From Mycobacterium vicinigordonae (GTDB taxonomy: Bacteria > Actinomycetota > Actinomycetes > Mycobacteriales > Mycobacteriaceae), in NCBI RefSeq assembly GCF_013466425.1, contig NZ_CP059165.1, forward strand, positions 5,518,001-5,582,000: 64,000 nucleotides of DNA, written 5' to 3'. Made by a program: the position numbers and the translations under genes. Positions 1-64,000 of this stretch are shown piece after piece. The notes below the pieces were generated by a model. It saw only the letters and a program-made list of their open reading frames with translations, did no database searches and was not told the DNA's origin. Position 1 is the stretch's first letter, and each line of letters starts with the position of its first letter.

Positions 1-1297
1 CCAGTTTCGCTTCCACCCGCGCGGTGAGTTCGGCGGCGAGCTCGGTGTTGTCGAATGTGGGGTGCGTGGCGACGGCGGCGACCACTGCCTCACCATTGGC
101 TCCGTCGGCAACGCCAAAGACCGCGCAATCCCGTACGGCCGGATGACCATGCAGTACGGTCTCGATCTCGGCGGGGGCAACCTGGAAGCCCCGCACCTTG
201 ACCATCTCCTTGAGTCGGTCGGTGATCGACAACCAGCCGTCGCAGTCCAGGTGGCCCACGTCCCCGGTGCGGTACCACCCGTCCCGCAGCACGTCACTGG
301 TGGCCTCGGCCGGGAGGTAGCCGGCCATCAGGGAGTCCGCGCGTGCCTGGATCTCTCCCGTCTCTCCCGGATCAACCGGCTCACCAGTCTGCAAGGACAC
401 CACCCGCAACTGCACGCCGGGCACCGCGCGGCCGACGGAGTCCAGCCGAGGCCCCTGGATGGGGTTGCAAGCGATGACCGGCAACTCGGTGGTTCCGTAC
501 GCCGGAACCCAGCCGACGCCGGTGCGCCGGGTGACCATCTCGGCGACCGTGGCGGTCACCGGGGTCGCACCCCACATGAAGTACCGCAGCGACGACAAGT
601 CGTAGGACTCCAGCTGAGGGTGAGAGGCGATGGCCAGCGCGATCGGTGCGACGGCCATTTCGACTGTGATGCGGTCGATTTCGATGTGCCGCAATATCCG
701 GTCAATTTCGAAGCGGCGGTGTAGCCGTATCCAGATACCGGTGCGCAGCGCGGTCAGGATGTTCAGCAACCCCAGGATGTGCGACGGGGGCGTGGCCACC
801 TGGATGCGGTCCCGAGTGGTCAGCTGCAGCGCGTCGCGCCAATCCCGCACGGCCGCATCCAGCGACGCGTGGGTGTGCCGCACGGCCTTCGGCAACCCGG
901 TGGTGCCGGAACTGAACACCAGCGCCGCATCACCGTTGGGTGATAGGGCGCCGATGGCTTCGCGGGGAGCGAGCGGTTCGTCCAAGTGCAATGTCGGCAT
1001 CAGCCCGGCCAGCACTGGATGGTCACCGACGGCGTCGGTCGGGTCGGTGAGCGCGAGCGCATGGTCGACCTCGTCGCGCTTCCAGGCCGGGCTGAGGAGG
1101 ACCGCCACCCCGCCGAGCCGCCAAATCGCCAGCACGGCGGCGACGAACTCGGGCCGGTTGGACGACATGACCGCGATCCGCTGGCCCGGCCGGACACCCC
1201 TTTGGCGCAGGGTGGCGGCGAGGGCGCCGGTCAGCCCATCGAGTTCGGGCAGGCTGAATCGCTGCTCTTCGAACACGAGCGCGGCCGGCTCGGTCAC
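1..1297 (-). CDS. AMP-dependent acyl-CoA synthetase/ligase (FadD-like), 3' end outside window
   Basis: An adenylate-forming enzyme that would activate a carboxylic acid to an acyl-AMP and then an acyl-CoA. About 432 N-terminal residues are visible; the C-terminus runs off the left edge. The P-loop-like core motif SSGTTGLPKAV lies near residue 131 and is in frame with the start. The GTG start at 1297 is supported by an AGGAGGG Shine-Dalgarno just upstream. It is transcribed divergently from the ferredoxin gene and shares a 117-bp promoter region with a perfect palindrome. The context suggests it primes the substrate of the neighbouring catabolic cluster. The substrate cannot be read from the sequence. 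Confidence 0.9.
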   Translation of the reverse strand, partial: MTEPAALVFEEQRFSLPELDGLTGALAATLRQRGVRPGQRIAVMSSNRPEFVAAVLAIWRLGGVAVLLSPAWKRDEVDHALALTDPTDAVGDHPVLAGLMPTLHLDEPLAPREAIGALSPNGDAALVFSSGTTGLPKAVRHTHASLDAAVRDWRDALQLTTRDRIQVATPPSHILGLLNILTALRTGIWIRLHRRFEIDRILRHIEIDRITVEMAVAPIALAIASHPQLESYDLSSLRYFMWGATPVTATVAEMVTRRTGVGWVPAYGTTELPVIACNPIQGPRLDSVGRAVPGVQLRVVSLQTGEPVDPGETGEIQARADSLMAGYLPAEATSDVLRDGWYRTGDVGHLDCDGWLSITDRLKEMVKVRGFQVAPAEIETVLHGHPAVRDCAVFGVADGANGEAVVAAVATHPTFDNTELAAELTARVEAKL

Positions 1298-1339
1298 GTC
1301 CCGCCCTCCTGGGTGGCTGAGAAGATACTATCGCTAGGT

Positions 1340-1354
1340 GAGAATAGTATTCTC
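1340..1354. promoter_or_regulatory. Perfect 15-bp palindrome between divergent ligase and ferredoxin genes
   Basis: The sequence GAGAATAGTATTCTC is a perfect inverted repeat centred at 1347, in an AT-rich pocket between the two divergent starts (1297 and 1415). It looks like an operator for a dimeric regulator such as TetR. No regulator gene lies in the visible part of the cluster. The TATTC/GAATA half-sites recur in the palindrome over the mutase start at 7301-7320. Confidence 0.55.
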
Positions 1355-1414
1355 TATAGTGAAGAACGCAAAGTGCACAGCAAATGGCGACGACCCGGTG
1401 GCAGATAGGCGGTC

Positions 1415-1696
1415 ATGACGGAGCCCGGCATGGTAACGATTCACCTCGACCGTAAGAAGGTCACGGTGCCACTTGTTGCCGGCGAGACACTCCTGGAGAG
1501 CGCGCGCCGCGCGGGGCTCGATCCGCCGTTCAACTGCGAGGCCGGTAACTGCGGCACCTGCATGGCCAGGCTGACCGAGGGCACCGCAACCATGCGGACC
1601 AACGACGCCCTCGACGACGACGAGGTCGAGGACGGCTACATTCTGACCTGCCAGGCCGTACCGGACGCCGCACCGATCACCGTGCAGTACGAGTAA
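1415..1696 (+). CDS. 2Fe-2S plant-type ferredoxin
   Basis: Small electron carrier of 93 residues. The [2Fe-2S] ligand pattern C-x4-C-x2-C is at Cys41, Cys46 and Cys49, with the fourth ligand Cys79 in LTCQAV. This is the plant/adrenodoxin-like fold and full length. It probably delivers electrons to an oxygenase or P450 of the same pathway, but no such partner is in the window. The next gene starts 16 bp downstream, so the two are probably co-transcribed. Confidence 0.93.
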   Translation: MTEPGMVTIHLDRKKVTVPLVAGETLLESARRAGLDPPFNCEAGNCGTCMARLTEGTATMRTNDALDDDEVEDGYILTCQAVPDAAPITVQYE

Positions 1697-1712
1697 CCAC
1701 CAGGAGGCCACG

Positions 1713-2021
1713 ATGGCAAAAGGAATCATCTACGTCGAGACGTACCCCAGCTCGCCCGAACGCGAGCAGGAGTACAACACCTGGTACGACGAGGTCCACT
1801 TGGGCGAGCTCGTCGCGCTGGACGGAATCGTCTCGGCACGCCGGCTGCGGCCGGTCAACGGCGAGGGGCCCTACATCGCCCTCTACGAGATCGAGGGCGA
1901 TGACCTCGAGGAGGTGCTGCACAGCATGAGCGGCGCAAAGCTGACCATGTCCAGTGCGCTGCAACTCGATCCGCCACCGATCCCGCGGCTGCTTCAGACC
2001 ATCACCGAGCACACCGGCTGA
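1713..2021 (+). CDS. Small dimeric alpha/beta-barrel (EthD/DUF4286-like) protein
   Basis: Protein of 102 residues beginning MAKGIIYVETYPSS, with the motif EYNTWYDEVHLGELVALDGIVSARRL typical of ferredoxin-fold dimeric barrel proteins (the x-W-Y-x-x-x-H signature). Such proteins often sit in degradation clusters as accessory or cofactor-free enzymes. The ATG has a good AGGAGG Shine-Dalgarno. It lies between the ferredoxin and the amidohydrolase in one likely operon. The function is not known. Confidence 0.75.
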   Translation: MAKGIIYVETYPSSPEREQEYNTWYDEVHLGELVALDGIVSARRLRPVNGEGPYIALYEIEGDDLEEVLHSMSGAKLTMSSALQLDPPPIPRLLQTITEHTG

Positions 2022-2061
2022 CCGGGCCCGGATCGGGCCGCTACGCGGAGAGGACTGCCCA

Positions 2062-3327
2062 ATGAGGGCTGATGACCTGATTTTGGTGAGTATCGACGAC
2101 CACGTCGTCGAACCCCCGGACATGTTCCGGCGGCATGTGCCCGCCAAATACCGGGACGAGGCTCCGATCGTCGTGATGGACGACAAGGGCGTCGACCAGT
2201 GGATGTACCAGGGCAGGCCGCAGGGTGTGAGCGGGCTGAACGCCGTGGTGTCCTGGCCGGCCGAAGAGTGGGGACGTGACCCGGCCGGATTCGCCGAGAT
2301 GCGCCCCGGTGTCTACGACGTCCATGAGCGCGTCCGGGACATGAACCGCAACGGCATCATCGCGTCGATGTGCTTCCCGACCTTTACTGGCTTCTCGGCC
2401 CGCCACCTCAACATGCACCGCGAAGAGGTCACGCTGGTGATGGTGTCGGCTTACAACGACTGGCACATTGATGAGTGGGCGGGGTCCTATCCCGATCGGT
2501 TCATCCCGATCGCCATCCTGCCGACGTGGAACCCCGAGGCCATGTGCGACGAGATCCGCCGAGTCGCCGCCAAGGGCTGCCGCGCGGTCACCATGCCGGA
2601 ATTGCCGCACCTGGAAGGACTTCCGAGCTATCACGACGAGAACTACTGGGGTCCGGTGTTTCGCACCTTGTCCGAGCAGAACGTGGTGATGTGCCTGCAC
2701 ATCGGCACCGGGTTCGGCGCGATCAGCATGGCGCCCAACGCGCCGATCGACAACCTGATCATTCTGGCCACCCAGGTCTCGGCTATGTGCGCCCAGGATC
2801 TGTTGTGGGGCCCCGCCATGCGCAACTATCCCGACCTGAAATTCGCCTTCTCCGAAGGCGGTATCGGCTGGATTCCCTTCTACCTGGACCGCAGCGACCG
2901 CCACTACACCAACCAGAAATGGTTGCGCCGCGACTTCGGTGACAAGCTGCCCAGCGACGTCTTCCGCGAACACTCGCTGGCCTGTTACGTCACGGACAAG
3001 ACATCGCTGAAGCTACGCCACGAGATCGGCATCGCCAACATCGCCTGGGAATGCGACTACCCACACTCGGACTGCTTCTGGCCCGACGCCCCCGAACAGG
3101 TGCTGGCCGAGCTCAATGCCGCCGGCGCCGACGACACCGACATCAATAAGATCACCTGGGCCAACGCCTGCCGCTTTTTCAGCTGGGACCCATTCGCCCG
3201 CACCCCTCGCGAGCAGGCGACGGTTAAAGCCCTGCGTACCAAGGCGACTGACGTGGATGTTTCCATCCGGCCACGCGCCGAATGGGCGCGGCTCTATCGG
3301 GAAAGGCAACTGGCCGAACTGAGCTAG
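2062..3327 (+). CDS. Amidohydrolase 2 family (ACMSD-like TIM barrel) protein
   Basis: A 421-residue metal-dependent TIM-barrel hydrolase or decarboxylase. The N-terminal metal motif SIDDHVVEPPDMF is at residues 10-22. Further His/Asp-rich strand ends (CLHIGTGFG, SEGGIGWIPFYLDR, ECDYPHSD) match the Amidohydro_2 family. The ATG at 2062 follows a GAGAGGA Shine-Dalgarno; an upstream in-frame start would overlap the previous gene and was not used. It could act on a ring-cleavage or acyl intermediate. Substrate unknown. Confidence 0.85.
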   Translation: MRADDLILVSIDDHVVEPPDMFRRHVPAKYRDEAPIVVMDDKGVDQWMYQGRPQGVSGLNAVVSWPAEEWGRDPAGFAEMRPGVYDVHERVRDMNRNGIIASMCFPTFTGFSARHLNMHREEVTLVMVSAYNDWHIDEWAGSYPDRFIPIAILPTWNPEAMCDEIRRVAAKGCRAVTMPELPHLEGLPSYHDENYWGPVFRTLSEQNVVMCLHIGTGFGAISMAPNAPIDNLIILATQVSAMCAQDLLWGPAMRNYPDLKFAFSEGGIGWIPFYLDRSDRHYTNQKWLRRDFGDKLPSDVFREHSLACYVTDKTSLKLRHEIGIANIAWECDYPHSDCFWPDAPEQVLAELNAAGADDTDINKITWANACRFFSWDPFARTPREQATVKALRTKATDVDVSIRPRAEWARLYRERQLAELS

Positions 3328-3333
3328 CGCGGC

Positions 3334-4368
3334 TTAGGCCCCCGGCAGTGCCGGCGGCGGCCGGTACTCGGGTTCATAGCCCGTGACGTGGATCGGGCTG
3401 CCGACCAACCGGAACTCGCCCGCCGACACGACCACTTCCGGGGTGGCCTCAAGCGCTTCGGGTAGCGTCCGGACCGCTGACGCCGGAACACCGAGCGGCC
3501 GCAGTCGCCGTTCCCACCCGGCGGCGGTGTCGGTGGCCAACATCGCGGTGACGACAGCCAGCACTTCGTCGCGGCGCGCCACCCGCTCGGCCATCGTCTC
3601 GAAACCCCCGATACCGGCCTCGGCGGCAAAGGTCTTCCAGAAGCCGTCGTGCGTGATAAACAGGGCGAGATAGCCTTTGGAGGTCGGAAATAGCTGTGCG
3701 GGAACGTAATAGGAGTGCGCCCCGTACGGACGGCGCTGCGGCTCGATACCGCTGTTGAGGTAGGCGGAGGCATGATAGTTCAGTTGTGACAGCATCACAT
3801 CGCGCAGCGACACATCCACTTGGCCGCCGGTGCCGGAGATGATCTTCGCCAACAGACCCAGTGCCGCGGTCATCCCGGTGGAGTTGTCAGCCGATGAATA
3901 ACCCGGCAAAGTGGGTGGACCGTCCGGGTCACCCGTCAGGGCGGCGGTTCCGACGCCAGCCTGCACCACGTAGTCGAAGGCCGGATCGTCACCGCCGTAC
4001 AGACCGAAACCGGTGATCGCCACGCAGACGATCTTCTCGTTGTGCTGTCGCAACTCGTCGTAGGTCAAACCCAGCCGGCGGATGGCCGACGGCTTGAGGT
4101 TGACCAGCAAGGCATGCGATTCGACGACCAGTTCGCCCAATCGCTGTTGTCCCGCATCAGAATTCAGATCCAGCACGATGCTGGATTTGTTGCGGTTGAG
4201 GCTGGCGAAGTAGGTGGCGCCGACGCTGCGGGATATCTCACCACCGGTCGGTTCAATCTTGGTGACGTCGGCGCCGAGATCGGCGAGCAACATCGTCGCG
4301 TACGGGCCCGCCAGCATCGTGCCGACCTCGAGGATGCGTATTCCGGACAGCGGCCCGGTACCGCTCAC
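3334..4368 (-). CDS. CaiB/BaiF family III CoA-transferase
   Basis: A 344-residue class III CoA-transferase, moving CoA between carboxylates through an enzyme-bound anhydride. The N-terminus SGIRILEVGTMLAGPYATMLLADLGADVTKIEP is the classic family start. Asp161 in SSADNSTG aligns with the catalytic Asp of formyl-CoA transferase. It is somewhat shorter than the usual ~400 residues. Its ATG overlaps the stop of the upstream LLM gene (ATGA overlap), implying translational coupling in a four-gene minus-strand operon. Confidence 0.88.
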   Translation of the reverse strand: MSGTGPLSGIRILEVGTMLAGPYATMLLADLGADVTKIEPTGGEISRSVGATYFASLNRNKSSIVLDLNSDAGQQRLGELVVESHALLVNLKPSAIRRLGLTYDELRQHNEKIVCVAITGFGLYGGDDPAFDYVVQAGVGTAALTGDPDGPPTLPGYSSADNSTGMTAALGLLAKIISGTGGQVDVSLRDVMLSQLNYHASAYLNSGIEPQRRPYGAHSYYVPAQLFPTSKGYLALFITHDGFWKTFAAEAGIGGFETMAERVARRDEVLAVVTAMLATDTAAGWERRLRPLGVPASAVRTLPEALEATPEVVVSAGEFRLVGSPIHVTGYEPEYRPPPALPGA

Positions 4369-5321
4369 CGCAACTCCCTGGCGAACTCGGAGATCATCTC
4401 CCGAGTGCGGCGCTTGGACGCGACAAGTTCGTCACGGTTCTTCCCGATAGGCAACAGCCGTACCGACAGATCCGTCACTCCGGCGTCGGCGAAGCGGCGC
4501 ATCCGTGCCAGGATCTGTTCCGGTTCACCGGCCGCGCACAAATCGCCGACATCGCGGGCATCACCGCGCTCGAGCAGCCGCTGGTAATTCGGCGAGACCT
4601 CAGCCTCGCCCAGGATGCGATTGGCCCGCTCCTTAGCTTCGCCGACTTGCGAAGGCGCACAGAGGCATACCGGGATTCCGGCGACGATGCGAGGCGCCGG
4701 GCGCCCGGCATCCGCGGCGGCCTTGGTGATCTTGGGCGCGATGTGGTCGCCGATCGCGCGCTCGTCGGCCATCCACAGGACGGTGCCGTCAGCCAATTCA
4801 CCCGCCAACTGCAGCATCACCGGCCCCAGCGCGGCTACCAGCACAGGCATCGGGGTGTCGGCCCCGATACCCAGCGGATTATGCACGGTGAACGAATCAT
4901 TCTCCACGTCAACGGGTCCCGGTCCCGCAACAGCGGCGGTGAGTACCTGCAGGTAGTCGCGGGTGTAGGCGGCCGGCTTCTCGTACGGCAGGCCCAGCAT
5001 GTCCCTGATGATCCAGTGATGCGACGGCCCGACACCCAGCGCCAACCGGCCACCGGCGACCGCATGCGTCGAGAGTGCTTGGCGGGCAAGGGCAATCGGG
5101 TGTTGGGCCTGCAGCGGCACTACCGCGGTGCCCAACTCGATGCGCGAGCTGTGCGCAGCCATCAACGACACCATGGTCAGGCAGTCGAAGTCGTTGGGCA
5201 CCTGAGGCATCCACGCCGTGTCCAGCCCCGCCGATTCAGCCCACTCGATATCGGAGGCCAGCTTAGCCACCTTGCGGGCCATGTCGCCGCGCTCGGCGCC
5301 GATCATCACTCCGATACGCAC
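4365..5321 (-). CDS. LLM-class (F420-dependent type) oxidoreductase
   Basis: A 318-residue luciferase-like monooxygenase-fold protein beginning MRIGVMIGAERGD. The internal GGRLALGVGPSHHWIIRDMLGLPYEKP is typical of mycobacterial F420-dependent members. It likely oxidises, reduces or hydroxylates a pathway intermediate using F420H2 or FMNH2. It overlaps the 3' end of the B12-binding gene by 16 bp and the CoA-transferase start by 4 bp, so it sits inside a tight operon. Confidence 0.87.
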   Translation of the reverse strand: MRIGVMIGAERGDMARKVAKLASDIEWAESAGLDTAWMPQVPNDFDCLTMVSLMAAHSSRIELGTAVVPLQAQHPIALARQALSTHAVAGGRLALGVGPSHHWIIRDMLGLPYEKPAAYTRDYLQVLTAAVAGPGPVDVENDSFTVHNPLGIGADTPMPVLVAALGPVMLQLAGELADGTVLWMADERAIGDHIAPKITKAAADAGRPAPRIVAGIPVCLCAPSQVGEAKERANRILGEAEVSPNYQRLLERGDARDVGDLCAAGEPEQILARMRRFADAGVTDLSVRLLPIGKNRDELVASKRRTREMISEFARELR

Positions 5322-5731
5322 GGTTCCTCCTGCGCTGGTTCGGGCGTGCCGGTCAGCGCACGAATCTCGCGCACCAGGTTGGCCAGCGACGTACCGGTCG
5401 GAAACACTGCCGCCGCACCGGCTTCCAGCAATTTTGGAACATCAGCGTGCGGGATGGTGCCGCCCACCACGACGGCGATGTCGCCGGCATCGGCGGCACG
5501 CAAAGCCTCGATGGTGCGCGTGGTAAGCCTCAGGTGCGCTCCGGACAGGATGCTCAGGCCGACCAGGGCCACGTCCTCCTGAACGGCGATCGACGCAATG
5601 TCCTCAATGCGCTGGCGGATGCCGGTGTAGATGACCTCGAAGCCAGCATCACGCAGCGTACGGGCAACAATCTTGGCGCCGCGGTCATGCCCGTCCAGAC
5701 CGGGCTTGGCGACCAGGATGCGGGCGGTCAT
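5306..5731 (-). CDS. B12-binding small subunit of an acyl-CoA mutase
   Basis: A 141-residue cobalamin-binding subunit. DGHDRGAK holds the DxHxxG motif, with His15 as the expected axial cobalt ligand, and the later SxL/GG elements LSILSG and VVVGGTIP follow. It corresponds to the C-terminal domain of methylmalonyl-CoA mutase but is a stand-alone chain, as in IcmB/HcmB-type enzymes. Its ATG directly abuts the stop codon of the large-subunit gene, so the two are translated together. It completes the mutase holoenzyme. Confidence 0.92.
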   Translation of the reverse strand: MTARILVAKPGLDGHDRGAKIVARTLRDAGFEVIYTGIRQRIEDIASIAVQEDVALVGLSILSGAHLRLTTRTIEALRAADAGDIAVVVGGTIPHADVPKLLEAGAAAVFPTGTSLANLVREIRALTGTPEPAQEEPCVSE

Positions 5732-7309
5732 CTAGAACACCACCGGCTGCTGAAATTCGCCCCACACCGCTTTGAGCGTCGAGACCATTTCGCCCACCGT
5801 GCAGTAGGCGTTGGCACAATCGATGATCTTGTGCATCAGGTTGTCGTCTCCCTCGGCACTGCGGGCCAGCGCGGCGAGGGCGGATTGCACCGCGCCGCTA
5901 TCTCTTTCGGCCTTCACCTGCGCGAGCCGCTTGAGCTGCAGGTCGCGGCCCTCAGCGTCGAGTTCGTACATCACGACGTCGGGTTCGGGTTCCTCCGAGA
6001 CGAACCGGTTCACCCCGACCACCGGCCTGACGCCACTCTCGATGTCCTGATGGATCTTGAACGCCTCGTCGGCGATCAGTCCCTGCAGATAACCGTCTTC
6101 GATGGCGGCGACCATGCCGCCGTGCGCCTCGAGGTCGGCCATGATCTCGATGATGCGCGCCTCGGTGGCGTCGGTAAGGGCCTCGACGAAGTACGAGCCG
6201 CCCAGCGGGTCGGCGACCTGGGTGACGCCGGTCTCGTAGGCCAGCACCTGCTGGGTGCGCAACGCCAGCGTGGTGGATTCCTCCGACGGCAGTGCGAACG
6301 GTTCGTCCCAGGCCGCGGTGAACATCGATTGCACGCCGCCCAGCACCGCCGCCATCGCCTCGTAGGCCACTCGCACTACATTGTTCTGCGCCTGCGGCCC
6401 GTATAGCGATGCGCCGCCGCACACGCAGCCGAACCGGAACATCGATGCCTTGTCTTTGGTGGACCCGTAGCGTTCGCGCACGATCGTGGCCCAACGACGC
6501 CGTCCCGCACGATATTTGGCGATCTCCTCGAAGAAGTCACCGTGCGTGTAGAAGAAGAACGAGATCTGAGGAGCGAATTCGTCGATGGTCATCCGGCCTC
6601 GTTCCACCACGGTGTCGCAGTAGGTGACGCCGTCGGCCAGGGTGAACGCCATCTCCTGCACCGCGGTAGCGCCGGCGTCGCGAAAGTGCGCCCCGGCCAC
6701 CGAGATGGCGTTGAACCGCGGCACCTCGGCGGCGCAGAACTCGATGGTGTCGGCGATCAACCGCAGCGACGGTTCCGGCGGCCAGATCCAGGTGCCGCGC
6801 GAGGCGTACTCCTTGAGGATGTCGTTCTGGATGGTCCCGGTGAGCTTGGCGCGCGGTATCCCCTTCTTCTCGGCGGCCGCGACGTAGAACGCCAGCAGGA
6901 TCGCCGCGGTGCCGTTGATCGTCATGCTGGTGCTCAGCTTGTCCAGTGGAATGCCGTCGAAGAGGATCTCGAAGTCGGCCAGGGTGTCGACCGCGACACC
7001 CACCCGCCCCACTTCTTCGCCGAAGTCAGGATCGTCGGAGTCGTAGCCGCACTGGGTGGGCAGATCGAGCGCCACCGACAGTCCGGTACCGCCCTGATCG
7101 AGCAGGTACCGGTAGCGACGATTCGACTCCTCGGCGGTGCCGAAACCGGAGTATTGCCGGAAGGTCCATAGCTTGCCGCGGTATCCGGATGCGAAATTGC
7201 CACGAGTGAAGGGGAACTCTCCTGGCGCTGGCGGCTCGGCGTGTCGGTTCTGCGGGCCATACACCGGCGCAAGCGGTATGCCCGATGGGGTCTGGGCTGC
7301 GTTATTCAT
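5732..7309 (-). CDS. Acyl-CoA mutase large subunit (methylmalonyl-CoA mutase family)
   Basis: A 525-residue TIM-barrel catalytic chain that rearranges the carbon skeleton of an acyl-CoA by adenosylcobalamin radical chemistry. FTRGNFASGYRGKLWTFRQYSGFGTAEESN matches the substrate-channel start. Tyr53 and Arg171 occupy the positions of MCM Tyr89 and Arg207, rather than Phe/Gln of isobutyryl-CoA mutase or Ile of 2-hydroxyisobutyryl-CoA mutase. The flanking SRGTWIWPP differs from the classical VRNTYIFPP, so a carboxylated but non-standard substrate is possible. The ATG at 7309 was chosen over a TTG at 7330. The start lies inside a palindrome and has no clear Shine-Dalgarno. Confidence 0.92.
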   Translation of the reverse strand: MNNAAQTPSGIPLAPVYGPQNRHAEPPAPGEFPFTRGNFASGYRGKLWTFRQYSGFGTAEESNRRYRYLLDQGGTGLSVALDLPTQCGYDSDDPDFGEEVGRVGVAVDTLADFEILFDGIPLDKLSTSMTINGTAAILLAFYVAAAEKKGIPRAKLTGTIQNDILKEYASRGTWIWPPEPSLRLIADTIEFCAAEVPRFNAISVAGAHFRDAGATAVQEMAFTLADGVTYCDTVVERGRMTIDEFAPQISFFFYTHGDFFEEIAKYRAGRRRWATIVRERYGSTKDKASMFRFGCVCGGASLYGPQAQNNVVRVAYEAMAAVLGGVQSMFTAAWDEPFALPSEESTTLALRTQQVLAYETGVTQVADPLGGSYFVEALTDATEARIIEIMADLEAHGGMVAAIEDGYLQGLIADEAFKIHQDIESGVRPVVGVNRFVSEEPEPDVVMYELDAEGRDLQLKRLAQVKAERDSGAVQSALAALARSAEGDDNLMHKIIDCANAYCTVGEMVSTLKAVWGEFQQPVVF

Positions 7310-7320
7310 CGTTGAATAAC
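7301..7320. promoter_or_regulatory. 20-bp near-perfect palindrome over the mutase start codon
   Basis: GTTATTCATCGTTGAATAAC is palindromic except for one symmetric pair of positions. It covers the ATG at 7307-7309 of the mutase operon. A regulator bound here would block both transcription start and translation of a leaderless or short-leader message. It shares TATTC/GAATA half-sites with the palindrome at 1340-1354, in the opposite arrangement. Confidence 0.5.
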
Positions 7321-7421
7321 GTACTTGCAAAAAAAGAGAATGCCAATACCAGTAGGTTGACCTGCGGAATAGGCGCTATGGGGGTGAGTCTGCACGGCGC
7401 CGGATTTGACACAATGCCGCT

Positions 7422-7838
7422 ATGGCTGACGAGTCCGATGACGCGCAACGGAGCCACGGTGGCTTGCCGGTGGTCGGGGGTCTGTTGCGCCGACAGCGAC
7501 GGGAGGCCGAACGGGCCCTGCACGGGCTCGTCGACACCGTCGTGCGGGACGGCAAAAGCCTCGAGAGACTGATGCGGCGAATCAACATGGACGCGATCAT
7601 CGCCCGGCTTGACATCAACGGCATTGTCGCGCGCATCGACATCGACGCATTCCTTGCGCGCCTCGACATCGACGCGATTGTGGAGCGGCTCGACATCGAC
7701 GCGATGCTTGCCCGCCTGGACATGGACGCCATCGTCGCCCGCGTCGACCTGGACGCCCTCCTAGCACGGCTGGACCTAGACGCCGTAGCCGCCAGAGTCG
7801 ATCTCGCAAAGCAAGAGAGTCGGCCGGAGAACTTGTGA
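7422..7838 (+). CDS. Nonapeptide-repeat protein (DAxxARxDx repeats)
   Basis: A 138-residue protein. After a charged N-terminal segment (residues 1-56), eight perfect-length 9-residue repeats run from Asp57 to Leu128 with consensus D-A-[IVLM]-[IVL]-A-R-[LVI]-D-[ILM]. Similar LLDRVDxNA-type nonads occur, as I remember, in the N-terminal part of mycobacterial RDD membrane proteins, but no RDD domain is present here. There is no signal peptide or membrane helix, so it is likely a cytosolic or membrane-peripheral amphipathic solenoid or coil. It is transcribed divergently from the mutase operon. Function unknown. Confidence 0.8.
   Translation: MADESDDAQRSHGGLPVVGGLLRRQRREAERALHGLVDTVVRDGKSLERLMRRINMDAIIARLDINGIVARIDIDAFLARLDIDAIVERLDIDAMLARLDMDAIVARVDLDALLARLDLDAVAARVDLAKQESRPENL
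7590..7805 (+). repeat. Eight in-frame 27-bp tandem repeats
   Basis: Coding repeats in the previous gene, 8 x 27 bp, each encoding one nonapeptide. The copies differ mostly at third positions and in conservative hydrophobic exchanges. This indicates old duplication with selection to keep the D..AR.D pattern, not a fresh expansion. Confidence 0.85.
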
Positions 7839-8079
7839 ACATGACCACACCGGGTCACGCGAAGCGGCGTCGACGCGCGCACTGATCACCACCGGCCACG
7901 TGCTGAAATGCCTCCGACTGCCCGTGTAGCGGCAGCCGTCGGCGAACTTTGTCGGCGCTGCGGCGGCTCGACCCGTGATTTACGCTCACCGCGTCGCCTT
8001 CCCAACGCGTGGACCCGGAACAAAGCGCGGCCGCCACGAGTTCGTAATCGGCGGATCCCCCGGCAGACCCCTCAGATCT

Positions 8080-8103
8080 ACGAAAAGACGAAAAGACGAA
8101 AAG
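8080..8103 (+). repeat. Three tandem ACGAAAAG octamers before the cutinase start
   Basis: Three exact copies of ACGAAAAG end 7 bp before the TTG start at 8111. Each contains an AAAAG purine run that could serve as a ribosome-binding site. The rest of the 272-bp gap (7839-8110) shows no gene. Confidence 0.7.
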
Positions 8104-8110
8104 AGTTAAC

Positions 8111-8836
8111 TTGCGCCGCACTAAATCCTCCACCCCGCCGGCGCGGCGGGTGGCTCGTTGGTTGGCAGCGGCCTTCGTCGCCGTCGCGGCTCTGCTGATG
8201 CCAGTGCCGGGCCAACTCTCGCGGGCTAGCGCCGACCCCGGGTGTCCGTCCGTCAAAGTGGTGTTTGCCCGCGGGACCTTCGAGGCACCGGGCATCGGTG
8301 CCACTGGGCAGGCATTCGTCGATGCACTGAATGCCCGGCTAGGCGGCACCGATGTCGCCGTCGATCCGGTCAACTACCCGGCGTCGCTGGACTTCGGCAG
8401 GGCCGTCGACGGTGTCGCCGATGCCAGCCGCAAGGTCGAGGCCACAGCCGCAAACTGCCCTGGGACCAAGATCGTGCTCGGTGGGTACTCGCAAGGCGCG
8501 GCCGTGGCCGCCTACACCACTTCCGACTCTGTTCCGGACGGCATTTCGCTTCCCGACGGAATAACCGGCCCGATGCCGCCGACCGTCGCTTCCAAGGTTG
8601 CCGCGGTCGTTTTGTTTGCCGCTCCTTCAGATGCGTTCCTGCACTTCGTCGATGGCAGTGCACCGCCCATCAACATCGGTCCGCTGTACACCGCCAAGAC
8701 TCTTCAACTCTGCGCTGATGGAGATCCGGTGTGCTTCCCGGGCGGGCGGGATCGCGCCGCGCACAGCACCTATCGAGACAACGGCATGGCCAACCAAGCC
8801 GCCGATTTCACCCGCAACGCAATCGCTTCCCACTGA
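8111..8836 (+). CDS. Secreted cutinase-family serine esterase
   Basis: A 241-residue alpha/beta hydrolase of the mycobacterial Cut/Culp family, acting outside the cell on lipid esters. The signal peptide is residues 1-42 (basic start, hydrophobic core AAAFVAVAALLMPV, end ASA-DPG). The catalytic triad is Ser127 in GYSQG, Asp205 in GDPVC and His218 in AHSTY, and the paired cysteines typical of cutinases are present. The start is a TTG preceded by A-rich octamer repeats. It is convergent with the methyltransferase gene 14 bp downstream. Confidence 0.92.
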   Translation: MRRTKSSTPPARRVARWLAAAFVAVAALLMPVPGQLSRASADPGCPSVKVVFARGTFEAPGIGATGQAFVDALNARLGGTDVAVDPVNYPASLDFGRAVDGVADASRKVEATAANCPGTKIVLGGYSQGAAVAAYTTSDSVPDGISLPDGITGPMPPTVASKVAAVVLFAAPSDAFLHFVDGSAPPINIGPLYTAKTLQLCADGDPVCFPGGRDRAAHSTYRDNGMANQAADFTRNAIASH

Positions 8837-8850
8837 CGCAATCGGGGTTG

Positions 8851-9663
8851 TCAGGCGCGGCAGAGGATTTCGCCGTGCGGGATGGCCAGCCAGCCGTCAG
8901 GGTCGGCGGCCCACATCCGCCACGCTGCCGAGATCTCCTCGAGCTCTGCGGTGGTGGCCAGGCCGGAATCGGTCAGCTGGTGCCCCAGATCCGAATGCAG
9001 AATCCGGTCGGCCCACATGCCGCCCCACCACTTTCGGGTGTCATCTGTTGCGTAGCACCACGTGCTGGCGCCGGGGGTGATGTCGGCGAAGCCGGCTTGG
9101 CGAGCCCAGGCCAACAAAGAACGTCCCGCATCTGGTTCTCCGCCATTGTCACGCGCTGCGCGTTCGTACAGCTCCCGCCAGCGATCCAGCGGCTCCAGCC
9201 GCGGATACCAGATGAATCCGGCGTAGTCAGCGTCCCTGGCGGCGACGATCCCACCCGGTGCGCACACTCGCTTCATCTCGCGCAGCGCTTGCACTGGGTC
9301 GGCGACGTGCTGTAGCACCTGGTGGGCGTGCACGACGTCGAACGTGTCGTCGGGCAGGTCGAGCGCATGCACGTCGGAGGTCAGGAACGCCACGTTGCGC
9401 AGGCCACGCGATTCCATCTCGGCGCGGGCGAGACTGAGCGCATCATCGGTTTGTTCGACGGCCGTCACCGATCCGGGTGCGATCCGCGTGGCGAAGTCGG
9501 CGGTGATGGTGCCGGGCCCGCAACCGATGTCGAGTAGGGATATTCCGGCCCGAAGGTGCGGGAGTAGGTAGCCCGCGGAATCCTCGGCGGTGCGCCGCCG
9601 GTGGCTGCGCAACACCGACTCGTGGTGGCCGTGAGTGTAGGTGACCCGTGGTGGTTCCGTCAT
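8851..9663 (-). CDS. Class I SAM-dependent methyltransferase
   Basis: A 270-residue UbiE/MenG-like methyltransferase. Motif I is LLDIGCGPGTITADF, motif II is DVVHAHQVLQHVADP and motif III is REMKRVCAPGGIVAARDADY. The substrate is unknown. It is a single gene with its own promoter region, which carries two helically phased palindromes (9684-9719), so expression is likely under a dedicated repressor encoded elsewhere. Confidence 0.88.
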   Translation of the reverse strand: MTEPPRVTYTHGHHESVLRSHRRRTAEDSAGYLLPHLRAGISLLDIGCGPGTITADFATRIAPGSVTAVEQTDDALSLARAEMESRGLRNVAFLTSDVHALDLPDDTFDVVHAHQVLQHVADPVQALREMKRVCAPGGIVAARDADYAGFIWYPRLEPLDRWRELYERAARDNGGEPDAGRSLLAWARQAGFADITPGASTWCYATDDTRKWWGGMWADRILHSDLGHQLTDSGLATTAELEEISAAWRMWAADPDGWLAIPHGEILCRA

Positions 9664-9683
9664 GAACCAAGCCTAGCCAATAT

Positions 9684-9719
9684 CTCATATATTGAGTTTT
9701 TCGTCTCAAATAATGAGAC
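9684..9719. promoter_or_regulatory. Two tandem CTCA-N5-TGAG palindromes 21 bp apart
   Basis: CTCATATATTGAG (9684-9696) and GTCTCAAATAATGAGAC (9703-9719) share the CTCA-N5-TGAG core. Equivalent positions are 21 bp apart, two helical turns. They lie just upstream of the methyltransferase start and fit cooperative binding of a dimeric regulator. Confidence 0.5.
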
Positions 9720-9721
9720 GA

Positions 9722-10480
9722 TTAGTCGACCGGGACATCAAGGATTGGTCGCTGCACCGCCGCGCCGGGACCGTCAAAGTGCCACCACTCACCGGAGTAC
9801 ACCGATAGCCCGCCGTAATTCATTGCATCGCGCAGCCGGACCCGATTCGCGTAGGCGGCGGGACCGACGTCCTTGGTCGCGAAAGCCTTTGCGCGGTCGG
9901 TGAAGTCGTCGAAATCGGTGCCCATGTCAGCCAGGCAGAAGTACCCGGCATGCCGCTCGGTAGGACATGGCTGCTGTGAGCTGGTGAAGGTGACGTCCAC
10001 CGAACGCCCGGCCTCGTGGCTGGTCGCGTACGGGCCCGGGCGAGCCACCCAGGCGGGGTTCGGCACCACTTGATACATCTTCACCTGGACGTCGTGCGGG
10101 CGGTAGCAATCCCAGAAGACGAGGACCTGGCCCTGTGGCCGCAACGCCGCGGCGGCGGACTCCAGCCCGTGTGCCATCGATTGATGCACCAGGCAGCGGG
10201 CATCGGCGGGGTAGAGCTGGGTGTGGGTGAAATTGTCCGTGGTGGCATAGCGCAGATCGATCACGGCGTCGGGAACTACGCTGCGCACGTCGACGAGACC
10301 CGCCGCAGCGGCTTCGGCGCTTACCGGGGGAACGCTGGGACTGAGCGGAGCCGTGGTACCCACCGGCAATATCGACGTCGCGGTATCCGAGCGAACGCCG
10401 AACGGCGACGCACCACACGCCGCGACCGCACCCACGGCCAAGGCGGTCAGCAGGATCGACGTCGCTTTTCGCACGGACAT
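9722..10480 (-). CDS. D-alanyl-D-alanine dipeptidase (VanX/DdpX-type) lipoprotein
   Basis: An M15D peptidase cleaving D-Ala-D-Ala dipeptide in the cell wall or recycled from it. Zinc and catalytic motifs SHEAGRSVDV and EWWHF are present, with the conserved WDCYRP. With the ATG at 10480 the protein has 252 residues and begins MSVRKATSILLTALAVGAVAACG, a textbook lipoprotein signal peptide with lipobox VAAC. The frame stays open upstream through six more heptad copies to ATG 10609 or 10645. Those forms would put ~44-56 basic residues before the signal peptide, so the innermost start is preferred. Confidence 0.85.
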   Translation of the reverse strand: MSVRKATSILLTALAVGAVAACGASPFGVRSDTATSILPVGTTAPLSPSVPPVSAEAAAAGLVDVRSVVPDAVIDLRYATTDNFTHTQLYPADARCLVHQSMAHGLESAAAALRPQGQVLVFWDCYRPHDVQVKMYQVVPNPAWVARPGPYATSHEAGRSVDVTFTSSQQPCPTERHAGYFCLADMGTDFDDFTDRAKAFATKDVGPAAYANRVRLRDAMNYGGLSVYSGEWWHFDGPGAAVQRPILDVPVD

Positions 10481-10606
10481 CGTCGCTTTTCGCACGGACG
10501 TCGTCGCTCTTCGCACGGACGTCGTCGCTTTTCGCACGGACGTCGTCGCTTTTCGCACGGACGTCGTCGCTCTTCGCACAGACGTCGTCGCTCTTCGCAC
10601 AGACGT
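10460..10606 (-). repeat. 21-bp minisatellite (7 copies) over the dipeptidase start
   Basis: Seven in-frame 21-bp copies encode [MT]SVR[RK]AT. Only the copy nearest the hydrophobic core keeps an ATG; in the outer copies the matching codon is ACG. Copies differ at only a few bases, so the expansion looks recent. Each unit also carries a GAAAAG or GAAGAG purine run just before the next start-equivalent codon. Confidence 0.9.
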
Positions 10607-10654
10607 CATTGTCCAGTCGCCAACCCCACGGACGCGGAGCGCCACGACCGAACG

Positions 10655-11302
10655 TCAGCGAATTCGATCGGTCGCGGTCTGCAAGATAGCCCCGGCGATC
10701 TGGTCGGCCGGCTCGAGTCCGACTACGCCAATCGACAACAACACCGAGTCCTTCTCGCGGTACACATGGCTCCACGCGTTGGCATTGAGCCGTACGGTCG
10801 CCGAATCCGGCCTGTCGAGGGTGAACTGGTAGTGCGGATCGTGTAGATCCGCGCAGGCCCGCAGTGACTCTTCTAGCTGGTTCAGCACTCCACGCGCTGC
10901 GTTCGAGTCCGGATAGACGGCGACGGCCTGGCTGACCGTCTGAATCATCGCCGGCCCACCAGGCTTGAGGTCGTCGGTAATCCCGTGATAGCCCGCGCTG
11001 CGGAACTCTGACCACCCGGTGCCGAACGTTACGTCGCTGATCCCGGCGGCCCGGCACGGCCCCGGCGCGTTCAGATCGCCGACGGGTGGCTGCCGCAGGT
11101 CGGCGTGGGAGTGCGCGGTGAGCTCCTCGTAGTTCGCGATGCGACGAACCTCTTCGACACTGACGATCAGTGAGTCGGCGCGCGAGACCGGGGTCGCAGC
11201 CGGTGCGGCGGAGGTGTTTCGGGTCGAACAGGCAGTAAGCGCCACGAGGACGGTGACGGACGCTGCGCGGATGATGGCAGTCCGGCGTGATCGAGGTGTC
11301 AT
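10655..11302 (-). CDS. PknH-like extracellular sensor-domain lipoprotein
   Basis: A 215-residue exported lipoprotein. The signal peptide MTPRSRRTAIIRAASVTVLVALTAC ends in the lipobox LTAC. The mature part has the PknH-like extracellular domain pattern with paired cysteines (GPCRAAG, RACADL) and the C-terminal VLLSIGVVGLEPADQIAGAIL strand. The start at 11302 has an AAGGA Shine-Dalgarno. The ligand is unknown. The same domain type ends the TIR protein at 47763-49316. Confidence 0.82.
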   Translation of the reverse strand: MTPRSRRTAIIRAASVTVLVALTACSTRNTSAAPAATPVSRADSLIVSVEEVRRIANYEELTAHSHADLRQPPVGDLNAPGPCRAAGISDVTFGTGWSEFRSAGYHGITDDLKPGGPAMIQTVSQAVAVYPDSNAARGVLNQLEESLRACADLHDPHYQFTLDRPDSATVRLNANAWSHVYREKDSVLLSIGVVGLEPADQIAGAILQTATDRIR

Positions 11303-11558
11303 GTCCTTGGTCCGGATCGAGGTGCGCCTTGCTACCTCAACACTATGACTGGCCAAGACCGGTCATCGCCCCGCCAGTGCAATACCACGAATACTCATCG
11401 GCAGTTCATAGGTAGCGGCGCCGCTGCGGCGCAGGTCCGGAGTCTGTGCACAGGCCCGGCACGCGGCATTCGGACTATAGTCGGACGCATCGGGCCGTTG
11501 GTCTTTCTGTCAGAGTTTCCGGCGCGGAGGCAACCACGATTTCCAGACCTTATTTGCC

Positions 11559-12944
11559 GTGAATGCCACTGAGACGGCCCGCTTGCAGGCGGTAGAACGG
11601 TACCGATTGCACGAGACTCCGCCCGACCGGATTTTCGGACGAATCGCCGCGCTGGCGGCGCGAGTCTTCGGTGCACCGATGGCCTTGGTGTCGATCGTCG
11701 ATCGCGACTGCACCTGGTTTCTGGCCGTCCACGGGCTGCAAAGCGCGCGGCATGGCGCGGCCGCCGAGGAATTGGCGGCCGGCCTAGACGCTGCGGGTCA
11801 TGCGGTTTTGGTCGAAGATGCGCTCACCGATCCGCGTACCGCCCACAATGCGTTCGTGCGCGATCACCAGATCCGCTTCTATGCGCGCGCGCCGATCACC
11901 ACCGCCGACAACTATCGACTCGGCGCGGTGGCCGTACTGGACACCCAGTCGCATACCGCCACGCAGGAACAACTGGGCATCCTCGGCGATCTTGCGGACC
12001 TGGTGATGGATCAGTTGGAAAGCCGGTTGTCCTCGTTGGACAACCTGCGCTTCGCCCGGCGGCAACGGGACGCGGCGGAATTCGCGCGCGATGATGCCCG
12101 GCTCGACCGCGACACCGCTGAGATAGCCCGTGACGATGCCCGGCTGGACCGCGACGACGCGATCCGCCACCGCGACATCGCCGAGCACACCCGCGACGTC
12201 GCAGAGCATGAACGGGATCTCATCACGGAGTATGCGACCGTCCTGCAGCGGACGCTGCTGCCGCCCTCCCTGCCGGAGATCGACGGTCTCGCCCTGGCCG
12301 CGCACTACCATCCGGCGTCCCCGCGGCAAGTCGGCGGGGACTTCTACGATGTGTTCGCACTCGGTCACAGCCGGTGGGCGTTCTTCATCGGTGACGTCGA
12401 GGGCCATGGTGCCGAAGCCGCTGTGGCGACGTCGCTGATCCGTTACACACTGCGCGCCGCCGCGCTGCACTTCGCCGATCCAACCGAAGTTCTCGCCGAA
12501 CTCAACGCGGCGTTACTTCGCGAGCTGGATCCACGGCGATTCTGCACAGTATTGTTCGGCAACCTGGAGCCCGCCTCCGGCGGCCACGGGTTCGAGGTCA
12601 CCATTGCCACCGGCGGGCACCCACCGGCGCTGCTCCTCGACCCCTGCAGCGGCAGCGCGAGTCAAGTACGCTCCGCGGACGGGATGCTGGTCGGTATGAC
12701 GTCCAACGCCACCTTCGACTCTTGTCGGGTTCGGCTGAGTCCGGGCGAGATTTTGCTGTTCTATACCGACGGCATCGTCGAATCCCGCCGTGCCACGCCG
12801 CCGTTCGACGAGCACAGTCTGGCTGACTTCGCCGTCGAGCACGCGGGCCTGGGCGCCGCGGGGCTGATCGACCGGTTCGCCACGCTGGTTCCTAAATTGA
12901 ATCCCGACGACGACGTAGCCGTGCTGGCGATCGGTGCCCGCTAA
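11559..12944 (+). CDS. GAF-coil-SpoIIE PP2C-type serine phosphatase
   Basis: A 461-residue predicted signalling phosphatase. Residues ~1-150 form a GAF domain, ~160-230 a highly charged coil with repeated ARDDARLDRD-type segments, and ~235-461 the SpoIIE/RsbU-like PP2C domain. Metal-binding motifs GGDFYDVF, GDVEGHGAEAA, FYTDGIVESR and DDVAVLAI are all present, so it should be active. Such enzymes usually dephosphorylate anti-anti-sigma factors, but no sigma-factor partner is adjacent. The start is a GTG at 11559 with a weak Shine-Dalgarno. The preceding 256 bp show no gene. Confidence 0.9.
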   Translation: MNATETARLQAVERYRLHETPPDRIFGRIAALAARVFGAPMALVSIVDRDCTWFLAVHGLQSARHGAAAEELAAGLDAAGHAVLVEDALTDPRTAHNAFVRDHQIRFYARAPITTADNYRLGAVAVLDTQSHTATQEQLGILGDLADLVMDQLESRLSSLDNLRFARRQRDAAEFARDDARLDRDTAEIARDDARLDRDDAIRHRDIAEHTRDVAEHERDLITEYATVLQRTLLPPSLPEIDGLALAAHYHPASPRQVGGDFYDVFALGHSRWAFFIGDVEGHGAEAAVATSLIRYTLRAAALHFADPTEVLAELNAALLRELDPRRFCTVLFGNLEPASGGHGFEVTIATGGHPPALLLDPCSGSASQVRSADGMLVGMTSNATFDSCRVRLSPGEILLFYTDGIVESRRATPPFDEHSLADFAVEHAGLGAAGLIDRFATLVPKLNPDDDVAVLAIGAR

Positions 12945-12970
12945 ACCTGTTGTCGGCGTTAGAGTCGCGT

Positions 12971-13537
12971 GTGCCTAAGATCAGCGCCTCATCGGTGGAG
13001 GAGCACCGCGAGCAAGTCCAGCGACGAGTCTTCGAGGCGTTCGCCACCCTGATGGCCGAGCACAGCTTCGACGCGATCACCATGGCCAAGCTGGCGGCCG
13101 CCGCCGACATCGGCCGTACCGCGATCTATCACCATTTCGCCGACAAAGAGGCGGTAGTGGTGGCTTTCGCGTCGCACGAGACGAGCCGCTACATCGACGG
13201 GCTGCGTGGCGACTTGGCGGACGTCGACGACCCGGTGGCGCGGCTGCGGATCTACATTCGGCATCAGCTCGGCGCCGGCGAGCAATTTCACATGGGGCTC
13301 GGGCCGCAACTGTATGGCGCGCTGTCGCACGACACGATGCGCGCCATCCGCGAGCACGTGGTCGCCATCGAGGACGTGTTGCGGGAAATCCTGGCCGACG
13401 GTGTTGCGAGCGGACAGTTCGTGATCGAAGACCAGGCCGCCACCATGTCGTTGCTACACGCCTGCCTCGCGCCGCGCGAGTTGCCGGTGACGGCCATCGA
13501 GCGGTTTATCCTGCGTGCTCTGGGGGCACGCCCCTAA
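12971..13537 (+). CDS. TetR-family regulator, probable controller of heme oxygenase
   Basis: A 188-residue TetR repressor. The N-terminal HTH is ITMAKLAAAADIGRTAIYHHFADKEAVVVAF. The GTG at 12971 was chosen over a TTG at 12950. It ends ~110 bp before the heme oxygenase gene on the same strand. The gap carries two TGACA-N3-TGTCA palindromes, a likely binding site for this protein. A ligand such as heme or another iron signal is inference only. Confidence 0.88.
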   Translation: MPKISASSVEEHREQVQRRVFEAFATLMAEHSFDAITMAKLAAAADIGRTAIYHHFADKEAVVVAFASHETSRYIDGLRGDLADVDDPVARLRIYIRHQLGAGEQFHMGLGPQLYGALSHDTMRAIREHVVAIEDVLREILADGVASGQFVIEDQAATMSLLHACLAPRELPVTAIERFILRALGARP

Positions 13538-13571
13538 GACACGACATCCGCCGAAGGCTGTGTTATGTTTC

Positions 13572-13608
13572 CTGACATCTTGTCAGCATCGTTTTGACAT
13601 GTTGTCAG
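13572..13608. promoter_or_regulatory. Paired TGACA-N3-TGTCA operators upstream of heme oxygenase
   Basis: CTGACATCTTGTCAG (13572-13586) has perfect 6-bp arms. TTGACATGTTGTCAG (13594-13608) is a second copy 22 bp downstream. They lie between the TetR gene and the heme oxygenase start, consistent with repression by the upstream TetR. Confidence 0.6.
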
Positions 13609-13645
13609 AGTTGTTGGAACAGAAGCCGAATACCCGGGAGCAAAC

Positions 13646-14296
13646 GTGTCAGTCAGCGCAGCCGAGGCCCTGCGGCCCTTCTCCGTTGCGATGAAAGAGG
13701 GTTCGACCGCCGAGCACGAAGCCGCTGAACACTCACCCTATGTATCCGAGCTTTTGTCCGGCCGAGTCAACCGCCAGGGTTATGCCGACTACCTGTTGCG
13801 GCTCCGCGTGATCTACCAAGGGCTGGAGGAAGCGGTGCGGGCTTACCGTAACGACCCGCTGGTGGCCGCGGTGTACGACCCGGCCCTGGAGCGCCTGGCC
13901 GCAATCGATGCCGACCTGCAGCACTGGGCGCCCGGCGCCGGGCATCACGTCGACTCCCCCGCTGCTCGCGCGTACCGTGACCGGTTGGCCACCGCGACTT
14001 GGGGAGGCGCATTGGTGGCGCACCACTACACGCGCTATCTCGGCGACCTGTCCGGCGGCCAAGCCATTGGCAAGATTCTGGACCGCACCTTCGGCCTGAA
14101 CGGCGCGGGCCTGTCCTTCTACGAATTCCCGATGCGGCCCAAGCCGTACAAGGACGCCTATCGCCGTCGGCTCGACGCTCTCGACCTCGACGCCGACCAG
14201 ATCGACAGGGCCGTCGACGAGGTGAAGATCGCGTTCAACCTCAACCAGGCGCTGTTCAACGAATTAGCGACGAATCTGCCCGCCTACCGGAGCTGA
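13646..14296 (+). CDS. Canonical heme oxygenase (HO-1/HmuO type)
   Basis: A 216-residue alpha-helical heme oxygenase that opens heme to biliverdin, CO and iron. The proximal ligand His24 is in STAEHEAAEHS, which aligns with HmuO STAQAHEKAEHS. The distal helix signature YLGDLSGGQAIGK is intact. The GTG start follows a GGGAG Shine-Dalgarno. This is the canonical enzyme, not the MhuD/IsdG fold known from M. tuberculosis. A role in iron acquisition from heme is inferred, supported by the dedicated TetR and operators. Confidence 0.94.
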   Translation: MSVSAAEALRPFSVAMKEGSTAEHEAAEHSPYVSELLSGRVNRQGYADYLLRLRVIYQGLEEAVRAYRNDPLVAAVYDPALERLAAIDADLQHWAPGAGHHVDSPAARAYRDRLATATWGGALVAHHYTRYLGDLSGGQAIGKILDRTFGLNGAGLSFYEFPMRPKPYKDAYRRRLDALDLDADQIDRAVDEVKIAFNLNQALFNELATNLPAYRS

Positions 14297-14311
14297 TCTG
14301 TTCAGACCCGG

Positions 14312-14360
14312 GCGTAACGCCGCTGGAAGATACCCCTCAATTCTCCCAGCGGCGTTACGC
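14312..14360. terminator. Perfect 15-bp inverted repeat between convergent genes
   Basis: Arms GCGTAACGCCGCTGG (14312-14326) and CCAGCGGCGTTACGC (14346-14360) are exactly complementary with a 19-base loop. The repeat sits between heme oxygenase (+) and the GlsB-like gene (-) and has no long T-tract. A bidirectional terminator is the simplest reading. Confidence 0.7.
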
Positions 14361-14492
14361 TCGTTCCGGATCCCGACCGGTTGCCTTCGGCCCCAAGATG
14401 TTTCGACTCCAAAGCGAAACCGCCGCCGACAATAAATGTCGACGGCGACTCCAACTGGCATGGATCCGCGGCTGACCCGCGTTCAACTTCGG

Positions 14493-14771
14493 TCAGTGCG
14501 GCAACCGCGTCCGGCGACCGGTGACGGCCTCGTAGATTGCAATGAACACCACAGCAGCCCCGATACCGACGAAGAACGGGACCCAGGCGACGCCACCGTT
14601 GGCGTTGGAGTAGCCGAATTGTGCGGCCACCGCCGAACCGACCAGGCCCCCGAGGGCACCGAGTAACACCGTCATGATCATCCCGATGTTCTGTTTGCCG
14701 GGCATGACGAGTCGCGCCACCACTCCAATCACCGCGCCCACGATGAGGGAAAGGATTATTGCTCCGATCAT
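14493..14771 (-). CDS. GlsB/YeaQ/YmgE family small membrane protein
   Basis: A 92-residue transglycosylase-associated-type membrane protein with three hydrophobic helices: MIGAIILSLIVGAVIGVVARLV, a central MIMTVLLGALGGLVGSAVA, and a C-terminal FFVGIGAAVVFIAIYEAVTG. The ATG at 14771 is chosen for its AAGGAG Shine-Dalgarno; a longer upstream frame lacks one. Family members are often stress-induced. The biochemical role is unknown. Confidence 0.88.
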   Translation of the reverse strand: MIGAIILSLIVGAVIGVVARLVMPGKQNIGMIMTVLLGALGGLVGSAVAAQFGYSNANGGVAWVPFFVGIGAAVVFIAIYEAVTGRRTRLPH

Positions 14772-14954
14772 TTTCGAACTCCTTGTCCTGGCGGGCGCCC
14801 GATCGGCCCCGTCTGCGACACCGGGTTCCCCAATTCGCGCGGCCGTAACACCCCCCAACGGTCATTTACCCGTTGGTACGGAAGCGTTTAGCTGGCCGGG
14901 ACCGGGGGTAGATCCAAGAGGCGTTCGACGCACGTTCACTAGGAGGTCTTCGCC

Positions 14955-15161
14955 GTGAGCACTAACGCTTGCCCCGCATGCGGCTATCCCACGCTGGAGC
15001 CCGTTTTGTGCGCGTTTTGCGGCCCTGGCGATACGTTTGCCGGCGACCAGGTGTTTGGCGGATCGACGTACGTGGCGGCGACGTCGAGTGGTTCGCTATC
15101 AGGTCTCGGCCGCGTTCGCTCGGAGCCCCTTGCACTTCCGACGTTCGGCCCCGCTGCCTAA
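14955..15161 (+). CDS. Small zinc-ribbon-like protein
   Basis: A 68-residue protein with CPACGYPTLEPVLCAFCG at residues 6-23, two CxxC knuckles forming a likely zinc ribbon. A low-complexity Gly/Ser tail follows. The GTG start has a strong AGGAGG Shine-Dalgarno, which makes a real gene likely despite its size. Function unknown. Confidence 0.65.
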   Translation: MSTNACPACGYPTLEPVLCAFCGPGDTFAGDQVFGGSTYVAATSSGSLSGLGRVRSEPLALPTFGPAA

Positions 15162-15275
15162 CAGATACCGGCAATCCCATGAATCTTGCTGGGCTGACTG
15201 TGAATCGGCTGCTTCTTGGCGGTTCACCCGCCCGTTCGGCTGCGTCACCTCTGTCAGCGTGACAACCTGCTAGAC

Positions 15276-16898
15276 GTGCTGAATATTCACCTTCCGGCGC
15301 TGACATCGGCGGCCGCCGATGTGGCGGCGATCGGTTCGGCGGTCAACGACGCCGCCGTGAGCGCGGCGAGCGCTACCACCGACGTGGCGGCAGCCGCCGC
15401 CGACGAGGTATCCGAAGCCATCACAACCCTCTTCAACGCACAGGCCCAGGAGTGTCAAGCAGTCCTCGGCCAAATTGCGGCCCTGCACACCAGATTCGGC
15501 CAGGCGCTGGCCGCATCGGGTGCCGCCTACGCTGGCACCGAGTCCGCGACCCTCAGCGCTCTAGCCGCAGACCCTGCCGTCACCTTCGTGATGGCCGGCA
15601 GCGGTACACCGACACCGTCGTGGACGTTCGTTAACGACATGGTCAGCCGGTACCTCAAATTCCCGGCCGGTGACCTGATGCCGCTGACCCTGCCGGCCGG
15701 GGAGTATCCCGACAGCGGAATCAAGGACCTGACCCAGGCGGTGTCGCTGTCGCGGGGCGTAACGATCTTGAACAACGCGGTCCAGCAGCAGCTCGCGGCC
15801 GGAAAGACCGTGAACGTGCTGGGCTACTCGCAGAGCGCAAACATCGCCTCGCTGCTGATGCAGCAGTTAGACCCCTCCGGTACGCCCAGTTCGTTGCCAA
15901 TCAACTTTGTGCTGCTTGGCAATTCGATGAACCCCAACGGCGGGTGGGACGCGCGCTTCCCTGGCTTGAGCCTGCCGACGCTGGGCTTCAGCACCCTTGG
16001 CGCAGCACCCAGCAACAGCTTCAACACCGTCTCCTACACCCTCGAATACGATGGGTGGGCGGACTTCCCGCGGTATCCGATCAATGTGGTGTCTGACCTG
16101 AACGCCCTGGTCGGCATGGTCACCGTGCACGGCACCTATGACAGCGTGACCGCCGCGCAGTTGGCTTCGGCGGTAGTCTTGCCGACGGTCGGTGACACCA
16201 TGACCACCTACTACATGATTCCCAGCCAGAATCTGCCCCTGCTGGAGCCGCTGCGGTACCTGCCAGTCGTCGGCGACCCGCTGGCGGACCTGATTCAGCC
16301 GGTGCTGCGGCCGCTGGTGAACTGGGGCTACGGCGACCCGAGCTACGGTTGGTCCACGGGGCCGGCCAATGTGCCCACGCCGTTCGGATTCCTGCCGCCA
16401 CTGAGCGACACCTTGGCCCTGGGGCCAGCGATGCTGCATGGGATCCCAGCGGGAATCACGGCCGCTGTCAACGACATTCAGGGGATGGGGTTGCCGACGC
16501 TGGGTTCGCTGGAGTCGCTGGTCTCGGCACCCGGCACCCTGGCCCTGCCGACCTTTCCGGCGTCGATTCCGGACCTGCTGTCGGGCCTGCAGGCGGCGAA
16601 CACCCAGATCGTCAGTGGTGCCACCACCGCCGTCTCGACGGCTTATGCGACCTTGCTCCCTACCGCCGACATCACCATGGCGGCGCTGGTCTCGTTGCCG
16701 TCCTATGACGTGAACCTGTTCTTGGGGGGTGTCAGCCAGATAGTGAGCGGGCAGCCGCTCGCGGGCCTGCTCAGTGCTTTCGGCGATCCGGTCGCGGCGA
16801 ACTTCGGGCTGCTGCCGTTCCTAGGAGGTCTGGAGCTCGCCGTCCTTGCCGAAGCGGCCGATTCGATCGTGACCGGGACGCCGTATCCAAGTCCCTAA
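15276..16898 (+). CDS. PE-like / PE-PPE-domain (alpha/beta hydrolase) protein
   Basis: About 540 residues. The N-terminus (PALTSAAADVAAIGSAVNDAAVSAA ...) resembles the PE domain but lacks the usual MSFV..PE opening. The C-terminal two-thirds is a PE-PPE (PF08237-type) serine hydrolase with nucleophile motif GYSQS in VNVLGYSQSANIASLLMQQL. Such proteins are exported by type VII secretion and act on lipids or esters at the cell surface. The start is uncertain: GTG 15276 fits the domain best, while TTG 15216 is an alternative; neither has a good Shine-Dalgarno. Confidence 0.85.
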   Translation: MLNIHLPALTSAAADVAAIGSAVNDAAVSAASATTDVAAAAADEVSEAITTLFNAQAQECQAVLGQIAALHTRFGQALAASGAAYAGTESATLSALAADPAVTFVMAGSGTPTPSWTFVNDMVSRYLKFPAGDLMPLTLPAGEYPDSGIKDLTQAVSLSRGVTILNNAVQQQLAAGKTVNVLGYSQSANIASLLMQQLDPSGTPSSLPINFVLLGNSMNPNGGWDARFPGLSLPTLGFSTLGAAPSNSFNTVSYTLEYDGWADFPRYPINVVSDLNALVGMVTVHGTYDSVTAAQLASAVVLPTVGDTMTTYYMIPSQNLPLLEPLRYLPVVGDPLADLIQPVLRPLVNWGYGDPSYGWSTGPANVPTPFGFLPPLSDTLALGPAMLHGIPAGITAAVNDIQGMGLPTLGSLESLVSAPGTLALPTFPASIPDLLSGLQAANTQIVSGATTAVSTAYATLLPTADITMAALVSLPSYDVNLFLGGVSQIVSGQPLAGLLSAFGDPVAANFGLLPFLGGLELAVLAEAADSIVTGTPYPSP

Positions 16899-16992
16899 CT
16901 CATGCACCCGAAGCTCCAGTGGCGGCGACGGCTCAACAGGGGTGACGGAGTCGTCCCCGGGGAGTCCGCCAAACCGCTGAACGCTGCGTGGC

Positions 16993-17274
16993 TCACGGGC
17001 CAAACATTGGCCCGAACATGCCTCCTGGGCCGCCGAGCAGGCCCGGCCCGTCGAGCATTCCACCAGGCCCCATACCGAAACCCAGGACCATCACGACAAG
17101 CACCACCACACCCAGCACCCACGCCCATGACGGAGCCGACATTCGTCTCGGCGTCGACCCGCTGGTACCGACGGCAGGGTGCTGCGGTACGTCGTTTCGG
17201 GGATGGGGACGGGTCTGCGTGCCTGCCCAGTAGGCACCCGCGGCGACAGCGGCCAGCAACAACAACACGATCAC
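16993..17274 (-). CDS. Small two-helix membrane protein with Gly/Met-rich tail
   Basis: A 93-residue protein with a hydrophobic N-terminus (IVLLLLAAVAAGAYWAG), a second helix (WAWVLGVVVLVVMVLGFGM) and a tail rich in Gly, Pro and Met (GPGGMLDGPGLLGGPGGMFGPMF). The GTG at 17274 has a GAGGAG Shine-Dalgarno. It lies 43 bp after the proline-rich gene on the same strand, probably in one operon. Not recognised. Confidence 0.65.
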   Translation of the reverse strand: MIVLLLLAAVAAGAYWAGTQTRPHPRNDVPQHPAVGTSGSTPRRMSAPSWAWVLGVVVLVVMVLGFGMGPGGMLDGPGLLGGPGGMFGPMFGP

Positions 17275-17316
17275 GGTGGCTGCTCCTCAGTTCCTTTGAC
17301 GGGTATTTCTCAGTAG

Positions 17317-18186
17317 CTACGCGGGAGGAGGTGGTGGCGGACCCCACGGCACGGCTGGCAGCGGGGCCGGCCCGCCAGGCGGCGGACCCAACGGCGGCGC
17401 GGCCAGCAGCGGCGCCGGCCCGCCAGGCGGTGGACCTGGTGGACCCCACGGCTCCGGTGGCGGCGGCGGACCCCACGGCGCGGCCAGTGGCGGCGCCGGC
17501 CCGCCAGGCGGTGGTGGACCCAACGGCTCCGGTGGCGGCGGCGGACCCCACGGCGCGGCCAGCAACGGCGCCGGCCCGCCAGGCGGTGGACCTGGTGGAC
17601 TCCACTGCACGCCGAGTGGTGGTTGTACGTCCGGCGGTGGCGGGGGTGAACCCCAGGCCCCAGGCACAACAGGTGGCCCTGGCAACGGTTCACCCTGCGC
17701 AACCGGCGGCGGTGGCAGCGGTCCCCCAGGCTCCGGCGGAGACGGTGGAACCGGCTCCTGCGGCGCGGGTCGAGCACGCGCCTTGGGGTAGCTAGGCTCG
17801 GCCTTCGGCGGCGGCGCGGGACGCAACGCCTGCGGCGGGGGAAGGTCAGGCGTGATGCGCGCGGGCGGTCCAAGCGGCGCGATCGCGCCGGGCTGCCCGT
17901 TGGTCGGTGTGGCCAGATTTTGCCCGCCGATCGGTGTGGCCAGGTAGGGGCTCCTGGCGATCACGGCAATGGTGGCGGTCGCGCCGACGATCAGCCCCAT
18001 TAGCGCCGCCACGATGGCCGTGCCGACCGGCCGGCGGCGTACCCGTTCACTAACCGCGGCCCGGACGCGTCGCCGGGGCCTCTCCGCCTGGACCGGGGCC
18101 GGGTTCTCGCCACTGTCTGGGGTGCTATTTGTGCCCGCGTTGAAGTCCACGTCGGAGTCCGCGTGGTCGCTGCCGTCGGAGGTCAT
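17317..18186 (-). CDS. Membrane-anchored proline-rich repeat protein
   Basis: A 289-residue protein. The N-terminal ~50 residues are charged and cytosolic, followed by one membrane helix (VGTAIVAALMGLIVGATATIAVIA) and then ~200 Pro/Gly/Ala-rich residues outside. The tail has repeats of a unit like PPGGPAPLLAAPWGPPPPPEP. It resembles proline-rich mycobacterial surface proteins. The repeats make the region prone to copy-number change and to misassembly. No enzymatic domain is seen. Confidence 0.72.
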   Translation of the reverse strand: MTSDGSDHADSDVDFNAGTNSTPDSGENPAPVQAERPRRRVRAAVSERVRRRPVGTAIVAALMGLIVGATATIAVIARSPYLATPIGGQNLATPTNGQPGAIAPLGPPARITPDLPPPQALRPAPPPKAEPSYPKARARPAPQEPVPPSPPEPGGPLPPPPVAQGEPLPGPPVVPGAWGSPPPPPDVQPPLGVQWSPPGPPPGGPAPLLAAPWGPPPPPEPLGPPPPGGPAPPLAAPWGPPPPPEPWGPPGPPPGGPAPLLAAPPLGPPPGGPAPLPAVPWGPPPPPPA

Positions 18187-18437
18187 GGGGTTTCCCGTGT
18201 CCGTTGGAGATTGATAGCACGGACGGTAGCCAGCGGAGTTGAAATTAAGCTGAAGAAAAGCGGATCCGGACGCTTCTTCGGGCCAAGCCGCTCAGCGTCG
18301 CGCTAGCCGGCTACCGCAACTGGGCACCGGCCATGAGGGAGCGAACACGGAACAACACATAGGTGGTGTGGCGCAACCGCTTTTACCTTTTAACGAGTGT
18401 TGAGCCAGCGGGGCGACTCGGCCAGGGCCCGGGTGTT

Positions 18438-19070
18438 CTACCCGCAACACATCTGAAGTTGCGGCGCGGGTGTCGCGAGCGCTGTCGGCGGCGTTCGACG
18501 GTAACGACGTTGCAGCCTCTTGACGGAGGTCGATTGGACGCCTTCGACCAGGCTATTCCCGCCGCCAACTGCGAAAAGGGACCGGACCCTAGATGCAAGT
18601 GCTCGTCCGCCCCGCGGACGACGCGTGGTATCGAATAGCCGGTCGACGGTGTCGGCGTCAACTGGTTGCGCGGCGGCCATCACGGTTGCGCGCGCATTGC
18701 GCGGCGCCAGATGTGGGGGGACGATCAGCAAGACGATCCGGCCGCGATTGAAACCCTGGACTTCGATGGTCGCAGGCGGCTGCAGTGGGCAGCCCTCGAG
18801 CCGAACAACGCCATCGTCGATAACGAGTTTCCTTGGCGGTGTTGACCATTCACCGGTTCGGTAGAGCACACGGTCGATCGGCCCGAGCCGAATTGCCAGA
18901 GCCGACAACAGATTGGGCAACTCCGCAGCAAGGTCATCGCTACGAGGCCACCATGCTCCGTCGACGTAGCCGGATGTGGGGGATTTGGGCTTTAGACGCA
19001 GCCGAAGTGGCCCATCAGACTCGGGTGCACCTGAGGTTTGAACGTCAAGAAGTACGTGTTGTTGCGTCAC
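18438..19070 (-). CDS. DUF5994-like protein
   Basis: A 210-residue protein. Residues ~20-145 (RLRLKPKSPTSGYVDGAWWPRSDDLAAELPNLLSAL ... GRIVLLIVPPHLAP) match the actinobacterial DUF5994 pattern. The C-terminal ~60 residues are basic and low-complexity and may be an extension or a frame change. The GTG start follows an AGGAG Shine-Dalgarno. The 251-bp gap to the proline-rich gene holds no gene. Function unknown. Confidence 0.75.
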   Translation of the reverse strand: MTQQHVLLDVQTSGAPESDGPLRLRLKPKSPTSGYVDGAWWPRSDDLAAELPNLLSALAIRLGPIDRVLYRTGEWSTPPRKLVIDDGVVRLEGCPLQPPATIEVQGFNRGRIVLLIVPPHLAPRNARATVMAAAQPVDADTVDRLFDTTRRPRGGRALASRVRSLFAVGGGNSLVEGVQSTSVKRLQRRYRRTPPTALATPAPQLQMCCG

Positions 19071-19322
19071 GAGGACGCTCCTGTCATTGGCTTGGAATCA
19101 GCCAGATCATTTCCAATCAGCGACGACGCAAGCTTTGGAGTGCTATACGTACGAAGTACCGCCGATGCTGTCTGACCCTACGGCGCATCTGCCTCAAGCG
19201 CAATACGTCGCCACCGTGTCGCACTCGAACTGCGCACCGACACCGTTGCGAAAAGGCATGGCGTCGTATCCGACGGGCCTTGAACGAGATTGGCGCAATC
19301 GTCCGACAGCGAACGCTCGCCG

Positions 19323-19508
19323 TCAGGACGTTCGACGCAACCGGCGAACGTCGCGTTCGACGCAGCCCACACGGTCGGCCGCCTCAGCGACCGATAATGC
19401 TGGGTTGAGCAAGATGTTCAACTCCTCAGCAGTGAACGTCGGCTCGACGTCCCAGGGCGCCTCATCCCACCCCGTTTCGCTGAAGCCGGAAAACAATTCA
19501 TCGCACAT
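19323..19508 (-). CDS. Hypothetical 61-residue protein
   Basis: An acidic N-terminus (MCDELFSGFSETGWDEAPWDVEP) is followed by a segment that could form a helix-turn-helix (TAEELNILLNPALSVAEAADRVGCVERDVRRLR). A GAGGA Shine-Dalgarno precedes the ATG. It may be a small DNA-binding protein or the remnant of a longer one. It overlaps the end of the next upstream small frame by 11 bp. Confidence 0.4.
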   Translation of the reverse strand: MCDELFSGFSETGWDEAPWDVEPTFTAEELNILLNPALSVAEAADRVGCVERDVRRLRRTS

Positions 19509-19698
19509 AGACTATCCTCACGAAAGGTGGAGCACGAGAACAGAATTCGGCGGGTAGGGCGTAACCGATCAACACCCGGTTCTCCGTGGTTTCCATCGCC
19601 GTGGCGGAATCACTGGTTGCGCTTGATACTACCGCCACAGCGGCTCGTGCGTAGCTGGCAAGCCGTACCGGCGCATCCTCGCGGACGGAGGTGGTCAC
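19498..19698 (-). CDS. Possible small hypothetical protein (66 residues)
   Basis: Frame starting GTG, MTTSVREDAPVRLASYARAAVAVVSS ..., with no Shine-Dalgarno and no recognised domain. It is kept only because its end overlaps the start of the next small frame as in an operon. It could equally be a degraded gene. Confidence 0.2.
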   Translation of the reverse strand: MTTSVREDAPVRLASYARAAVAVVSSATSDSATAMETTENRVLIGYALPAEFCSRAPPFVRIVYVR

Positions 19699-19926
19699 GA
19701 ACTTGTCGTCGGATGGCGCGAGGCGTTCGTACGGCCGTGCAGGCCACCGCGGCCGTCGTGGCGCGATGAACTTGTTCTGTTAACTTCCAGCTTCTGCGGA
19801 GTCCAGCCAGGTGAACCCTGAATGAAAAGCCTTCCGTCCCAATTGAAGATAGTTCCAGCTCTCGCACGTGCTACTGTAAGCACGGATGCCCATCGGCATC
19901 TGTTCAGAATGAGAGAAGTTGGAAGT

Positions 19927-20130
19927 ATGACACAGGGAACTGTGAAATGGTTTAACGGCGAAAAAGGCTTCGGCTTTATCGCTCCCGATGGCGGCGCGGC
20001 AGATGTGTTCGTCCACTACTCGGAAATCCAGGGAAGCGGCTACAGGTCGCTCGAGGATAACCAGCGAGTTGAGTTCAGCATCGAGCAGGGCGCCAAGGGT
20101 CCGCAGGCAGTTGGGGTGACTGTCGTCTAG
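19927..20130 (+). CDS. Cold-shock protein (CspA family)
   Basis: A 67-residue single-stranded nucleic-acid-binding OB-fold protein. RNP1 is KGFGFI and RNP2 is VFVHYSEI, with the usual start [13 protein letters not shown]. It acts as an RNA chaperone in the cytosol. The ATG at 19927 fits the family length; upstream in-frame codons belong to the leader. It is a single gene followed by a hairpin. Confidence 0.95.
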
Positions 20131-20150
20131 CGCGAGAGTTTTATCCCGCG

Positions 20151-20180
20151 TGGGCTGGTGGGTGAATTCCTGCCAGCCCA
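20151..20180 (+). terminator. Hairpin after the cold-shock gene
   Basis: TGGGCTGG (20151-20158) pairs perfectly with CCAGCCCA (20173-20180) across a 14-base loop, 20 bp after the csp stop. This is a probable terminator without a T-tract. Confidence 0.5.
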
Positions 20181-20839
20181 CAGCACATTTGAGAGGTCCT
20201 TTAGCCTCAGAGCTGGCAGGCGTACTTTCCAAGAATCGGGCTCATCCGAGTTGTACGATGTCAACCAACACCCTCGAAGTGCTTGCAGTCGCCTGCGAGA
20301 GGCCACTTCTGAAAGTGGTACCCCAGACCGATCCAGACGTAGCAGATCCGGCGATGATGAGAGCGGCGGTACCGCGCAACGCTTCCAGGTCGGCGACATG
20401 GTTAGGATCAGTTCGGACCGCCAAGAACCGAACCGTCGCGTGTTACCGGCCGTCACTTCGCCGAGATATCCAGAGGGCGCGTCCGCCGGCAAATCAACCG
20501 CTCTTCGCTCGTCAGACCAATGTTTGAGCCGAGGCTAAATCCAATGAGAAGGATGCCCAACAACATGAAATCGATCGATTTGTTTTCACATCGCTACGCA
20601 CCCGAAGTCGTATCTCGCACCGGTGACGATTCAGAACCGGTGCAACTTCCCACTTTCTCCGACCGCCCCGCGAGCGATTCCGCCGCTGCGCCGTCACCGT
20701 CGTGAATGCTTGGTCGGGACGCCTCGGCGTTGCGGCCGCTCAGCCTCGCACGGACTTGGAAGCTACTGCAACACTCGACTTTTCGCCACTCTTATGAGGG
20801 TCGTGAATAGATGCCATCACTGCCCCGTCCGCAACGCAA
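20181..20839. other. ~660-bp stretch without a convincing gene
   Basis: Short overlapping frames exist on both strands. None has family motifs, a good ribosome-binding site or convincing composition. Base composition is slightly less GC-rich than in the flanks. It may hold decayed sequence. No repeat or RNA gene was recognised. Confidence 0.5.
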
Positions 20840-21799
20840 TCAGGTATCGCGACCAAAGAAGCGCCGCAGCTGCTCGGCGATGATCGCGGGATTGCCGCCT
20901 TGGTCCTGGGGGCCGCCGTGGTTGAGGCCGGGCAATTCGACCCGAGTCGCTCGCGGCAGCACCTGCTGCAAGGCGTCCAGCGTGCCGGTGAAAAGCGTTG
21001 GGGCACCGGTTCCACACATCAGTAAGACCTCGGCGGCCACCTTCGCGTAGTCTTCGAGAGTGCCCTCGGTGGCCTTGACCACGTCCAATTCTTGTTTCCA
21101 AGCAACTATTAGGTCCCGTAGTGGGACGCCGTCGCCGGTGACCCGTCGAGCATCGGCCCACAGCAACGCGCGGCAGATGGCCGGCTGCGTCATCACCCGG
21201 CCCAGCAGCCGATAGGGTGCCGAAACCTCCTGTGCCCGAGGATCTGAGTCGTAAGAGTCTTTGGCCAGGCTCGCCATCGCTGCGGCGATATCGCCGCTAT
21301 CCACCAGCCGTTGCCCACGGTTGATGATTCGTTTGAACTCGTCCAGGCCGGGTTGGCCGACGAACAGGACCGGTTCAAAGACGGCGACCTTGCGGATCGC
21401 CGGTATCGCGGTGGAGGCATGTAGCGCAAATAAGCCACCATCGGCGACACCGAAAACGTACTGCGCTCCGGTGGTGGCGATGATGGCGTCGAGGTCTTCG
21501 TCCTCGCGTTCGATGCTGTAGTGCGGACCGTAGGGGCCGCTCATCCCACGGCCGCGTCGGTCCGGCATATAGACGGTGAATGCGTCCGCCAAGGAGGTGC
21601 CAAGCTTCATGTAATGCTGCGAGGCTAGCGCCCCGCCGTGCAAAATCACTAGCCCAGGACCATCGCCGAACTCGCGAAAGCCGATGCTCGTGCCGTCTTT
21701 CGAGGTTACGACCTTCTTCAAATACGTTGCCTTCTTGCTAACCAACATGCCAACCCCCTCTGTACGTGGCGATAGTTGTTCCAGGTGATTCCGCGGCAT
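20840..21799 (-). CDS. Alpha/beta-hydrolase-fold protein with atypical nucleophile elbow
   Basis: A 319-residue alpha/beta hydrolase. The oxyanion segment is VILHGGALASQHY and the candidate His is in LPGLNHGGPQ. The nucleophile elbow reads VFGVADGG: the usual Ser of GxSxG is Ala, while the following Asp matches the V-x-D-x-G elbow of Asp-nucleophile enzymes. It is therefore either a dehalogenase/epoxide-hydrolase-like enzyme or non-catalytic. Its ATG overlaps the TetR stop by one base (TGATG), so it is translated with the TetR gene. Confidence 0.82.
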   Translation of the reverse strand: MPRNHLEQLSPRTEGVGMLVSKKATYLKKVVTSKDGTSIGFREFGDGPGLVILHGGALASQHYMKLGTSLADAFTVYMPDRRGRGMSGPYGPHYSIEREDEDLDAIIATTGAQYVFGVADGGLFALHASTAIPAIRKVAVFEPVLFVGQPGLDEFKRIINRGQRLVDSGDIAAAMASLAKDSYDSDPRAQEVSAPYRLLGRVMTQPAICRALLWADARRVTGDGVPLRDLIVAWKQELDVVKATEGTLEDYAKVAAEVLLMCGTGAPTLFTGTLDALQQVLPRATRVELPGLNHGGPQDQGGNPAIIAEQLRRFFGRDT

Positions 21800-22503
21800 C
21801 AGTAGTTGCGCGGCAGTGGCGCGAGCAAGGCCTTGACTTGGTCAGCGGTCAAGACGGTGATACTGCCGTCTGGTAGTCCGAGAATGCGGTCGATCGCCAA
21901 TCCGTGCAGCCTCAATCTGGTTGTCAGAACGTCGATCGCCTGGTCTCTGGCTGACTCGTCGGCGGCCTCAAAGACCTGCAGGATGTTTGAGTTGGTCCGC
22001 GCGGCGAGGCCCTGGATCATATCGGCGACGCCTTCGGGATCAAAGGTGTCGAAAATGCCCTCCTGTACCCCATTGGAAATCAACTCAGTGAGCAGCGGTC
22101 GAGCCAGATCCTCTGCAACGCTGACGATTCGTGCGTACAGGTGCGCATTCTCAGGTCGCAGAAGCGATACCATGGCCGCCAGCTGTTCAGCTGTTCCGGT
22201 CTGCATCTTGACATCAAACCCGCTCTGCAGCAGCGTGTTTAGCCGTTCCAACGCATTGCCGTCACATCGGGCCACGACGTCCTGGATGACCTCGAACTGG
22301 TGGTGGGCACCACGCTCGGTCAGGGCGGTGATCAGGGCTTCTTTCGATGGAAACCAGTGGTAGAAAGCACCTTTGGAGACCCCAGCGTCCGCGATCAAAT
22401 CATTGAGGCTGACATTGTCATAGCCGCGCTCGACAAACAACGCGGTTGCGCGGTCTAACAGTTCTGCCCGCCGAATGTCTGGATGCTTCACTACCCGTGG
22501 CAT
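21799..22503 (-). CDS. TetR-family regulator
   Basis: A 234-residue repressor. The HTH is VSLNDLIADAGVSKGAFYHWFPSKEALITAL. It is the middle gene of a three-gene operon (membrane protein, TetR, hydrolase), overlapping the upstream gene by 13 bp. Tandem palindromes at 22772-22810 in front of the operon are its likely operators, giving autoregulation. Confidence 0.9.
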   Translation of the reverse strand: MPRVVKHPDIRRAELLDRATALFVERGYDNVSLNDLIADAGVSKGAFYHWFPSKEALITALTERGAHHQFEVIQDVVARCDGNALERLNTLLQSGFDVKMQTGTAEQLAAMVSLLRPENAHLYARIVSVAEDLARPLLTELISNGVQEGIFDTFDPEGVADMIQGLAARTNSNILQVFEAADESARDQAIDVLTTRLRLHGLAIDRILGLPDGSITVLTADQVKALLAPLPRNY

Positions 22504-22739
22504 ACGGCCGGTCCTGACGTTGAGCCCGTTCCAATGACTGGGCTTGATTCGAACGTTGCGGCGTAGGTCAGATAAAGGCCGACCAACACCAAGGCGCCGG
22601 TGATGGTCCTTTCCGCCGAAATGGCGCGCTGCTCAAAAACATTGCCGGCCGCGTTGAGGACGTCGGGGGCGGCCAACAGGAGCACCCCGCGGGCGAGCAT
22701 GCGGGTGCGTCCCTGTTGCGACTGCTCCGCTGCGCTCAC
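22491..22739 (-). CDS. Small membrane protein leading a TetR operon
   Basis: An 82-residue protein with hydrophobic segments MLARGVLLLAAPDVLNAAGNV and TITGALVLVGLYLTYAATF. The GTG at 22739 has an AAGGA Shine-Dalgarno 7 bp upstream; the frame extends further upstream but without translation signals. As first gene of the operon under the tandem operators it is probably co-regulated with the hydrolase. Not recognised. Confidence 0.65.
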   Translation of the reverse strand: MSAAEQSQQGRTRMLARGVLLLAAPDVLNAAGNVFEQRAISAERTITGALVLVGLYLTYAATFESSPVIGTGSTSGPAVCHG

Positions 22740-22771
22740 TACGACGTCCTTACGTGTCAAATACGACCATA

Positions 22772-22810
22772 ACCGACCAATAGTCGGTATGCAAGACCAC
22801 CAGTCGGTAT
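22772..22810. promoter_or_regulatory. Tandem operators with ACCGAC-N5-GTCGGT palindrome
   Basis: ACCGACCAATAGTCGGT (22772-22788) is a palindrome with perfect 6-bp arms. GACCAATAGTCGGTAT (22775-22790) is repeated as GACCACCAGTCGGTAT at 22795-22810, 20 bp away. The site is just upstream of the small-membrane-protein/TetR/hydrolase operon. Confidence 0.6.
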
Positions 22811-22974
22811 AGAAGACTGACGGTCTGAGGTCAACGACGATGTGCCTGCCTCTAGGAACTACCGCCGTTGCCCACGGCTCATTGCGCCTGCGTAATTTCG
22901 CGCTGCCGTCGGAATTTACGGACACGCAGCTCGACGAAATCACCCGTACCGATCTTCAGCAGTTCCTCGGGGCC

Positions 22975-23964
22975 TCAGTGTGAACATTCGCCGAGGAGTT
23001 GCAGGAGTTGATGTCCTTGTTCGCTGAGCCGGTAGGTGACGCTGCGTCCGACTCGGGTTCCGACGATTGTTCCTGCATCGCGCAATACGGCGAGGTGGCT
23101 ACTCACCGTGCCCAGGGACTGGCCGAGCGTGTGCGCGAGTTGGGTACTGGTGGCGGGGGTTTGCAGCTGGCGTGCGATGCGGGACCGGCCGGGCCCGAGC
23201 AGGGTCGACAGGGCGTCGGTGCCGTCGAGGTCGGGCGCAGTCGGCTCGGCGTGGGGACCGTAGGCGCAGTAGACCAGGGCGTAGCGGGGGGCTCGTTCAC
23301 ACGTCCACCATCCGCCGGTGGTGGTGCGCGGAACAAAAATCAGCCCCTCGTCGATAATGCGGTCGGGCCAGTGCTGATTGCTGAAACGAATCGCATTGTC
23401 CCCGACCCAAACTGAGCGCTGCTTCATCGATTCGACGGCGTGCTTCCAGCCGTAAGCGGCCAGGAGCCCAGCGCGGTACATGATGTCTCGTTCCAGCACG
23501 GCACGGCGCCGTGACCAATCTGGTTCGACGAATTGCCGCCAACCCTCGTCGAATAGCTCCGCGGTGCGGGCAGCCAGATGCTGCTGTTCGAGCCAGTCGA
23601 GGCGATGGGTTTTCCAGCTCGCCGCCGCTGCGGCACGCACCCCGGCACGGATGTCGTCGTCGCCGAAGGCTGCCATCAATGCGAGTTCAGCACCAAGGCG
23701 GGTGTTCATCCCGTGCTCAGGTGGTATGGCGATCATGTCGGGGAATCGTTTAGTAGTCGCTATCAGCGGCAGTAGTGCGGCAGCGATCGGGTTGGCGTCG
23801 AGCCAGCGGCGGTAGGCCGGCCGGTGTTTGGCGTGCCAGCGGGCCGAGGCAGGATCGGTGCATCGTCGCTGCAAAGTGATTAGCGCACCCACGGTTTCGG
23901 CCAGCGGTGAGATCGCGAAACGGCAGTGGGCTAATGCATTAGGGCTGAGCTGGAGAAGCGTCAT
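22975..23964 (-). CDS. ArsR-type regulator with DUF5937-like N-terminal region
   Basis: A 329-residue protein. Residues ~1-240 form a helical DUF5937-like domain. Residues ~255-329 form a winged HTH (TSTQLAHTLGQSLGTVSSHLAVLRDAGTIVGTRVGRSVTYRL). It diverges from an MFS transporter, and a 26-bp palindrome touches its ATG. It most likely represses the transporter and itself. The ligand is unknown. Confidence 0.85.
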   Translation of the reverse strand: MTLLQLSPNALAHCRFAISPLAETVGALITLQRRCTDPASARWHAKHRPAYRRWLDANPIAAALLPLIATTKRFPDMIAIPPEHGMNTRLGAELALMAAFGDDDIRAGVRAAAAASWKTHRLDWLEQQHLAARTAELFDEGWRQFVEPDWSRRRAVLERDIMYRAGLLAAYGWKHAVESMKQRSVWVGDNAIRFSNQHWPDRIIDEGLIFVPRTTTGGWWTCERAPRYALVYCAYGPHAEPTAPDLDGTDALSTLLGPGRSRIARQLQTPATSTQLAHTLGQSLGTVSSHLAVLRDAGTIVGTRVGRSVTYRLSEQGHQLLQLLGECSH

Positions 23965-23990
23965 ATCCTTGCGCCTTTTGGCGTAAGGAT
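23965..23990. promoter_or_regulatory. 26-bp palindrome between divergent ArsR and MFS genes
   Basis: Arms ATCCTTGCGCC (23965-23975) and GGCGTAAGGAT (23980-23990) are complementary except for one pair, around TTTT. The site ends exactly at the regulator start codon and lies 36 bp from the MFS ATG. It is an operator candidate for the ArsR-type protein. Confidence 0.6.
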
Positions 23991-24026
23991 AGCGGCTGAA
24001 TCGTGCCGTTGCGATGCTGTCCGGCT

Positions 24027-25316
24027 ATGGCACGTTCGGCACTCTCAAGCGCGGTCCGCACGCCCTTCGGCTGCTTCGTAGTGGGCAGGTCAGTCTCGCT
24101 AGCGGGAAGCGCGATAACACCTGTCGCGCTGAGTTTGGCGGTGCTGCAGGCATCACATCGGCCGAGCGACCTTGGTGTGGTTTTGGCCGTGCAGGTGGCG
24201 GCGCAGCTTGGCTTGTTGCTGGTGGGCGGCGTACTGGGTGACCGCTGGCCGCGACGCGCCCTCTTGGTGGGTACGAATCTGGGCGCGGGGCTGACCCAGG
24301 GCGCGGTCGCCGCCATCTTGCTCACCGGTCACTACCAACTGGCACTGGTGGCGTGCTTGCAGTTCATTAACGGGGCACTGGAAGCCTTTGCCTCCCCTGC
24401 ACTGCGGGGCATTGTGCCCGAGTTGGTTGAGTCCGCCCAACTGCCGCGTGCCAACGCAACACTGGCCACGGCAAAGAATCTCACGAAGGTTCTCGGGCCA
24501 GTTGTTGCCGGCCTGCTCGTAGCCGCACGCGGAGGCGGGATCGCCATTGCCGTCGACGCCATCAGCTTCCTGGCCGCCGCGGCGATCTTTTCTAGACTCC
24601 GGCTAGCCGACACACCGAGCGGCCCTTCGGGCGACAGCGTGTTGACCGAGATACGCCGGGGATGGCGCACCTTCCGGTCAACACGATGGCTATGGGCGAC
24701 CACCGCCTCATTTGCAGTCATCAACCTGATCGGTACCGGAACATGGCAAATTCTGGGACCCGAAATCACCATCGCGCGAGCCAATGCGCCCGTATGGGGG
24801 ATGGCGCTGAGTGTGCGCGCCATCGGCGCCCTGTTTATGGGTGTAGTGCTGTACCGCCATGCCCCGCAACGGTTTCTGCGCTCCGGCCAGCTCCTGGCCG
24901 CCTTGGGCGCCTGCGGGCTTCTGGGCTTGGGAATTGACCTGTCCGCACCCTGGTTTCTGCTCTGCGCGTTTGTTTCCGGGCTGGGATTCGCCGCCCCGTC
25001 GATCGCCTGGGACACCTGCGTGCACCAGCACATCCCTCGACAGCAGTTGTCCCGCATCTCCGCCTACAACGATCTGTTGTCCTACACGTGCGTCCCCGTC
25101 GGCCAGCTACTCGTCGCACCGGCCGCCGCATGGCTAGGACCGGCCAACGTGGCGCTTTACGCGGGGATTGGCTTCATAGCCGCAGCGCTCGCCCCGCTCA
25201 GCAGCCGGTCGGTGCGCGCCCTTGCCCTTCCGTCCCAACCCACGGCGCGAACCAGGCCCGCCAAAGCACAGAAGACCCCAACGTGTCGCATCGCAACGCG
25301 CCCTCGTCCGAAGTGA
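24027..25316 (+). CDS. MFS transporter, likely drug/metabolite exporter
   Basis: About 429 residues with 10-12 hydrophobic segments and the MFS loop motif GGVLGDRWPRRALLVG (motif A-like) after helix 2. It resembles the MFS_3 (enterobactin exporter/macrolide efflux) type. ATG 24027 is preferred; GTG 24003 would add eight residues. It is paired with the divergent ArsR-type regulator, suggesting inducible export. The C-terminal 30 residues are basic. Confidence 0.87.
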   Translation: MARSALSSAVRTPFGCFVVGRSVSLAGSAITPVALSLAVLQASHRPSDLGVVLAVQVAAQLGLLLVGGVLGDRWPRRALLVGTNLGAGLTQGAVAAILLTGHYQLALVACLQFINGALEAFASPALRGIVPELVESAQLPRANATLATAKNLTKVLGPVVAGLLVAARGGGIAIAVDAISFLAAAAIFSRLRLADTPSGPSGDSVLTEIRRGWRTFRSTRWLWATTASFAVINLIGTGTWQILGPEITIARANAPVWGMALSVRAIGALFMGVVLYRHAPQRFLRSGQLLAALGACGLLGLGIDLSAPWFLLCAFVSGLGFAAPSIAWDTCVHQHIPRQQLSRISAYNDLLSYTCVPVGQLLVAPAAAWLGPANVALYAGIGFIAAALAPLSSRSVRALALPSQPTARTRPAKAQKTPTCRIATRPRPK

Positions 25317-25454
25317 CTTCTAGTCACGAAGTCGACCACGTCGTCACGAATCTCAACCGGTTCAACAACGTCACCAGAACACAGCGGACGGAAACGGACC
25401 CGCCACAACCAACCATCAATCAAGAGGCACGATGCCCATGCAGGTAAAGAATGG

Positions 25455-25528
25455 TGGCCAGGGGCGGGATCGAACCGCCGACCTTCCGCTTTTCAGGCGG
25501 ACGCTCGTACCGACTGAGCTACCTGGCC
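25455..25528 (-). tRNA. tRNA-Phe (GAA)
   Basis: A complete cloverleaf can be folded. Acceptor GGCCAGG pairs with CCTGGCC, the anticodon loop CTGAAAA gives anticodon GAA, and the T-loop is TTCGATC. The discriminator is A and CCA is not encoded. It is first of three tRNAs on this strand by coordinate and last in transcription order. Confidence 0.96.
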
Positions 25529-25564
25529 GGAAGCCGGCAGGCAGCATGTGCCTCGCCGTGCTGG

Positions 25565-25638
25565 CGACCCTGACGGGACTCGAACCCGCGACCTCCGCCG
25601 TGACAGGGCGGCGCGCTAACCAACTGCGCCACAGGGCC
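25565..25638 (-). tRNA. tRNA-Asp (GTC)
   Basis: The cloverleaf has acceptor GGCCCTG with CAGGGTC (one G-T pair), anticodon loop CTGTCAC (GTC), T-loop TTCGAGT and discriminator G as expected for Asp. It is the middle gene of the Glu-Asp-Phe cluster. Confidence 0.96.
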
Positions 25639-25671
25639 TTGCTGCTGCTCCGCGGTGAGCCGCGACGCAAG

Positions 25672-25744
25672 TACCCCCTACGGGATTCGAACCCGCGCTA
25701 CCGCCTTGAAAGGGCGGCGTCCTAGGCCGCTAGACGAAGGGGGC
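25672..25744 (-). tRNA. tRNA-Glu (TTC)
   Basis: The cloverleaf has acceptor GCCCCCT with AGGGGGT, anticodon loop CTTTCAA (TTC) and T-loop TTCGAAT. It leads the minus-strand Glu-Asp-Phe cluster and diverges from tRNA-Lys. Confidence 0.95.
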
Positions 25745-25869
25745 CAGAACCGAATCTCTCCGGGGCACTCGCAACGAGATCAACGTTGGGAGCCAAGTCA
25801 GCTTAGGGCACCCCGGCCCCAATCCTCAAACGAGGGCGACAGGGGCAGGCAGTATCCTGAGTCTCCGCC

Positions 25870-25942
25870 GCCCCTATAGCTCAGTTGGTAGAGCTACGGA
25901 CTTTTAATCCGCAGGTCGTAGGTTCGAGTCCTACTGGGGGCA
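25870..25942 (+). tRNA. tRNA-Lys (TTT)
   Basis: The cloverleaf has acceptor GCCCCTA with TGGGGGC, anticodon loop CTTTTAA (TTT) and T-loop TTCGAGT, discriminator A. It is on the opposite strand from the other three tRNAs. Confidence 0.96.
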
Positions 25943-26033
25943 CCGTTCGAGCTGGAAGAGCGCCGTCGGCACCAATCGCAGCCAATCGGGGCAGCTCGTT
26001 TCAATGCCGCACCGCATGGTTATGCTCGCGGCT

Positions 26034-26861
26034 ATGCTTCCCGACGTGAATCAGGCTGACCAACCCAACGCCCCCGTAGCTCTGGTGACGCTCGAAATCC
26101 GTCACCCCGCAACAGACTCCCTCACCGAATCGGCAAGCCGCGAACTCAAACAGCTCCTGCTCAACGACCTGCCGATTGAGCGTCAAGCCCAAGACGTGCA
26201 ATGGGGCATGACCGCCCCCGGACAGCCGCCGCAGCCGGTCGCCGACCGCTTCGTGCGCTACTCCAACCGCGACAACACCACCGCCGCATCGCTGAAGAAC
26301 CAGGCGATCGTCGTTGAAACCAGCGCCTACACCAACTTCGACACGTTCCTGGACACCGCGATGCGGGTGGTGGACGCACGTTCCGCGGTCTCGTCGATCG
26401 TGGGCGTCGAGCGCATCGGCCTGCGTTATGTCCTTGAGGTCCGGGTGCCTGCGGGCGTCGACGGTCGCATCGAGTGGGCCAACTGGATCGACGACAGCCT
26501 GCTCGGGCCGCAACGCCTGGCCCCCACCGGACTTGCTCTCACCGAGTGGCAGGGCGCGGCGGTCTACCGCGAGGCTCAGCCCGGCAAGTCGCTGATCGTG
26601 CGGTACGGCCCAGGTGTCGGACAGGCTCTGGACGCCAACTACCACCTGCGCCGGGTGACGCCGCCGCAGACCGGTCAGTTCTTCCTGATGGACCTGGACA
26701 GCTTCTGGACCCCGCCCACCGGCGCGATTCCGGAGTACAGCCGCGAGGCGTTGGTGTCGACCTTCCGCGACCTGTACGCACCGGCGCAGACGGTGTTCCA
26801 GGACATGCTGACCACGAGGCTCAAGGACGAGCTGCTGCGCAACGCCAGCCCCACCAACTAG
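26034..26861 (+). CDS. TIGR04255 family protein (Rv0831c-like)
   Basis: A 275-residue cytosolic protein with the pattern of the TIGR04255 family: [13 protein letters not shown] start, central [17 protein letters not shown] and C-terminal [25 protein letters not shown]. The ATG at 26034 is the best of several. The family has no known activity; a role in conflict or phage-related systems has been suggested for some members. It is convergent with the methyltransferase and overlaps it by 4 bp. Confidence 0.8.
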
Positions 26862-27763
26862 GGCTTGAGCACCGCGCTGGTGTAGGTCACGTCGGCGAAG
26901 GCCTCGGCAAGTTCGTCGTCGGGATAACCGAAGCCGTTGGCTTCGTGCAGCTCCCGGGTGGTGTGGGGCGACGTCTGCCAACCCTCGCCCGCCAGGTGGT
27001 CGAGGATGTGGCTGCGTTCGGCGTGGTAGACGAGGTCGTTGAAGTCGAGTTCGAAGCCGAGTTTGCTCATCCGTTCGTGGTGCTCGCGCCACCGGGGATC
27101 CGCAAAGATGCGGGTGTCGGGCACGAACTCGAAGGCGAGCCGGCTGCCGGGTGCGCTGAGCGCGGTGATGTTGTCGAACAAGGCGTCCTGCGCGTCATCG
27201 GGCAGGTAGACGAGTAGCCCTTCGGCACTCCACGCAGCCGGCTCCTCGATGTCGAATCCCGCGGCTTTCAGCGCCGAGGCCCAATCGTCGCGCAGGTCAA
27301 CGGACACGGTTCGGCGCTCGGCTGTCGGTTCGGCACCCAGCTCGCGCAGCGTCTCGGTCTTGAACTCGATCACCTCCGGCATGTCGACCTCGTAGACGAC
27401 GGTCCCCGCCGGCCAGGGCAGCCGATAGGCGCGCGCGTCGAGGCCGGAAGCGAGGATGACCACCGAAGTGATGCCGCCGCGGGTGGCGTCGAGAAAGAAT
27501 TGGTCGTAAAACCTGGTACGGCAGGCCATTCCCCTGGCCATCCGTCCTGGGTCGAAGTCGGAGTCCTCCCCCACCGGAATCTCGCCGTTCACCAGCCGCG
27601 TGTAGACGTCGATGCCGACCGTGCGCACCAACGGTGCTGCGAATGGATCATCGATGAACGCGTATTCCGGCTGCGAGGCCAAGGCACGCTGGGCAGCGAC
27701 CATGGTTGCCGTCGCGCCAACGCTCGAGGCGAGGTCCCAGCGATCGTTCTCGGTACGTGCCAT
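26858..27763 (-). CDS. SAM-dependent methyltransferase (LCMT-like, Rv0830-like)
   Basis: A 301-residue member of the mycobacterial TIGR00027/leucine carboxyl methyltransferase-like group. It shows [15 protein letters not shown], the family block [12 protein letters not shown], the SAM motif [18 protein letters not shown] and the acidic [13 protein letters not shown]. The group is expanded in mycobacteria and its substrates are mostly unknown. Confidence 0.9.
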
Positions 27764-27846
27764 GTTACTCCCAAGCAGACAAACAATATAGATAAGCTAG
27801 TCAGTATCATAGACACTCCGATGAATTGCGGGACTACCCTGCAGCT

Positions 27847-28347
27847 GTGACGGACTTCGCCCAGCGCACGATCGACCTCGCCCGCCGCAACGTCGCCGAA
27901 GGTGGGCGTCCGTTTGCGACGGTAATCGTCAAGGACGGTCAAGTGCTGGCCGAGAGCGCCAACAAAGCCGCCCAGACCAACGATCCCACCGCCCATGCCG
28001 AGATCCTCGCGATCCGCGAAGCGTGCACGAAGCTGGGCACTGAGCATCTGGTCGGCACTACCATTTACGTGCTCGCTCATCCATGTCCGATGTGCCTGGG
28101 CTCGCTGTACTACTGCTCCCCCGACGAGGTCGTGTTCCTGACGACCCGCGACGCCTACGAACCGCATTACGTCGACGACCGCAAGTACTTCGAGCTCGCC
28201 ACCTTTTACGACGAGCTCGGCAAAGACTGGCGGGACCGACGGCTGCCAATGCGATATGAGCCGCGGGACGATGCGCTGGAGGTCTACCGGTCCTGGCAGC
28301 AGCAGAATGGCGGCAGCCGCACCGCCAGCACCGTGCCACCCGGCTGA
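27847..28347 (+). CDS. Cytidine/guanine-type nucleoside deaminase
   Basis: A 166-residue zinc deaminase of the CDA/GuaD/TadA superfamily. The zinc motif HAEILAI is followed by PCPMC, a correct HAE...PCxxC arrangement. GuaD-like residues suggest a purine-base substrate, but this is inference. The GTG at 27847 is preferred over an upstream alternative. It lies just before kmtR, as I recall for M. tuberculosis Rv0828c/Rv0827c. Confidence 0.88.
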   Translation: MTDFAQRTIDLARRNVAEGGRPFATVIVKDGQVLAESANKAAQTNDPTAHAEILAIREACTKLGTEHLVGTTIYVLAHPCPMCLGSLYYCSPDEVVFLTTRDAYEPHYVDDRKYFELATFYDELGKDWRDRRLPMRYEPRDDALEVYRSWQQQNGGSRTASTVPPG

Positions 28348-28385
28348 GGCGGCAGCCTTGACACCACCACACCGCCCTCGCTTAC

Positions 28386-28407
28386 TATCTGCGTATGCAT
28401 GCAGATA
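28386..28407. promoter_or_regulatory. KmtR-type operator overlapping -10 and start codon
   Basis: Perfect 7-bp arms TATCTGC (28386-28392) and GCAGATA (28401-28407) flank 8 bp. A -10-like TACTAT at 28383-28388 lies 6 bp before the ATG at 28395, so the message is probably leaderless. A bound regulator would cover promoter and start together. Confidence 0.65.
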
Positions 28408-28784
28408 ATGGCCCATTGCGACTCCCCGACGATCAGGTGGCCCTAGTGGTCGAGGTTTTTCGCATGCTCGCCGACGCGACCCGGGTGCAGGTGCTGTGGT
28501 CGCTGTCGTGCCAAGAGTTGTCGGTGAACGAGCTCGCCGAGCATGTGGGCAAACCCGCGCCGTCGGTCTCCCAACACCTGGCCAAGCTGCGGATGGCACG
28601 GCTGGTGCGCACCCGGCGCGACGGCACGACGATTTTCTACAGCCTGGAAAACGACCACGTACGCCAACTCGTCATCGATGCCGTGTACAACGCCGAGCAC
28701 GCCGGCCCCGGCGTACCCCGCCATCACCGCGGCTCAGGCGGACTCCAGGCCGTCAACGAAACATCAAGGGAAACAACAACATAA
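28395..28784 (+). CDS. kmtR: Nickel/cobalt-sensing ArsR repressor KmtR
   Basis: A 129-residue winged-helix metalloregulator. The DNA-recognition helix is PAPSVSQHLAKLRMARLVR. His88, Glu101, His102, His110 and His111 are present at the same numbers as the published Ni/Co ligands of M. tuberculosis KmtR (recalled). It should derepress its targets when Ni or Co is in excess. The palindrome at its own start implies autoregulation. It is followed after 11 bp by a His-rich peptide gene, probably in the same operon. Confidence 0.92.
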   Translation: MHADNGPLRLPDDQVALVVEVFRMLADATRVQVLWSLSCQELSVNELAEHVGKPAPSVSQHLAKLRMARLVRTRRDGTTIFYSLENDHVRQLVIDAVYNAEHAGPGVPRHHRGSGGLQAVNETSRETTT

Positions 28785-28795
28785 AAGGAAGACCG

Positions 28796-28993
28796 ATGTC
28801 AGACCACAGCCATGACGCGCCACATGCGCACGAACACCAGCACGGCGGGGTAACCCACAACCACCCGCACACCGCCCATGACCACGAACATGTGGTGCAC
28901 GATCACACCCACACCCACGACGACGGCACCGAGCACAGCCATGAGCACGTGCACCAGTCGGGCCTGGAAGCCGCGCACAGCCACACTCACTAG
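28796..28993 (+). CDS. His-rich metal-binding peptide
   Basis: A 65-residue peptide with 23 histidines (35%), arranged mainly as HxH and HxxH pairs interspersed with Asp and Glu. It has no signal peptide or membrane helix, so it is likely a cytosolic metal buffer for Ni, Co or Zn. The ATG follows an AAGGAA Shine-Dalgarno 11 bp after kmtR, giving a sensor-plus-buffer operon. It resembles Hpn-like peptides in composition only. Confidence 0.85.
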   Translation: MSDHSHDAPHAHEHQHGGVTHNHPHTAHDHEHVVHDHTHTHDDGTEHSHEHVHQSGLEAAHSHTH

Positions 28994-29045
28994 CTAAGCC
29001 CGCGCTGAGCGCCTCAGACCGCAGCGCTATCAGACCTAGGACCCG

Positions 29046-30089
29046 TCAAACCTTGGGGCAGTAGTGCATCGGGTTATCCCGCTCGTCCAGCGGCGGCAGG
29101 TTGCGCGCCGGCGTCTCGGGCAGCGGCGCGTCGACCGGGATACGACCACTGACGCGGTCCAGGCCGGCTCGAGGCCGCGGATGCTTGCGATACCGCCGCG
29201 GCACGAAGGCGAAAACCACCCGAACCAAGTTTCCGAAGCGGCGGTGCAACCACTCGTCCCGCGCAGACCAGCTGTAACCCATCAGGTCGCGGACGGCCGG
29301 GTCGTAAAGACCGACAGTCAGCCAAACCATGAACGGAGCAAGCAGTTTGCGCTGGGCGGCCCACAGCCAATCGGGAATCCAGCTCGCGAATGGCGGCTGC
29401 GGCAGCTCGGAGAGGTCAAGCACGGCACGTGCTGCGTAGTTGTTCTCCAGCACGTCGCGGCACATGTGGTCCCAGTACTGCTGGAATTCCTCCAACGAGC
29501 CCGGCACCGGTCGCATGCTCATCCCGTACATCCGGTACCACTGCACGTGCTCGTCGAAGAGCTGCCGCTTCTCCGCTTCGGTCAGACCACCACAGAAGCG
29601 TTCGGCGACCAGGATGGTGCCAACGAAGAAGGTGGCATGCGCCCAATAGAAGACTTCGGGGTTCAGCGCATGGTAGCGGCGGCCCTGGGCGTCGATGCCT
29701 TTGATGGAAATGTGGTAGTCCCGAACCTCGGCTCCCGTTGTGGGGGCCCGGTCACCGTCGAAAACCACCCCGCCGATTGGGTACAACGATCGCATCAGCC
29801 GCGGCCAGCGCTCCCGGAAGAACGTCGAATGTTCCTCGACCGCGGCACCCAGCTGCGGATGCATGTTCTGCATCGATCCCGCCCACGGTCCCTGCAACAT
29901 GCCACGCCAGTCACCGAAGTACTTCCAGGTCAGGGAATCCGGACCCAGCGGCGCCGGCGGCGTGTCGTAGCCCAGCGGCGATACCGGGCATCCCCCGGCG
30001 ACGCCGTCGAATCCCTGACCGGCCGCGGCTTCGGGCAGGCCGGGTGCCGTGGTGGTAATCGGGCAGGCAGCGGACGTATCTTGGGTCAC
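29046..30089 (-). CDS. Oxygenase MpaB-like (DUF2236) protein
   Basis: A 347-residue DUF2236 protein. Conserved elements include AHATFFVGTILVAERF, the histidine-containing EEHSTFFRERWPRLMRS and the GYSWSARDEWLHRRFGNLVR end. The family relates to latex-clearing protein/MpaB heme oxygenases. The GTG at 30089 has a GAGGA Shine-Dalgarno. It is divergent from a TetR gene, with a 22-bp palindrome between them; it corresponds to Rv0826 in position. Substrate unknown. Confidence 0.86.
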   Translation of the reverse strand: MTQDTSAACPITTTAPGLPEAAAGQGFDGVAGGCPVSPLGYDTPPAPLGPDSLTWKYFGDWRGMLQGPWAGSMQNMHPQLGAAVEEHSTFFRERWPRLMRSLYPIGGVVFDGDRAPTTGAEVRDYHISIKGIDAQGRRYHALNPEVFYWAHATFFVGTILVAERFCGGLTEAEKRQLFDEHVQWYRMYGMSMRPVPGSLEEFQQYWDHMCRDVLENNYAARAVLDLSELPQPPFASWIPDWLWAAQRKLLAPFMVWLTVGLYDPAVRDLMGYSWSARDEWLHRRFGNLVRVVFAFVPRRYRKHPRPRAGLDRVSGRIPVDAPLPETPARNLPPLDERDNPMHYCPKV

Positions 30090-30116
30090 TGGCAACTATC
30101 CTCGGTGGTCGGCAAC

Positions 30117-30138
30117 TTTGACTACACACGTTGTCAAA
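30117..30138. promoter_or_regulatory. TTTGAC-N10-GTCAAA palindrome between divergent DUF2236 and TetR genes
   Basis: TTTGAC (30117-30122) and GTCAAA (30133-30138) are perfect inverted arms. The site lies 28 bp from the oxygenase start and 19 bp from the TetR start, the classical position for a TetR operator controlling both genes. Confidence 0.5.
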
Positions 30139-30157
30139 ATCGATTTTAGGAGTAGAG

Positions 30158-30799
30158 GTGCAGGCGGGTCAACGGCGGGGCCGCTGGTCGGGCGTCCCCT
30201 TGCAGGACCGCCATGCCTTACGCCGCGACGACCTAATCGCCGCGGGCGTGCAGCTACTCGGCAGCGAAGACGGGCCCACCCTCACGGTGCGCGCGGTTTG
30301 TCGGCAAGCCGGATTGACCGAGCGGTACTTCTACGAAAGCTTCACCGACCGCGAGCATTTTGTCCGCGCGGTCTACGACGACGTCTGCACCCGGGCAATG
30401 AGCACACTGACGTCCGCGAAGACGCCGCGAGAAGCCGTCGAGCAGTTCGTCGCCCTGATGGTCGACGACCCGGTGCGGGGCCGGGTGTTGCTGCTGGCAC
30501 CCGCGGTCGAGCCGATCCTTACCCAGTCCGGCGCCGAGTGGATGCCGAACTTCATCGAACTACTGCAGCGCAAGTTGTCGCGGATCGTCGACCCGGTCGT
30601 GCAGAAACTGGTCGCCACCAGCCTCATCGGAGCGCTGACCGGCCTATTCACCGCGTACCTGAACGGACAGCTCGGAGCCACCCGCGAGCAGTTCATCGAC
30701 TATTGCGTTGAGATGTTGCTCAGCAGGGCCACCAGCTACGTGCCGCGGCCAGGGCACGGCGGAATGGAAATTCCCGTCGGAACCGGCCCGCACGATTGA
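30158..30799 (+). CDS. TetR-family regulator (Rv0825c-like)
   Basis: A 213-residue TetR protein. The HTH is LTVRAVCRQAGLTERYFYESFTDREHFVRAVY. GTG 30158 follows AGGAG and gives the same length as I recall for Rv0825c; a TTG further upstream was rejected. It likely controls the divergent DUF2236 oxygenase. It precedes desA1 by 145 bp but should not be assumed to regulate it. Confidence 0.88.
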   Translation: MQAGQRRGRWSGVPLQDRHALRRDDLIAAGVQLLGSEDGPTLTVRAVCRQAGLTERYFYESFTDREHFVRAVYDDVCTRAMSTLTSAKTPREAVEQFVALMVDDPVRGRVLLLAPAVEPILTQSGAEWMPNFIELLQRKLSRIVDPVVQKLVATSLIGALTGLFTAYLNGQLGATREQFIDYCVEMLLSRATSYVPRPGHGGMEIPVGTGPHD

Positions 30800-30896
30800 C
30801 TCCCACGCTCCCCGGGCACCCTATTTCGACAAGCCCCCGCGCCGCGACAGTGGTGCGAGGCGCCACACCGCGACCAAACTTGATGCTACCGGTAGG

Positions 30897-30936
30897 CACA
30901 GATATTCTGACTGCAACCCAAAGACACAGATATCTG
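30897..30936. promoter_or_regulatory. Paired CAGATAT palindromes upstream of desA1
   Basis: CACAGATAT occurs at 30897-30905 and again at 30925-30933. The elements extend to CAGATATTCTG (30899-30909) and the perfect palindrome CAGATATCTG (30927-30936), just before the Shine-Dalgarno of desA1. They may bind the desaturase repressor MadR, which is encoded elsewhere. Confidence 0.45.
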
Positions 30937-30944
30937 GAGGGGCC

Positions 30945-31967
30945 ATGTCAGCGGAGCTGACCCACCTGCAGTTGCTGCACGAACTCGAGCCGTTTGTCGA
31001 GAAGTACATGAACCGGCACGAAAGCATGCATAAGAACTGGAACCCGCACGACTACATCCCGTGGTCGGACGGCAAGAACTACTACGCGCTCGGCGGCCAG
31101 GAATGGGAGCCCGGACAGTCCAAGCTGTCCGACGTCGCCCAGATCGCGATGGTGCAGAACCTGATGACGGAGGACAACCTGCCGTCATACCACCGCGAGA
31201 TCGCGATGAACTTCGGCCTCGACGGCCCCTGGGGCCAATGGGTCAACCGCTGGACCGCCGAGGAGAACCGGCACGGAATCGCGCTGCGCGACTACCTGGT
31301 GGTGACCCGCGCGGTCGACCCAGTCGAACTCGAGAAGCTGCGGATGGAGGTCGTCAACCGCGGCTTCAGCCCCGGTCAGAACCACCAAGTGCGGGCCGAC
31401 CTGTTCGCCGAGAGCCTGTTCGACTCGGTCATCTACGTGACCTTCCAGGAGCTGGCGACCCGGATCTCGCATCGCAACACCGGCAAGGCCTGCAACGAGA
31501 CCATCGCCGACCAGCTGCTGGCAAAGATCTCCGCAGACGAGAATCTGCACATGATCTTCTACCGCGACGTCAGCGAAGCCGGGTTCGCCGCCTCGCCCAA
31601 CCAGGCGATGAAGTCGCTGCACAAGGTGCTGCGCAACTTCCAGATGCCCGGTTTCCAGGTGCCTGAGTTCCGCCGCAAGGCCGTGGCAATCGCCGTCGGT
31701 GGGGTCTACGACCCGCGTATCCACCTCGACGACGTGGTCATGCCGGTGCTGAAGAAGTGGCGCATCTTCGAGCGCGAGGACTTCACCGGCGAGGCCGCCG
31801 CGCTTCGTGACGACCTGGGTGTGCTGATGAAGGAGCTCGAAGCGTCCTGCGACAAGTTCGAGCAGTCCAAGCAGCGTCAGCTCGAGCGGGAAGCCCGCAC
31901 CGGCAAACGGACCACCGCGTTCGAACTGCACCAGACCGCCGGCACGCTGACAATGAGCCGGCGGTAG
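30945..31967 (+). CDS. desA1: Acyl-ACP desaturase DesA1
   Basis: A 340-residue soluble di-iron acyl-ACP desaturase that introduces double bonds into acyl chains for mycolic acids. The di-iron motifs EENRHG and DENLHM are intact, along with WNPHDYIPWSDGKNY at the start. The ATG is preceded by GGAGGGG. It is followed after 7 bp by the dihydrouridine synthase gene. In M. tuberculosis the orthologue Rv0824c is essential, as I recall. Confidence 0.95.
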   Translation: MSAELTHLQLLHELEPFVEKYMNRHESMHKNWNPHDYIPWSDGKNYYALGGQEWEPGQSKLSDVAQIAMVQNLMTEDNLPSYHREIAMNFGLDGPWGQWVNRWTAEENRHGIALRDYLVVTRAVDPVELEKLRMEVVNRGFSPGQNHQVRADLFAESLFDSVIYVTFQELATRISHRNTGKACNETIADQLLAKISADENLHMIFYRDVSEAGFAASPNQAMKSLHKVLRNFQMPGFQVPEFRRKAVAIAVGGVYDPRIHLDDVVMPVLKKWRIFEREDFTGEAAALRDDLGVLMKELEASCDKFEQSKQRQLEREARTGKRTTAFELHQTAGTLTMSRR

Positions 31968-31974
31968 CCAAGCG

Positions 31975-33108
31975 GTGCGCATAGGGCCCATCGCGCTCGC
32001 GAGCCCGGTGGTCTTAGCCCCGATGGCGGGCGTGACGAACGTTGCATTCCGGACGCTGTGCCGCGAGCTGGAACTGTCCAAGGTCGGCACGGTCAGCGGT
32101 CTATACGTCTGTGAGATGGTGACCGCCCGCGCGCTGGTCGAGCGCCATCCGGTCACCATGCACATGGTGACGTTCGCGCCCGACGAATCGCCCCGGTCGC
32201 TGCAGCTCTACACCGTCGACCCGGACAACACCTATGCCGCGGCCAAGATGATTGCCGACGAGGGCCTGGCCGACCACATCGACATGAACTTCGGCTGCCC
32301 GGTGCCCAAGGTCACCAAGCGTGGTGGCGGAGCCGCGCTGCCGTTCAAACGACGCCTGTTCGGCCAGATCGTCGCCGCCGCGGTGCGGGCAACGGAAGGG
32401 ACCAACATTCCGGTGACGGTCAAGTTCCGCATCGGCATAGACGACGAGCACCACACCCATCTGGACGCGGGGCGCATCGCCGAGGCCGAGGGCGCAGCGG
32501 CTGTCGCCCTGCACGCCCGCACAGCGGCCCAACGCTATTCCGGGACCGCCGACTGGGATCAGATCCGTCTGCTTAAGCAGCAGGTTCGCTCCATCCCGGT
32601 ACTAGGCAACGGCGACATCTACGACGCCAGCGACGCGCTGGCAATGATGGCCGCCACCGGATGCGACGGCGTGGTTATCGGCCGCGGCTGCCTAGGCCGG
32701 CCGTGGTTGTTTGCCGAGCTCTCGGCCGCATTCACCGGACGCCCGGCACCCACCCCACCCAACCTGGGCGAGGTGGCCGACGTCGTCCGCCGCCACGGCG
32801 CGCTGCTCAGCGAACACTTCGGCGAGGACAAGGGCATGCGCGAAATTCGCAAGCACGTCGCCTGGTATCTGCACGGCTTCCCGGCCGGATCCGACCTACG
32901 CCGCGGATTGGCGCTGGTCAAGACCCTCGAAGAGCTCGACGCACTGCTGGACAAGCTGGACCGCGACATTCCGTTCCCGGCGGCCGCCAACGGCCCACGC
33001 GGCCGGCAGGGCTCGGCGGCGCGGGTCTCGCTGCCCGACGGCTGGCTGGACGATCCCGACGACTGCCGGGTGCCCGACGGTGCCGACGTCATGCACTCCG
33101 GCGGCTGA
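31975..33108 (+). CDS. dusB: tRNA-dihydrouridine synthase (DusB/NifR3 type)
   Basis: A 377-residue FMN TIM-barrel enzyme that reduces specific uridines in tRNA. PIALASPVVLAPMAGVTNVAFRTLC, the NFGCPVPKV cysteine motif, the FMN phosphate segment IPVLGNGDIYDASDA and the CDGVVIGRGCLGRPWLF end are all present. The GTG start is 7 bp after desA1, so the two are co-transcribed. It matches Rv0823c in position. Confidence 0.93.
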   Translation: MRIGPIALASPVVLAPMAGVTNVAFRTLCRELELSKVGTVSGLYVCEMVTARALVERHPVTMHMVTFAPDESPRSLQLYTVDPDNTYAAAKMIADEGLADHIDMNFGCPVPKVTKRGGGAALPFKRRLFGQIVAAAVRATEGTNIPVTVKFRIGIDDEHHTHLDAGRIAEAEGAAAVALHARTAAQRYSGTADWDQIRLLKQQVRSIPVLGNGDIYDASDALAMMAATGCDGVVIGRGCLGRPWLFAELSAAFTGRPAPTPPNLGEVADVVRRHGALLSEHFGEDKGMREIRKHVAWYLHGFPAGSDLRRGLALVKTLEELDALLDKLDRDIPFPAAANGPRGRQGSAARVSLPDGWLDDPDDCRVPDGADVMHSGG

Positions 33109-33270
33109 TCCGCAAGTACCGCTGGCCGAACCGAAACAGTCTTGAAATCGCGCCTCGGCCGACAAATCAGTACGATGTGAGCCTTACTGCTATTCCGCGG
33201 CGCCGGGCAACACGGTGCTGCGTCTACCTGCGCGCATCACATGCACGCGACCGTTGGAGGCCAGCAGGAC

Positions 33271-35436
33271 ATGAGTGACGGCGACAAGGACGCCACTCCT
33301 GGACCTCGGCGCGGCTCCGGCAGCGGTAATGACTTCATTACCTCAACCCCACAGCCGATGCCAGGCGCCGCGCCGTGGGAGAGGTTCTCGGCACCGGCAA
33401 TCGATGACGAGCTGTGCCGTTGGTCGTCCAAACCGCGGCAGGAGGCACCGGCCGAGCACGTCGCCTCACCCTCGGTGGACACCGGAAGTAGCAGCAACGG
33501 CGGTGCGCTAAGCGTCGCCGACCTGATCGCCAGGCTGGGCGCCACCATGCCGGACCGACCGACCCATCACCACGTCGCTGAAGACTCCGATACCGCCGAA
33601 GACTCCGATACCGCCGACGAGTCCGGCCTGGCCGATGAGCAACCGGAACCGGAGCCCGCCGACTTCGACCTCTCCGACACGCAGATCCTGCCGATCCCCG
33701 CCTACTCGCTGCAACTGCACTCCGAGCTGCCCGATCTCGGCGCGGCCAACTACCCGCACGATGCCACCGACGACGAGCCCCCGAAGAGGCGCGGCAAGCG
33801 GTTCGGCATGAAAGCACCAGCCGACCGTCCGGCGCGGGAAACCCGCCAGCCCAAGCGGCGGACCCGTAGTCATCGAGTCCTGATCGCGGGTCGCTCCCTG
33901 GCCATCCTCATCGCCGTGCTGTCGCTGGTAATGACCGGCGGCGCCTACCAGTGGAGCGCGTCGAAGAACAACAAGCTGAACACCGTGAGTGCACTGGACC
34001 CGCAGTCGAACGACATCGTCGACCCCAACGCGCAATACGGTGACGAGAACTTCCTCATCGTCGGCATGGACTCCCGGCTGGGCGCCAACGCCAACGTCGG
34101 AGCTGGTGACGCCGACGACGCCGGAGGCGCCCGTTCGGACACCGTCATGCTGGTCAACATCCCGGCCAACCGCCAACGTGTAGTCGCTGTCTCGTTCCCG
34201 CGTGACCTGGCGATCAGTCCGATTCAGTGCGAGGCGTGGAATCCCGAGACTGGCAAGTACGGCCCCATCTACGATCCGAAAACCAAGACAACCGGTCCGC
34301 GGATGGTCTACACCGAGACCAAGCTGAACTCCGCCTTCTCCTTCGGCGGCCCCAAGTGTCTGGTCAAGGTCATCCAGAAACTCTCGGGCTTGAGCATCAA
34401 CCGGTTCATCGCTATCGACTTCGTCGGATTCGGACGGATGGTCGAGGCGCTCGGCGGTGTCGAGGTGTGCAGCACCACACCGCTGAAGGACTACGAGCTC
34501 GGCACGGTCCTCGCCCACGCCGGACGGCAAGTCATCGACGGCCCCACCGCGCTGAGCTACGTCCGGGCACGCCAGGTGACCACCGAGGTCAACGGCGACT
34601 ACGGACGCATCAAACGCCAGCAGCTTTTCCTGTCGTCGCTGCTGCGCACGATGATCTCCGAAGACACGTTGATGAACCTCAACAAACTCAACAACGTCGT
34701 CAACATGTTCATCGGCAACAGCTACGTCGACAACGTCAAGACGAAAGACCTGGTCGAGCTCGGCCGGTCGCTTCAGCACATGGCCGCCGGCCACGTCACC
34801 TTCGTCACCGTGCCCACCGGCATCACCGACCAGGACGGCAACGAACCTCCCCGCACCGCCGACATGAAAGCGCTGTTCGCGGCGATCATCAACGATGATC
34901 CGCTGCCCAAGGAGAACGACAACAACGCCCAAAGCCTGGGGAACACACCGGCATCGGGGGCGACCACTTCGCCGTCCCCCACCAAGAAGCCGCCGGCCAA
35001 CTCGTCCAACGAGATCCGCCAGGAGCAGGTAACCACGACCTCGCCGCAAGAGGTCACCGTGCAGGTCTCCAACGGCACCGGCACCGAGGGTCTGGCGGCC
35101 ACCGCCGCCAGCCAACTCAAGCGCAACGGTTTCAACGTCATGACGCCGGACGACTACCCGGACGCACTCAAGGCCACCACGGTCTTCTTCTCGCCAGGCA
35201 ACGAGCAGGCCGCCGCCACCGTCGCCGCTGCCTTCCGCAATTCGAAGACCGAGCGGGTCACCGGGATCGGCTCGGTGGTTCAGGTGGTCCTCGGCTCCGA
35301 CTTCAACACGGTGAGCGCTCCCCCGCCCAGCGGCTCTTCAGTGAGCATGCAGATCACCCGCGGCACCACCAGCACACCGACCAAGCTGCCCGAAGACCTC
35401 ACCGTCACCAACGCCGCCGACACCACCTGCGAATAG
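33271..35436 (+). CDS. LytR-CpsA-Psr (LCP) cell-wall ligase with LytR_C domain
   Basis: A 721-residue type II membrane protein (Rv0822c-like) that attaches arabinogalactan-type polymers to peptidoglycan. Residues 1-~200 are cytosolic, acidic and disordered, with a short EDSDTAEDSDTAD repeat. A membrane helix is at ~205-230, the LCP domain at ~258-440 (SDTVMLVNIPANRQRVVAVSFPRDL and a conserved Arg/Asp set), and the LytR_C domain at ~594-680. The ATG at 33271 has a GGAGG-type Shine-Dalgarno. It is longer than typical LCP enzymes because of the N-terminal tail. Confidence 0.9.
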   Translation: MSDGDKDATPGPRRGSGSGNDFITSTPQPMPGAAPWERFSAPAIDDELCRWSSKPRQEAPAEHVASPSVDTGSSSNGGALSVADLIARLGATMPDRPTHHHVAEDSDTAEDSDTADESGLADEQPEPEPADFDLSDTQILPIPAYSLQLHSELPDLGAANYPHDATDDEPPKRRGKRFGMKAPADRPARETRQPKRRTRSHRVLIAGRSLAILIAVLSLVMTGGAYQWSASKNNKLNTVSALDPQSNDIVDPNAQYGDENFLIVGMDSRLGANANVGAGDADDAGGARSDTVMLVNIPANRQRVVAVSFPRDLAISPIQCEAWNPETGKYGPIYDPKTKTTGPRMVYTETKLNSAFSFGGPKCLVKVIQKLSGLSINRFIAIDFVGFGRMVEALGGVEVCSTTPLKDYELGTVLAHAGRQVIDGPTALSYVRARQVTTEVNGDYGRIKRQQLFLSSLLRTMISEDTLMNLNKLNNVVNMFIGNSYVDNVKTKDLVELGRSLQHMAAGHVTFVTVPTGITDQDGNEPPRTADMKALFAAIINDDPLPKENDNNAQSLGNTPASGATTSPSPTKKPPANSSNEIRQEQVTTTSPQEVTVQVSNGTGTEGLAATAASQLKRNGFNVMTPDDYPDALKATTVFFSPGNEQAAATVAAAFRNSKTERVTGIGSVVQVVLGSDFNTVSAPPPSGSSVSMQITRGTTSTPTKLPEDLTVTNAADTTCE

Positions 35437-35491
35437 GCTGCGGGTGTGGGGCTTACGTCCGTTTGACCTGAACGGACCGTAGGCTCTACCT

Positions 35492-36157
35492 ATGCGGACC
35501 GCGTACCACGAGCAACTCACCGAACTGTCCGAGCGACTCGGCCAGATGTGCGGGCTGGCCGGTGCGGCGATGGAACGGGCCACCCAAGCCTTGCTGCAGG
35601 CCGACCTGGTGCTGGCCGAGCAGGTGATCTCCGACCACGAACAAATCTCCGCGCTCAGCTCCCAGGCAGAGGAGAGCGCATTCGTACTGCTGGCGCTGCA
35701 AGCGCCGGTCGCCGGCGACCTGCGGTCTATCGTGAGCGCGATTCAGATCGTCGCCGACATCGACCGGATGGGCGCGCTGGCACTGCACGTCGCCAAGATC
35801 GCCCGGCGCCGCCACCCCCAGCACGCCCTACCCGAAGAGGTCAACGGCTATTTCGCCGAAATGGGCAGGGTCGCAGTCGAACTGGGGAACAGCGCGCAGG
35901 AAGTACTAATATCGCGCGACCCGGAGAAGGCCGCCCGGATCCGCGAAGAAGACGACGCGATGGACGACCTGCACCGGCATCTGTTCAGCGTGCTGATGGA
36001 CCGCGAATGGCGATACGGGGTGGCGGCAGCCGTCGACGTGACCTTGCTGGGCCGCTTCTACGAGCGCTTCGCCGACCACGCCGTCGAGGTCGCGCGACGG
36101 GTCATCTTCCAGGCCACCGGCAAGTTCGAGGACGACTCCTCAACCACATCGAGCTAG
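35492..36157 (+). CDS. phoY2: Phosphate transport regulator PhoY2 (PhoU family)
   Basis: A 221-residue PhoU protein: two three-helix bundles with the metal motifs ([30 protein letters not shown]). It couples the Pst transporter to the SenX3-RegX3 two-component system and influences persistence in M. tuberculosis. A -10-like TAGGCT lies 6 bp before the ATG, suggesting a leaderless message. Its 3' end overlaps the convergent phoT gene by 4 bp. Confidence 0.93.
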
Positions 36158-36930
36158 CCGAATCGGCCAGAGATGTAATCCTCGGTGGCTTTCTGGGTGG
36201 GATTGGAAAAGATCTTCTCGGTGTCGTCGATCTCGACCAGCCGGCCCGGCTTTCCCACCGATTCCAGGTTGAAGAACGCCGTCTGATCGCTGACCCGGGC
36301 GGCCTGCTGCATGTTGTGGGTGACGATTACGATGGTGTACTCCTGCTTGAGTTCACTGATCAGTTCTTCGATCGCCATCGTCGAGATTGGGTCCAGCGCC
36401 GAGCACGGCTCATCCATGAGCAGCACATCGGGCTGCACCGCAATGGCCCGCGCGATACACAGTCGCTGCTGCTGCCCACCCGACAATCCACCGCCAGGTC
36501 GGTCGAGCCTGTCCTTCACCTCGTCCCACAAGTTCGCCCCCCGCAGCGAGTGTTCTGTGGTCTCGTTGAGCAGCTTGCGGTTTCGGATGCCCTGCAGCTT
36601 CAGCCCGGCCACGACGTTGTCGCGGATCGACATCGCGGGGAACGGGTTGGGCCGCTGAAACACCATCCCGATCGCCCGGCGCACCCCCACCGGATCGATG
36701 CGCGCGCCATAGATGTCCTCGTCGTCGAGCAACACGCTGCCTTCGACCCGCGCGCCAGGAATCACCTCGTGCATCCGGTTCAGGGTGCGCAGCACCGTCG
36801 TCTTGCCGCAACCGGATGGTCCGATGAACGCCGTGACGCTGCGCGGCAGTACCGATAGAGAGACATCGGCGACGGCGTGAAACGAGCCGTAATAGATGTT
36901 GACCTCTTTGAGGTCCAACCGTTTGGCCAC
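36154..36930 (-). CDS. phoT: Phosphate ABC transporter ATPase PhoT/PstB
   Basis: A 258-residue ATPase of the high-affinity phosphate importer. Walker A is GPSGCGKTT, the signature is [16 protein letters not shown], Walker B is [12 protein letters not shown] and the switch His is in VTHNMQQA. It is the last gene of pstS-pstC-pstA-phoT on the minus strand, 12 bp after pstA. It corresponds to Rv0820. Confidence 0.95.
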
Positions 36931-36942
36931 GGAAAATATCCC

Positions 36943-37860
36943 CTAACTACGACTTCTCGGGTCCACGATCTTTGCCACCACTCTCGCTCCGACGTTGATC
37001 ATCCCAATCAACACAATCAGTGTCAGCGCGGCGCCCCACAACCGATCCGTGGAGACCTGATTGGCGCCCGCGCCGGCCGTCGTCTGGTAATACATCATTC
37101 CGGGCAGCGTCCCAACGAATCCGCTGAAGACGTCGAAGTTGATTGCACGGGAGTAGCCGACCAGGATCAGCAGCGGCGAGGTCTCGCCAAGTACGCGCGC
37201 CAATGCCAACAGGATGCCGGTCAGGATGCCGGACCGGCCGGTCGGCAGCACCACTCGGGTGATGGTCTTCCACTTCGTTATCCCGAGTGCGTAACTGGCC
37301 TCGCGAAGGTCGACCGGAACGATTCGCAACATCTCCTCGGTTGCGCGGGCGATCACCGGCAGCATCAATAACACCAGCGCCAGCGCGACCGCGAATTCCG
37401 AGCGGGGAAGACCCATCGCCGAAACCCACACCGAGTAGATGAACAGCGCGGCCACCATAGACGGAACCCCGGCCAGCACGTCCACCGTGAACGTGACCAG
37501 GCGCCCCAACGGACTGCTGCCGCCGTACTCCACCAGGTAGATCCCTACCAAGACACCGATCGGGATGGAGATCGCGGCACACATCAACCCAAGCAGCAAA
37601 GTGCCTACGATCGCGTGGTAAGCGCCGCCGCCGGGCTCCAGGGCCGTCGTACCCGCCTGCGAATGAGTCCACCAGACACTCGAACTCAGCGAGCGGAACC
37701 CGCGGGCCACCACCGAGCACAACACCCAGATCAAGGGCGTCAAGGCGATCAGCATCGCGAGCGTCACCAACACGGTCGCAACGGAGTCGGCAAGGCGACG
37801 CCGTCGGCTGATGCCCGAGATTCTGCGCCACTTCAGTGGGCGGTCCAAGATCGAAGTCAT
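36943..37860 (-). CDS. pstA: Phosphate ABC transporter permease PstA
   Basis: A 305-residue inner-membrane permease with six helices. The EAA-like loop is LREASYALGITKWKTITRVVLPTGRSGILTGILLALARVLGETSPLL. It forms the channel with PstC. The ATG overlaps the pstC stop (4 bp), giving translational coupling. Confidence 0.94.
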   Translation of the reverse strand: MTSILDRPLKWRRISGISRRRRLADSVATVLVTLAMLIALTPLIWVLCSVVARGFRSLSSSVWWTHSQAGTTALEPGGGAYHAIVGTLLLGLMCAAISIPIGVLVGIYLVEYGGSSPLGRLVTFTVDVLAGVPSMVAALFIYSVWVSAMGLPRSEFAVALALVLLMLPVIARATEEMLRIVPVDLREASYALGITKWKTITRVVLPTGRSGILTGILLALARVLGETSPLLILVGYSRAINFDVFSGFVGTLPGMMYYQTTAGAGANQVSTDRLWGAALTLIVLIGMINVGARVVAKIVDPRSRS

Positions 37861-38894
37861 CCGCGCTTCCTACCGGCCCGGGTTCCGGCCACCACCGTGC
37901 GCGCCAGCGCGTTGACCACGAAGGTGAGCAGGAAAAGCACTAGGCCGGCGGCGATGTAGGCACCAGCCTTGTACGGATTGTCGAACTCGGGCGCCGCTGC
38001 GGCGATCTTGGTGGCGAAGGTGGAGCCGCCGTCGAACAGCGACCATCCGAACGCTTCCTGCGTACCGCGCAAGATGATCAGCAACGCCATGGTTTCGCCC
38101 AGTGCTCGGCCCAGGCCGAGGATCGCGCCGCTGACAAATCCGGACCGCCCGAAAGGGAGCACGGTCGTCTTGACCACTTCCCAGCGGGTGGCCCCGAGCG
38201 CCAACGCCGCTTCGACCTGCTCGTGCGGAGTTTGAACGAATACTTCGCGGGTGACGGCGGTGATGATCGGCAGGATCATCACCGCCAACACAATTCCGCC
38301 CGTGAATATGGTGCCGCCACCGGAGACCGAGGCGTTGCCGGTGGCGAACAGGTGATAGTCGCCCAAATGGACGTTCAGCCAGGTGGCGACGGGCCGCAGC
38401 TGCGGCGCCAGCACGTACAGTCCCCAGACGCCGAAGATGATCGACGGCACCGCGGCCAGCAGATCGACCAGGTAGGCCAGCGGCGCGCTCAGCCGCCGCG
38501 GCGCGTATTGGGTGAGAAAGATCGCCACCCCGAGCGCCACCGGCATCGCCACGACCAGGGCGAACATCGCCACCAGGACGGTGACCTGGAGCAGATCGGA
38601 GATCCCGAACCGCATCGCCGACGTATCAGCGGTGAACCAGTTTCCGCCGTAGGTAAAGAAGTTCACCCGGTTGCGCGCCAAGGCCGGTAGCGCGCTGGCC
38701 AATAGGAACGCGCCGATAGCCGCGATCAGCGCCACGATCAGCACACCGGCACCTTGCGACAGCCGACGGAAAAGCCGGTCGCCCAGGTGCGGCCGGGCGT
38801 CACCCCACGGGCTGATGGGTACGACCGGCGGTTCCGGATGCGGTACCGCGACGACTTCACCCGAACCCGCGTCGGCTGGGTGTGGTGTCGTCAC
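37857..38894 (-). CDS. pstC: Phosphate ABC transporter permease PstC
   Basis: A 345-residue permease. It has an N-terminal cytosolic tail of ~50 residues, then six helices, with the EAA loop VEAALALGATRWEVVKTTVLPFGRSGFVSGAILGLGRALGETMALL. GTG 38894 is the chosen start. It lies 88 bp after pstS. Confidence 0.92.
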   Translation of the reverse strand: MTTPHPADAGSGEVVAVPHPEPPVVPISPWGDARPHLGDRLFRRLSQGAGVLIVALIAAIGAFLLASALPALARNRVNFFTYGGNWFTADTSAMRFGISDLLQVTVLVAMFALVVAMPVALGVAIFLTQYAPRRLSAPLAYLVDLLAAVPSIIFGVWGLYVLAPQLRPVATWLNVHLGDYHLFATGNASVSGGGTIFTGGIVLAVMILPIITAVTREVFVQTPHEQVEAALALGATRWEVVKTTVLPFGRSGFVSGAILGLGRALGETMALLIILRGTQEAFGWSLFDGGSTFATKIAAAAPEFDNPYKAGAYIAAGLVLFLLTFVVNALARTVVAGTRAGRKRG

Positions 38895-38982
38895 TGCTGT
38901 CCCGTCGGTCCCGTTCTCCGCGGCTCGGCCGAGCCCCGATTGCCCACGTGCGCGCGCGCCCGGGTAAGCCGCGGCCGATAAG

Positions 38983-40113
38983 TCACTGCAATGCGTCGAT
39001 CGCGGCAACCAGGCGCCCTTTGAGGGTATCCGGCAACGGCACATAACCGGCGGACGGAAGCGGCGTTTGACCTTGATCGACGGCGGTGGTGAGGAATGCT
39101 TTGATGGCTCCGGCGGTATCGGCGTCGTACCCCTTCGAACACACGATTTCGTAGGTGGCCATCACGAGCGGATACGCGCTCGGGTCCGGGTTGCCGTACA
39201 TCGAGCTCAGCTCCAGCACGAGGTCGTTACCGGGGGCGGCGAAGGCGAGGGACTTGACGGCGTTGCGTGCCGTGCCGTCGGTGAGCGGCACCACACCGTT
39301 ACCGTTGTCGATCTGCGCGAACGGCACACCGGCCCGGTCCGCGAAACCCTTCTCGACATATCCGATCGCTCCCGGGGTGGACTGCACCGCCTGGATCACC
39401 CCACCCGAGCGCTGCGCTCCTTCACCCACCCCGCCCTGAAACTCGGTGCCCACGCCCCTGGTCCAGCTCTGCGGGGCGGCGGCGGTCAGGTACTTCTGAA
39501 AATTATCGGTGGTCCCCGAGGAATCCTTGCGATAGATCGACGTGATTTTGATGTGCGGCAGCGCCACGCCCGGATTGAGCGCAAGCAGTATCGGGTCGTC
39601 CCACATTCGGATTCCACCGCTGAAGACCTTCGCCAGTGCGTCGGCGTCGAGGACCAGTTTCGCAACGCCATCCAGGTTGTACACCAACGCAATCGGGCCG
39701 AAAACCAACGGCAGGTCCCACGCGGGATTCCCGCCACAGCGATTGGCGGCCGGACCGAGCTGGGAGGCGACCAGCGGCGAATCCGACCCGGCGAAGTCGA
39801 CGTGGCCGGCGATGAACTGCTCGCGACCGGCCCCTGACCCGGTCGCGTTGTACGCCACCTGCTTGCCCGGGCACAGCTTGCCCCACACCTGGTTGAACAT
39901 CGCCATCGCGTTCTGCTGGGCGGTCGAACCCTCCGCGGTCACCGAGTTCTTGCCGCCGCATGAACCCGTCCCGGCGGCGCCACCGGAGTTTGACCCCGAC
40001 CCGCTGCGGTTGTCGTCGCTCCCGCAGCCGGTCATGATCGCCCCACACACCGTCGTTGTCGCCAACAGAGCAGCCGTTGTCTTGACCACCGAACCCGGTT
40101 TCACCGACCTCAC
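38983..40113 (-). CDS. pstS: Phosphate-binding lipoprotein PstS
   Basis: A 376-residue substrate-binding lipoprotein. The signal peptide ends in the lipobox IMTGC with a Gly/Ser-rich linker after it. Phosphate-binding motifs VTAEGSTAQQNAM, HVDFAGSDSPL and RKDSSGTTDNFQKYL are present. It captures phosphate outside the membrane and delivers it to PstC/PstA. GTG 40113 was used; GTG 40104 is also possible. It is the first gene of the pst operon. Confidence 0.94.
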   Translation of the reverse strand: MRSVKPGSVVKTTAALLATTTVCGAIMTGCGSDDNRSGSGSNSGGAAGTGSCGGKNSVTAEGSTAQQNAMAMFNQVWGKLCPGKQVAYNATGSGAGREQFIAGHVDFAGSDSPLVASQLGPAANRCGGNPAWDLPLVFGPIALVYNLDGVAKLVLDADALAKVFSGGIRMWDDPILLALNPGVALPHIKITSIYRKDSSGTTDNFQKYLTAAAPQSWTRGVGTEFQGGVGEGAQRSGGVIQAVQSTPGAIGYVEKGFADRAGVPFAQIDNGNGVVPLTDGTARNAVKSLAFAAPGNDLVLELSSMYGNPDPSAYPLVMATYEIVCSKGYDADTAGAIKAFLTTAVDQGQTPLPSAGYVPLPDTLKGRLVAAIDALQ

Positions 40114-40199
40114 TTCCCGAACGCTTCTCGATGGATTGCGGGCGCACCAGCCCCTGCAACATTGCCAACCCCTCGAGCAAGTATGCGCGCCAGCGATGT

Positions 40200-41887
<1,688 letters not shown>

Positions 41888-42171
41888 GCCCCTCCAGCGT
41901 CGTGGGCAAGGCCTCCAGATTCATCGCGAAATATGACGTTAGCGGCCAGAACACCTAACGATAACTTGCAACCTGGCCCTTTGCCTTCCGACGCCGCCTG
42001 CGCACATGCGCCGCCGCCCGGGCTCAACCAGCGGATTCGGGCCGGCCACAGGTCCTGGTGCGGGGCGGGTCACCACGCGGGGCAGCGACTTTGCCGTCCC
42101 GGCTGCATCGCTGGCGCGCAGCCGGCTGTGACCAATGCAACACGGCCACCAACCGGTGTCACAATGTCCGG

Positions 42172-42978
42172 GTGCGCAAGGTCTTGCTCGGTGCAACCGG
42201 CATCGCGATCACGGTCGCAGTGGTCGCGCTGGGAGCCGTCGGCGTCGATTTCGGCGCAAGCATCTACGCCGAATATCGACTCTCCCGGACCGTGCGCGAC
42301 GCCGCCGACCTCGGCTCTGACCCCTTCGTGGCCATCCTGAGTTTCCCATTCATTCCCCAGGCGCTGCGCCACCACTACAACGAGCTGGAGATCAAGGCCC
42401 ACGCCGTCGAGCAGCCCAAAGTCGGTAAGGCCACCCTCGAGGCCACCATGCACTCCATCGGCCTGACCGACGCGTCCTGGCTGATCAGGCCCGACGCCAG
42501 GCTGCCGGTGGGCGAGCTGGAAAGCCGGATCATCATCGACTCGGTACACCTGGGCCGGTACCTGGGGGTCCCCGATCTGATGGTCGAGGCGCCCCCGCAA
42601 GAGTCCAACGACGCGACCGGCGGCACCACCGAATCCGGCATCTCGGGCAGCCATGGACTGGTTTTCAGTGGCACGCCGACCTCAGCGAAATTCGACCACC
42701 GAGTCAGCGTCTCGGTGGACCTGTCCATCGCCGCCGACGATCCGGCCACCCTGGTGATCACCCCCACCGGCGTGCTGCTCGGCCCCGAAACCGCCGACCA
42801 GCCCGTCCCAGACGACAAGCGGGACGCGGTGCTGCGCGCCTTCAGCAGCAGGTTGTCCCGTCAGAAGCTGCCGTTCGGGGTGGCACCGAACACCGTCGGC
42901 GCCCGAGGTTCCGACGTCATCATCGAAGGCATCACCCGTGACGTGGTGGTCAAGCTCGACGATTTCAAGCAGCAGTGA
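42172..42978 (+). CDS. lmeA: LmeA phospholipid-binding (DUF2993) exported protein
   Basis: A 268-residue protein of the cell envelope (Rv0817c-like). The N-terminal signal or anchor is VRKVLLGATGIAITVAVVALGAVGVDFGASIYAEYRLS. The DUF2993 domain follows, with DPFVAILSFPFIPQALRHHYNELEIKA. LmeA binds phospholipids and helps lipomannan mannan elongation. GTG 42172 is chosen because it begins the signal sequence. The 284-bp divergent gap to glnR shows no other gene. Confidence 0.88.
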   Translation: MRKVLLGATGIAITVAVVALGAVGVDFGASIYAEYRLSRTVRDAADLGSDPFVAILSFPFIPQALRHHYNELEIKAHAVEQPKVGKATLEATMHSIGLTDASWLIRPDARLPVGELESRIIIDSVHLGRYLGVPDLMVEAPPQESNDATGGTTESGISGSHGLVFSGTPTSAKFDHRVSVSVDLSIAADDPATLVITPTGVLLGPETADQPVPDDKRDAVLRAFSSRLSRQKLPFGVAPNTVGARGSDVIIEGITRDVVVKLDDFKQQ

Positions 42979-43020
42979 TCGCCCGCCAACCGTCATTGGC
43001 CTGATCACCATGCCATTGGG

Positions 43021-43026
43021 TAAGCT
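43021..43026 (+). promoter_or_regulatory. -10 element of a leaderless transcript
   Basis: TAAGCT fits the mycobacterial TANNNT -10 consensus and ends 7 bp before the GTG of the polycysteine ORF. The first transcribed base would then be at or next to the start codon. Confidence 0.5.
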
Positions 43027-43033
43027 TGCCGAC

Positions 43034-43123
43034 GTGTCAACCCGCACCGAGCTTTCGCTCACCAAGTGCCGCACAGTCGAACTGTGCCGCACCGCGGGTT
43101 GTTGCTGTTGCTGTAGCTGCTGA
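43034..43123 (+). CDS. Polycysteine leader peptide of the cysA2/sseC2 operon
   Basis: A 29-residue ORF, VSTRTELSLTKC..., ending in five consecutive Cys codons, Ser and Cys (8 Cys in all). It matches, from memory, the leaderless polycysteine ORFs described in M. smegmatis and M. tuberculosis as cysteine-responsive attenuators upstream of these genes. When cysteine is scarce, ribosomes stall on the tract and downstream expression changes. The start GTG directly follows a -10 element. It lies ~190 bp before cysA2. Confidence 0.85.
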   Translation: MSTRTELSLTKCRTVELCRTAGCCCCCSC

Positions 43124-43216
43124 GTAGCCGCGCCGATCTGCGCAGCACTCGGAACAGCCCGGAGCCCCCACCGCGGCATGTCTCCCACGCGCAACAGGCA
43201 TATCTAGGAGTAGTCC

Positions 43217-43273
43217 GTGTCGAGCACCATTCCCACCCGAGTGCGTGGACGTCCGCGCCGACCGGTCAGGTAG
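43217..43273 (+). CDS. Possible second small ORF in the cysA2 leader
   Basis: An 18-codon frame (VSSTIPTRVRGRPRRPVR) with a strong AGGAG Shine-Dalgarno 7 bp before its GTG. It ends 41 bp before cysA2. It is Arg/Pro-rich with no cysteines. It could be part of the attenuation switch, taking over translation after the polycysteine ORF. Confidence 0.35.
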   Translation: MSSTIPTRVRGRPRRPVR

Positions 43274-43314
43274 TGCCCGAAAGTTCATCAGAAGAAATCG
43301 AAAGGATCCCCACC

Positions 43315-44148
43315 ATGGCACGCTCCGACGTCCTGGTCTCCGCCGAATGGGCGGAGAACAATCTGGATGCCGCAGGCGTCGTCTTCGTCGAGGTCGACGA
43401 GGACACCAGCGCTTACGACGGCGGACACATCCCCGGCGCGGTCAAGCTGGACTGGCGAGACGACCTGCAAGACCCGATCAAGCGGGACTTCGTCGACACC
43501 GAGCAGTTCTCCAAGCTGCTGTCCGAACGCGGTATTTCCAACGACGACACCGTGATCCTCTACGGCGGTAACAACAACTGGTTCGCGGCGTACGCCTACT
43601 GGTACTTCAAGCTGTATGGCCACCAGGATGTCAAGCTGCTCGACGGCGGCCGCAAGAAGTGGGAGCTCGACGGCCGTCCCCTGTCGGCCGACCCGGTCAG
43701 CCGGCCGGCCACCTCCTACACCGCCGCGACACCGGATACATCGATCCGCGCCTTCCGCGACGACGTAATTGCCGCCATTGGCGTGAAGAATCTGGTCGAC
43801 GTCCGCTCCCCTGACGAGTTCTCCGGCAAGATCTTGGCCCCGGCTCACCTGCCCCAGGAGCAGAGCCAACGGCCCGGCCACGTCCCGGGTGCCATCAACG
43901 TTCCGTGGAGCAAGGCGGCCAACGAGGACGGCACCTTCAAATCCGACCAGGAGCTGGCCAAGCTGTACGCCGACGCCGGCCTGGACGGCGCGAAGGAAAC
44001 CATCGCCTACTGTCGAATCGGGGAACGTTCCTCGCACACCTGGTTCGTGCTGCAGGAACTACTGGGCCACGAGAACGTCAAGAACTACGACGGCAGTTGG
44101 ACGGAATACGGCTCCCTGGTGGGTGCCCCGATCGAGTTGGGAAACTGA
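43315..44148 (+). CDS. cysA2: Thiosulfate sulfurtransferase CysA2 (rhodanese)
   Basis: A 277-residue tandem-rhodanese sulfurtransferase. The active-site Cys233 is in AYCRIGERSSHTW in the C-terminal domain; the N-terminal domain is structural. It transfers sulfur from thiosulfate to acceptors and is linked to thiamine/molybdopterin and cysteine metabolism. The ATG follows AAAGGA. It is nearly identical in layout to Rv0815c and is co-transcribed with sseC2. Confidence 0.95.
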   Translation: MARSDVLVSAEWAENNLDAAGVVFVEVDEDTSAYDGGHIPGAVKLDWRDDLQDPIKRDFVDTEQFSKLLSERGISNDDTVILYGGNNNWFAAYAYWYFKLYGHQDVKLLDGGRKKWELDGRPLSADPVSRPATSYTAATPDTSIRAFRDDVIAAIGVKNLVDVRSPDEFSGKILAPAHLPQEQSQRPGHVPGAINVPWSKAANEDGTFKSDQELAKLYADAGLDGAKETIAYCRIGERSSHTWFVLQELLGHENVKNYDGSWTEYGSLVGAPIELGN

Positions 44149-44149
44149 C

Positions 44150-44452
44150 ATGTGCTCTGCACCAAAGCAAGGACTGACGTTGCCAGCCAGCGTCGACCTG
44201 GAGAAGGAAACGGTGATCACCGGCCGCGTCGTGGACCGCGACGGGCAGGCGGTTCCAGGCGCTTTCGTGCGCTTGCTGGACTCCTCCGACGAGTTCACCG
44301 CCGAGGTAGTCGCCTCGGCCACCGGTGACTTCCGCTTCTTCGCCGCGCCGGGTGCGTGGACGCTGCGGGCCCTATCCAGGGTGGGCAACGGCGACGCCGC
44401 GGTGACACCGTCGGGCGCGGGCATCCACGAGGTGGACATCAAAATCGCCTGA
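44150..44452 (+). CDS. sseC2: SseC2, DUF1416 sulfur-metabolism protein
   Basis: A 100-residue protein with a beta-sandwich-like pattern ([47 protein letters not shown]). Cys2 is conserved near the start (MCSAPKQG). It lies 1 bp after the cysA2 stop. It is thought to assist sulfur transfer; the mechanism is unknown. Confidence 0.93.
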
Positions 44453-44479
44453 GGGCAACGCGCAGAATAGACTCGTCCC

Positions 44480-44578
44480 GTGGTGCTGTTCTTCGAGATC
44501 ATGCTGGTCCTGTCGACCGGGGTCATCTCCTGGTTTGCGTTGTATGCGCTGTACCGGTTGATCACCGACGAGTCGTGA
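44480..44578 (+). CDS. 32-residue single-helix membrane peptide
   Basis: The frame [32 protein letters not shown] encodes one membrane helix with a short polar end. The GTG lies 28 bp after sseC2 and its TGA overlaps the GTG of the nitrobindin-like gene (GTGA), showing translational coupling. I recall this peptide as widely conserved at this position in mycobacteria; function unknown. Confidence 0.75.
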
Positions 44579-45243
44579 CGTCCACCGAAGGCGACGACGC
44601 TGCAGCCGACGTGCCGGGTTCGGGAGACCGGGCCGTCGCGGCCGCGGCCGAACGCGCCAAACTGACTGCCGCGCGCAACATCCCGGCGTTCGACGACCTG
44701 CCGATTCCGTCGGACACCGCGAATTTGCGCGAGGGCGCCAGTCTCAACGACGCATTGTTGGCGTTGTTGCCCCTGGTCGGGGTGTGGCGTGGTGAAGGCG
44801 AAGGCCGCGGCTCGCACGGCGACTACCGGTTCGGCCAGCAGATCGTCGTGTCCCACGACGGCGGCGACTACTTGAACTGGGAAGCCCGGTCCTGGCGGCT
44901 CGACGACGCCGGCGACTACAAAGAACCAGGCCTGCGCGAAACCGGCTTCTGGCGCTTCGTCAGCGACCCCGACGACCCGACCGAGTCCACCGCGATCGAG
45001 TTGCTGCTGGCCCATTCGGCCGGATACATCGAGTTGTTCTACGGCCGGCCCCTGACCCAGTCGTCATGGGAGCTGGCCACCGACGCCCTGGCCCGCAGCC
45101 GATCGGGCATGCTAGTCGGCGGCGCCAAGCGGCTGTACGGCATCGTCGAGGGCGGCGACCTCGGCTATGTCGAGGAGCGGGTGGACGCGGACGGCGCGCT
45201 GGTGCCGCACCTGTCGGCGCGGCTGTCCCGATTCGTCGGCTGA
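44575..45243 (+). CDS. Nitrobindin/FABP-like beta-barrel protein (Rv0813c-like)
   Basis: A 222-residue protein with an N-terminal disordered 45 residues, then a ten-strand lipocalin-like barrel starting [17 protein letters not shown] and ending [10 protein letters not shown]. It resembles the heme-binding nitrobindins (GxWxGxG signature). Rv0813c is described as a fatty-acid-binding-protein-like barrel. It may bind heme or a hydrophobic ligand. Confidence 0.87.
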
Positions 45244-45251
45244 CCGCCTGG

Positions 45252-47630
45252 ATGCGTACCCGCAGGACGGCCCCACCCCAGGTGCGCTGGACAGTGTCCG
45301 GGATCGCCGTGCTGCTCATCGGCTATCTCGCCGCGGTAGCAGCCCGGCCCGTGATCCTGGAGGTGCTGCCGGGATGGCTGAGCTGGTTCGGCCGGCCGGG
45401 ATCGATGGCGACCACCGCGATAGTGGTCGGCGTGCTGGTCACGGCCTGCGTGATGACCTTCCGGTCCAGCGCCAACCACCGCGTGGTGGGTGTTTCGTTC
45501 ACTGTGATCGCAGCGCTGATCACGATGAGCGCGGTGCTGGGCCTCAGCGCGTACTGGGCCTGCCACGACACCAATCACCCGGCCCTCTTCACACCGTTGA
45601 TGTTGACGGCCCAGCTGATCAAAGGCAGCAGCAGCGACTACTCACTCGCTGGGCACATCTGCCCGGACCCCACCCCGGTCGGGCTCGAATTGGCCCGGCT
45701 GGCAGCAGTTTCGGCGATCTTCACGGGCTTGGGCGGCGTGGTGGTCGGCGTGTTCCGGTCCCAGGTGGACCGGCTGCGGGCGAATCTCGCGGACTCCGTC
45801 ACCGCGGTGGTAGGCATCGACGACGACACCGAGTCGATGGTCAGCGGTATCGCGCGAACGTTGGACCGGCGCAGCACCCTGGTCGTCATCTCCGGTGCCA
45901 GCGACGACCGGGTCAATCGGGTCCGCAGGCTGGGCGCACGGGTGGTGCTGGTGGACTTCAACACACCGTCCACCCTGGTCTCGCTGCGGCTGTGGCGCCA
46001 CCTCGGGCGGCTGTACCTGATGGCACCCGACCCCGCCGTCAACCTGCTGTGGCTGGACCTGATCGGCCGGCGACTCGCCGAGGTCGCCGACAAGCGCCGG
46101 CTGCCGCTGATCGTGCGCATCGACGACCCCTGGCTCGCCGAAGCCTGGCGCGCCCAGCAGTTCGGCGGATCCGACACCCGATGGGCCGCCGATGTGGTGG
46201 GCAAGTACGAGGTGACCGCGGCTCGGCTACTCGACGGCATCATCGCGACAGGCCGGACCAAACGTGTGTTCGTCTGCGGCACTTCGCAATTGACCCTGGC
46301 GCTAAGCGCGGACCTCACCCGGCGCGTGCTGGAGCGCGACTTCTACACCCCGCCCGGAGCGTACCCGCTGCCCGCGCTGACGCTGGTCGAAAAGGATGCC
46401 GAAGAATACCTGCAGGATCACCAGTTCTACCGCAGGCAAGCGGGTTTCGCCTCGGACGGTCCGTCGATCGACGCGGTGGCCGAGGCCCCGACCATCCCCA
46501 CCATGTTGCGACTACTGGCCGACACCGATCCGACCACCAGCGCGGTGATCCTGGTTGACGCCCACACCGCGACAACGGGTACCCGGCTGGCCGCCCGCTT
46601 CCCCGACATGCCCGTCTACACCTCGGATCTCAACACGAGCATCGACGACGACTCCATCCAGGTCGTCGGCATGCTGCAGTCCTACTCGCTGGTGCTGGAC
46701 ACCCGCGAAGGCCAGGTCCAGGATGCGTGGGAACGCGCGGCGCGGCTTATTCACGAGCGCTACGTGGCGACCATCGACCCCAGCTGGCCGCGCGGGCCCG
46801 CTGCGGTCCCGTGGATCGAACTCGACGAGTTCTACCGCGGCTCCAACCGCCGCCAGGTGCGCAACGCGTTGTGGATGGTCGAACAGATCGCCGGGCACAC
46901 CTGGAACACTTGGGGCACACGGCCTGCGCAGCTGTCTGGCCAGCAGATGGCCGATTCGCCGCCACTGGAGCAGTTGGCGATGATGGGTTTCGACGAGTCC
47001 TCGGCGCTGGCCATGGCGCGGGCAGAGCACGAGGACTGGTGCCGCTACTACCGCCGCAACGGTTGGAAGTACGGCACGCCCCGCGACGACGGACGCAAGA
47101 TTCACGACAAGCTGGTCGACTGGTCGGTGGTCGAAAGCAATCCCGACCTGCTCGGCGCCGCCGTGCGGAGTCTGGCTGCCACTCTGTGGAGCCTGCGTCA
47201 GCTGGGTTACCGATCGCGCCCGTTATGGCGGTCTTTCACCAGGGTCGGCACGGTTGCCGCCGAACAACACCATGAGCCGTGGACGTGGACGTCGGACTCG
47301 GGGCACGCCATGCATGCCGATGCCGGTGACTGGGAGGTCCGCTCCGACGGCAAGACGTGGTCGGTGCGCGACGACATTTTTCGCGCCACCTACGAACCGG
47401 CCGGCCCCAGGGCGCAAGGCGAGTGGCGGCGAAAGGGCCGGGTGCAAGCTCGTCCAGCCCAACCGGGTGAGACCGTCAACACTTTGGAAGGCCCCACCAC
47501 CGCCGCCGACGGCGACTGGGTGGTGCGCGGCGCCGAGGGCGAGCAGTGGCCGGTCCCGGGTCCCGAATTCGCACTACGATATGCCGAGACCCGCCAACGC
47601 GCGGACGCGCCGGCCCGCGACGGGGATTGA
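45252..47630 (+). CDS. Four-helix membrane protein with RCK-like, RyR and tandem PGDYG-like domains
   Basis: A 792-residue protein. Membrane helices are at ~15-31, 53-70, 78-101 and 147-168, with an external loop holding Cys104 and Cys137. Residues ~180-530 resemble paired TrkA-N/RCK Rossmann units (RSTLVVISGASDDRVNRVRRLGARVVLVDFN; RVFVCGTSQLTLAL), without a classical GxGxxG. Residues ~585-640 are an RyR domain (MARAEHEDWCRYYRRNGWKYGTPRDDGRKIHDKLVDW). Two C-terminal PGDYG-like repeats (GDWEVRSDGKTWSVRDDIF; GDWVVRGAEGEQWPVPGPEF) follow. No K+-channel TVGYG filter is seen. It probably senses a nucleotide or ion state and gates a membrane function. The ATG at 45252 is 8 bp after the barrel-protein stop. 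The TIR gene follows. Confidence 0.85.
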   Translation: MRTRRTAPPQVRWTVSGIAVLLIGYLAAVAARPVILEVLPGWLSWFGRPGSMATTAIVVGVLVTACVMTFRSSANHRVVGVSFTVIAALITMSAVLGLSAYWACHDTNHPALFTPLMLTAQLIKGSSSDYSLAGHICPDPTPVGLELARLAAVSAIFTGLGGVVVGVFRSQVDRLRANLADSVTAVVGIDDDTESMVSGIARTLDRRSTLVVISGASDDRVNRVRRLGARVVLVDFNTPSTLVSLRLWRHLGRLYLMAPDPAVNLLWLDLIGRRLAEVADKRRLPLIVRIDDPWLAEAWRAQQFGGSDTRWAADVVGKYEVTAARLLDGIIATGRTKRVFVCGTSQLTLALSADLTRRVLERDFYTPPGAYPLPALTLVEKDAEEYLQDHQFYRRQAGFASDGPSIDAVAEAPTIPTMLRLLADTDPTTSAVILVDAHTATTGTRLAARFPDMPVYTSDLNTSIDDDSIQVVGMLQSYSLVLDTREGQVQDAWERAARLIHERYVATIDPSWPRGPAAVPWIELDEFYRGSNRRQVRNALWMVEQIAGHTWNTWGTRPAQLSGQQMADSPPLEQLAMMGFDESSALAMARAEHEDWCRYYRRNGWKYGTPRDDGRKIHDKLVDWSVVESNPDLLGAAVRSLAATLWSLRQLGYRSRPLWRSFTRVGTVAAEQHHEPWTWTSDSGHAMHADAGDWEVRSDGKTWSVRDDIFRATYEPAGPRAQGEWRRKGRVQARPAQPGETVNTLEGPTTAADGDWVVRGAEGEQWPVPGPEFALRYAETRQRADAPARDGD

Positions 47631-47762
47631 CCGCGCAACGCGTTCGGCCGACAGCCGCCGTGAGTTTGCCGGAAGCCGATTGCTGCGGGGCGCAAATGCG
47701 CTACGGTCGCAGGACGGTTTTGCCGTATTAACTTCCCCTTGCCCTCAATTGAGGAGACCGCT

Positions 47763-49316
47763 GTGGCCATCTTCATCAGCTACTCGAGCCAGGACAGAAC
47801 GTCGCTCGACGCGCTGACGACCGCACTCAAGCGCGCTCAGCAGAAGGTTTGGTTCGACCAGGAGCTCGGCGGCGGCGACGCATGGTGGAACGCGATTCTC
47901 GAGCAGATCCGCTCCTGCGACGTGTTCATCGTCGCGCTATCCAACAATTGGCTGCAGTCCAAGCCGAGCCAGGCCGAGTTGCGCTACGCGCAGGCCCTGA
48001 ACCGCCCCATCCTGCCTGTCCAGGTGGGCCCGGTCGACAGTGTGCGAGTCAATCCCGTTTCCGCCCTGCAGATCATCGACTACCAGAACCCGACCGTGGA
48101 CGCCGGGATCCAGCTGGTCACCGCCATCCACGGGCTGTCCGGCAAGGAGTCCCCACTGCCGTCGCCCCTGCCCGAAGAGCCGCCGCTGCCATTTGGCTAC
48201 ATCATGCGATTGGGCAACACCCTCTCGGAAAAGGAACTCACGCCCCAGCAGCAGCTTCAGCTGCTGGTCGAGTTGCGGTCCGGGCTCGATGAAGACGGCA
48301 GCGACCCCAGTGCCCGCAGCGACATCGCCCAGCTGTTGCGGATGCTGCGGATGCGCCATGACGTCACGTACCGCACGCGCACCGAGATCGATAACGTGCT
48401 GGCCGAGATCGAGGCCAAGGATGGGTCGCCGGCGGGCCCGAAACCCCCCGCGCCGGGCGCCGCTGAGGCTGCCCCGCCACCCGCCGCCACGTCGGCCGCA
48501 CCGACGCAACCGGCCATCGCCGCGACACCGGCGCGCCCAGCGACCGGTTCCGCCGGAGCCACAGCCAGCTCGGCTGGCGGATCGAACAAGCGGCTGCTCC
48601 TCATCGGTGGCGCCGCCTTGGCTGCCGTGGTTGTGCTGGCGCTGATCGTGGTCTTCGCAACCCAGGGCGGCGGCCGCAAACCGGCCGCCAAACCGGGTAC
48701 GTCCAGCGCCGCGCTAGCTGCACCAGCGGGGGCGAGTGGGCAGAACTCCGACAAGCTGGATTCGTTTCTGCTCAACGCCGCCGAGATAGGCACCATAATC
48801 GGGGATCCGAACATGACGGTCACCGGGAAAACCGACCTGCTGCGCGCCACCCCGGGCACCCTGTCCAGTCCCGAGTGCTTCGGGGCGTACGAACCTTTAC
48901 TGCGCGAGACGTACGAGGGCGCCGACGGCTTCGTGGGGGCGCGCGGTCAGGCGATTCAGACGCCCGGCGAGGACCCGCAGCACCGAACCTACGAGGCCGT
49001 CGCCGCATTCGGATCCGCGGAGAAGGCGCATGCGTTTGTGCAGGCGTCCGCGGACAAGTGGCGGGCCTGCGCGGAGCGCGCAGTGACCCTGACCACGCCA
49101 AAGCGCAGCTTTGACTGGACATTCGGGCGCCTCGAAGGCGAACCCCGGAACAGGATCTGGATGGAAAAGGTGGCGGCCGCCGGGGGCCGCAGCTGCCATC
49201 ATGTGCTGAGCGCGCAGATAGACGTGGTTGTCGATGTGCTGGCCTGCGGTGCGGCCGCGGCCGCCAGCCCCGCGGGCAAGGTCGTCGACCAGATCGCCGC
49301 GAAGATCGAGCATTAA
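47763..49316 (+). CDS. Membrane-anchored TIR-domain protein with PknH-like extracellular sensor
   Basis: A 517-residue protein. The TIR domain (residues 1-125) starts AIFISYSSQDR; the candidate NADase glutamate is Glu72 in SKPSQAELRYA. Residues ~140-215 form a helical linker domain, then a Pro/Ala-rich spacer. A membrane helix lies at ~277-300. Residues ~325-517 are a PknH-like extracellular sensor domain with paired cysteines (SPECFGAY, WRACAERA, RSCHHV, VLACGA). So the sensor is outside and the TIR effector inside. The GTG has a GAGGAG Shine-Dalgarno. It follows the RyR protein by 132 bp and ends at a strong hairpin. Confidence 0.9.
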   Translation: MAIFISYSSQDRTSLDALTTALKRAQQKVWFDQELGGGDAWWNAILEQIRSCDVFIVALSNNWLQSKPSQAELRYAQALNRPILPVQVGPVDSVRVNPVSALQIIDYQNPTVDAGIQLVTAIHGLSGKESPLPSPLPEEPPLPFGYIMRLGNTLSEKELTPQQQLQLLVELRSGLDEDGSDPSARSDIAQLLRMLRMRHDVTYRTRTEIDNVLAEIEAKDGSPAGPKPPAPGAAEAAPPPAATSAAPTQPAIAATPARPATGSAGATASSAGGSNKRLLLIGGAALAAVVVLALIVVFATQGGGRKPAAKPGTSSAALAAPAGASGQNSDKLDSFLLNAAEIGTIIGDPNMTVTGKTDLLRATPGTLSSPECFGAYEPLLRETYEGADGFVGARGQAIQTPGEDPQHRTYEAVAAFGSAEKAHAFVQASADKWRACAERAVTLTTPKRSFDWTFGRLEGEPRNRIWMEKVAAAGGRSCHHVLSAQIDVVVDVLACGAAAAASPAGKVVDQIAAKIEH

Positions 49317-49333
49317 CTGGTCGAGAAATGGAG

Positions 49334-49382
49334 CGGCCCCCGAGCCGTTCTCCGGTTGGACAGACCGAAGACTCGGGGGCCG
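49334..49382 (+). terminator. Strong hairpin after the TIR gene
   Basis: CGGCCCCCGAG (49334-49344) and CTCGGGGGCCG (49372-49382) pair perfectly over 11 bp, with a smaller CGGT/ACCG pairing in the loop. It starts 17 bp after the stop, between convergent genes. Confidence 0.7.
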
Positions 49383-49556
49383 GGTGGCTGCGGGAAATTC
49401 GCCAGCGCGCGTTTATCGCTGACCCTTCCGAGCCAATGCAGCTAGCGCGCAGCCACCTCACATGTCCATGAAGCTATCAATTTCGCGGACCACCTCCTTC
49501 CTTGTGTACGACCGACGCTACCGCGACTTCTGTCCGGCTACAACAGAATTAACGCC

Positions 49557-50432
49557 TCAGCGATCGCTGACGATTGCGGCATCGACCAATTCGGCGAAGC
49601 GGTCGGCGAACGGGGCCCGGGGCAATGGCCGACCGTCGAGGGTGTGCACGCGGGCCGCCAGTGTCATGCTCGATATGAGCCAAATACCTTGGGCGGCTAC
49701 GAGATCCGAACGGCGCAGGGCGCGGTAGTCGCAGTCGTAGCCCTTGGCGCGAGCGACCTCGAAGAGCGCCTGCTGGGTGGTTCCGCGCAAAATTGGGAAC
49801 CAGGGCGGCGGGGTGAGCAAGCACGGGTTGCCGTCGTCGCCTTCGGCGGCGATGACAACGGTCGAGCGCGGACCCTCCAGGACAAAGCCGTCGGTGCTTT
49901 CGAAGACGACGTCGCCCGCGCCGTGTCGGGCGGCGTGGCGCAACGCGGCCATGTTGACCGCGTAGGACAGTGTCTTGGCGCCGGCCAACAGCCACGGCAT
50001 GGCGTCGACCCCCTTGGCCGGCAATCCGCGGTCCAGCGTGACGGCCGATACGCCGTCGCGGCGCACTGCTGCGACCCGGTCGGGAACCGGGCTGACTGTG
50101 ACATAGCCGGTGGGCGCGCTCGGCGCGCTCTCGCGGCCTCGGCTGTAGATCAGCCGCATCGCGGCCTCGTCGGCGCTGCTCGAGGTCCATTGGCGGGTCG
50201 CCGCGTCGATGGCGCTGCGCCAGGCCGGAAGATCAGGTTCGGGCAATTCCATGAATGCGGCCGACTGGGTCAGCCGCTGCAGGTGCGACTCAATCAGGCA
50301 CGCCCTGCCGTCGCGGATCAGCAGCGTCTCGAAAACTCCGTCCCCGCGGACGGCGGCCAGATCGTCCGCATGCAGCAGCGGCGTACCGGGATCCAGGATT
50401 TCACCGCCGAGCCTGACAACCACACCAGCCAT
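49557..50432 (-). CDS. PLP class IV aminotransferase / aminodeoxychorismate lyase-like (Rv0812-like)
   Basis: A 291-residue fold-type IV PLP enzyme. The catalytic Lys is in LLAGAKTLSYAVNM, and VFESTDGFVLEGPRSTVVI plus the C-terminal substrate loop follow. Rv0812 has been linked to folate synthesis and D-amino-acid transamination. ATG 50432 gives the family length. It diverges from the YgfZ-like gene by 47 bp. Confidence 0.9.
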   Translation of the reverse strand: MAGVVVRLGGEILDPGTPLLHADDLAAVRGDGVFETLLIRDGRACLIESHLQRLTQSAAFMELPEPDLPAWRSAIDAATRQWTSSSADEAAMRLIYSRGRESAPSAPTGYVTVSPVPDRVAAVRRDGVSAVTLDRGLPAKGVDAMPWLLAGAKTLSYAVNMAALRHAARHGAGDVVFESTDGFVLEGPRSTVVIAAEGDDGNPCLLTPPPWFPILRGTTQQALFEVARAKGYDCDYRALRRSDLVAAQGIWLISSMTLAARVHTLDGRPLPRAPFADRFAELVDAAIVSDR

Positions 50433-50479
50433 GGAGTCAGAGCCTAACGACCCCTGCGTCAACCGTAGAGTTGATGCAT

Positions 50480-51565
50480 ATGAATCCCGTTCCCGCCCCC
50501 GACCCCGGACCCGACGCCGGCGCGGTCTGGCACTTCGGCGATCCGCTGGGCGAACAGCGGGCGGCCGAGACCGGAGCCGTCGTGGTGGACCGTTCGCATC
50601 GCGGCGTGCTCACCCTGACCGGCAACGATCGGCAAACCTGGCTGCACAACATCTCCACCCAACACGTCAGCGGCCTGCCCGAGGGGGCCAGTGCGCAGAA
50701 CCTGAGCCTGGACGGCCAGGGCCGGGTCGAGGACCACTGGTTGCAGACCGAACTGGGCGGCACCACCTACCTGGACACCGAACCGTGGCGGGCCGAGCCG
50801 CTGCTCAATTACCTGCGCAAGATGGTGTTCTGGTCCGACGTCACGCCTTCGGCCGCCGACCTTGCGGTGCTCTCGCTGATCGGTCCGCAGCTGGCCGACC
50901 AGGCCGTACTCCAGGCGCTGGGCCTGGCTGCGCTGCCCAACGAATGGCACGCCGTCCCGCTGGCGGGTGGCGGCTTTGTGCGGCGGGTGGCTGGCCGCCC
51001 ACCCGAACTCGACCTGCTGGTACCCCGCGAAGAAGCAGCCGAATGGCAGCGGCGCCTGTCCGCGGCGGGCGTACGACCGGCAGGCGTGTGGGCCTACGAG
51101 GCCCATCGGGTGGCGGCCCTGCGGCCGCGGTTGGGCCTGGACACTGACGAACGCACCATCCCCCACGAAGTGCGCTGGATCGGCGGGCCCGGCGAAGGAG
51201 CGGTGCACCTGGACAAGGGGTGCTACCGCGGCCAGGAAACCGTCGCGCGGGTGCACAACCTGGGCAAACCGCCGCGAATGCTCGTGTTGTTGCACCTCGA
51301 CGGATCGGTGGACCGGCCGTCCACCGGCGATGCGGTGCTGGCCGGCGGCCGGGCCGTGGGTCGGCTTGGAACCGTGGTCGAGCACGTCGATCAGGGTCCG
51401 ATTGCGCTGGCCCTGGTGAAGCGGGGCGTACCCGGCGACACCGAATTGGCGACCGGCGCCGACGGGGCGGTGGCGGCGGTGATCGACGCCGAATCCCTGC
51501 CACCGGCAGACGAGCTGGGCGCCGGACGGCTCGCGGTGGAGCGGCTGCGCGGCGGCGGCCGCTGA
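50480..51565 (+). CDS. YgfZ/GcvT-like folate-binding Fe-S maintenance protein
   Basis: A 361-residue protein of the YgfZ family, which uses tetrahydrofolate in repair or assembly of Fe-S proteins. The signature KGCYRGQETVARVHN is complete, and the N-terminal VVDRSHRGVLTLTGNDRQTWLHNISTQHV matches. A -10-like TAGAGT at 50466-50471 lies 8 bp before ATG 50480, suggesting a leaderless message; ATG 50474 is an alternative. Confidence 0.92.
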   Translation: MNPVPAPDPGPDAGAVWHFGDPLGEQRAAETGAVVVDRSHRGVLTLTGNDRQTWLHNISTQHVSGLPEGASAQNLSLDGQGRVEDHWLQTELGGTTYLDTEPWRAEPLLNYLRKMVFWSDVTPSAADLAVLSLIGPQLADQAVLQALGLAALPNEWHAVPLAGGGFVRRVAGRPPELDLLVPREEAAEWQRRLSAAGVRPAGVWAYEAHRVAALRPRLGLDTDERTIPHEVRWIGGPGEGAVHLDKGCYRGQETVARVHNLGKPPRMLVLLHLDGSVDRPSTGDAVLAGGRAVGRLGTVVEHVDQGPIALALVKRGVPGDTELATGADGAVAAVIDAESLPPADELGAGRLAVERLRGGGR

Positions 51566-51711
51566 TCCCGGGGCAGTCGGAGCCACCTGGCAGGGCGCGC
51601 CTACGTTCCGCCGCGCGGCACGGTAAGCTGTCGGCAGGACAATAACGACACTAAGAGATCGGAGCCGCCTACTTGTTAGGCCGCTCCGTTATTTCGCGAG
51701 GGGGTTCCCCC

Positions 51712-51885
51712 ATGGGCCGCGGCCGGGCTAAGGCAAAGCAGACCAAGGTTGCTCGAGAACTGAAATACAGCTCCCCCCAGACCGACTTCCAACGGCTCCA
51801 GCGCGAGCTGTCCGGGACGAGCACCGACGAATCCAACGGTATGGACGGTGACGACTCATGGGAAGACGACGACTGGCGCCGCTAG
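51712..51885 (+). CDS. DUF3073 small protein (Rv0810c-like)
   Basis: A 57-residue protein: a basic start MGRGRAKAKQTKVARELKYSSP, the motif TDFQRLQRELSG, and a very acidic C-terminus DDSWEDDDWRR. This is the complete DUF3073 family pattern, conserved in Actinobacteria. The ATG at 51712 gives the family length. Function unknown; it is followed by a strong terminator. Confidence 0.9.
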   Translation: MGRGRAKAKQTKVARELKYSSPQTDFQRLQRELSGTSTDESNGMDGDDSWEDDDWRR

Positions 51886-51901
51886 CTCGCTGATCCCGAC
51901 C

Positions 51902-51927
51902 GTGCCGATGCGCTCCCGCATCGGCAC
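51902..51927. terminator. Perfect 11-bp stem, 4-base loop terminator
   Basis: GTGCCGATGCG (51902-51912) pairs with CGCATCGGCAC (51917-51927) around CTCC. It lies between the convergent DUF3073 and purM genes and can serve both. Confidence 0.8.
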
Positions 51928-51956
51928 AGTGCTCTGGGTAGCTCTGCTAAGCCCGT

Positions 51957-53030
51957 TCAGAACCGCGGATGCTGCCCGACGAGTGTGGCCCGCGGGCCGT
52001 CCTTTCCACCCTTCCCGACAGTGCCCAGCACCCAGCAATTCAGGTGCCGCGCGGTAAGGATGGCCTGGGCCCGATCGGTGTCCTCGGGAGCGACGATGGC
52101 AATCATGCCGACGCCCATGTTGAACGTCTTTTCCATCTCCACCCGGGTGACCCGGCCACGCTGGGCGATCATGGCGAACACCGGCGCGGGTGTCCAGGTG
52201 CCGCGATCCACCTCGGCGACCAGCCCCGGCGGGATGACCCGAGCCAGGTTGCCGGCCAACCCGCCGCCGGTGACGTGGCAGAAGGTGCGGACCTGCGTCT
52301 CGGCGGCCAGCGCCAGACAGTCCTTGGCATAGATGATCGTGGGCTCGAGTAGTTCCTCACCCAGCGTGCGCCCGAATTCCTCCACGTAACCGGCCAGGTT
52401 CATCCGGTCGATGTCCAATAGCACGGCGCGGGCCATGGAGTATCCGTTGGAGTGCAGGCCCGAAGATTCCATACCGATGATGACGTCGCCGGGCTTGACC
52501 CGCTCCGGTCCCAGCACGTCGTCGGCCTCCACCACACCCACGCCGGTGGCAGAGATGTCGTAGTGGTCGGGTTCCATCAGGCCGGGGTGTTCGGCGGTCT
52601 CACCGCCCAACAGCGCGCAGCCGGCGCGTACACAACCGTCGGCGATGCCGCCGACGATCGCCGCGACCCGCTCCGGGACGGTACGGCCGACCGCGATGTA
52701 ATCCTGCAGGAACAAGGGCTCGGCGCCGCACACGACGAGGTCGTCCACCACCATGGCCACCAAGTCGAGCCCGATGGTGTCGTGCTTGTCCATCGCCTGG
52801 GCGACCGCAAGCTTGGTGCCGACACCGTCGGTGGACGCCGCCAGCACCGGTTCGCGGTAATCACCGCGCAGCGCGAAAAGCCCGGCGAACCCGCCCAGCC
52901 CGCCACGTACCTCGGGTCTGGTGGCCTTGTTCGCCAGTGGTTTGAACAGGTCAACAGCGCGGTCACCGGCTTCAATGTCCACTCCGGCCAATGCGTAGGT
53001 GACGCCCTGGTTGCGTTCGGGATCCGTCAT
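51957..53030 (-). CDS. purM: Phosphoribosylformylglycinamidine cyclo-ligase PurM
   Basis: A 357-residue AIR synthetase, step 5 of purine synthesis. YALAGVDIEAGDRAVDLFKPLA, the ATP-binding GGLGGFAGLFAL and LAASTDGVGTKLAVA are typical. ATG 53030 (MTDPERNQGVTYA) agrees with known starts; longer frames overlap purF. It is downstream of purF on the same strand by 73 bp. Confidence 0.96.
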   Translation of the reverse strand: MTDPERNQGVTYALAGVDIEAGDRAVDLFKPLANKATRPEVRGGLGGFAGLFALRGDYREPVLAASTDGVGTKLAVAQAMDKHDTIGLDLVAMVVDDLVVCGAEPLFLQDYIAVGRTVPERVAAIVGGIADGCVRAGCALLGGETAEHPGLMEPDHYDISATGVGVVEADDVLGPERVKPGDVIIGMESSGLHSNGYSMARAVLLDIDRMNLAGYVEEFGRTLGEELLEPTIIYAKDCLALAAETQVRTFCHVTGGGLAGNLARVIPPGLVAEVDRGTWTPAPVFAMIAQRGRVTRVEMEKTFNMGVGMIAIVAPEDTDRAQAILTARHLNCWVLGTVGKGGKDGPRATLVGQHPRF

Positions 53031-53103
53031 CGCGATAAAGGCTACCGCCCGGTGCGCACCGTCGGCATCAGTTATTGCCGGTTGCGCGGCGCGATCGGTC
53101 TCG

Positions 53104-54687
53104 TCAACGCCCGACGGGCACTTCTGGGTCGGCCAGATCGCCCAGGCCGGCGCCGCGTGCCGCATTGGCGAGCATCTGCTCGATGACGTTCTTGCCCAGC
53201 GCGCTCCCACTCGGCAGCTCGATCGGATAGGTGCCGTCGAAGCAGGCGGTGCACAGCCGCGAGGCGGGTTGCTCGGAGGCGGCGATCAACCCGCGCAGCG
53301 AGATGTACCCGAGCGTGTCGGCGTTGATCGCGTGCCGAACTGCCTCCAGCATCTCGCTTTGGTCCTCGACGGCGTTGGCGATCAATTCCGCCGGTGACGG
53401 GAAGTCGATGCCGTAGAAGCAGGGCCATTTCACCGGTGGTGAGGCGATCCGTACGTGAACTTCCACTGCACCCGCTTCGCGCAGCATGCGTACCAGCGCA
53501 CGCTGGGTGTTCCCCCGCACAATCGAGTCGTCGACGACGATGAGCCGCTTACCGCGGATCACCTCTTTGAGCGGATTTAACTTGAGCCGGATACCGAGTT
53601 GGCGGATGGTCTGCGACGGCTGGATGAATGTACGACCGACGTAGGCGTTCTTCATCAGGCCCTGGCCGTACGGGATGCCAGACTCCTGTGCGTAGCCCAC
53701 CGCGGCCGGGGTGCCGGACTCCGGCACGCCGATCACCAGGTCGGCGTCCACCGGGCACTCGCGTGCCAGCCGGCGGCCAATCGCCAGGCGCGCGCCGTGG
53801 ATGGACCGTCCGGCGATGATGCTGTCGGGTCGGGCCAAGTAGACGTATTCGAAGATGCAGCCCTTGGGCGAGGGGTTGGCGAAGCGGGTGGACCGCACCC
53901 CGTCGGCGTCGATGGCCAGCAGTTCACCCGGCTCGATGTCCCGGACGAACGAGGCTCCGACGATGTCGAGCGCGGCGGTTTCGGATGCGACCACCCAGCC
54001 GCGGTCCAGCCGCCCCAGCGACAGCGGGCGCACGCCGTGCGGGTCGCGGCAGGCGTAGAGGGTGTTCTCGTCCATGAAAGTCAGGCAGAACGCGCCGCGC
54101 ACGGTCGGCAGCAGTTCGAGCGCGGCTTGTTCCAGGCTGGAGTCGGCCGCGCCGTGAGCGAGCAGCGCGCCGAGGATGTCGGAGTCCGTCGTTGCCGGGG
54201 CCGGGTACCGTTTGTCCATCAGTCCCGCGTCCCGGGCCCGCGCGGCGAGTTCGGCGGCGTTCACGAGATTCCCGTTGTGGCCCAACGCAACCCCGGTTCC
54301 GGCTGCGGTGTTGCGAAATACTGGCTGGGCGTTCTCCCAGGTGGTGTCGCCGGTGGTGGAATACCGGCAGTGCCCGATGGCGACATGGCCGTCCATGGCC
54401 GCCAGCGTCTGCTCGTCGAATACCTGGCTGACCAGTCCGAGGTCCTTGAAGACCAGGACCTGAGACCCGTCGGCAACCGCGATCCCAGCGGCCTCCTGGC
54501 CCCGATGCTGCAACGCGTATAAGCCGTAGTAGGTGAGTTTGGCGACGTCTTCCCCGGGGGCCCAGACCCCGAATACGCCACATTCTTCACGAGGCGAACT
54601 GAAGTCCTGGTCGGGCTGCTGCGCGGTCACGGTTTGGCGGCTCCCTGGGGCGCGGTTGGTGACGTCTTCGGAGTCTACGGGCAGCAC
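53104..54687 (-). CDS. purF: Amidophosphoribosyltransferase PurF
   Basis: A 527-residue enzyme of the first step of purine synthesis. The N-terminal Ntn glutaminase has its catalytic Cys36 in REECGVFGVW after a 35-residue propeptide that must be cleaved. The PRPP motif VVDDSIVRGNT is in the transferase domain, and conserved cysteines that bind the 4Fe-4S cluster are near the C-terminus (SRLCTACFDG). GTG 54687 gives the same length as I recall for M. tuberculosis. Confidence 0.96.
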   Translation of the reverse strand: MLPVDSEDVTNRAPGSRQTVTAQQPDQDFSSPREECGVFGVWAPGEDVAKLTYYGLYALQHRGQEAAGIAVADGSQVLVFKDLGLVSQVFDEQTLAAMDGHVAIGHCRYSTTGDTTWENAQPVFRNTAAGTGVALGHNGNLVNAAELAARARDAGLMDKRYPAPATTDSDILGALLAHGAADSSLEQAALELLPTVRGAFCLTFMDENTLYACRDPHGVRPLSLGRLDRGWVVASETAALDIVGASFVRDIEPGELLAIDADGVRSTRFANPSPKGCIFEYVYLARPDSIIAGRSIHGARLAIGRRLARECPVDADLVIGVPESGTPAAVGYAQESGIPYGQGLMKNAYVGRTFIQPSQTIRQLGIRLKLNPLKEVIRGKRLIVVDDSIVRGNTQRALVRMLREAGAVEVHVRIASPPVKWPCFYGIDFPSPAELIANAVEDQSEMLEAVRHAINADTLGYISLRGLIAASEQPASRLCTACFDGTYPIELPSGSALGKNVIEQMLANAARGAGLGDLADPEVPVGR

Positions 54688-54757
54688 CGCCCGGCCGTGC
54701 AATCCAAACCGCGTGTCGAGCCGCGGCGCGCCGTACACGTGGGCACAAAACCTATGG

Positions 54758-55150
54758 TCAGTACCCCACCTGCAGCACTGGTAACCAGTGATCAATGTCA
54801 CGCGATCGCGAGCCCGAGAGGGTTAGCGCGCCACTCGCGAGAGCCTCGTCGACGCTGATTAGCCCGGTGGCCAGCAACAACCACGTTCGGGGATCGGTCT
54901 CGACGACGTTGGGCGGCGTACCGCGGGTATGCCGGGGCCCCGATATGCATTGCACCGCGACGAACGGCGGCACCCGCACCTCCACGGTGGCGCCCGGCGC
55001 GGACGCCGCCAGAGTGCGAGCGGTCAACCGTACGGCCGCCCCGAGCGCATCCCGGTCCGGTCCCGGAATCGAATCGTCGCGCAGCCAATCCGCCAGGGCC
55101 GACACAGCTTGCCGGGTCTTCGCCGGATCGGTTCTATTGCGGGCCGCCAT
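54758..55150 (-). CDS. Sterol-carrier-like family protein (Rv0807-like)
   Basis: A 130-residue protein with the pattern ATVEVRVPPFVAVQCISGPRHTRGTPPNVVETDPRTWLLLATG, matching the bacterial SCP-like maleylpyruvate-isomerase-associated fold. It lies first in a purine operon with purF and purM on the minus strand. Function unknown; conserved synteny suggests a link to purine genes. Confidence 0.88.
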   Translation of the reverse strand: MAARNRTDPAKTRQAVSALADWLRDDSIPGPDRDALGAAVRLTARTLAASAPGATVEVRVPPFVAVQCISGPRHTRGTPPNVVETDPRTWLLLATGLISVDEALASGALTLSGSRSRDIDHWLPVLQVGY

Positions 55151-56338
55151 ACCTTAGGGTCTCAGAGTCATGGAGCGTCGTCGCTCGGGCACGCGACCGC
55201 CATTCAAGGCCATCGGCTTGGCGGCACTGATGGTGCTGGTGTTCGTGCTCGGGTCGCTGTATTGGCAGTTCCGCGGGAACTTCACTCCGAAAGTCAAGCT
55301 GACGATGATCGCCCCCCGCGCGGGTCTGGTGCTGGACCCCGGCGCCAAGGTCACCTACAACGGGGTGCAGATCGGCCGGGTCTCCGACATCTCCGAGATC
55401 ACCCACGACGACCGTCCGGCGGCGCAACTGGTGCTGGATATCTATCCGCGCTACATCCCGCAGATCCCGGCCAACGTGGCCGCGCAAATCACCGCGACCA
55501 CGGTGTTCGGCAATAAGTACGTATCGCTGACTTCGCCGCAAACCCCGGCGCCGCAACACATCACACCGTCGACGGTGATCAACGCGACGCACGTAACCAC
55601 CGAGTTCAACTCGCTGTTCCAGACCCTGACCGCGCTGTCCGAAAAGGTCGATCCGGTCAAGCTCAACCTGACGCTCAGCGCCGCCGGCCAGGCCCTGGCC
55701 GGGCTGGGCGACAAGTTCGGCGCCTCCCTGACTAACGGCAACGCGATATTGGACGATCTGAACCCACGAATGCCGCAGGCGCGCTTTGACATGCAGCGCC
55801 TGGCGGCGCTGGGTGACGTCTACGCCGACGCCGCACCCGACCTGGTGGAAGCGCTCAACCAGGCCGCGACGACCGCGCGCACCGTCGACCGCCAACGCGG
55901 CGCCCTGGATGCGGCGCTGCTGGCGGCCGCCGGGCTGGGCAACGACACGGCGCCTGTCTTCGAGCGGGCCGGGCCATACCTGGCCCGCGGCGCAGCCGAC
56001 CTGGTCCCGACCGCACAACTGCTGGACGAATACAGCCCCGAAATCTTCTGCACGCTACGCAACTACGACCAGGTTGCGCCACGGATCCACAATGCACTGG
56101 GGTTCAACGGCTACGCGCTGGGGGCAACCTCGGCGGGCGCCGTCTCCGGCGCCCCAAACCCTTACATCTATCCGGACAACCTGCCCCGGATCAACGCCCA
56201 CGGCGGGCCGGGTGGCAAACCGGGATGTTGGCAGACCATCACCCGCGACTTGTGGCCGGCGCCGCTGTTGGTGATGGATGTGGGCGCCAGCCTGGCGCCC
56301 TACAACCACTTCGAGATCCCTTCGCCCTTCGTTATCGA

Positions 56339-59292
<2,954 letters not shown>

Positions 59293-59373
59293 CTAGAGTC
59301 CAGCCCGCCCCGCCCGCCGCGTGTGAGCTGCCGCCATCTGCACCTCGAGTGCCCACGGCCCGGGGATGCGCGG

Positions 59374-60624
59374 TTATCCCGGTGTGAGAAACGCCCGCAG
59401 CGCCGCGGCGTACCGCGGAACGTCGTGGGCGCCCATCAACTCGCGCGCCGAGTGCATGGCGAGTTGGGCAGCTCCGACGTCGACGGTCGGGATCCCGGTC
59501 CGGGCCGACGCCATCGGCCCGATTGTCGACCCGCACGGCAGGTCGGCGCGGTGTTCGTAACGCTGCAGAGACACTCCGGCCTGCTCACAGGCCAGCGCGA
59601 AAGCCGCGGCCGTGCGACCGTCGGTGGCATACCGCAGATTCGGGTGCACCTTGAGCACCGGTCCCTGGTTGACCTCGATCCAGTGGCCCGGCTCGTGCCG
59701 CTCCGGGTAGTTGGGGTGGGTGGCGTGCGCCATGTCCGCCGAGGCCAGCAGCGACGCGGGCAGCAGCCGCAGGTAGTCCTCGCGGCCGCCGCCAGCGGTC
59801 AGCACGATGCGCTCCAAGACCGTGGTCAGCAGGTTGGACTGCGCGCCATGGTCGGAAGTCGAGCCAACCTCCTCGTGGTCGAACAGCGCCAGCACTGGTA
59901 GGAAATCGCCCGGCTCGGCGGCCAGCAGCGCCTCCAGTCCGGCGTAGCAGCTGGCCTGGTTGTCCAACCGCGGGGCGCTGAGCAGGCTGGCGTCCGCACC
60001 GATCACCGCCGACGGGGTCAGGTCGTGTGTCATCAAGTCGGCGGCCAACACGTCGGCCGCGGCGACACCCGCGCGCCCGGCGACGTAATCGATAAACGAC
60101 CCCTCCCCCACGCCCCAAATCGCGTTGAGATGGCGCTGCGGATCCAGCGTCAGCGACTTGCGGTCGTCGGCCAGGTGGATAGCCAACTGCGGCACCCGCA
60201 GGATCGGCTCGTCAATCCGCACCAGCCGATGGCTGACAGCGCTGCCTTCGCGCACCGACAATCGCCCGCTGATGCCCAGGTCGCGGTCCAGCCAGGAGTT
60301 CAGCCAAGCACCGCCGTAGGGTTCCAGCGCCACCACCCGCCAGCCGGCGACCACGCGATCCGGGTGCTGCTTTACGCGCAAATTGGGACTGTCGGTGTGC
60401 GCGCCGACAATGCGGAACGGTGTGCCCGCCACCCCGCCATGCCAGGCGACCAGCGATCCGGCGCGTACCACGAAATAGCGGCCCGGTTCAGCGGGCCAGC
60501 GATCGAGCTCGCGAAGTTCGGTGTAGCCGGCCTCGAGCAGCCGCACCGCGACCGTCGCACAGGCGTGAAACGGCGACGGGGACGCGTCGATGAATTCACC
60601 CAACCCGGGCGCGGTGGCCACCAT
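59374..60624 (-). CDS. pepC: M18 family aminopeptidase
   Basis: A 416-residue dinuclear-zinc aminopeptidase (Rv0800-like). Metal and catalytic motifs [19 protein letters not shown] and MHSARELMG are complete. It removes N-terminal residues, often acidic, from peptides in the cytosol. The 90-bp gap to purL carries no gene. It diverges from the DyP peroxidase by 49 bp. Confidence 0.94.
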
Positions 60625-60673
60625 GCACCCAGGTTAGGCACCGCGTCGCGTACCGGGGCGTTAGGGTCGAACC

Positions 60674-61693
60674 GTGCCCGATGTTCAGCCGCAGCCCATT
60701 CTGGCGCCCCTTACGCCCGCCGCGATCTTCCTGGTGGCCACCATTGACGAAGGTGGCGAGGAGAAAGTTCACGACGCCCTGGCCGACATCTCCGGATTGG
60801 TGCGTGCAATCGGCTTCCGCGACCCGACCAAACGACTTTCGGTGATCACCTCGATCGGCTCGAACGCCTGGGACCGGTTGTTCTCTGGACCGCGGCCCGC
60901 CGAGTTGCACCCGTTCGTGGCGCTGGAGGGTCCTCGCCACTCGGCACCGGCCACCCCGGGCGATCTGTTGTTCCACATCCGCGCCGAGACCATGGACGTA
61001 TGCTTCGAGCTGGCGGGGCGCATCCTCAAGGCGACGGCCGGGGCGGTAACGGTGGTCGACGAAGTGCACGGCTTTCGGTTCTTCGACAACCGCGATCTGC
61101 TCGGCTTCGTCGACGGGACCGAGAATCCGGACGGCCCAATTGCTATTAGCGCCACCGCAATCGGCGACGAGGACCCCGACTTCACCGGTTCCTGCTATGT
61201 GCACGTGCAGAAGTACGTACACGACATGACGTCGTGGGAATCGCTGTCGGTCACCGAGCAGGAGCGGGTAATCGGGCGGACCAAGCTGGAAGACATCGAA
61301 CTCGGCGACGGTGTGAAACCGTCCAATTCGCACATCGCGCTCAACGTGATCACCGACGACGACGGCACGGAGTTGAAGATCGTGCGGCACAATATGCCGT
61401 TCGGCGAGGTCGGCAAGAGCGAGTACGGCACCTACTTCATCGGCTATTCGCGCACCCCCGCCGTCACCGAGCAGCTGCTGCGGAACATGTTCCTCGGCGA
61501 CCCGCCCGGCAACACCGATCGGATACTGGACTTCTCGACCGCCGTCACCGGCGCGATGTTTTTCTCCCCCACTGTGGATTTCCTCGACGACCCGCCACCC
61601 CTGCCGCAGACGCCCGCGCCGACCGCGGATGCGGCCCCACCCTCGTACGACGGTTCCCTGTCGATCGGCAGCCTGAAAGGAATGTCCCGATGA
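60674..61693 (+). CDS. Dye-decolorizing (DyP-type) peroxidase, encapsulin cargo
   Basis: A 339-residue heme peroxidase. GFVDGTENP contains the catalytic Asp, and the proximal heme His lies in the C-terminal half. The C-terminal tail at ~327-336 reads GSLSIGSLKG, a cargo-loading peptide that targets the enzyme into the encapsulin shell. Its stop overlaps the encapsulin ATG by 4 bp, so the two are made together (Rv0799c-Rv0798c layout). Confidence 0.95.
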   Translation: MPDVQPQPILAPLTPAAIFLVATIDEGGEEKVHDALADISGLVRAIGFRDPTKRLSVITSIGSNAWDRLFSGPRPAELHPFVALEGPRHSAPATPGDLLFHIRAETMDVCFELAGRILKATAGAVTVVDEVHGFRFFDNRDLLGFVDGTENPDGPIAISATAIGDEDPDFTGSCYVHVQKYVHDMTSWESLSVTEQERVIGRTKLEDIELGDGVKPSNSHIALNVITDDDGTELKIVRHNMPFGEVGKSEYGTYFIGYSRTPAVTEQLLRNMFLGDPPGNTDRILDFSTAVTGAMFFSPTVDFLDDPPPLPQTPAPTADAAPPSYDGSLSIGSLKGMSR

Positions 61694-62493
61694 ACAACCT
61701 GTACCGCGATCTGGCACCGGTCACCGAAGTCGCCTGGGCCGAAATCGAATTGGAGGCCTCACGCACGTTCAAGCGGCACCTCGCCGGACGCCGCGTGGTC
61801 GACGTCAGCGAGCCCGGCGGCCCGGTCACCGCGGCCGTCAGCACCGGCCGGCTGGTCGACGTGCAGGCACCCACCGACGGCGTGGTGGCCCACCTGCGTA
61901 CCAGCAAGCCGCTGGTGCGGCTGCGGGTTCCGTTCACCCTGTCGCGCAGCGAGATCGACGACGTCGAACGCGGGTCCAACGACTCCGATTGGGACCCGGT
62001 CAAAGTTGCCGCGAAGAAGCTGGCGTTCGTCGAGGACCGCGCCATTTTCGAGGGGTACCCGGCGGCGTCGATCGACGGCATCCGCAAATCGAGTTCCAAC
62101 CCGCCGTTGACGCTGCCGGAGGACCCGCGCGACATTCCAGACGTGATCACCCAGGCGCTGACCGAGCTGCGGCTCGCCGGGGTGGACGGCCCGTACTCGG
62201 TGCTGCTGTCGGCAGACGCCTACACCAAGGTCAGTGAGACGACCGCACACGGCTATCCGATCCTGGAACATCTCAACCGTCTGGTCGACGGCGACATCAT
62301 CTGGGCGCCGGCCATCGACGGCGCGTTCCTGCTGACCACCCGCGGCGGCGACTTCGACCTGCAGTTGGGCACCGACGTGTCGATCGGCTACCTCAGCCAC
62401 GACGCCGACACGGTGCAGCTCTACCTGCAGGAGACCCTGACGTTCCTGTGCTACACCGCCGAGGCGTCGGTGGCGCTGAGCCCGCCGGCATAG
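61690..62493 (+). CDS. enc: Encapsulin shell protein (Cfp29-like)
   Basis: A 267-residue HK97-fold shell protein that builds a ~24-nm nanocompartment around the DyP peroxidase. MNNLYRDLAPVTEVAWAEIELEA and the C-terminal DVSIGYLSHDADTVQLYLQETLTFLCYT match the family. It is translationally coupled to the DyP gene. The system is thought to aid resistance to oxidative stress in phagosomes. Confidence 0.96.
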   Translation: MNNLYRDLAPVTEVAWAEIELEASRTFKRHLAGRRVVDVSEPGGPVTAAVSTGRLVDVQAPTDGVVAHLRTSKPLVRLRVPFTLSRSEIDDVERGSNDSDWDPVKVAAKKLAFVEDRAIFEGYPAASIDGIRKSSSNPPLTLPEDPRDIPDVITQALTELRLAGVDGPYSVLLSADAYTKVSETTAHGYPILEHLNRLVDGDIIWAPAIDGAFLLTTRGGDFDLQLGTDVSIGYLSHDADTVQLYLQETLTFLCYTAEASVALSPPA

Positions 62494-62524
62494 CTGGCCG
62501 CTACGCACGACGCCCTTGATGCAT

Positions 62525-62544
62525 AATGGGTTGCACAACCCATT
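62525..62544. promoter_or_regulatory. Palindrome AATGGGTTG-N2-CAACCCATT before the hydrolase gene
   Basis: Two perfect 9-bp arms separated by CA lie 22 bp before the hydrolase GTG. This is an operator candidate for the TetR protein encoded just downstream at 63505. Confidence 0.6.
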
Positions 62545-62566
62545 TTATTGCCTTAGGGGGATGCTC

Positions 62567-63439
62567 GTGCCGTCCGTTCACCATCGCTACATCACCGTCG
62601 AGGGCCACCAACTTTTCTACCGCGAGGCCGGGACGCCGGACCGCCCCACTGTGGTTCTGCTGCATGGCTTCCCGACCAGCTCACACATGTTCCGCCACCT
62701 CGTTCCGGCGCTCGCGGACAGCTATCACGTGATCGCCCCTGATCACCTCGGCTTCGGCCTTTCCGACGCGCCGCCGGTCGAGGCCTTCGATTACACCTTC
62801 GACGCACTGACCAACCTGACCGCCGGACTGCTGCGTGCGCTGGGCATCAACCAGTACGCCATGTATGTGCAGGACTATGGTGCCCCGATCGGATGGCGAC
62901 TGGCACTGCGCGACCCGAACGCGGTTACGGCCATCGTCAGCCAGAACGGCAACGGCTACGACGCCGGCTTCGTCGCAAGCTTCTGGGAGGGGGTGTGGGC
63001 CTACCAGCGCGACCGCAGCACCGCCAACGAGGCCGCGGTCCGGCAGTTCCTCACCCTGGAGGCCACCCGGTGGCAATATCTGACCGGCGTGGCAGATCAG
63101 ACGCTGGTGGACCCTGACTGTTGGCAACACGACTACACGCTGCTGGCACGTCCCGGTAACGACGTGGTGCAGTTGAAGCTCTTCCGCGACTACGCGACGA
63201 ACCCGCCCCTCTACCCGCGTCTGCACGAGTACTTCCGCGCCAGTGGCGTTCCACTGCTGGCCGTCTGGGGACGGGGTGACGAGATATTCGGCCCGGCCGG
63301 CGCGACGGCTTTCGCCGACGATCTGCCCGACGCCGAGATCCACCTGCTCGACGGCGGGCACTTCCTGCTGGAGTCGGCGTTCGACGAGACCACCCAGTTG
63401 ATTCGCGCATTTTTGGCCCGGCGACTGGTAGCCACCTGA
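62567..63439 (+). CDS. Alpha/beta hydrolase with Asp nucleophile (dehalogenase/epoxide-hydrolase-like)
   Basis: A 290-residue alpha/beta hydrolase. The oxyanion motif is HGFPTSSHMFRH and the nucleophile elbow VQDYGAP has Asp, as in haloalkane dehalogenases and epoxide hydrolases; the His is in LLDGGHFLLES. The real substrate is unknown. GTG 62567 is preferred because AGGGGG lies 6 bp upstream, whereas ATG 62561 would be too close. A palindrome precedes it and a TetR gene follows 65 bp later. Confidence 0.88.
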   Translation: MPSVHHRYITVEGHQLFYREAGTPDRPTVVLLHGFPTSSHMFRHLVPALADSYHVIAPDHLGFGLSDAPPVEAFDYTFDALTNLTAGLLRALGINQYAMYVQDYGAPIGWRLALRDPNAVTAIVSQNGNGYDAGFVASFWEGVWAYQRDRSTANEAAVRQFLTLEATRWQYLTGVADQTLVDPDCWQHDYTLLARPGNDVVQLKLFRDYATNPPLYPRLHEYFRASGVPLLAVWGRGDEIFGPAGATAFADDLPDAEIHLLDGGHFLLESAFDETTQLIRAFLARRLVAT

Positions 63440-63504
63440 CCAAGTGGGGCGGCTCCGGGCTGTATATCCCATGATCGAAGATCTGCCGGCGTTAGCCTGG
63501 CGCC

Positions 63505-64000
63505 GTGGATCTGGACGCCGAACAGCGGTTGACCGCGAAGGGGCGCGCCACTCGCGAGCGAATAGTGCTGACCGCGGGCGAGTTGATCGTGGCCGAAGGC
63601 CTGGTTGCGTTCAATATGGACAACGTGCGCAAGGCCGCCGCGGTGAGCGGTTCGCAGCTGGCGCACTATTTCACCGACAAGCGCGCGCTGCTGCACGCCG
63701 TCATCGACCGCCAGATCGAGGTGGTCCTCGACTTCCACCGCCAGCCAAAACTCGGACAACTGGACACCTTCGACGACTTCGAGCGATGGATCGACCTCAA
63801 CATGCGTTACCTCCGACGCATCGAGTACACCGGCACTCCGACTTACCATGCTCTCGCAGCGCAACTCGCCAAGTCCGACGACGCTACCCGGGGGAGCCTG
63901 GCGACAGGCTATTGGCGGTGGATCGACCTGATCGAACAAGCCATCGGCCGAATGAAGGATGCCAAAGCCCTGACTGCCCGGGCCGAGCCGCGGGCGCTGG
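63505..64000 (+). CDS. TetR-family regulator, 3' end outside window
   Basis: About 165 residues are visible. The HTH (LVAFNMDNVRKAAAVSGSQLAHYFTDKRALLHAVI) is typical of TetR. The start is GTG 63505. It lies just after the dehalogenase-like gene and is a natural candidate for binding the palindrome at 62525-62544. The C-terminus is cut by the window edge. Confidence 0.85.
   Translation, partial: MDLDAEQRLTAKGRATRERIVLTAGELIVAEGLVAFNMDNVRKAAAVSGSQLAHYFTDKRALLHAVIDRQIEVVLDFHRQPKLGQLDTFDDFERWIDLNMRYLRRIEYTGTPTYHALAAQLAKSDDATRGSLATGYWRWIDLIEQAIGRMKDAKALTARAEPRAL

Follow-up and report, generated by a model that had tools for sequence, protein, structure and literature searches.

The window, a stretch of 64,000 nucleotides from Mycobacterium vicinigordonae, carried two adjacent genes on the forward strand, one for a membrane protein with RyR and RCK parts (gene 1) and one for a TIR receptor-like protein (gene 2), and both were found where the earlier note had placed them. 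Many mycobacteria carried both genes side by side. The features of the locus were as follows:

44677..45243, + strand: left flank, nitrobindin-like gene (THAP4-type heme-binding)
45252..47630, + strand: gene 1, RyR/RCK membrane protein, 792 aa
45276..45788, + strand: membrane part of gene 1, residues 9-179 (hydropathy and AlphaFold2 model)
45789..46721, + strand: two RCK/TrkA-type Rossmann units, residues about 180-490
46725..46889, + strand: probable first, degenerate RyR-like repeat, residues about 492-546
46995..47201, + strand: RyR (PF02026) repeat, residues about 582-650, with pocket residues H593, W596, and H618
47229..47591, + strand: two PGDYG-like beta repeats, residues about 660-780
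47763..49316, + strand: gene 2, TIR receptor-like protein, 517 aa
47763..48146, + strand: TIR domain, residues 1-128, with candidate catalytic Glu72 at 47976-47978
48195..48422, + strand: helical linker, residues about 145-220
48597..48659, + strand: single membrane helix, residues about 279-299, preceded by an N-K-R stretch
48750..49304, + strand: PknH-type extracytoplasmic sensor domain, residues about 330-514
49328..49507, - strand: right flank, Rfam sRNA Ms_IGR-5 (RF02471), 169.1 bits
49557..50462, - strand: right flank, aminodeoxychorismate lyase gene (pabC-like)

The start of gene 1 was uncertain, since a publicly available gene call on this contig gave a protein of 778 aa. According to the earlier note, the two genes flanking the pair are neighbors in M. 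tuberculosis (Rv0813c and Rv0812). The nitrobindin and pabC genes were 53-86 bp apart in 4 of the 24 same-genus genomes examined and, thus, an empty site without the pair exists. The pair had also been said to end at a strong terminator. This was dropped: no T-run terminator was found downstream of gene 2, the hairpin at 49317-49400 folded no better than shuffled sequences (z -0.98), and the Ms_IGR-5 match covered the spot on the reverse strand.

Gene 1 had the architecture that the earlier note described, with four membrane helices, RCK units, an RyR domain, and PGDYG-like repeats. Structure prediction, a check that could have gone against the note, modeled both the RyR fold of this protein and the TIR fold of gene 2 as claimed. 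Hydropathy gave four hydrophobic segments, and the AlphaFold2 model (pLDDT 83.3, pTM 0.69) contained helices at residues 9-31, 52-72, and 78-101, a short pore-helix-like one at 113-123, and a long one at 143-179. An RCK gating-ring fold was recognized in this model by fold searches, and the alignments of GsuK and MthK to it started at residues 80-87. Thus, the predicted structure followed the layout of an RCK-gated channel, where two transmembrane segments with a pore loop between them precede an RCK ring. A GYG-type selectivity filter was sought in the pore loop and occurred in 0 of the 40 aligned rows. The motif G[YFL]G was present between residues 86 and 165 in 22 of these rows, namely as TGLGG in the last membrane helix in 21 of them and in the third helix, placed by eye, in the remaining one (L077). 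A canonical K+ channel was set aside for this reason, and since the filter was absent, it is the modeled fold that suggests a channel and a possible effect on ion flow. Relative to the RCK-gated channels GsuK, MthK, Slo1, and CASTOR/DMI1, gene 1 differed in the missing GYG-type filter and in the added RyR and PGDYG parts. The PGDYG repeats had a weak Pfam score (18.8 bits, cut-off 27), and residues 660-780 were barely covered by fold searches. This part was a separate ORF at four loci (L086, L087, L089, and L090), and one split-off relative scored 29.1 bits, above the cut-off.

By fold and by sequence kinship, the RyR domain of gene 1 is R12-like. PF02026 scored 26.9 bits on the whole protein, against a cut-off of 27.4, and 29.7 bits, above the cut-off, on the gene 1 region in a six-frame genome search; a precomputed PF02026 label was present on all 120 relatives listed of 721. 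A profile of 40 gene 1 relatives matched the R12 structures 6uhi (a B. thetaiotaomicron/human chimera, E 1.3e-14), 5c30 of RyR1 (E 6e-8), and 9l92 of RyR3 (E 7.8e-8). The animal ryanodine receptor had this domain in common with gene 1 and was otherwise unrelated, since gene 1 encoded an RCK ring in about 800 aa without the large RyR assembly.

Another point of comparison was the phage protein RyDEP, a glycosidase of the PF02026 family (PMC13232231). RyDEP and its homologues shared with gene 1 the R12 domain, the His-x-x-Trp motif, and an equally spaced second His. With equal-length spans and one extra residue assumed at the chain start, H593, W596, and H618 of gene 1 took the positions of the His, Trp, and His that bind cyclic ADP-ribose (cADPR) in RyDEP, and they were conserved in 39, 40, and 40 of the 40 relatives, respectively. 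The catalytic, ribose-contacting Asp117 of RyDEP mapped to residue 635, which was Gly in the window protein and N in 22, D in 7, S in 4, G in 2, and H in 2 of the 40 rows. Therefore, the cADPR pocket was not fully conserved. Since a member of the same domain family is a glycosidase, the gene 1 protein might instead be an off-switch that binds or hydrolyzes the TIR product and thereby restrains the TIR response, its membrane part serving as an anchor or as a coupling to the ion status. The small stand-alone RyR proteins of L127 and L149 and the 100-aa RyR gene overlapping a TIR gene in L132 were in line with this. However, the predominance of Asn over Asp at position 635, with Gly in the window protein, spoke against hydrolysis, and a two-unit RCK ring with a pore-like membrane part would be superfluous in a hydrolase. 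We considered such a role improbable. RyDEP is also small, viral, and signal-clearing, whereas here the RyR domain was part of an RCK membrane protein of the host and in most cases lacked the catalytic Asp.

The nucleotide binding of RCK rings pointed to another alternative, a metabolic alarm in which the TIR protein would act simply as an NADase or as a scaffold, with NAD(H), ADP-ribose, or ATP/ADP levels sensed by the RyR/RCK protein through its RCK or RyR part. RCK rings bind adenine nucleotides, and the fold matches of this part of gene 1 included GsuK-ADP, GsuK-NAD, and TrkA-ATPgammaS; there were also human R12 structures with AMP-PCP and ATP (9l91 and 6uhh). Moreover, RyR genes were adjoined by genes for DUF4062 enzymes, which reportedly yield ADP-ribose and nicotinamide (PMC13174449). 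However, a metabolic alarm alone predicts neither the conserved cADPR-pocket residues nor the repeated linkage of the genes, and we regarded it as rather unlikely.

The architecture of gene 2 was likewise as described, i.e., an N-terminal TIR domain with Glu72, a linker, one membrane helix, and a PknH-type sensor. TIR_2 (75.5 bits) and PknH_C (130.4 bits) scored above their Pfam cut-offs, and for the sensor (PF14032) score and fold agreed. The model of this protein had a pTM of 0.46 and, therefore, only its single domains were used. Glu72 was invariant in the 33 aligned relatives (33/33); Trp63 varied (27/33). With a modeled TIR fold and the candidate catalytic Glu, gene 2 is a candidate TIR NADase. 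Its N-terminus is probably inside the cell. Such a predicted topology, with a sensor outside, one membrane helix, and the TIR domain inside, resembled that of Toll-like receptors, which like SARM1 have the TIR fold in common with gene 2, but here the order was reversed (TIR N-terminal) and the sensor was unrelated. In PknH of M. tuberculosis the sensor sits on a Ser/Thr kinase, and in gene 2 it was attached to a TIR domain instead.

The RyR/RCK protein was repeatedly accompanied by TIR genes. A TIR ORF was present in the fetched flank of 61 of the 67 named RyR/RCK relatives and missing at L067, L070, L077, L091, L085 (cut contig), and L095 (TIR fragments). Genes in the fetched loci were called by a simple GC-based script, and AT-rich genomes needed a plain ORF listing. 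Beyond the earlier note, the TIR proteins accompanying the RyR/RCK protein had at least four different architectures, and the genes came in several orders. The front end was exchanged among a PknH-type sensor, STAND/WD40 (often with patatin), and WD40 or NACHT, and TIR-PknH genes also adjoined a second RCK-RyR subfamily. The patatin copy of L078, a distant mycobacterial relative, scored 107.1 bits with CBASS_lipase, the NCBIfam model used to test for a CBASS cGAMP phospholipase, below its cut-off of 200.

The gene-context survey covered Actinobacteriota. Outside the genus, TIR was located within 10 kb in 6 of the 14 RyR genomes, against 0.19 expected; it lay 3-7 kb from RyR and non-adjacent in three of these six phylum-sample genomes, and a TIR-like DUF4062 gene was near RyR in three further ones. 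Four further same-genus genomes with RyR matches (G079, G732, G797, and G836) were left out of the counts. In a class-wide sample, TIR was found within about 8 kb in 3 of the 40 fetched RyR windows (1.84 expected, P 0.28). The TIR profile recovered 10 of 10 strong TIRs and was checked on these only, so weak ones may be missed in this sample. Family f104 had TIR in 0 of its 34 RyR windows, though its fetched genomes held 6-43 TIR_2 matches, and outside this family TIR was near RyR in 3 of the 6 windows of the sample. Four of the 34 RyR matches in f104 were under the Pfam cut-off, L237 lacked an RyR ORF of 100 aa, and several windows were shortened by contig ends. Thus, the co-occurrence anticipated in the earlier note was strong in the genus and extended to several other actinobacterial families, but a universal RyR-TIR rule was rejected by f104.

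Flank counts, the phylum sample, the tree, and co-decay of the RyR and TIR genes disfavored a chance neighborhood. Among the species showing co-decay were some whose genomes decay generally and some with draft assemblies, and the trees were quick ones with SH-aLRT support only. The two genes might also have inherited an old association without any common pathway, as the RyR tree placed the window's arrangement on one side of a branch and some RyR loci had no TIR, among them the 34 f104 windows. The several TIR architectures and gene orders, the two RyR subfamilies, the other families, the DUF4062 partners, and the co-decay argued against this, and we disfavored it as very unlikely.

We considered it moderately probable, as the best reading, that the genes form a two-gene signaling pair in which an NAD-derived messenger made by TIR would gate the RyR/RCK protein. 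An envelope cue would be sensed outside the membrane by the PknH-type domain of gene 2, which would activate the TIR domain inside. The latter would convert NAD+ to an ADP-ribose-type messenger, most likely a cADPR isomer, and this would bind the R12-like RyR domain of the neighboring gene 1 protein, whose RCK ring would relay the binding to the membrane part and alter ion flow. In the relatives, the middle step from NADase to RyR/RCK protein would be constant and the front end swapped. The signaling hypothesis of the earlier note was thus supported in part: both folds were modeled and the genes co-occurred with exchange of partners, but f104 had no linkage. Anti-phage defense may be the role of the pair; envelope signaling fits at least as well, since the sensor faces outward and the form seen in the window keeps a fixed position in the chromosome. 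More tentatively, and on balance doubtfully, these loci could represent a modular bacterial axis from NADase to RyR-gated channel, where a TIR or DUF4062 enzyme with exchangeable sensors, including a Toll-like-receptor-like form, makes cADPR that opens an RCK channel via an R12-type RyR domain.

Thoeris systems (TIR protein ThsB with ThsA or other effectors) similarly have a TIR gene beside an effector-like gene and an expected NAD-derived messenger. The effector here was an RyR/RCK membrane protein, in which Pfam gave neither a SLOG nor a Macro nor a caspase domain, and the TIR protein bore an extracytoplasmic sensor. PADLOC gave no match for gene 1 and only weak TIR matches for gene 2, the strongest being ThsB at 21.6 bits with no stated cut-off, and the NCBIfam model ThcB4 scored 11.9 bits against a cut-off of 220; membership in Thoeris was not claimed.

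Whether cADPR acts directly on ryanodine receptors, and at which site, is an old and disputed question. PMC13232231 states no more than that cADPR is implicated in RyR modulation. Apart from this phage RyR preprint, the literature matches listed contained no bacterial RyR-TIR gene pair, and a 2025 preprint on TIR systems (Yirmiya et al.) may overlap; the word-search passages of PMC13142454 did not mention RyR, nor did the term turn up in a word search of two eLife papers. The pairing of the two proteins in many mycobacteria suggests a bacterial version of a TIR-made NAD messenger gating an ion channel. A bacterial RyR domain with an RCK ring beside a TIR enzyme would make the cADPR-RyR question testable in a simple system, equip bacterial TIR signaling with an extracytoplasmic receptor as input and an ion channel as output, and offer mycobacteria a new envelope-to-membrane signaling pathway. 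It would also suggest a host-side counterpart to the phage RyR proteins. A stand-alone host RyR protein matched 131 phage records, some of them from phages of Arthrobacter, Gordonia, and Rhodococcus; with the RyR stretch of the window itself, 15 phage records matched, all weakly (E 0.1-0.9).

A PLSDB search with one protein of the second RCK-RyR subfamily gave no plasmid match at E 1e-10, and plasmid-borne relatives of this protein were set aside. By source names, this subfamily occurred in Anaerolineae, Gemmatimonadota, Acidobacteria, and a Bathyarchaeota. The stand-alone RyR proteins in the two clusters L127 and L149 were 160 and 166 aa long, and the RyR gene that overlapped a TIR gene in L132 was shorter, at 100 aa.

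In the 6.27-Mb genome of Mycobacterium vicinigordonae, a single contig, the genes for the RyR/RCK membrane protein (gene 1) and the TIR protein (gene 2) were separated by 132 bp and flanked by nitrobindin-like and pabC-like genes:

44677-45243, + strand: nitrobindin-like gene, left neighbour of the pair
45252-47630, + strand: gene 1, RyR/RCK membrane protein
47763-49316, + strand: gene 2, TIR-PknH protein
49328-49507, - strand: Rfam sRNA Ms_IGR-5 (169.1 bits), between gene 2 and pabC
49557-50462, - strand: pabC-like gene, right neighbour of the pair

The start of gene 1 was uncertain since a public annotation of this contig predicted a product of 778 aa, 14 residues shorter. The earlier note had placed a strong terminator after gene 2; the sRNA Ms_IGR-5 was located there, and part of it had seemingly been mistaken for a terminator. 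Two more TIR_2 genes (C1:1970981-1971382 and 2863273-2863563) were distant from the only RyR match of this genome.

Among 148 relatives, 40 had a match to P0001 (gene 1) and 45 to the TIR part of gene 2. A TIR ORF was found in the fetched flank of 61 of 67 named loci; no called gene separated it from the nearest RyR-family ORF in 57 of these and one gene did in four, the nearest RyR-family ORF in L086, L087, L089, and L090 being a split-off PGDYG tail. In these latter loci the tail was a separate ORF (about 17300-18000), located beyond the TIR-STAND and patatin genes. The fetched flank lacked a TIR ORF in L067, L070, L077, L091, L085 (where the contig stopped inside a STAND-WD40 gene), and L095 (which held TIR fragments). 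L070 was a second P0001-type copy (72%) of M. numidiamassiliense, without a TIR neighbour.

Close relatives, which we took to be slow growers from their species names, shared the gene arrangement of the window. Relatives with 49-56% identity, presumably mostly rapid growers (again judged by name), encoded a TIR-nSTAND1-WD40 protein of ~1400 aa in place of the window's type, or TIR-WD40 (L075), the Pfam domains being taken from the L078 and L075 copies; a patatin-like gene accompanied TIR-nSTAND1-WD40 in 7 of 10 of them. In Smaragdicoccus (L094), a TIR-NACHT gene directly followed the RyR/RCK gene, and a divergent TIR-PknH order was observed in L074, L129, L130, and L131. A second subfamily, TM-TrkA_N-RyR, adjoined TIR-PknH genes in L146, L151, and L152 and was separate in a quick tree with flagged long branches. 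The 17 partner labels on the RyR tree required 18 changes versus a minimum possible 16, and 11 of the labels covered one row each or were too small to be listed.

In the phylum sample of 396 genomes, PF02026 was present in 20, of which 14 lay outside the genus. TIR_2 was located within 10 kb of RyR in 6 of these 14 (0.19 expected, P 5e-9), with gaps from 200 bp to 7.3 kb: immediate neighbours in G101, G515, and G517, and 3-7 kb apart in G162, G317, and G469. In three genomes of one family (G217, G259, G301), the gene immediately upstream of RyR was of the DUF4062 type (Pfam checked on the G301 copy). The remaining five were G222 (nearest TIR at 23 kb), G264 (no TIR_2), G446 (TIR on other contigs), and G287 and G313 (short contigs). 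Beyond this count, TIR was near or beside RCK-RyR in G107 and G128, and DUF4062-NACHT was beside RCK-RyR in G130. STAND proteins of the DUF4062 type, a TIR-like NADase, directly adjoined RyR-domain proteins at L154:4090-8370, L155:3916-8118, L157:2023-6228, and L128:5528-9751 (Pfam domains taken from L157 and L128). By eye, several RyR proteins of non-genus genomes had kinase-like or HD-like N-terminal parts rather than RCK.

In the class sample, 51 of 394 genomes had PF02026. The 40 fetched windows covered 41 of 48 non-genus RyR places, omitting G101 (already in the phylum sample), G538, G628, G652, two places of G799, and one of G677; three had a TIR within ~8 kb of RyR (1.84 expected, P 0.28). 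Thus, RyR-TIR linkage was recurrent and not universal, because TIR was absent from all 34 RyR windows of the family f104 (L198-L237), though those genomes carried 6-43 TIR_2 matches (a profile control recovered 10 of 10 strong f104 TIRs; weak ones could escape), and was found in three of six windows elsewhere. One of these three, G748 from another family, had a P0001-type gene with the PGDYG tail (E 1.9e-58) that was followed immediately by a TIR ORF in the same orientation.

The two genes also decayed together. Among window-type loci, 43 had both intact, three had both broken (L064, L072, L095), one had the TIR gene alone shortened (L061), and none had RyR alone broken (Fisher P 2.5e-4); this count omitted two loci at contig ends, and generally decaying species and draft errors may contribute to it. 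The 3.27-Mb genome G075 retained fragments of both genes. Of 24 genomes checked, 4 had an empty site, with nitrobindin and pabC separated by 53-86 bp; the rest showed a wider gap or yielded no pabC in the 1.5-kb flank.

Within gene 2, the sensor domain (window 48750-49304) had diverged much more strongly than TIR: mean identity across 27 window-type genes (351 pairs) was 84% for TIR, 88% for the linker, and 50% for the sensor. The window's TIR was 92-95% identical to those of M. asiaticum (L031) and two MAGs (L029, L030), versus 43-45% for the sensor. The trees of the two halves conflicted: the N-terminal half of gene 2 grouped with these three loci in an 11-row set (support 95), and its sensor fell into a set of 16 rows that included M. 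nebraskense, colombiense, and triplex (support 96). It seems that the sensor half was swapped within gene 2.

The cADPR pocket of the phage RyR-domain protein RyDEP includes His, Trp, His, and Asp117 (PMC13232231, preprint, May 2026). Among R12 structures, the RyR profile matched a chimera best. By profile alignment, positions 584-635 and structure chain residues 73-124 were equal-length spans, making H593, W596, and H618 of gene 1 the counterparts of the RyDEP His, Trp, and His, a mapping that presupposes an additional residue at the start of the chain. Among 40 aligned rows these were conserved in 39, 40, and 40, respectively; residue 635, at the Asp117 position, was Asn in 22 rows, Asp in seven, Ser in four, Gly in two (gene 1 of the window being one of them), and His in two. 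Since the ligand residues were kept and the catalytic acid was mostly missing, the RyR region is predicted to be a binding site, as would suit a receptor better than a hydrolase.

The analysis showed the architecture of the proteins, their folds (by modelling), the conservation of residues, recurrent linkage, and co-decay. In the proposed mechanism, each step being more doubtful than the one before it, TIR would probably act as an NADase, its product would be an ADPR-type messenger, the RyR domain would bind this messenger, the RCK ring might pass the signal on, and, most doubtful of all, the membrane part might conduct. As for the purpose, the STAND, NACHT, and patatin partners pointed to phage defence, and in the window's form the outward-facing sensor and the fixed locus pointed to envelope signalling. 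No bacterial RyR-TIR gene pair was described among the literature matches listed, a comparison that did not extend to the TIR-systems preprint of Yirmiya (2025); for gene 1, no NCBIfam model (June 2026) reached its cut-off and PADLOC gave no match. We rated the pair as a variant form of known TIR messenger signalling rather than as categorically new.

Small lone RyR proteins (100-166 aa) adjoined TIR or RCK-RyR genes at L127:4351-4833, L149:11610-12110, and L132:9926-10228, and could possibly be host signal-clearing enzymes. The 100-aa RyR gene was overlapped by a gene (L132:10206-12452) for a TIR protein, part of which resembled a phosphorylase (PNP_UDP_1, 21.8 vs 25.1 bits). A protein resembling a stand-alone host RyR was encoded in 131 phage records, including Arthrobacter, Gordonia, and Rhodococcus phages.
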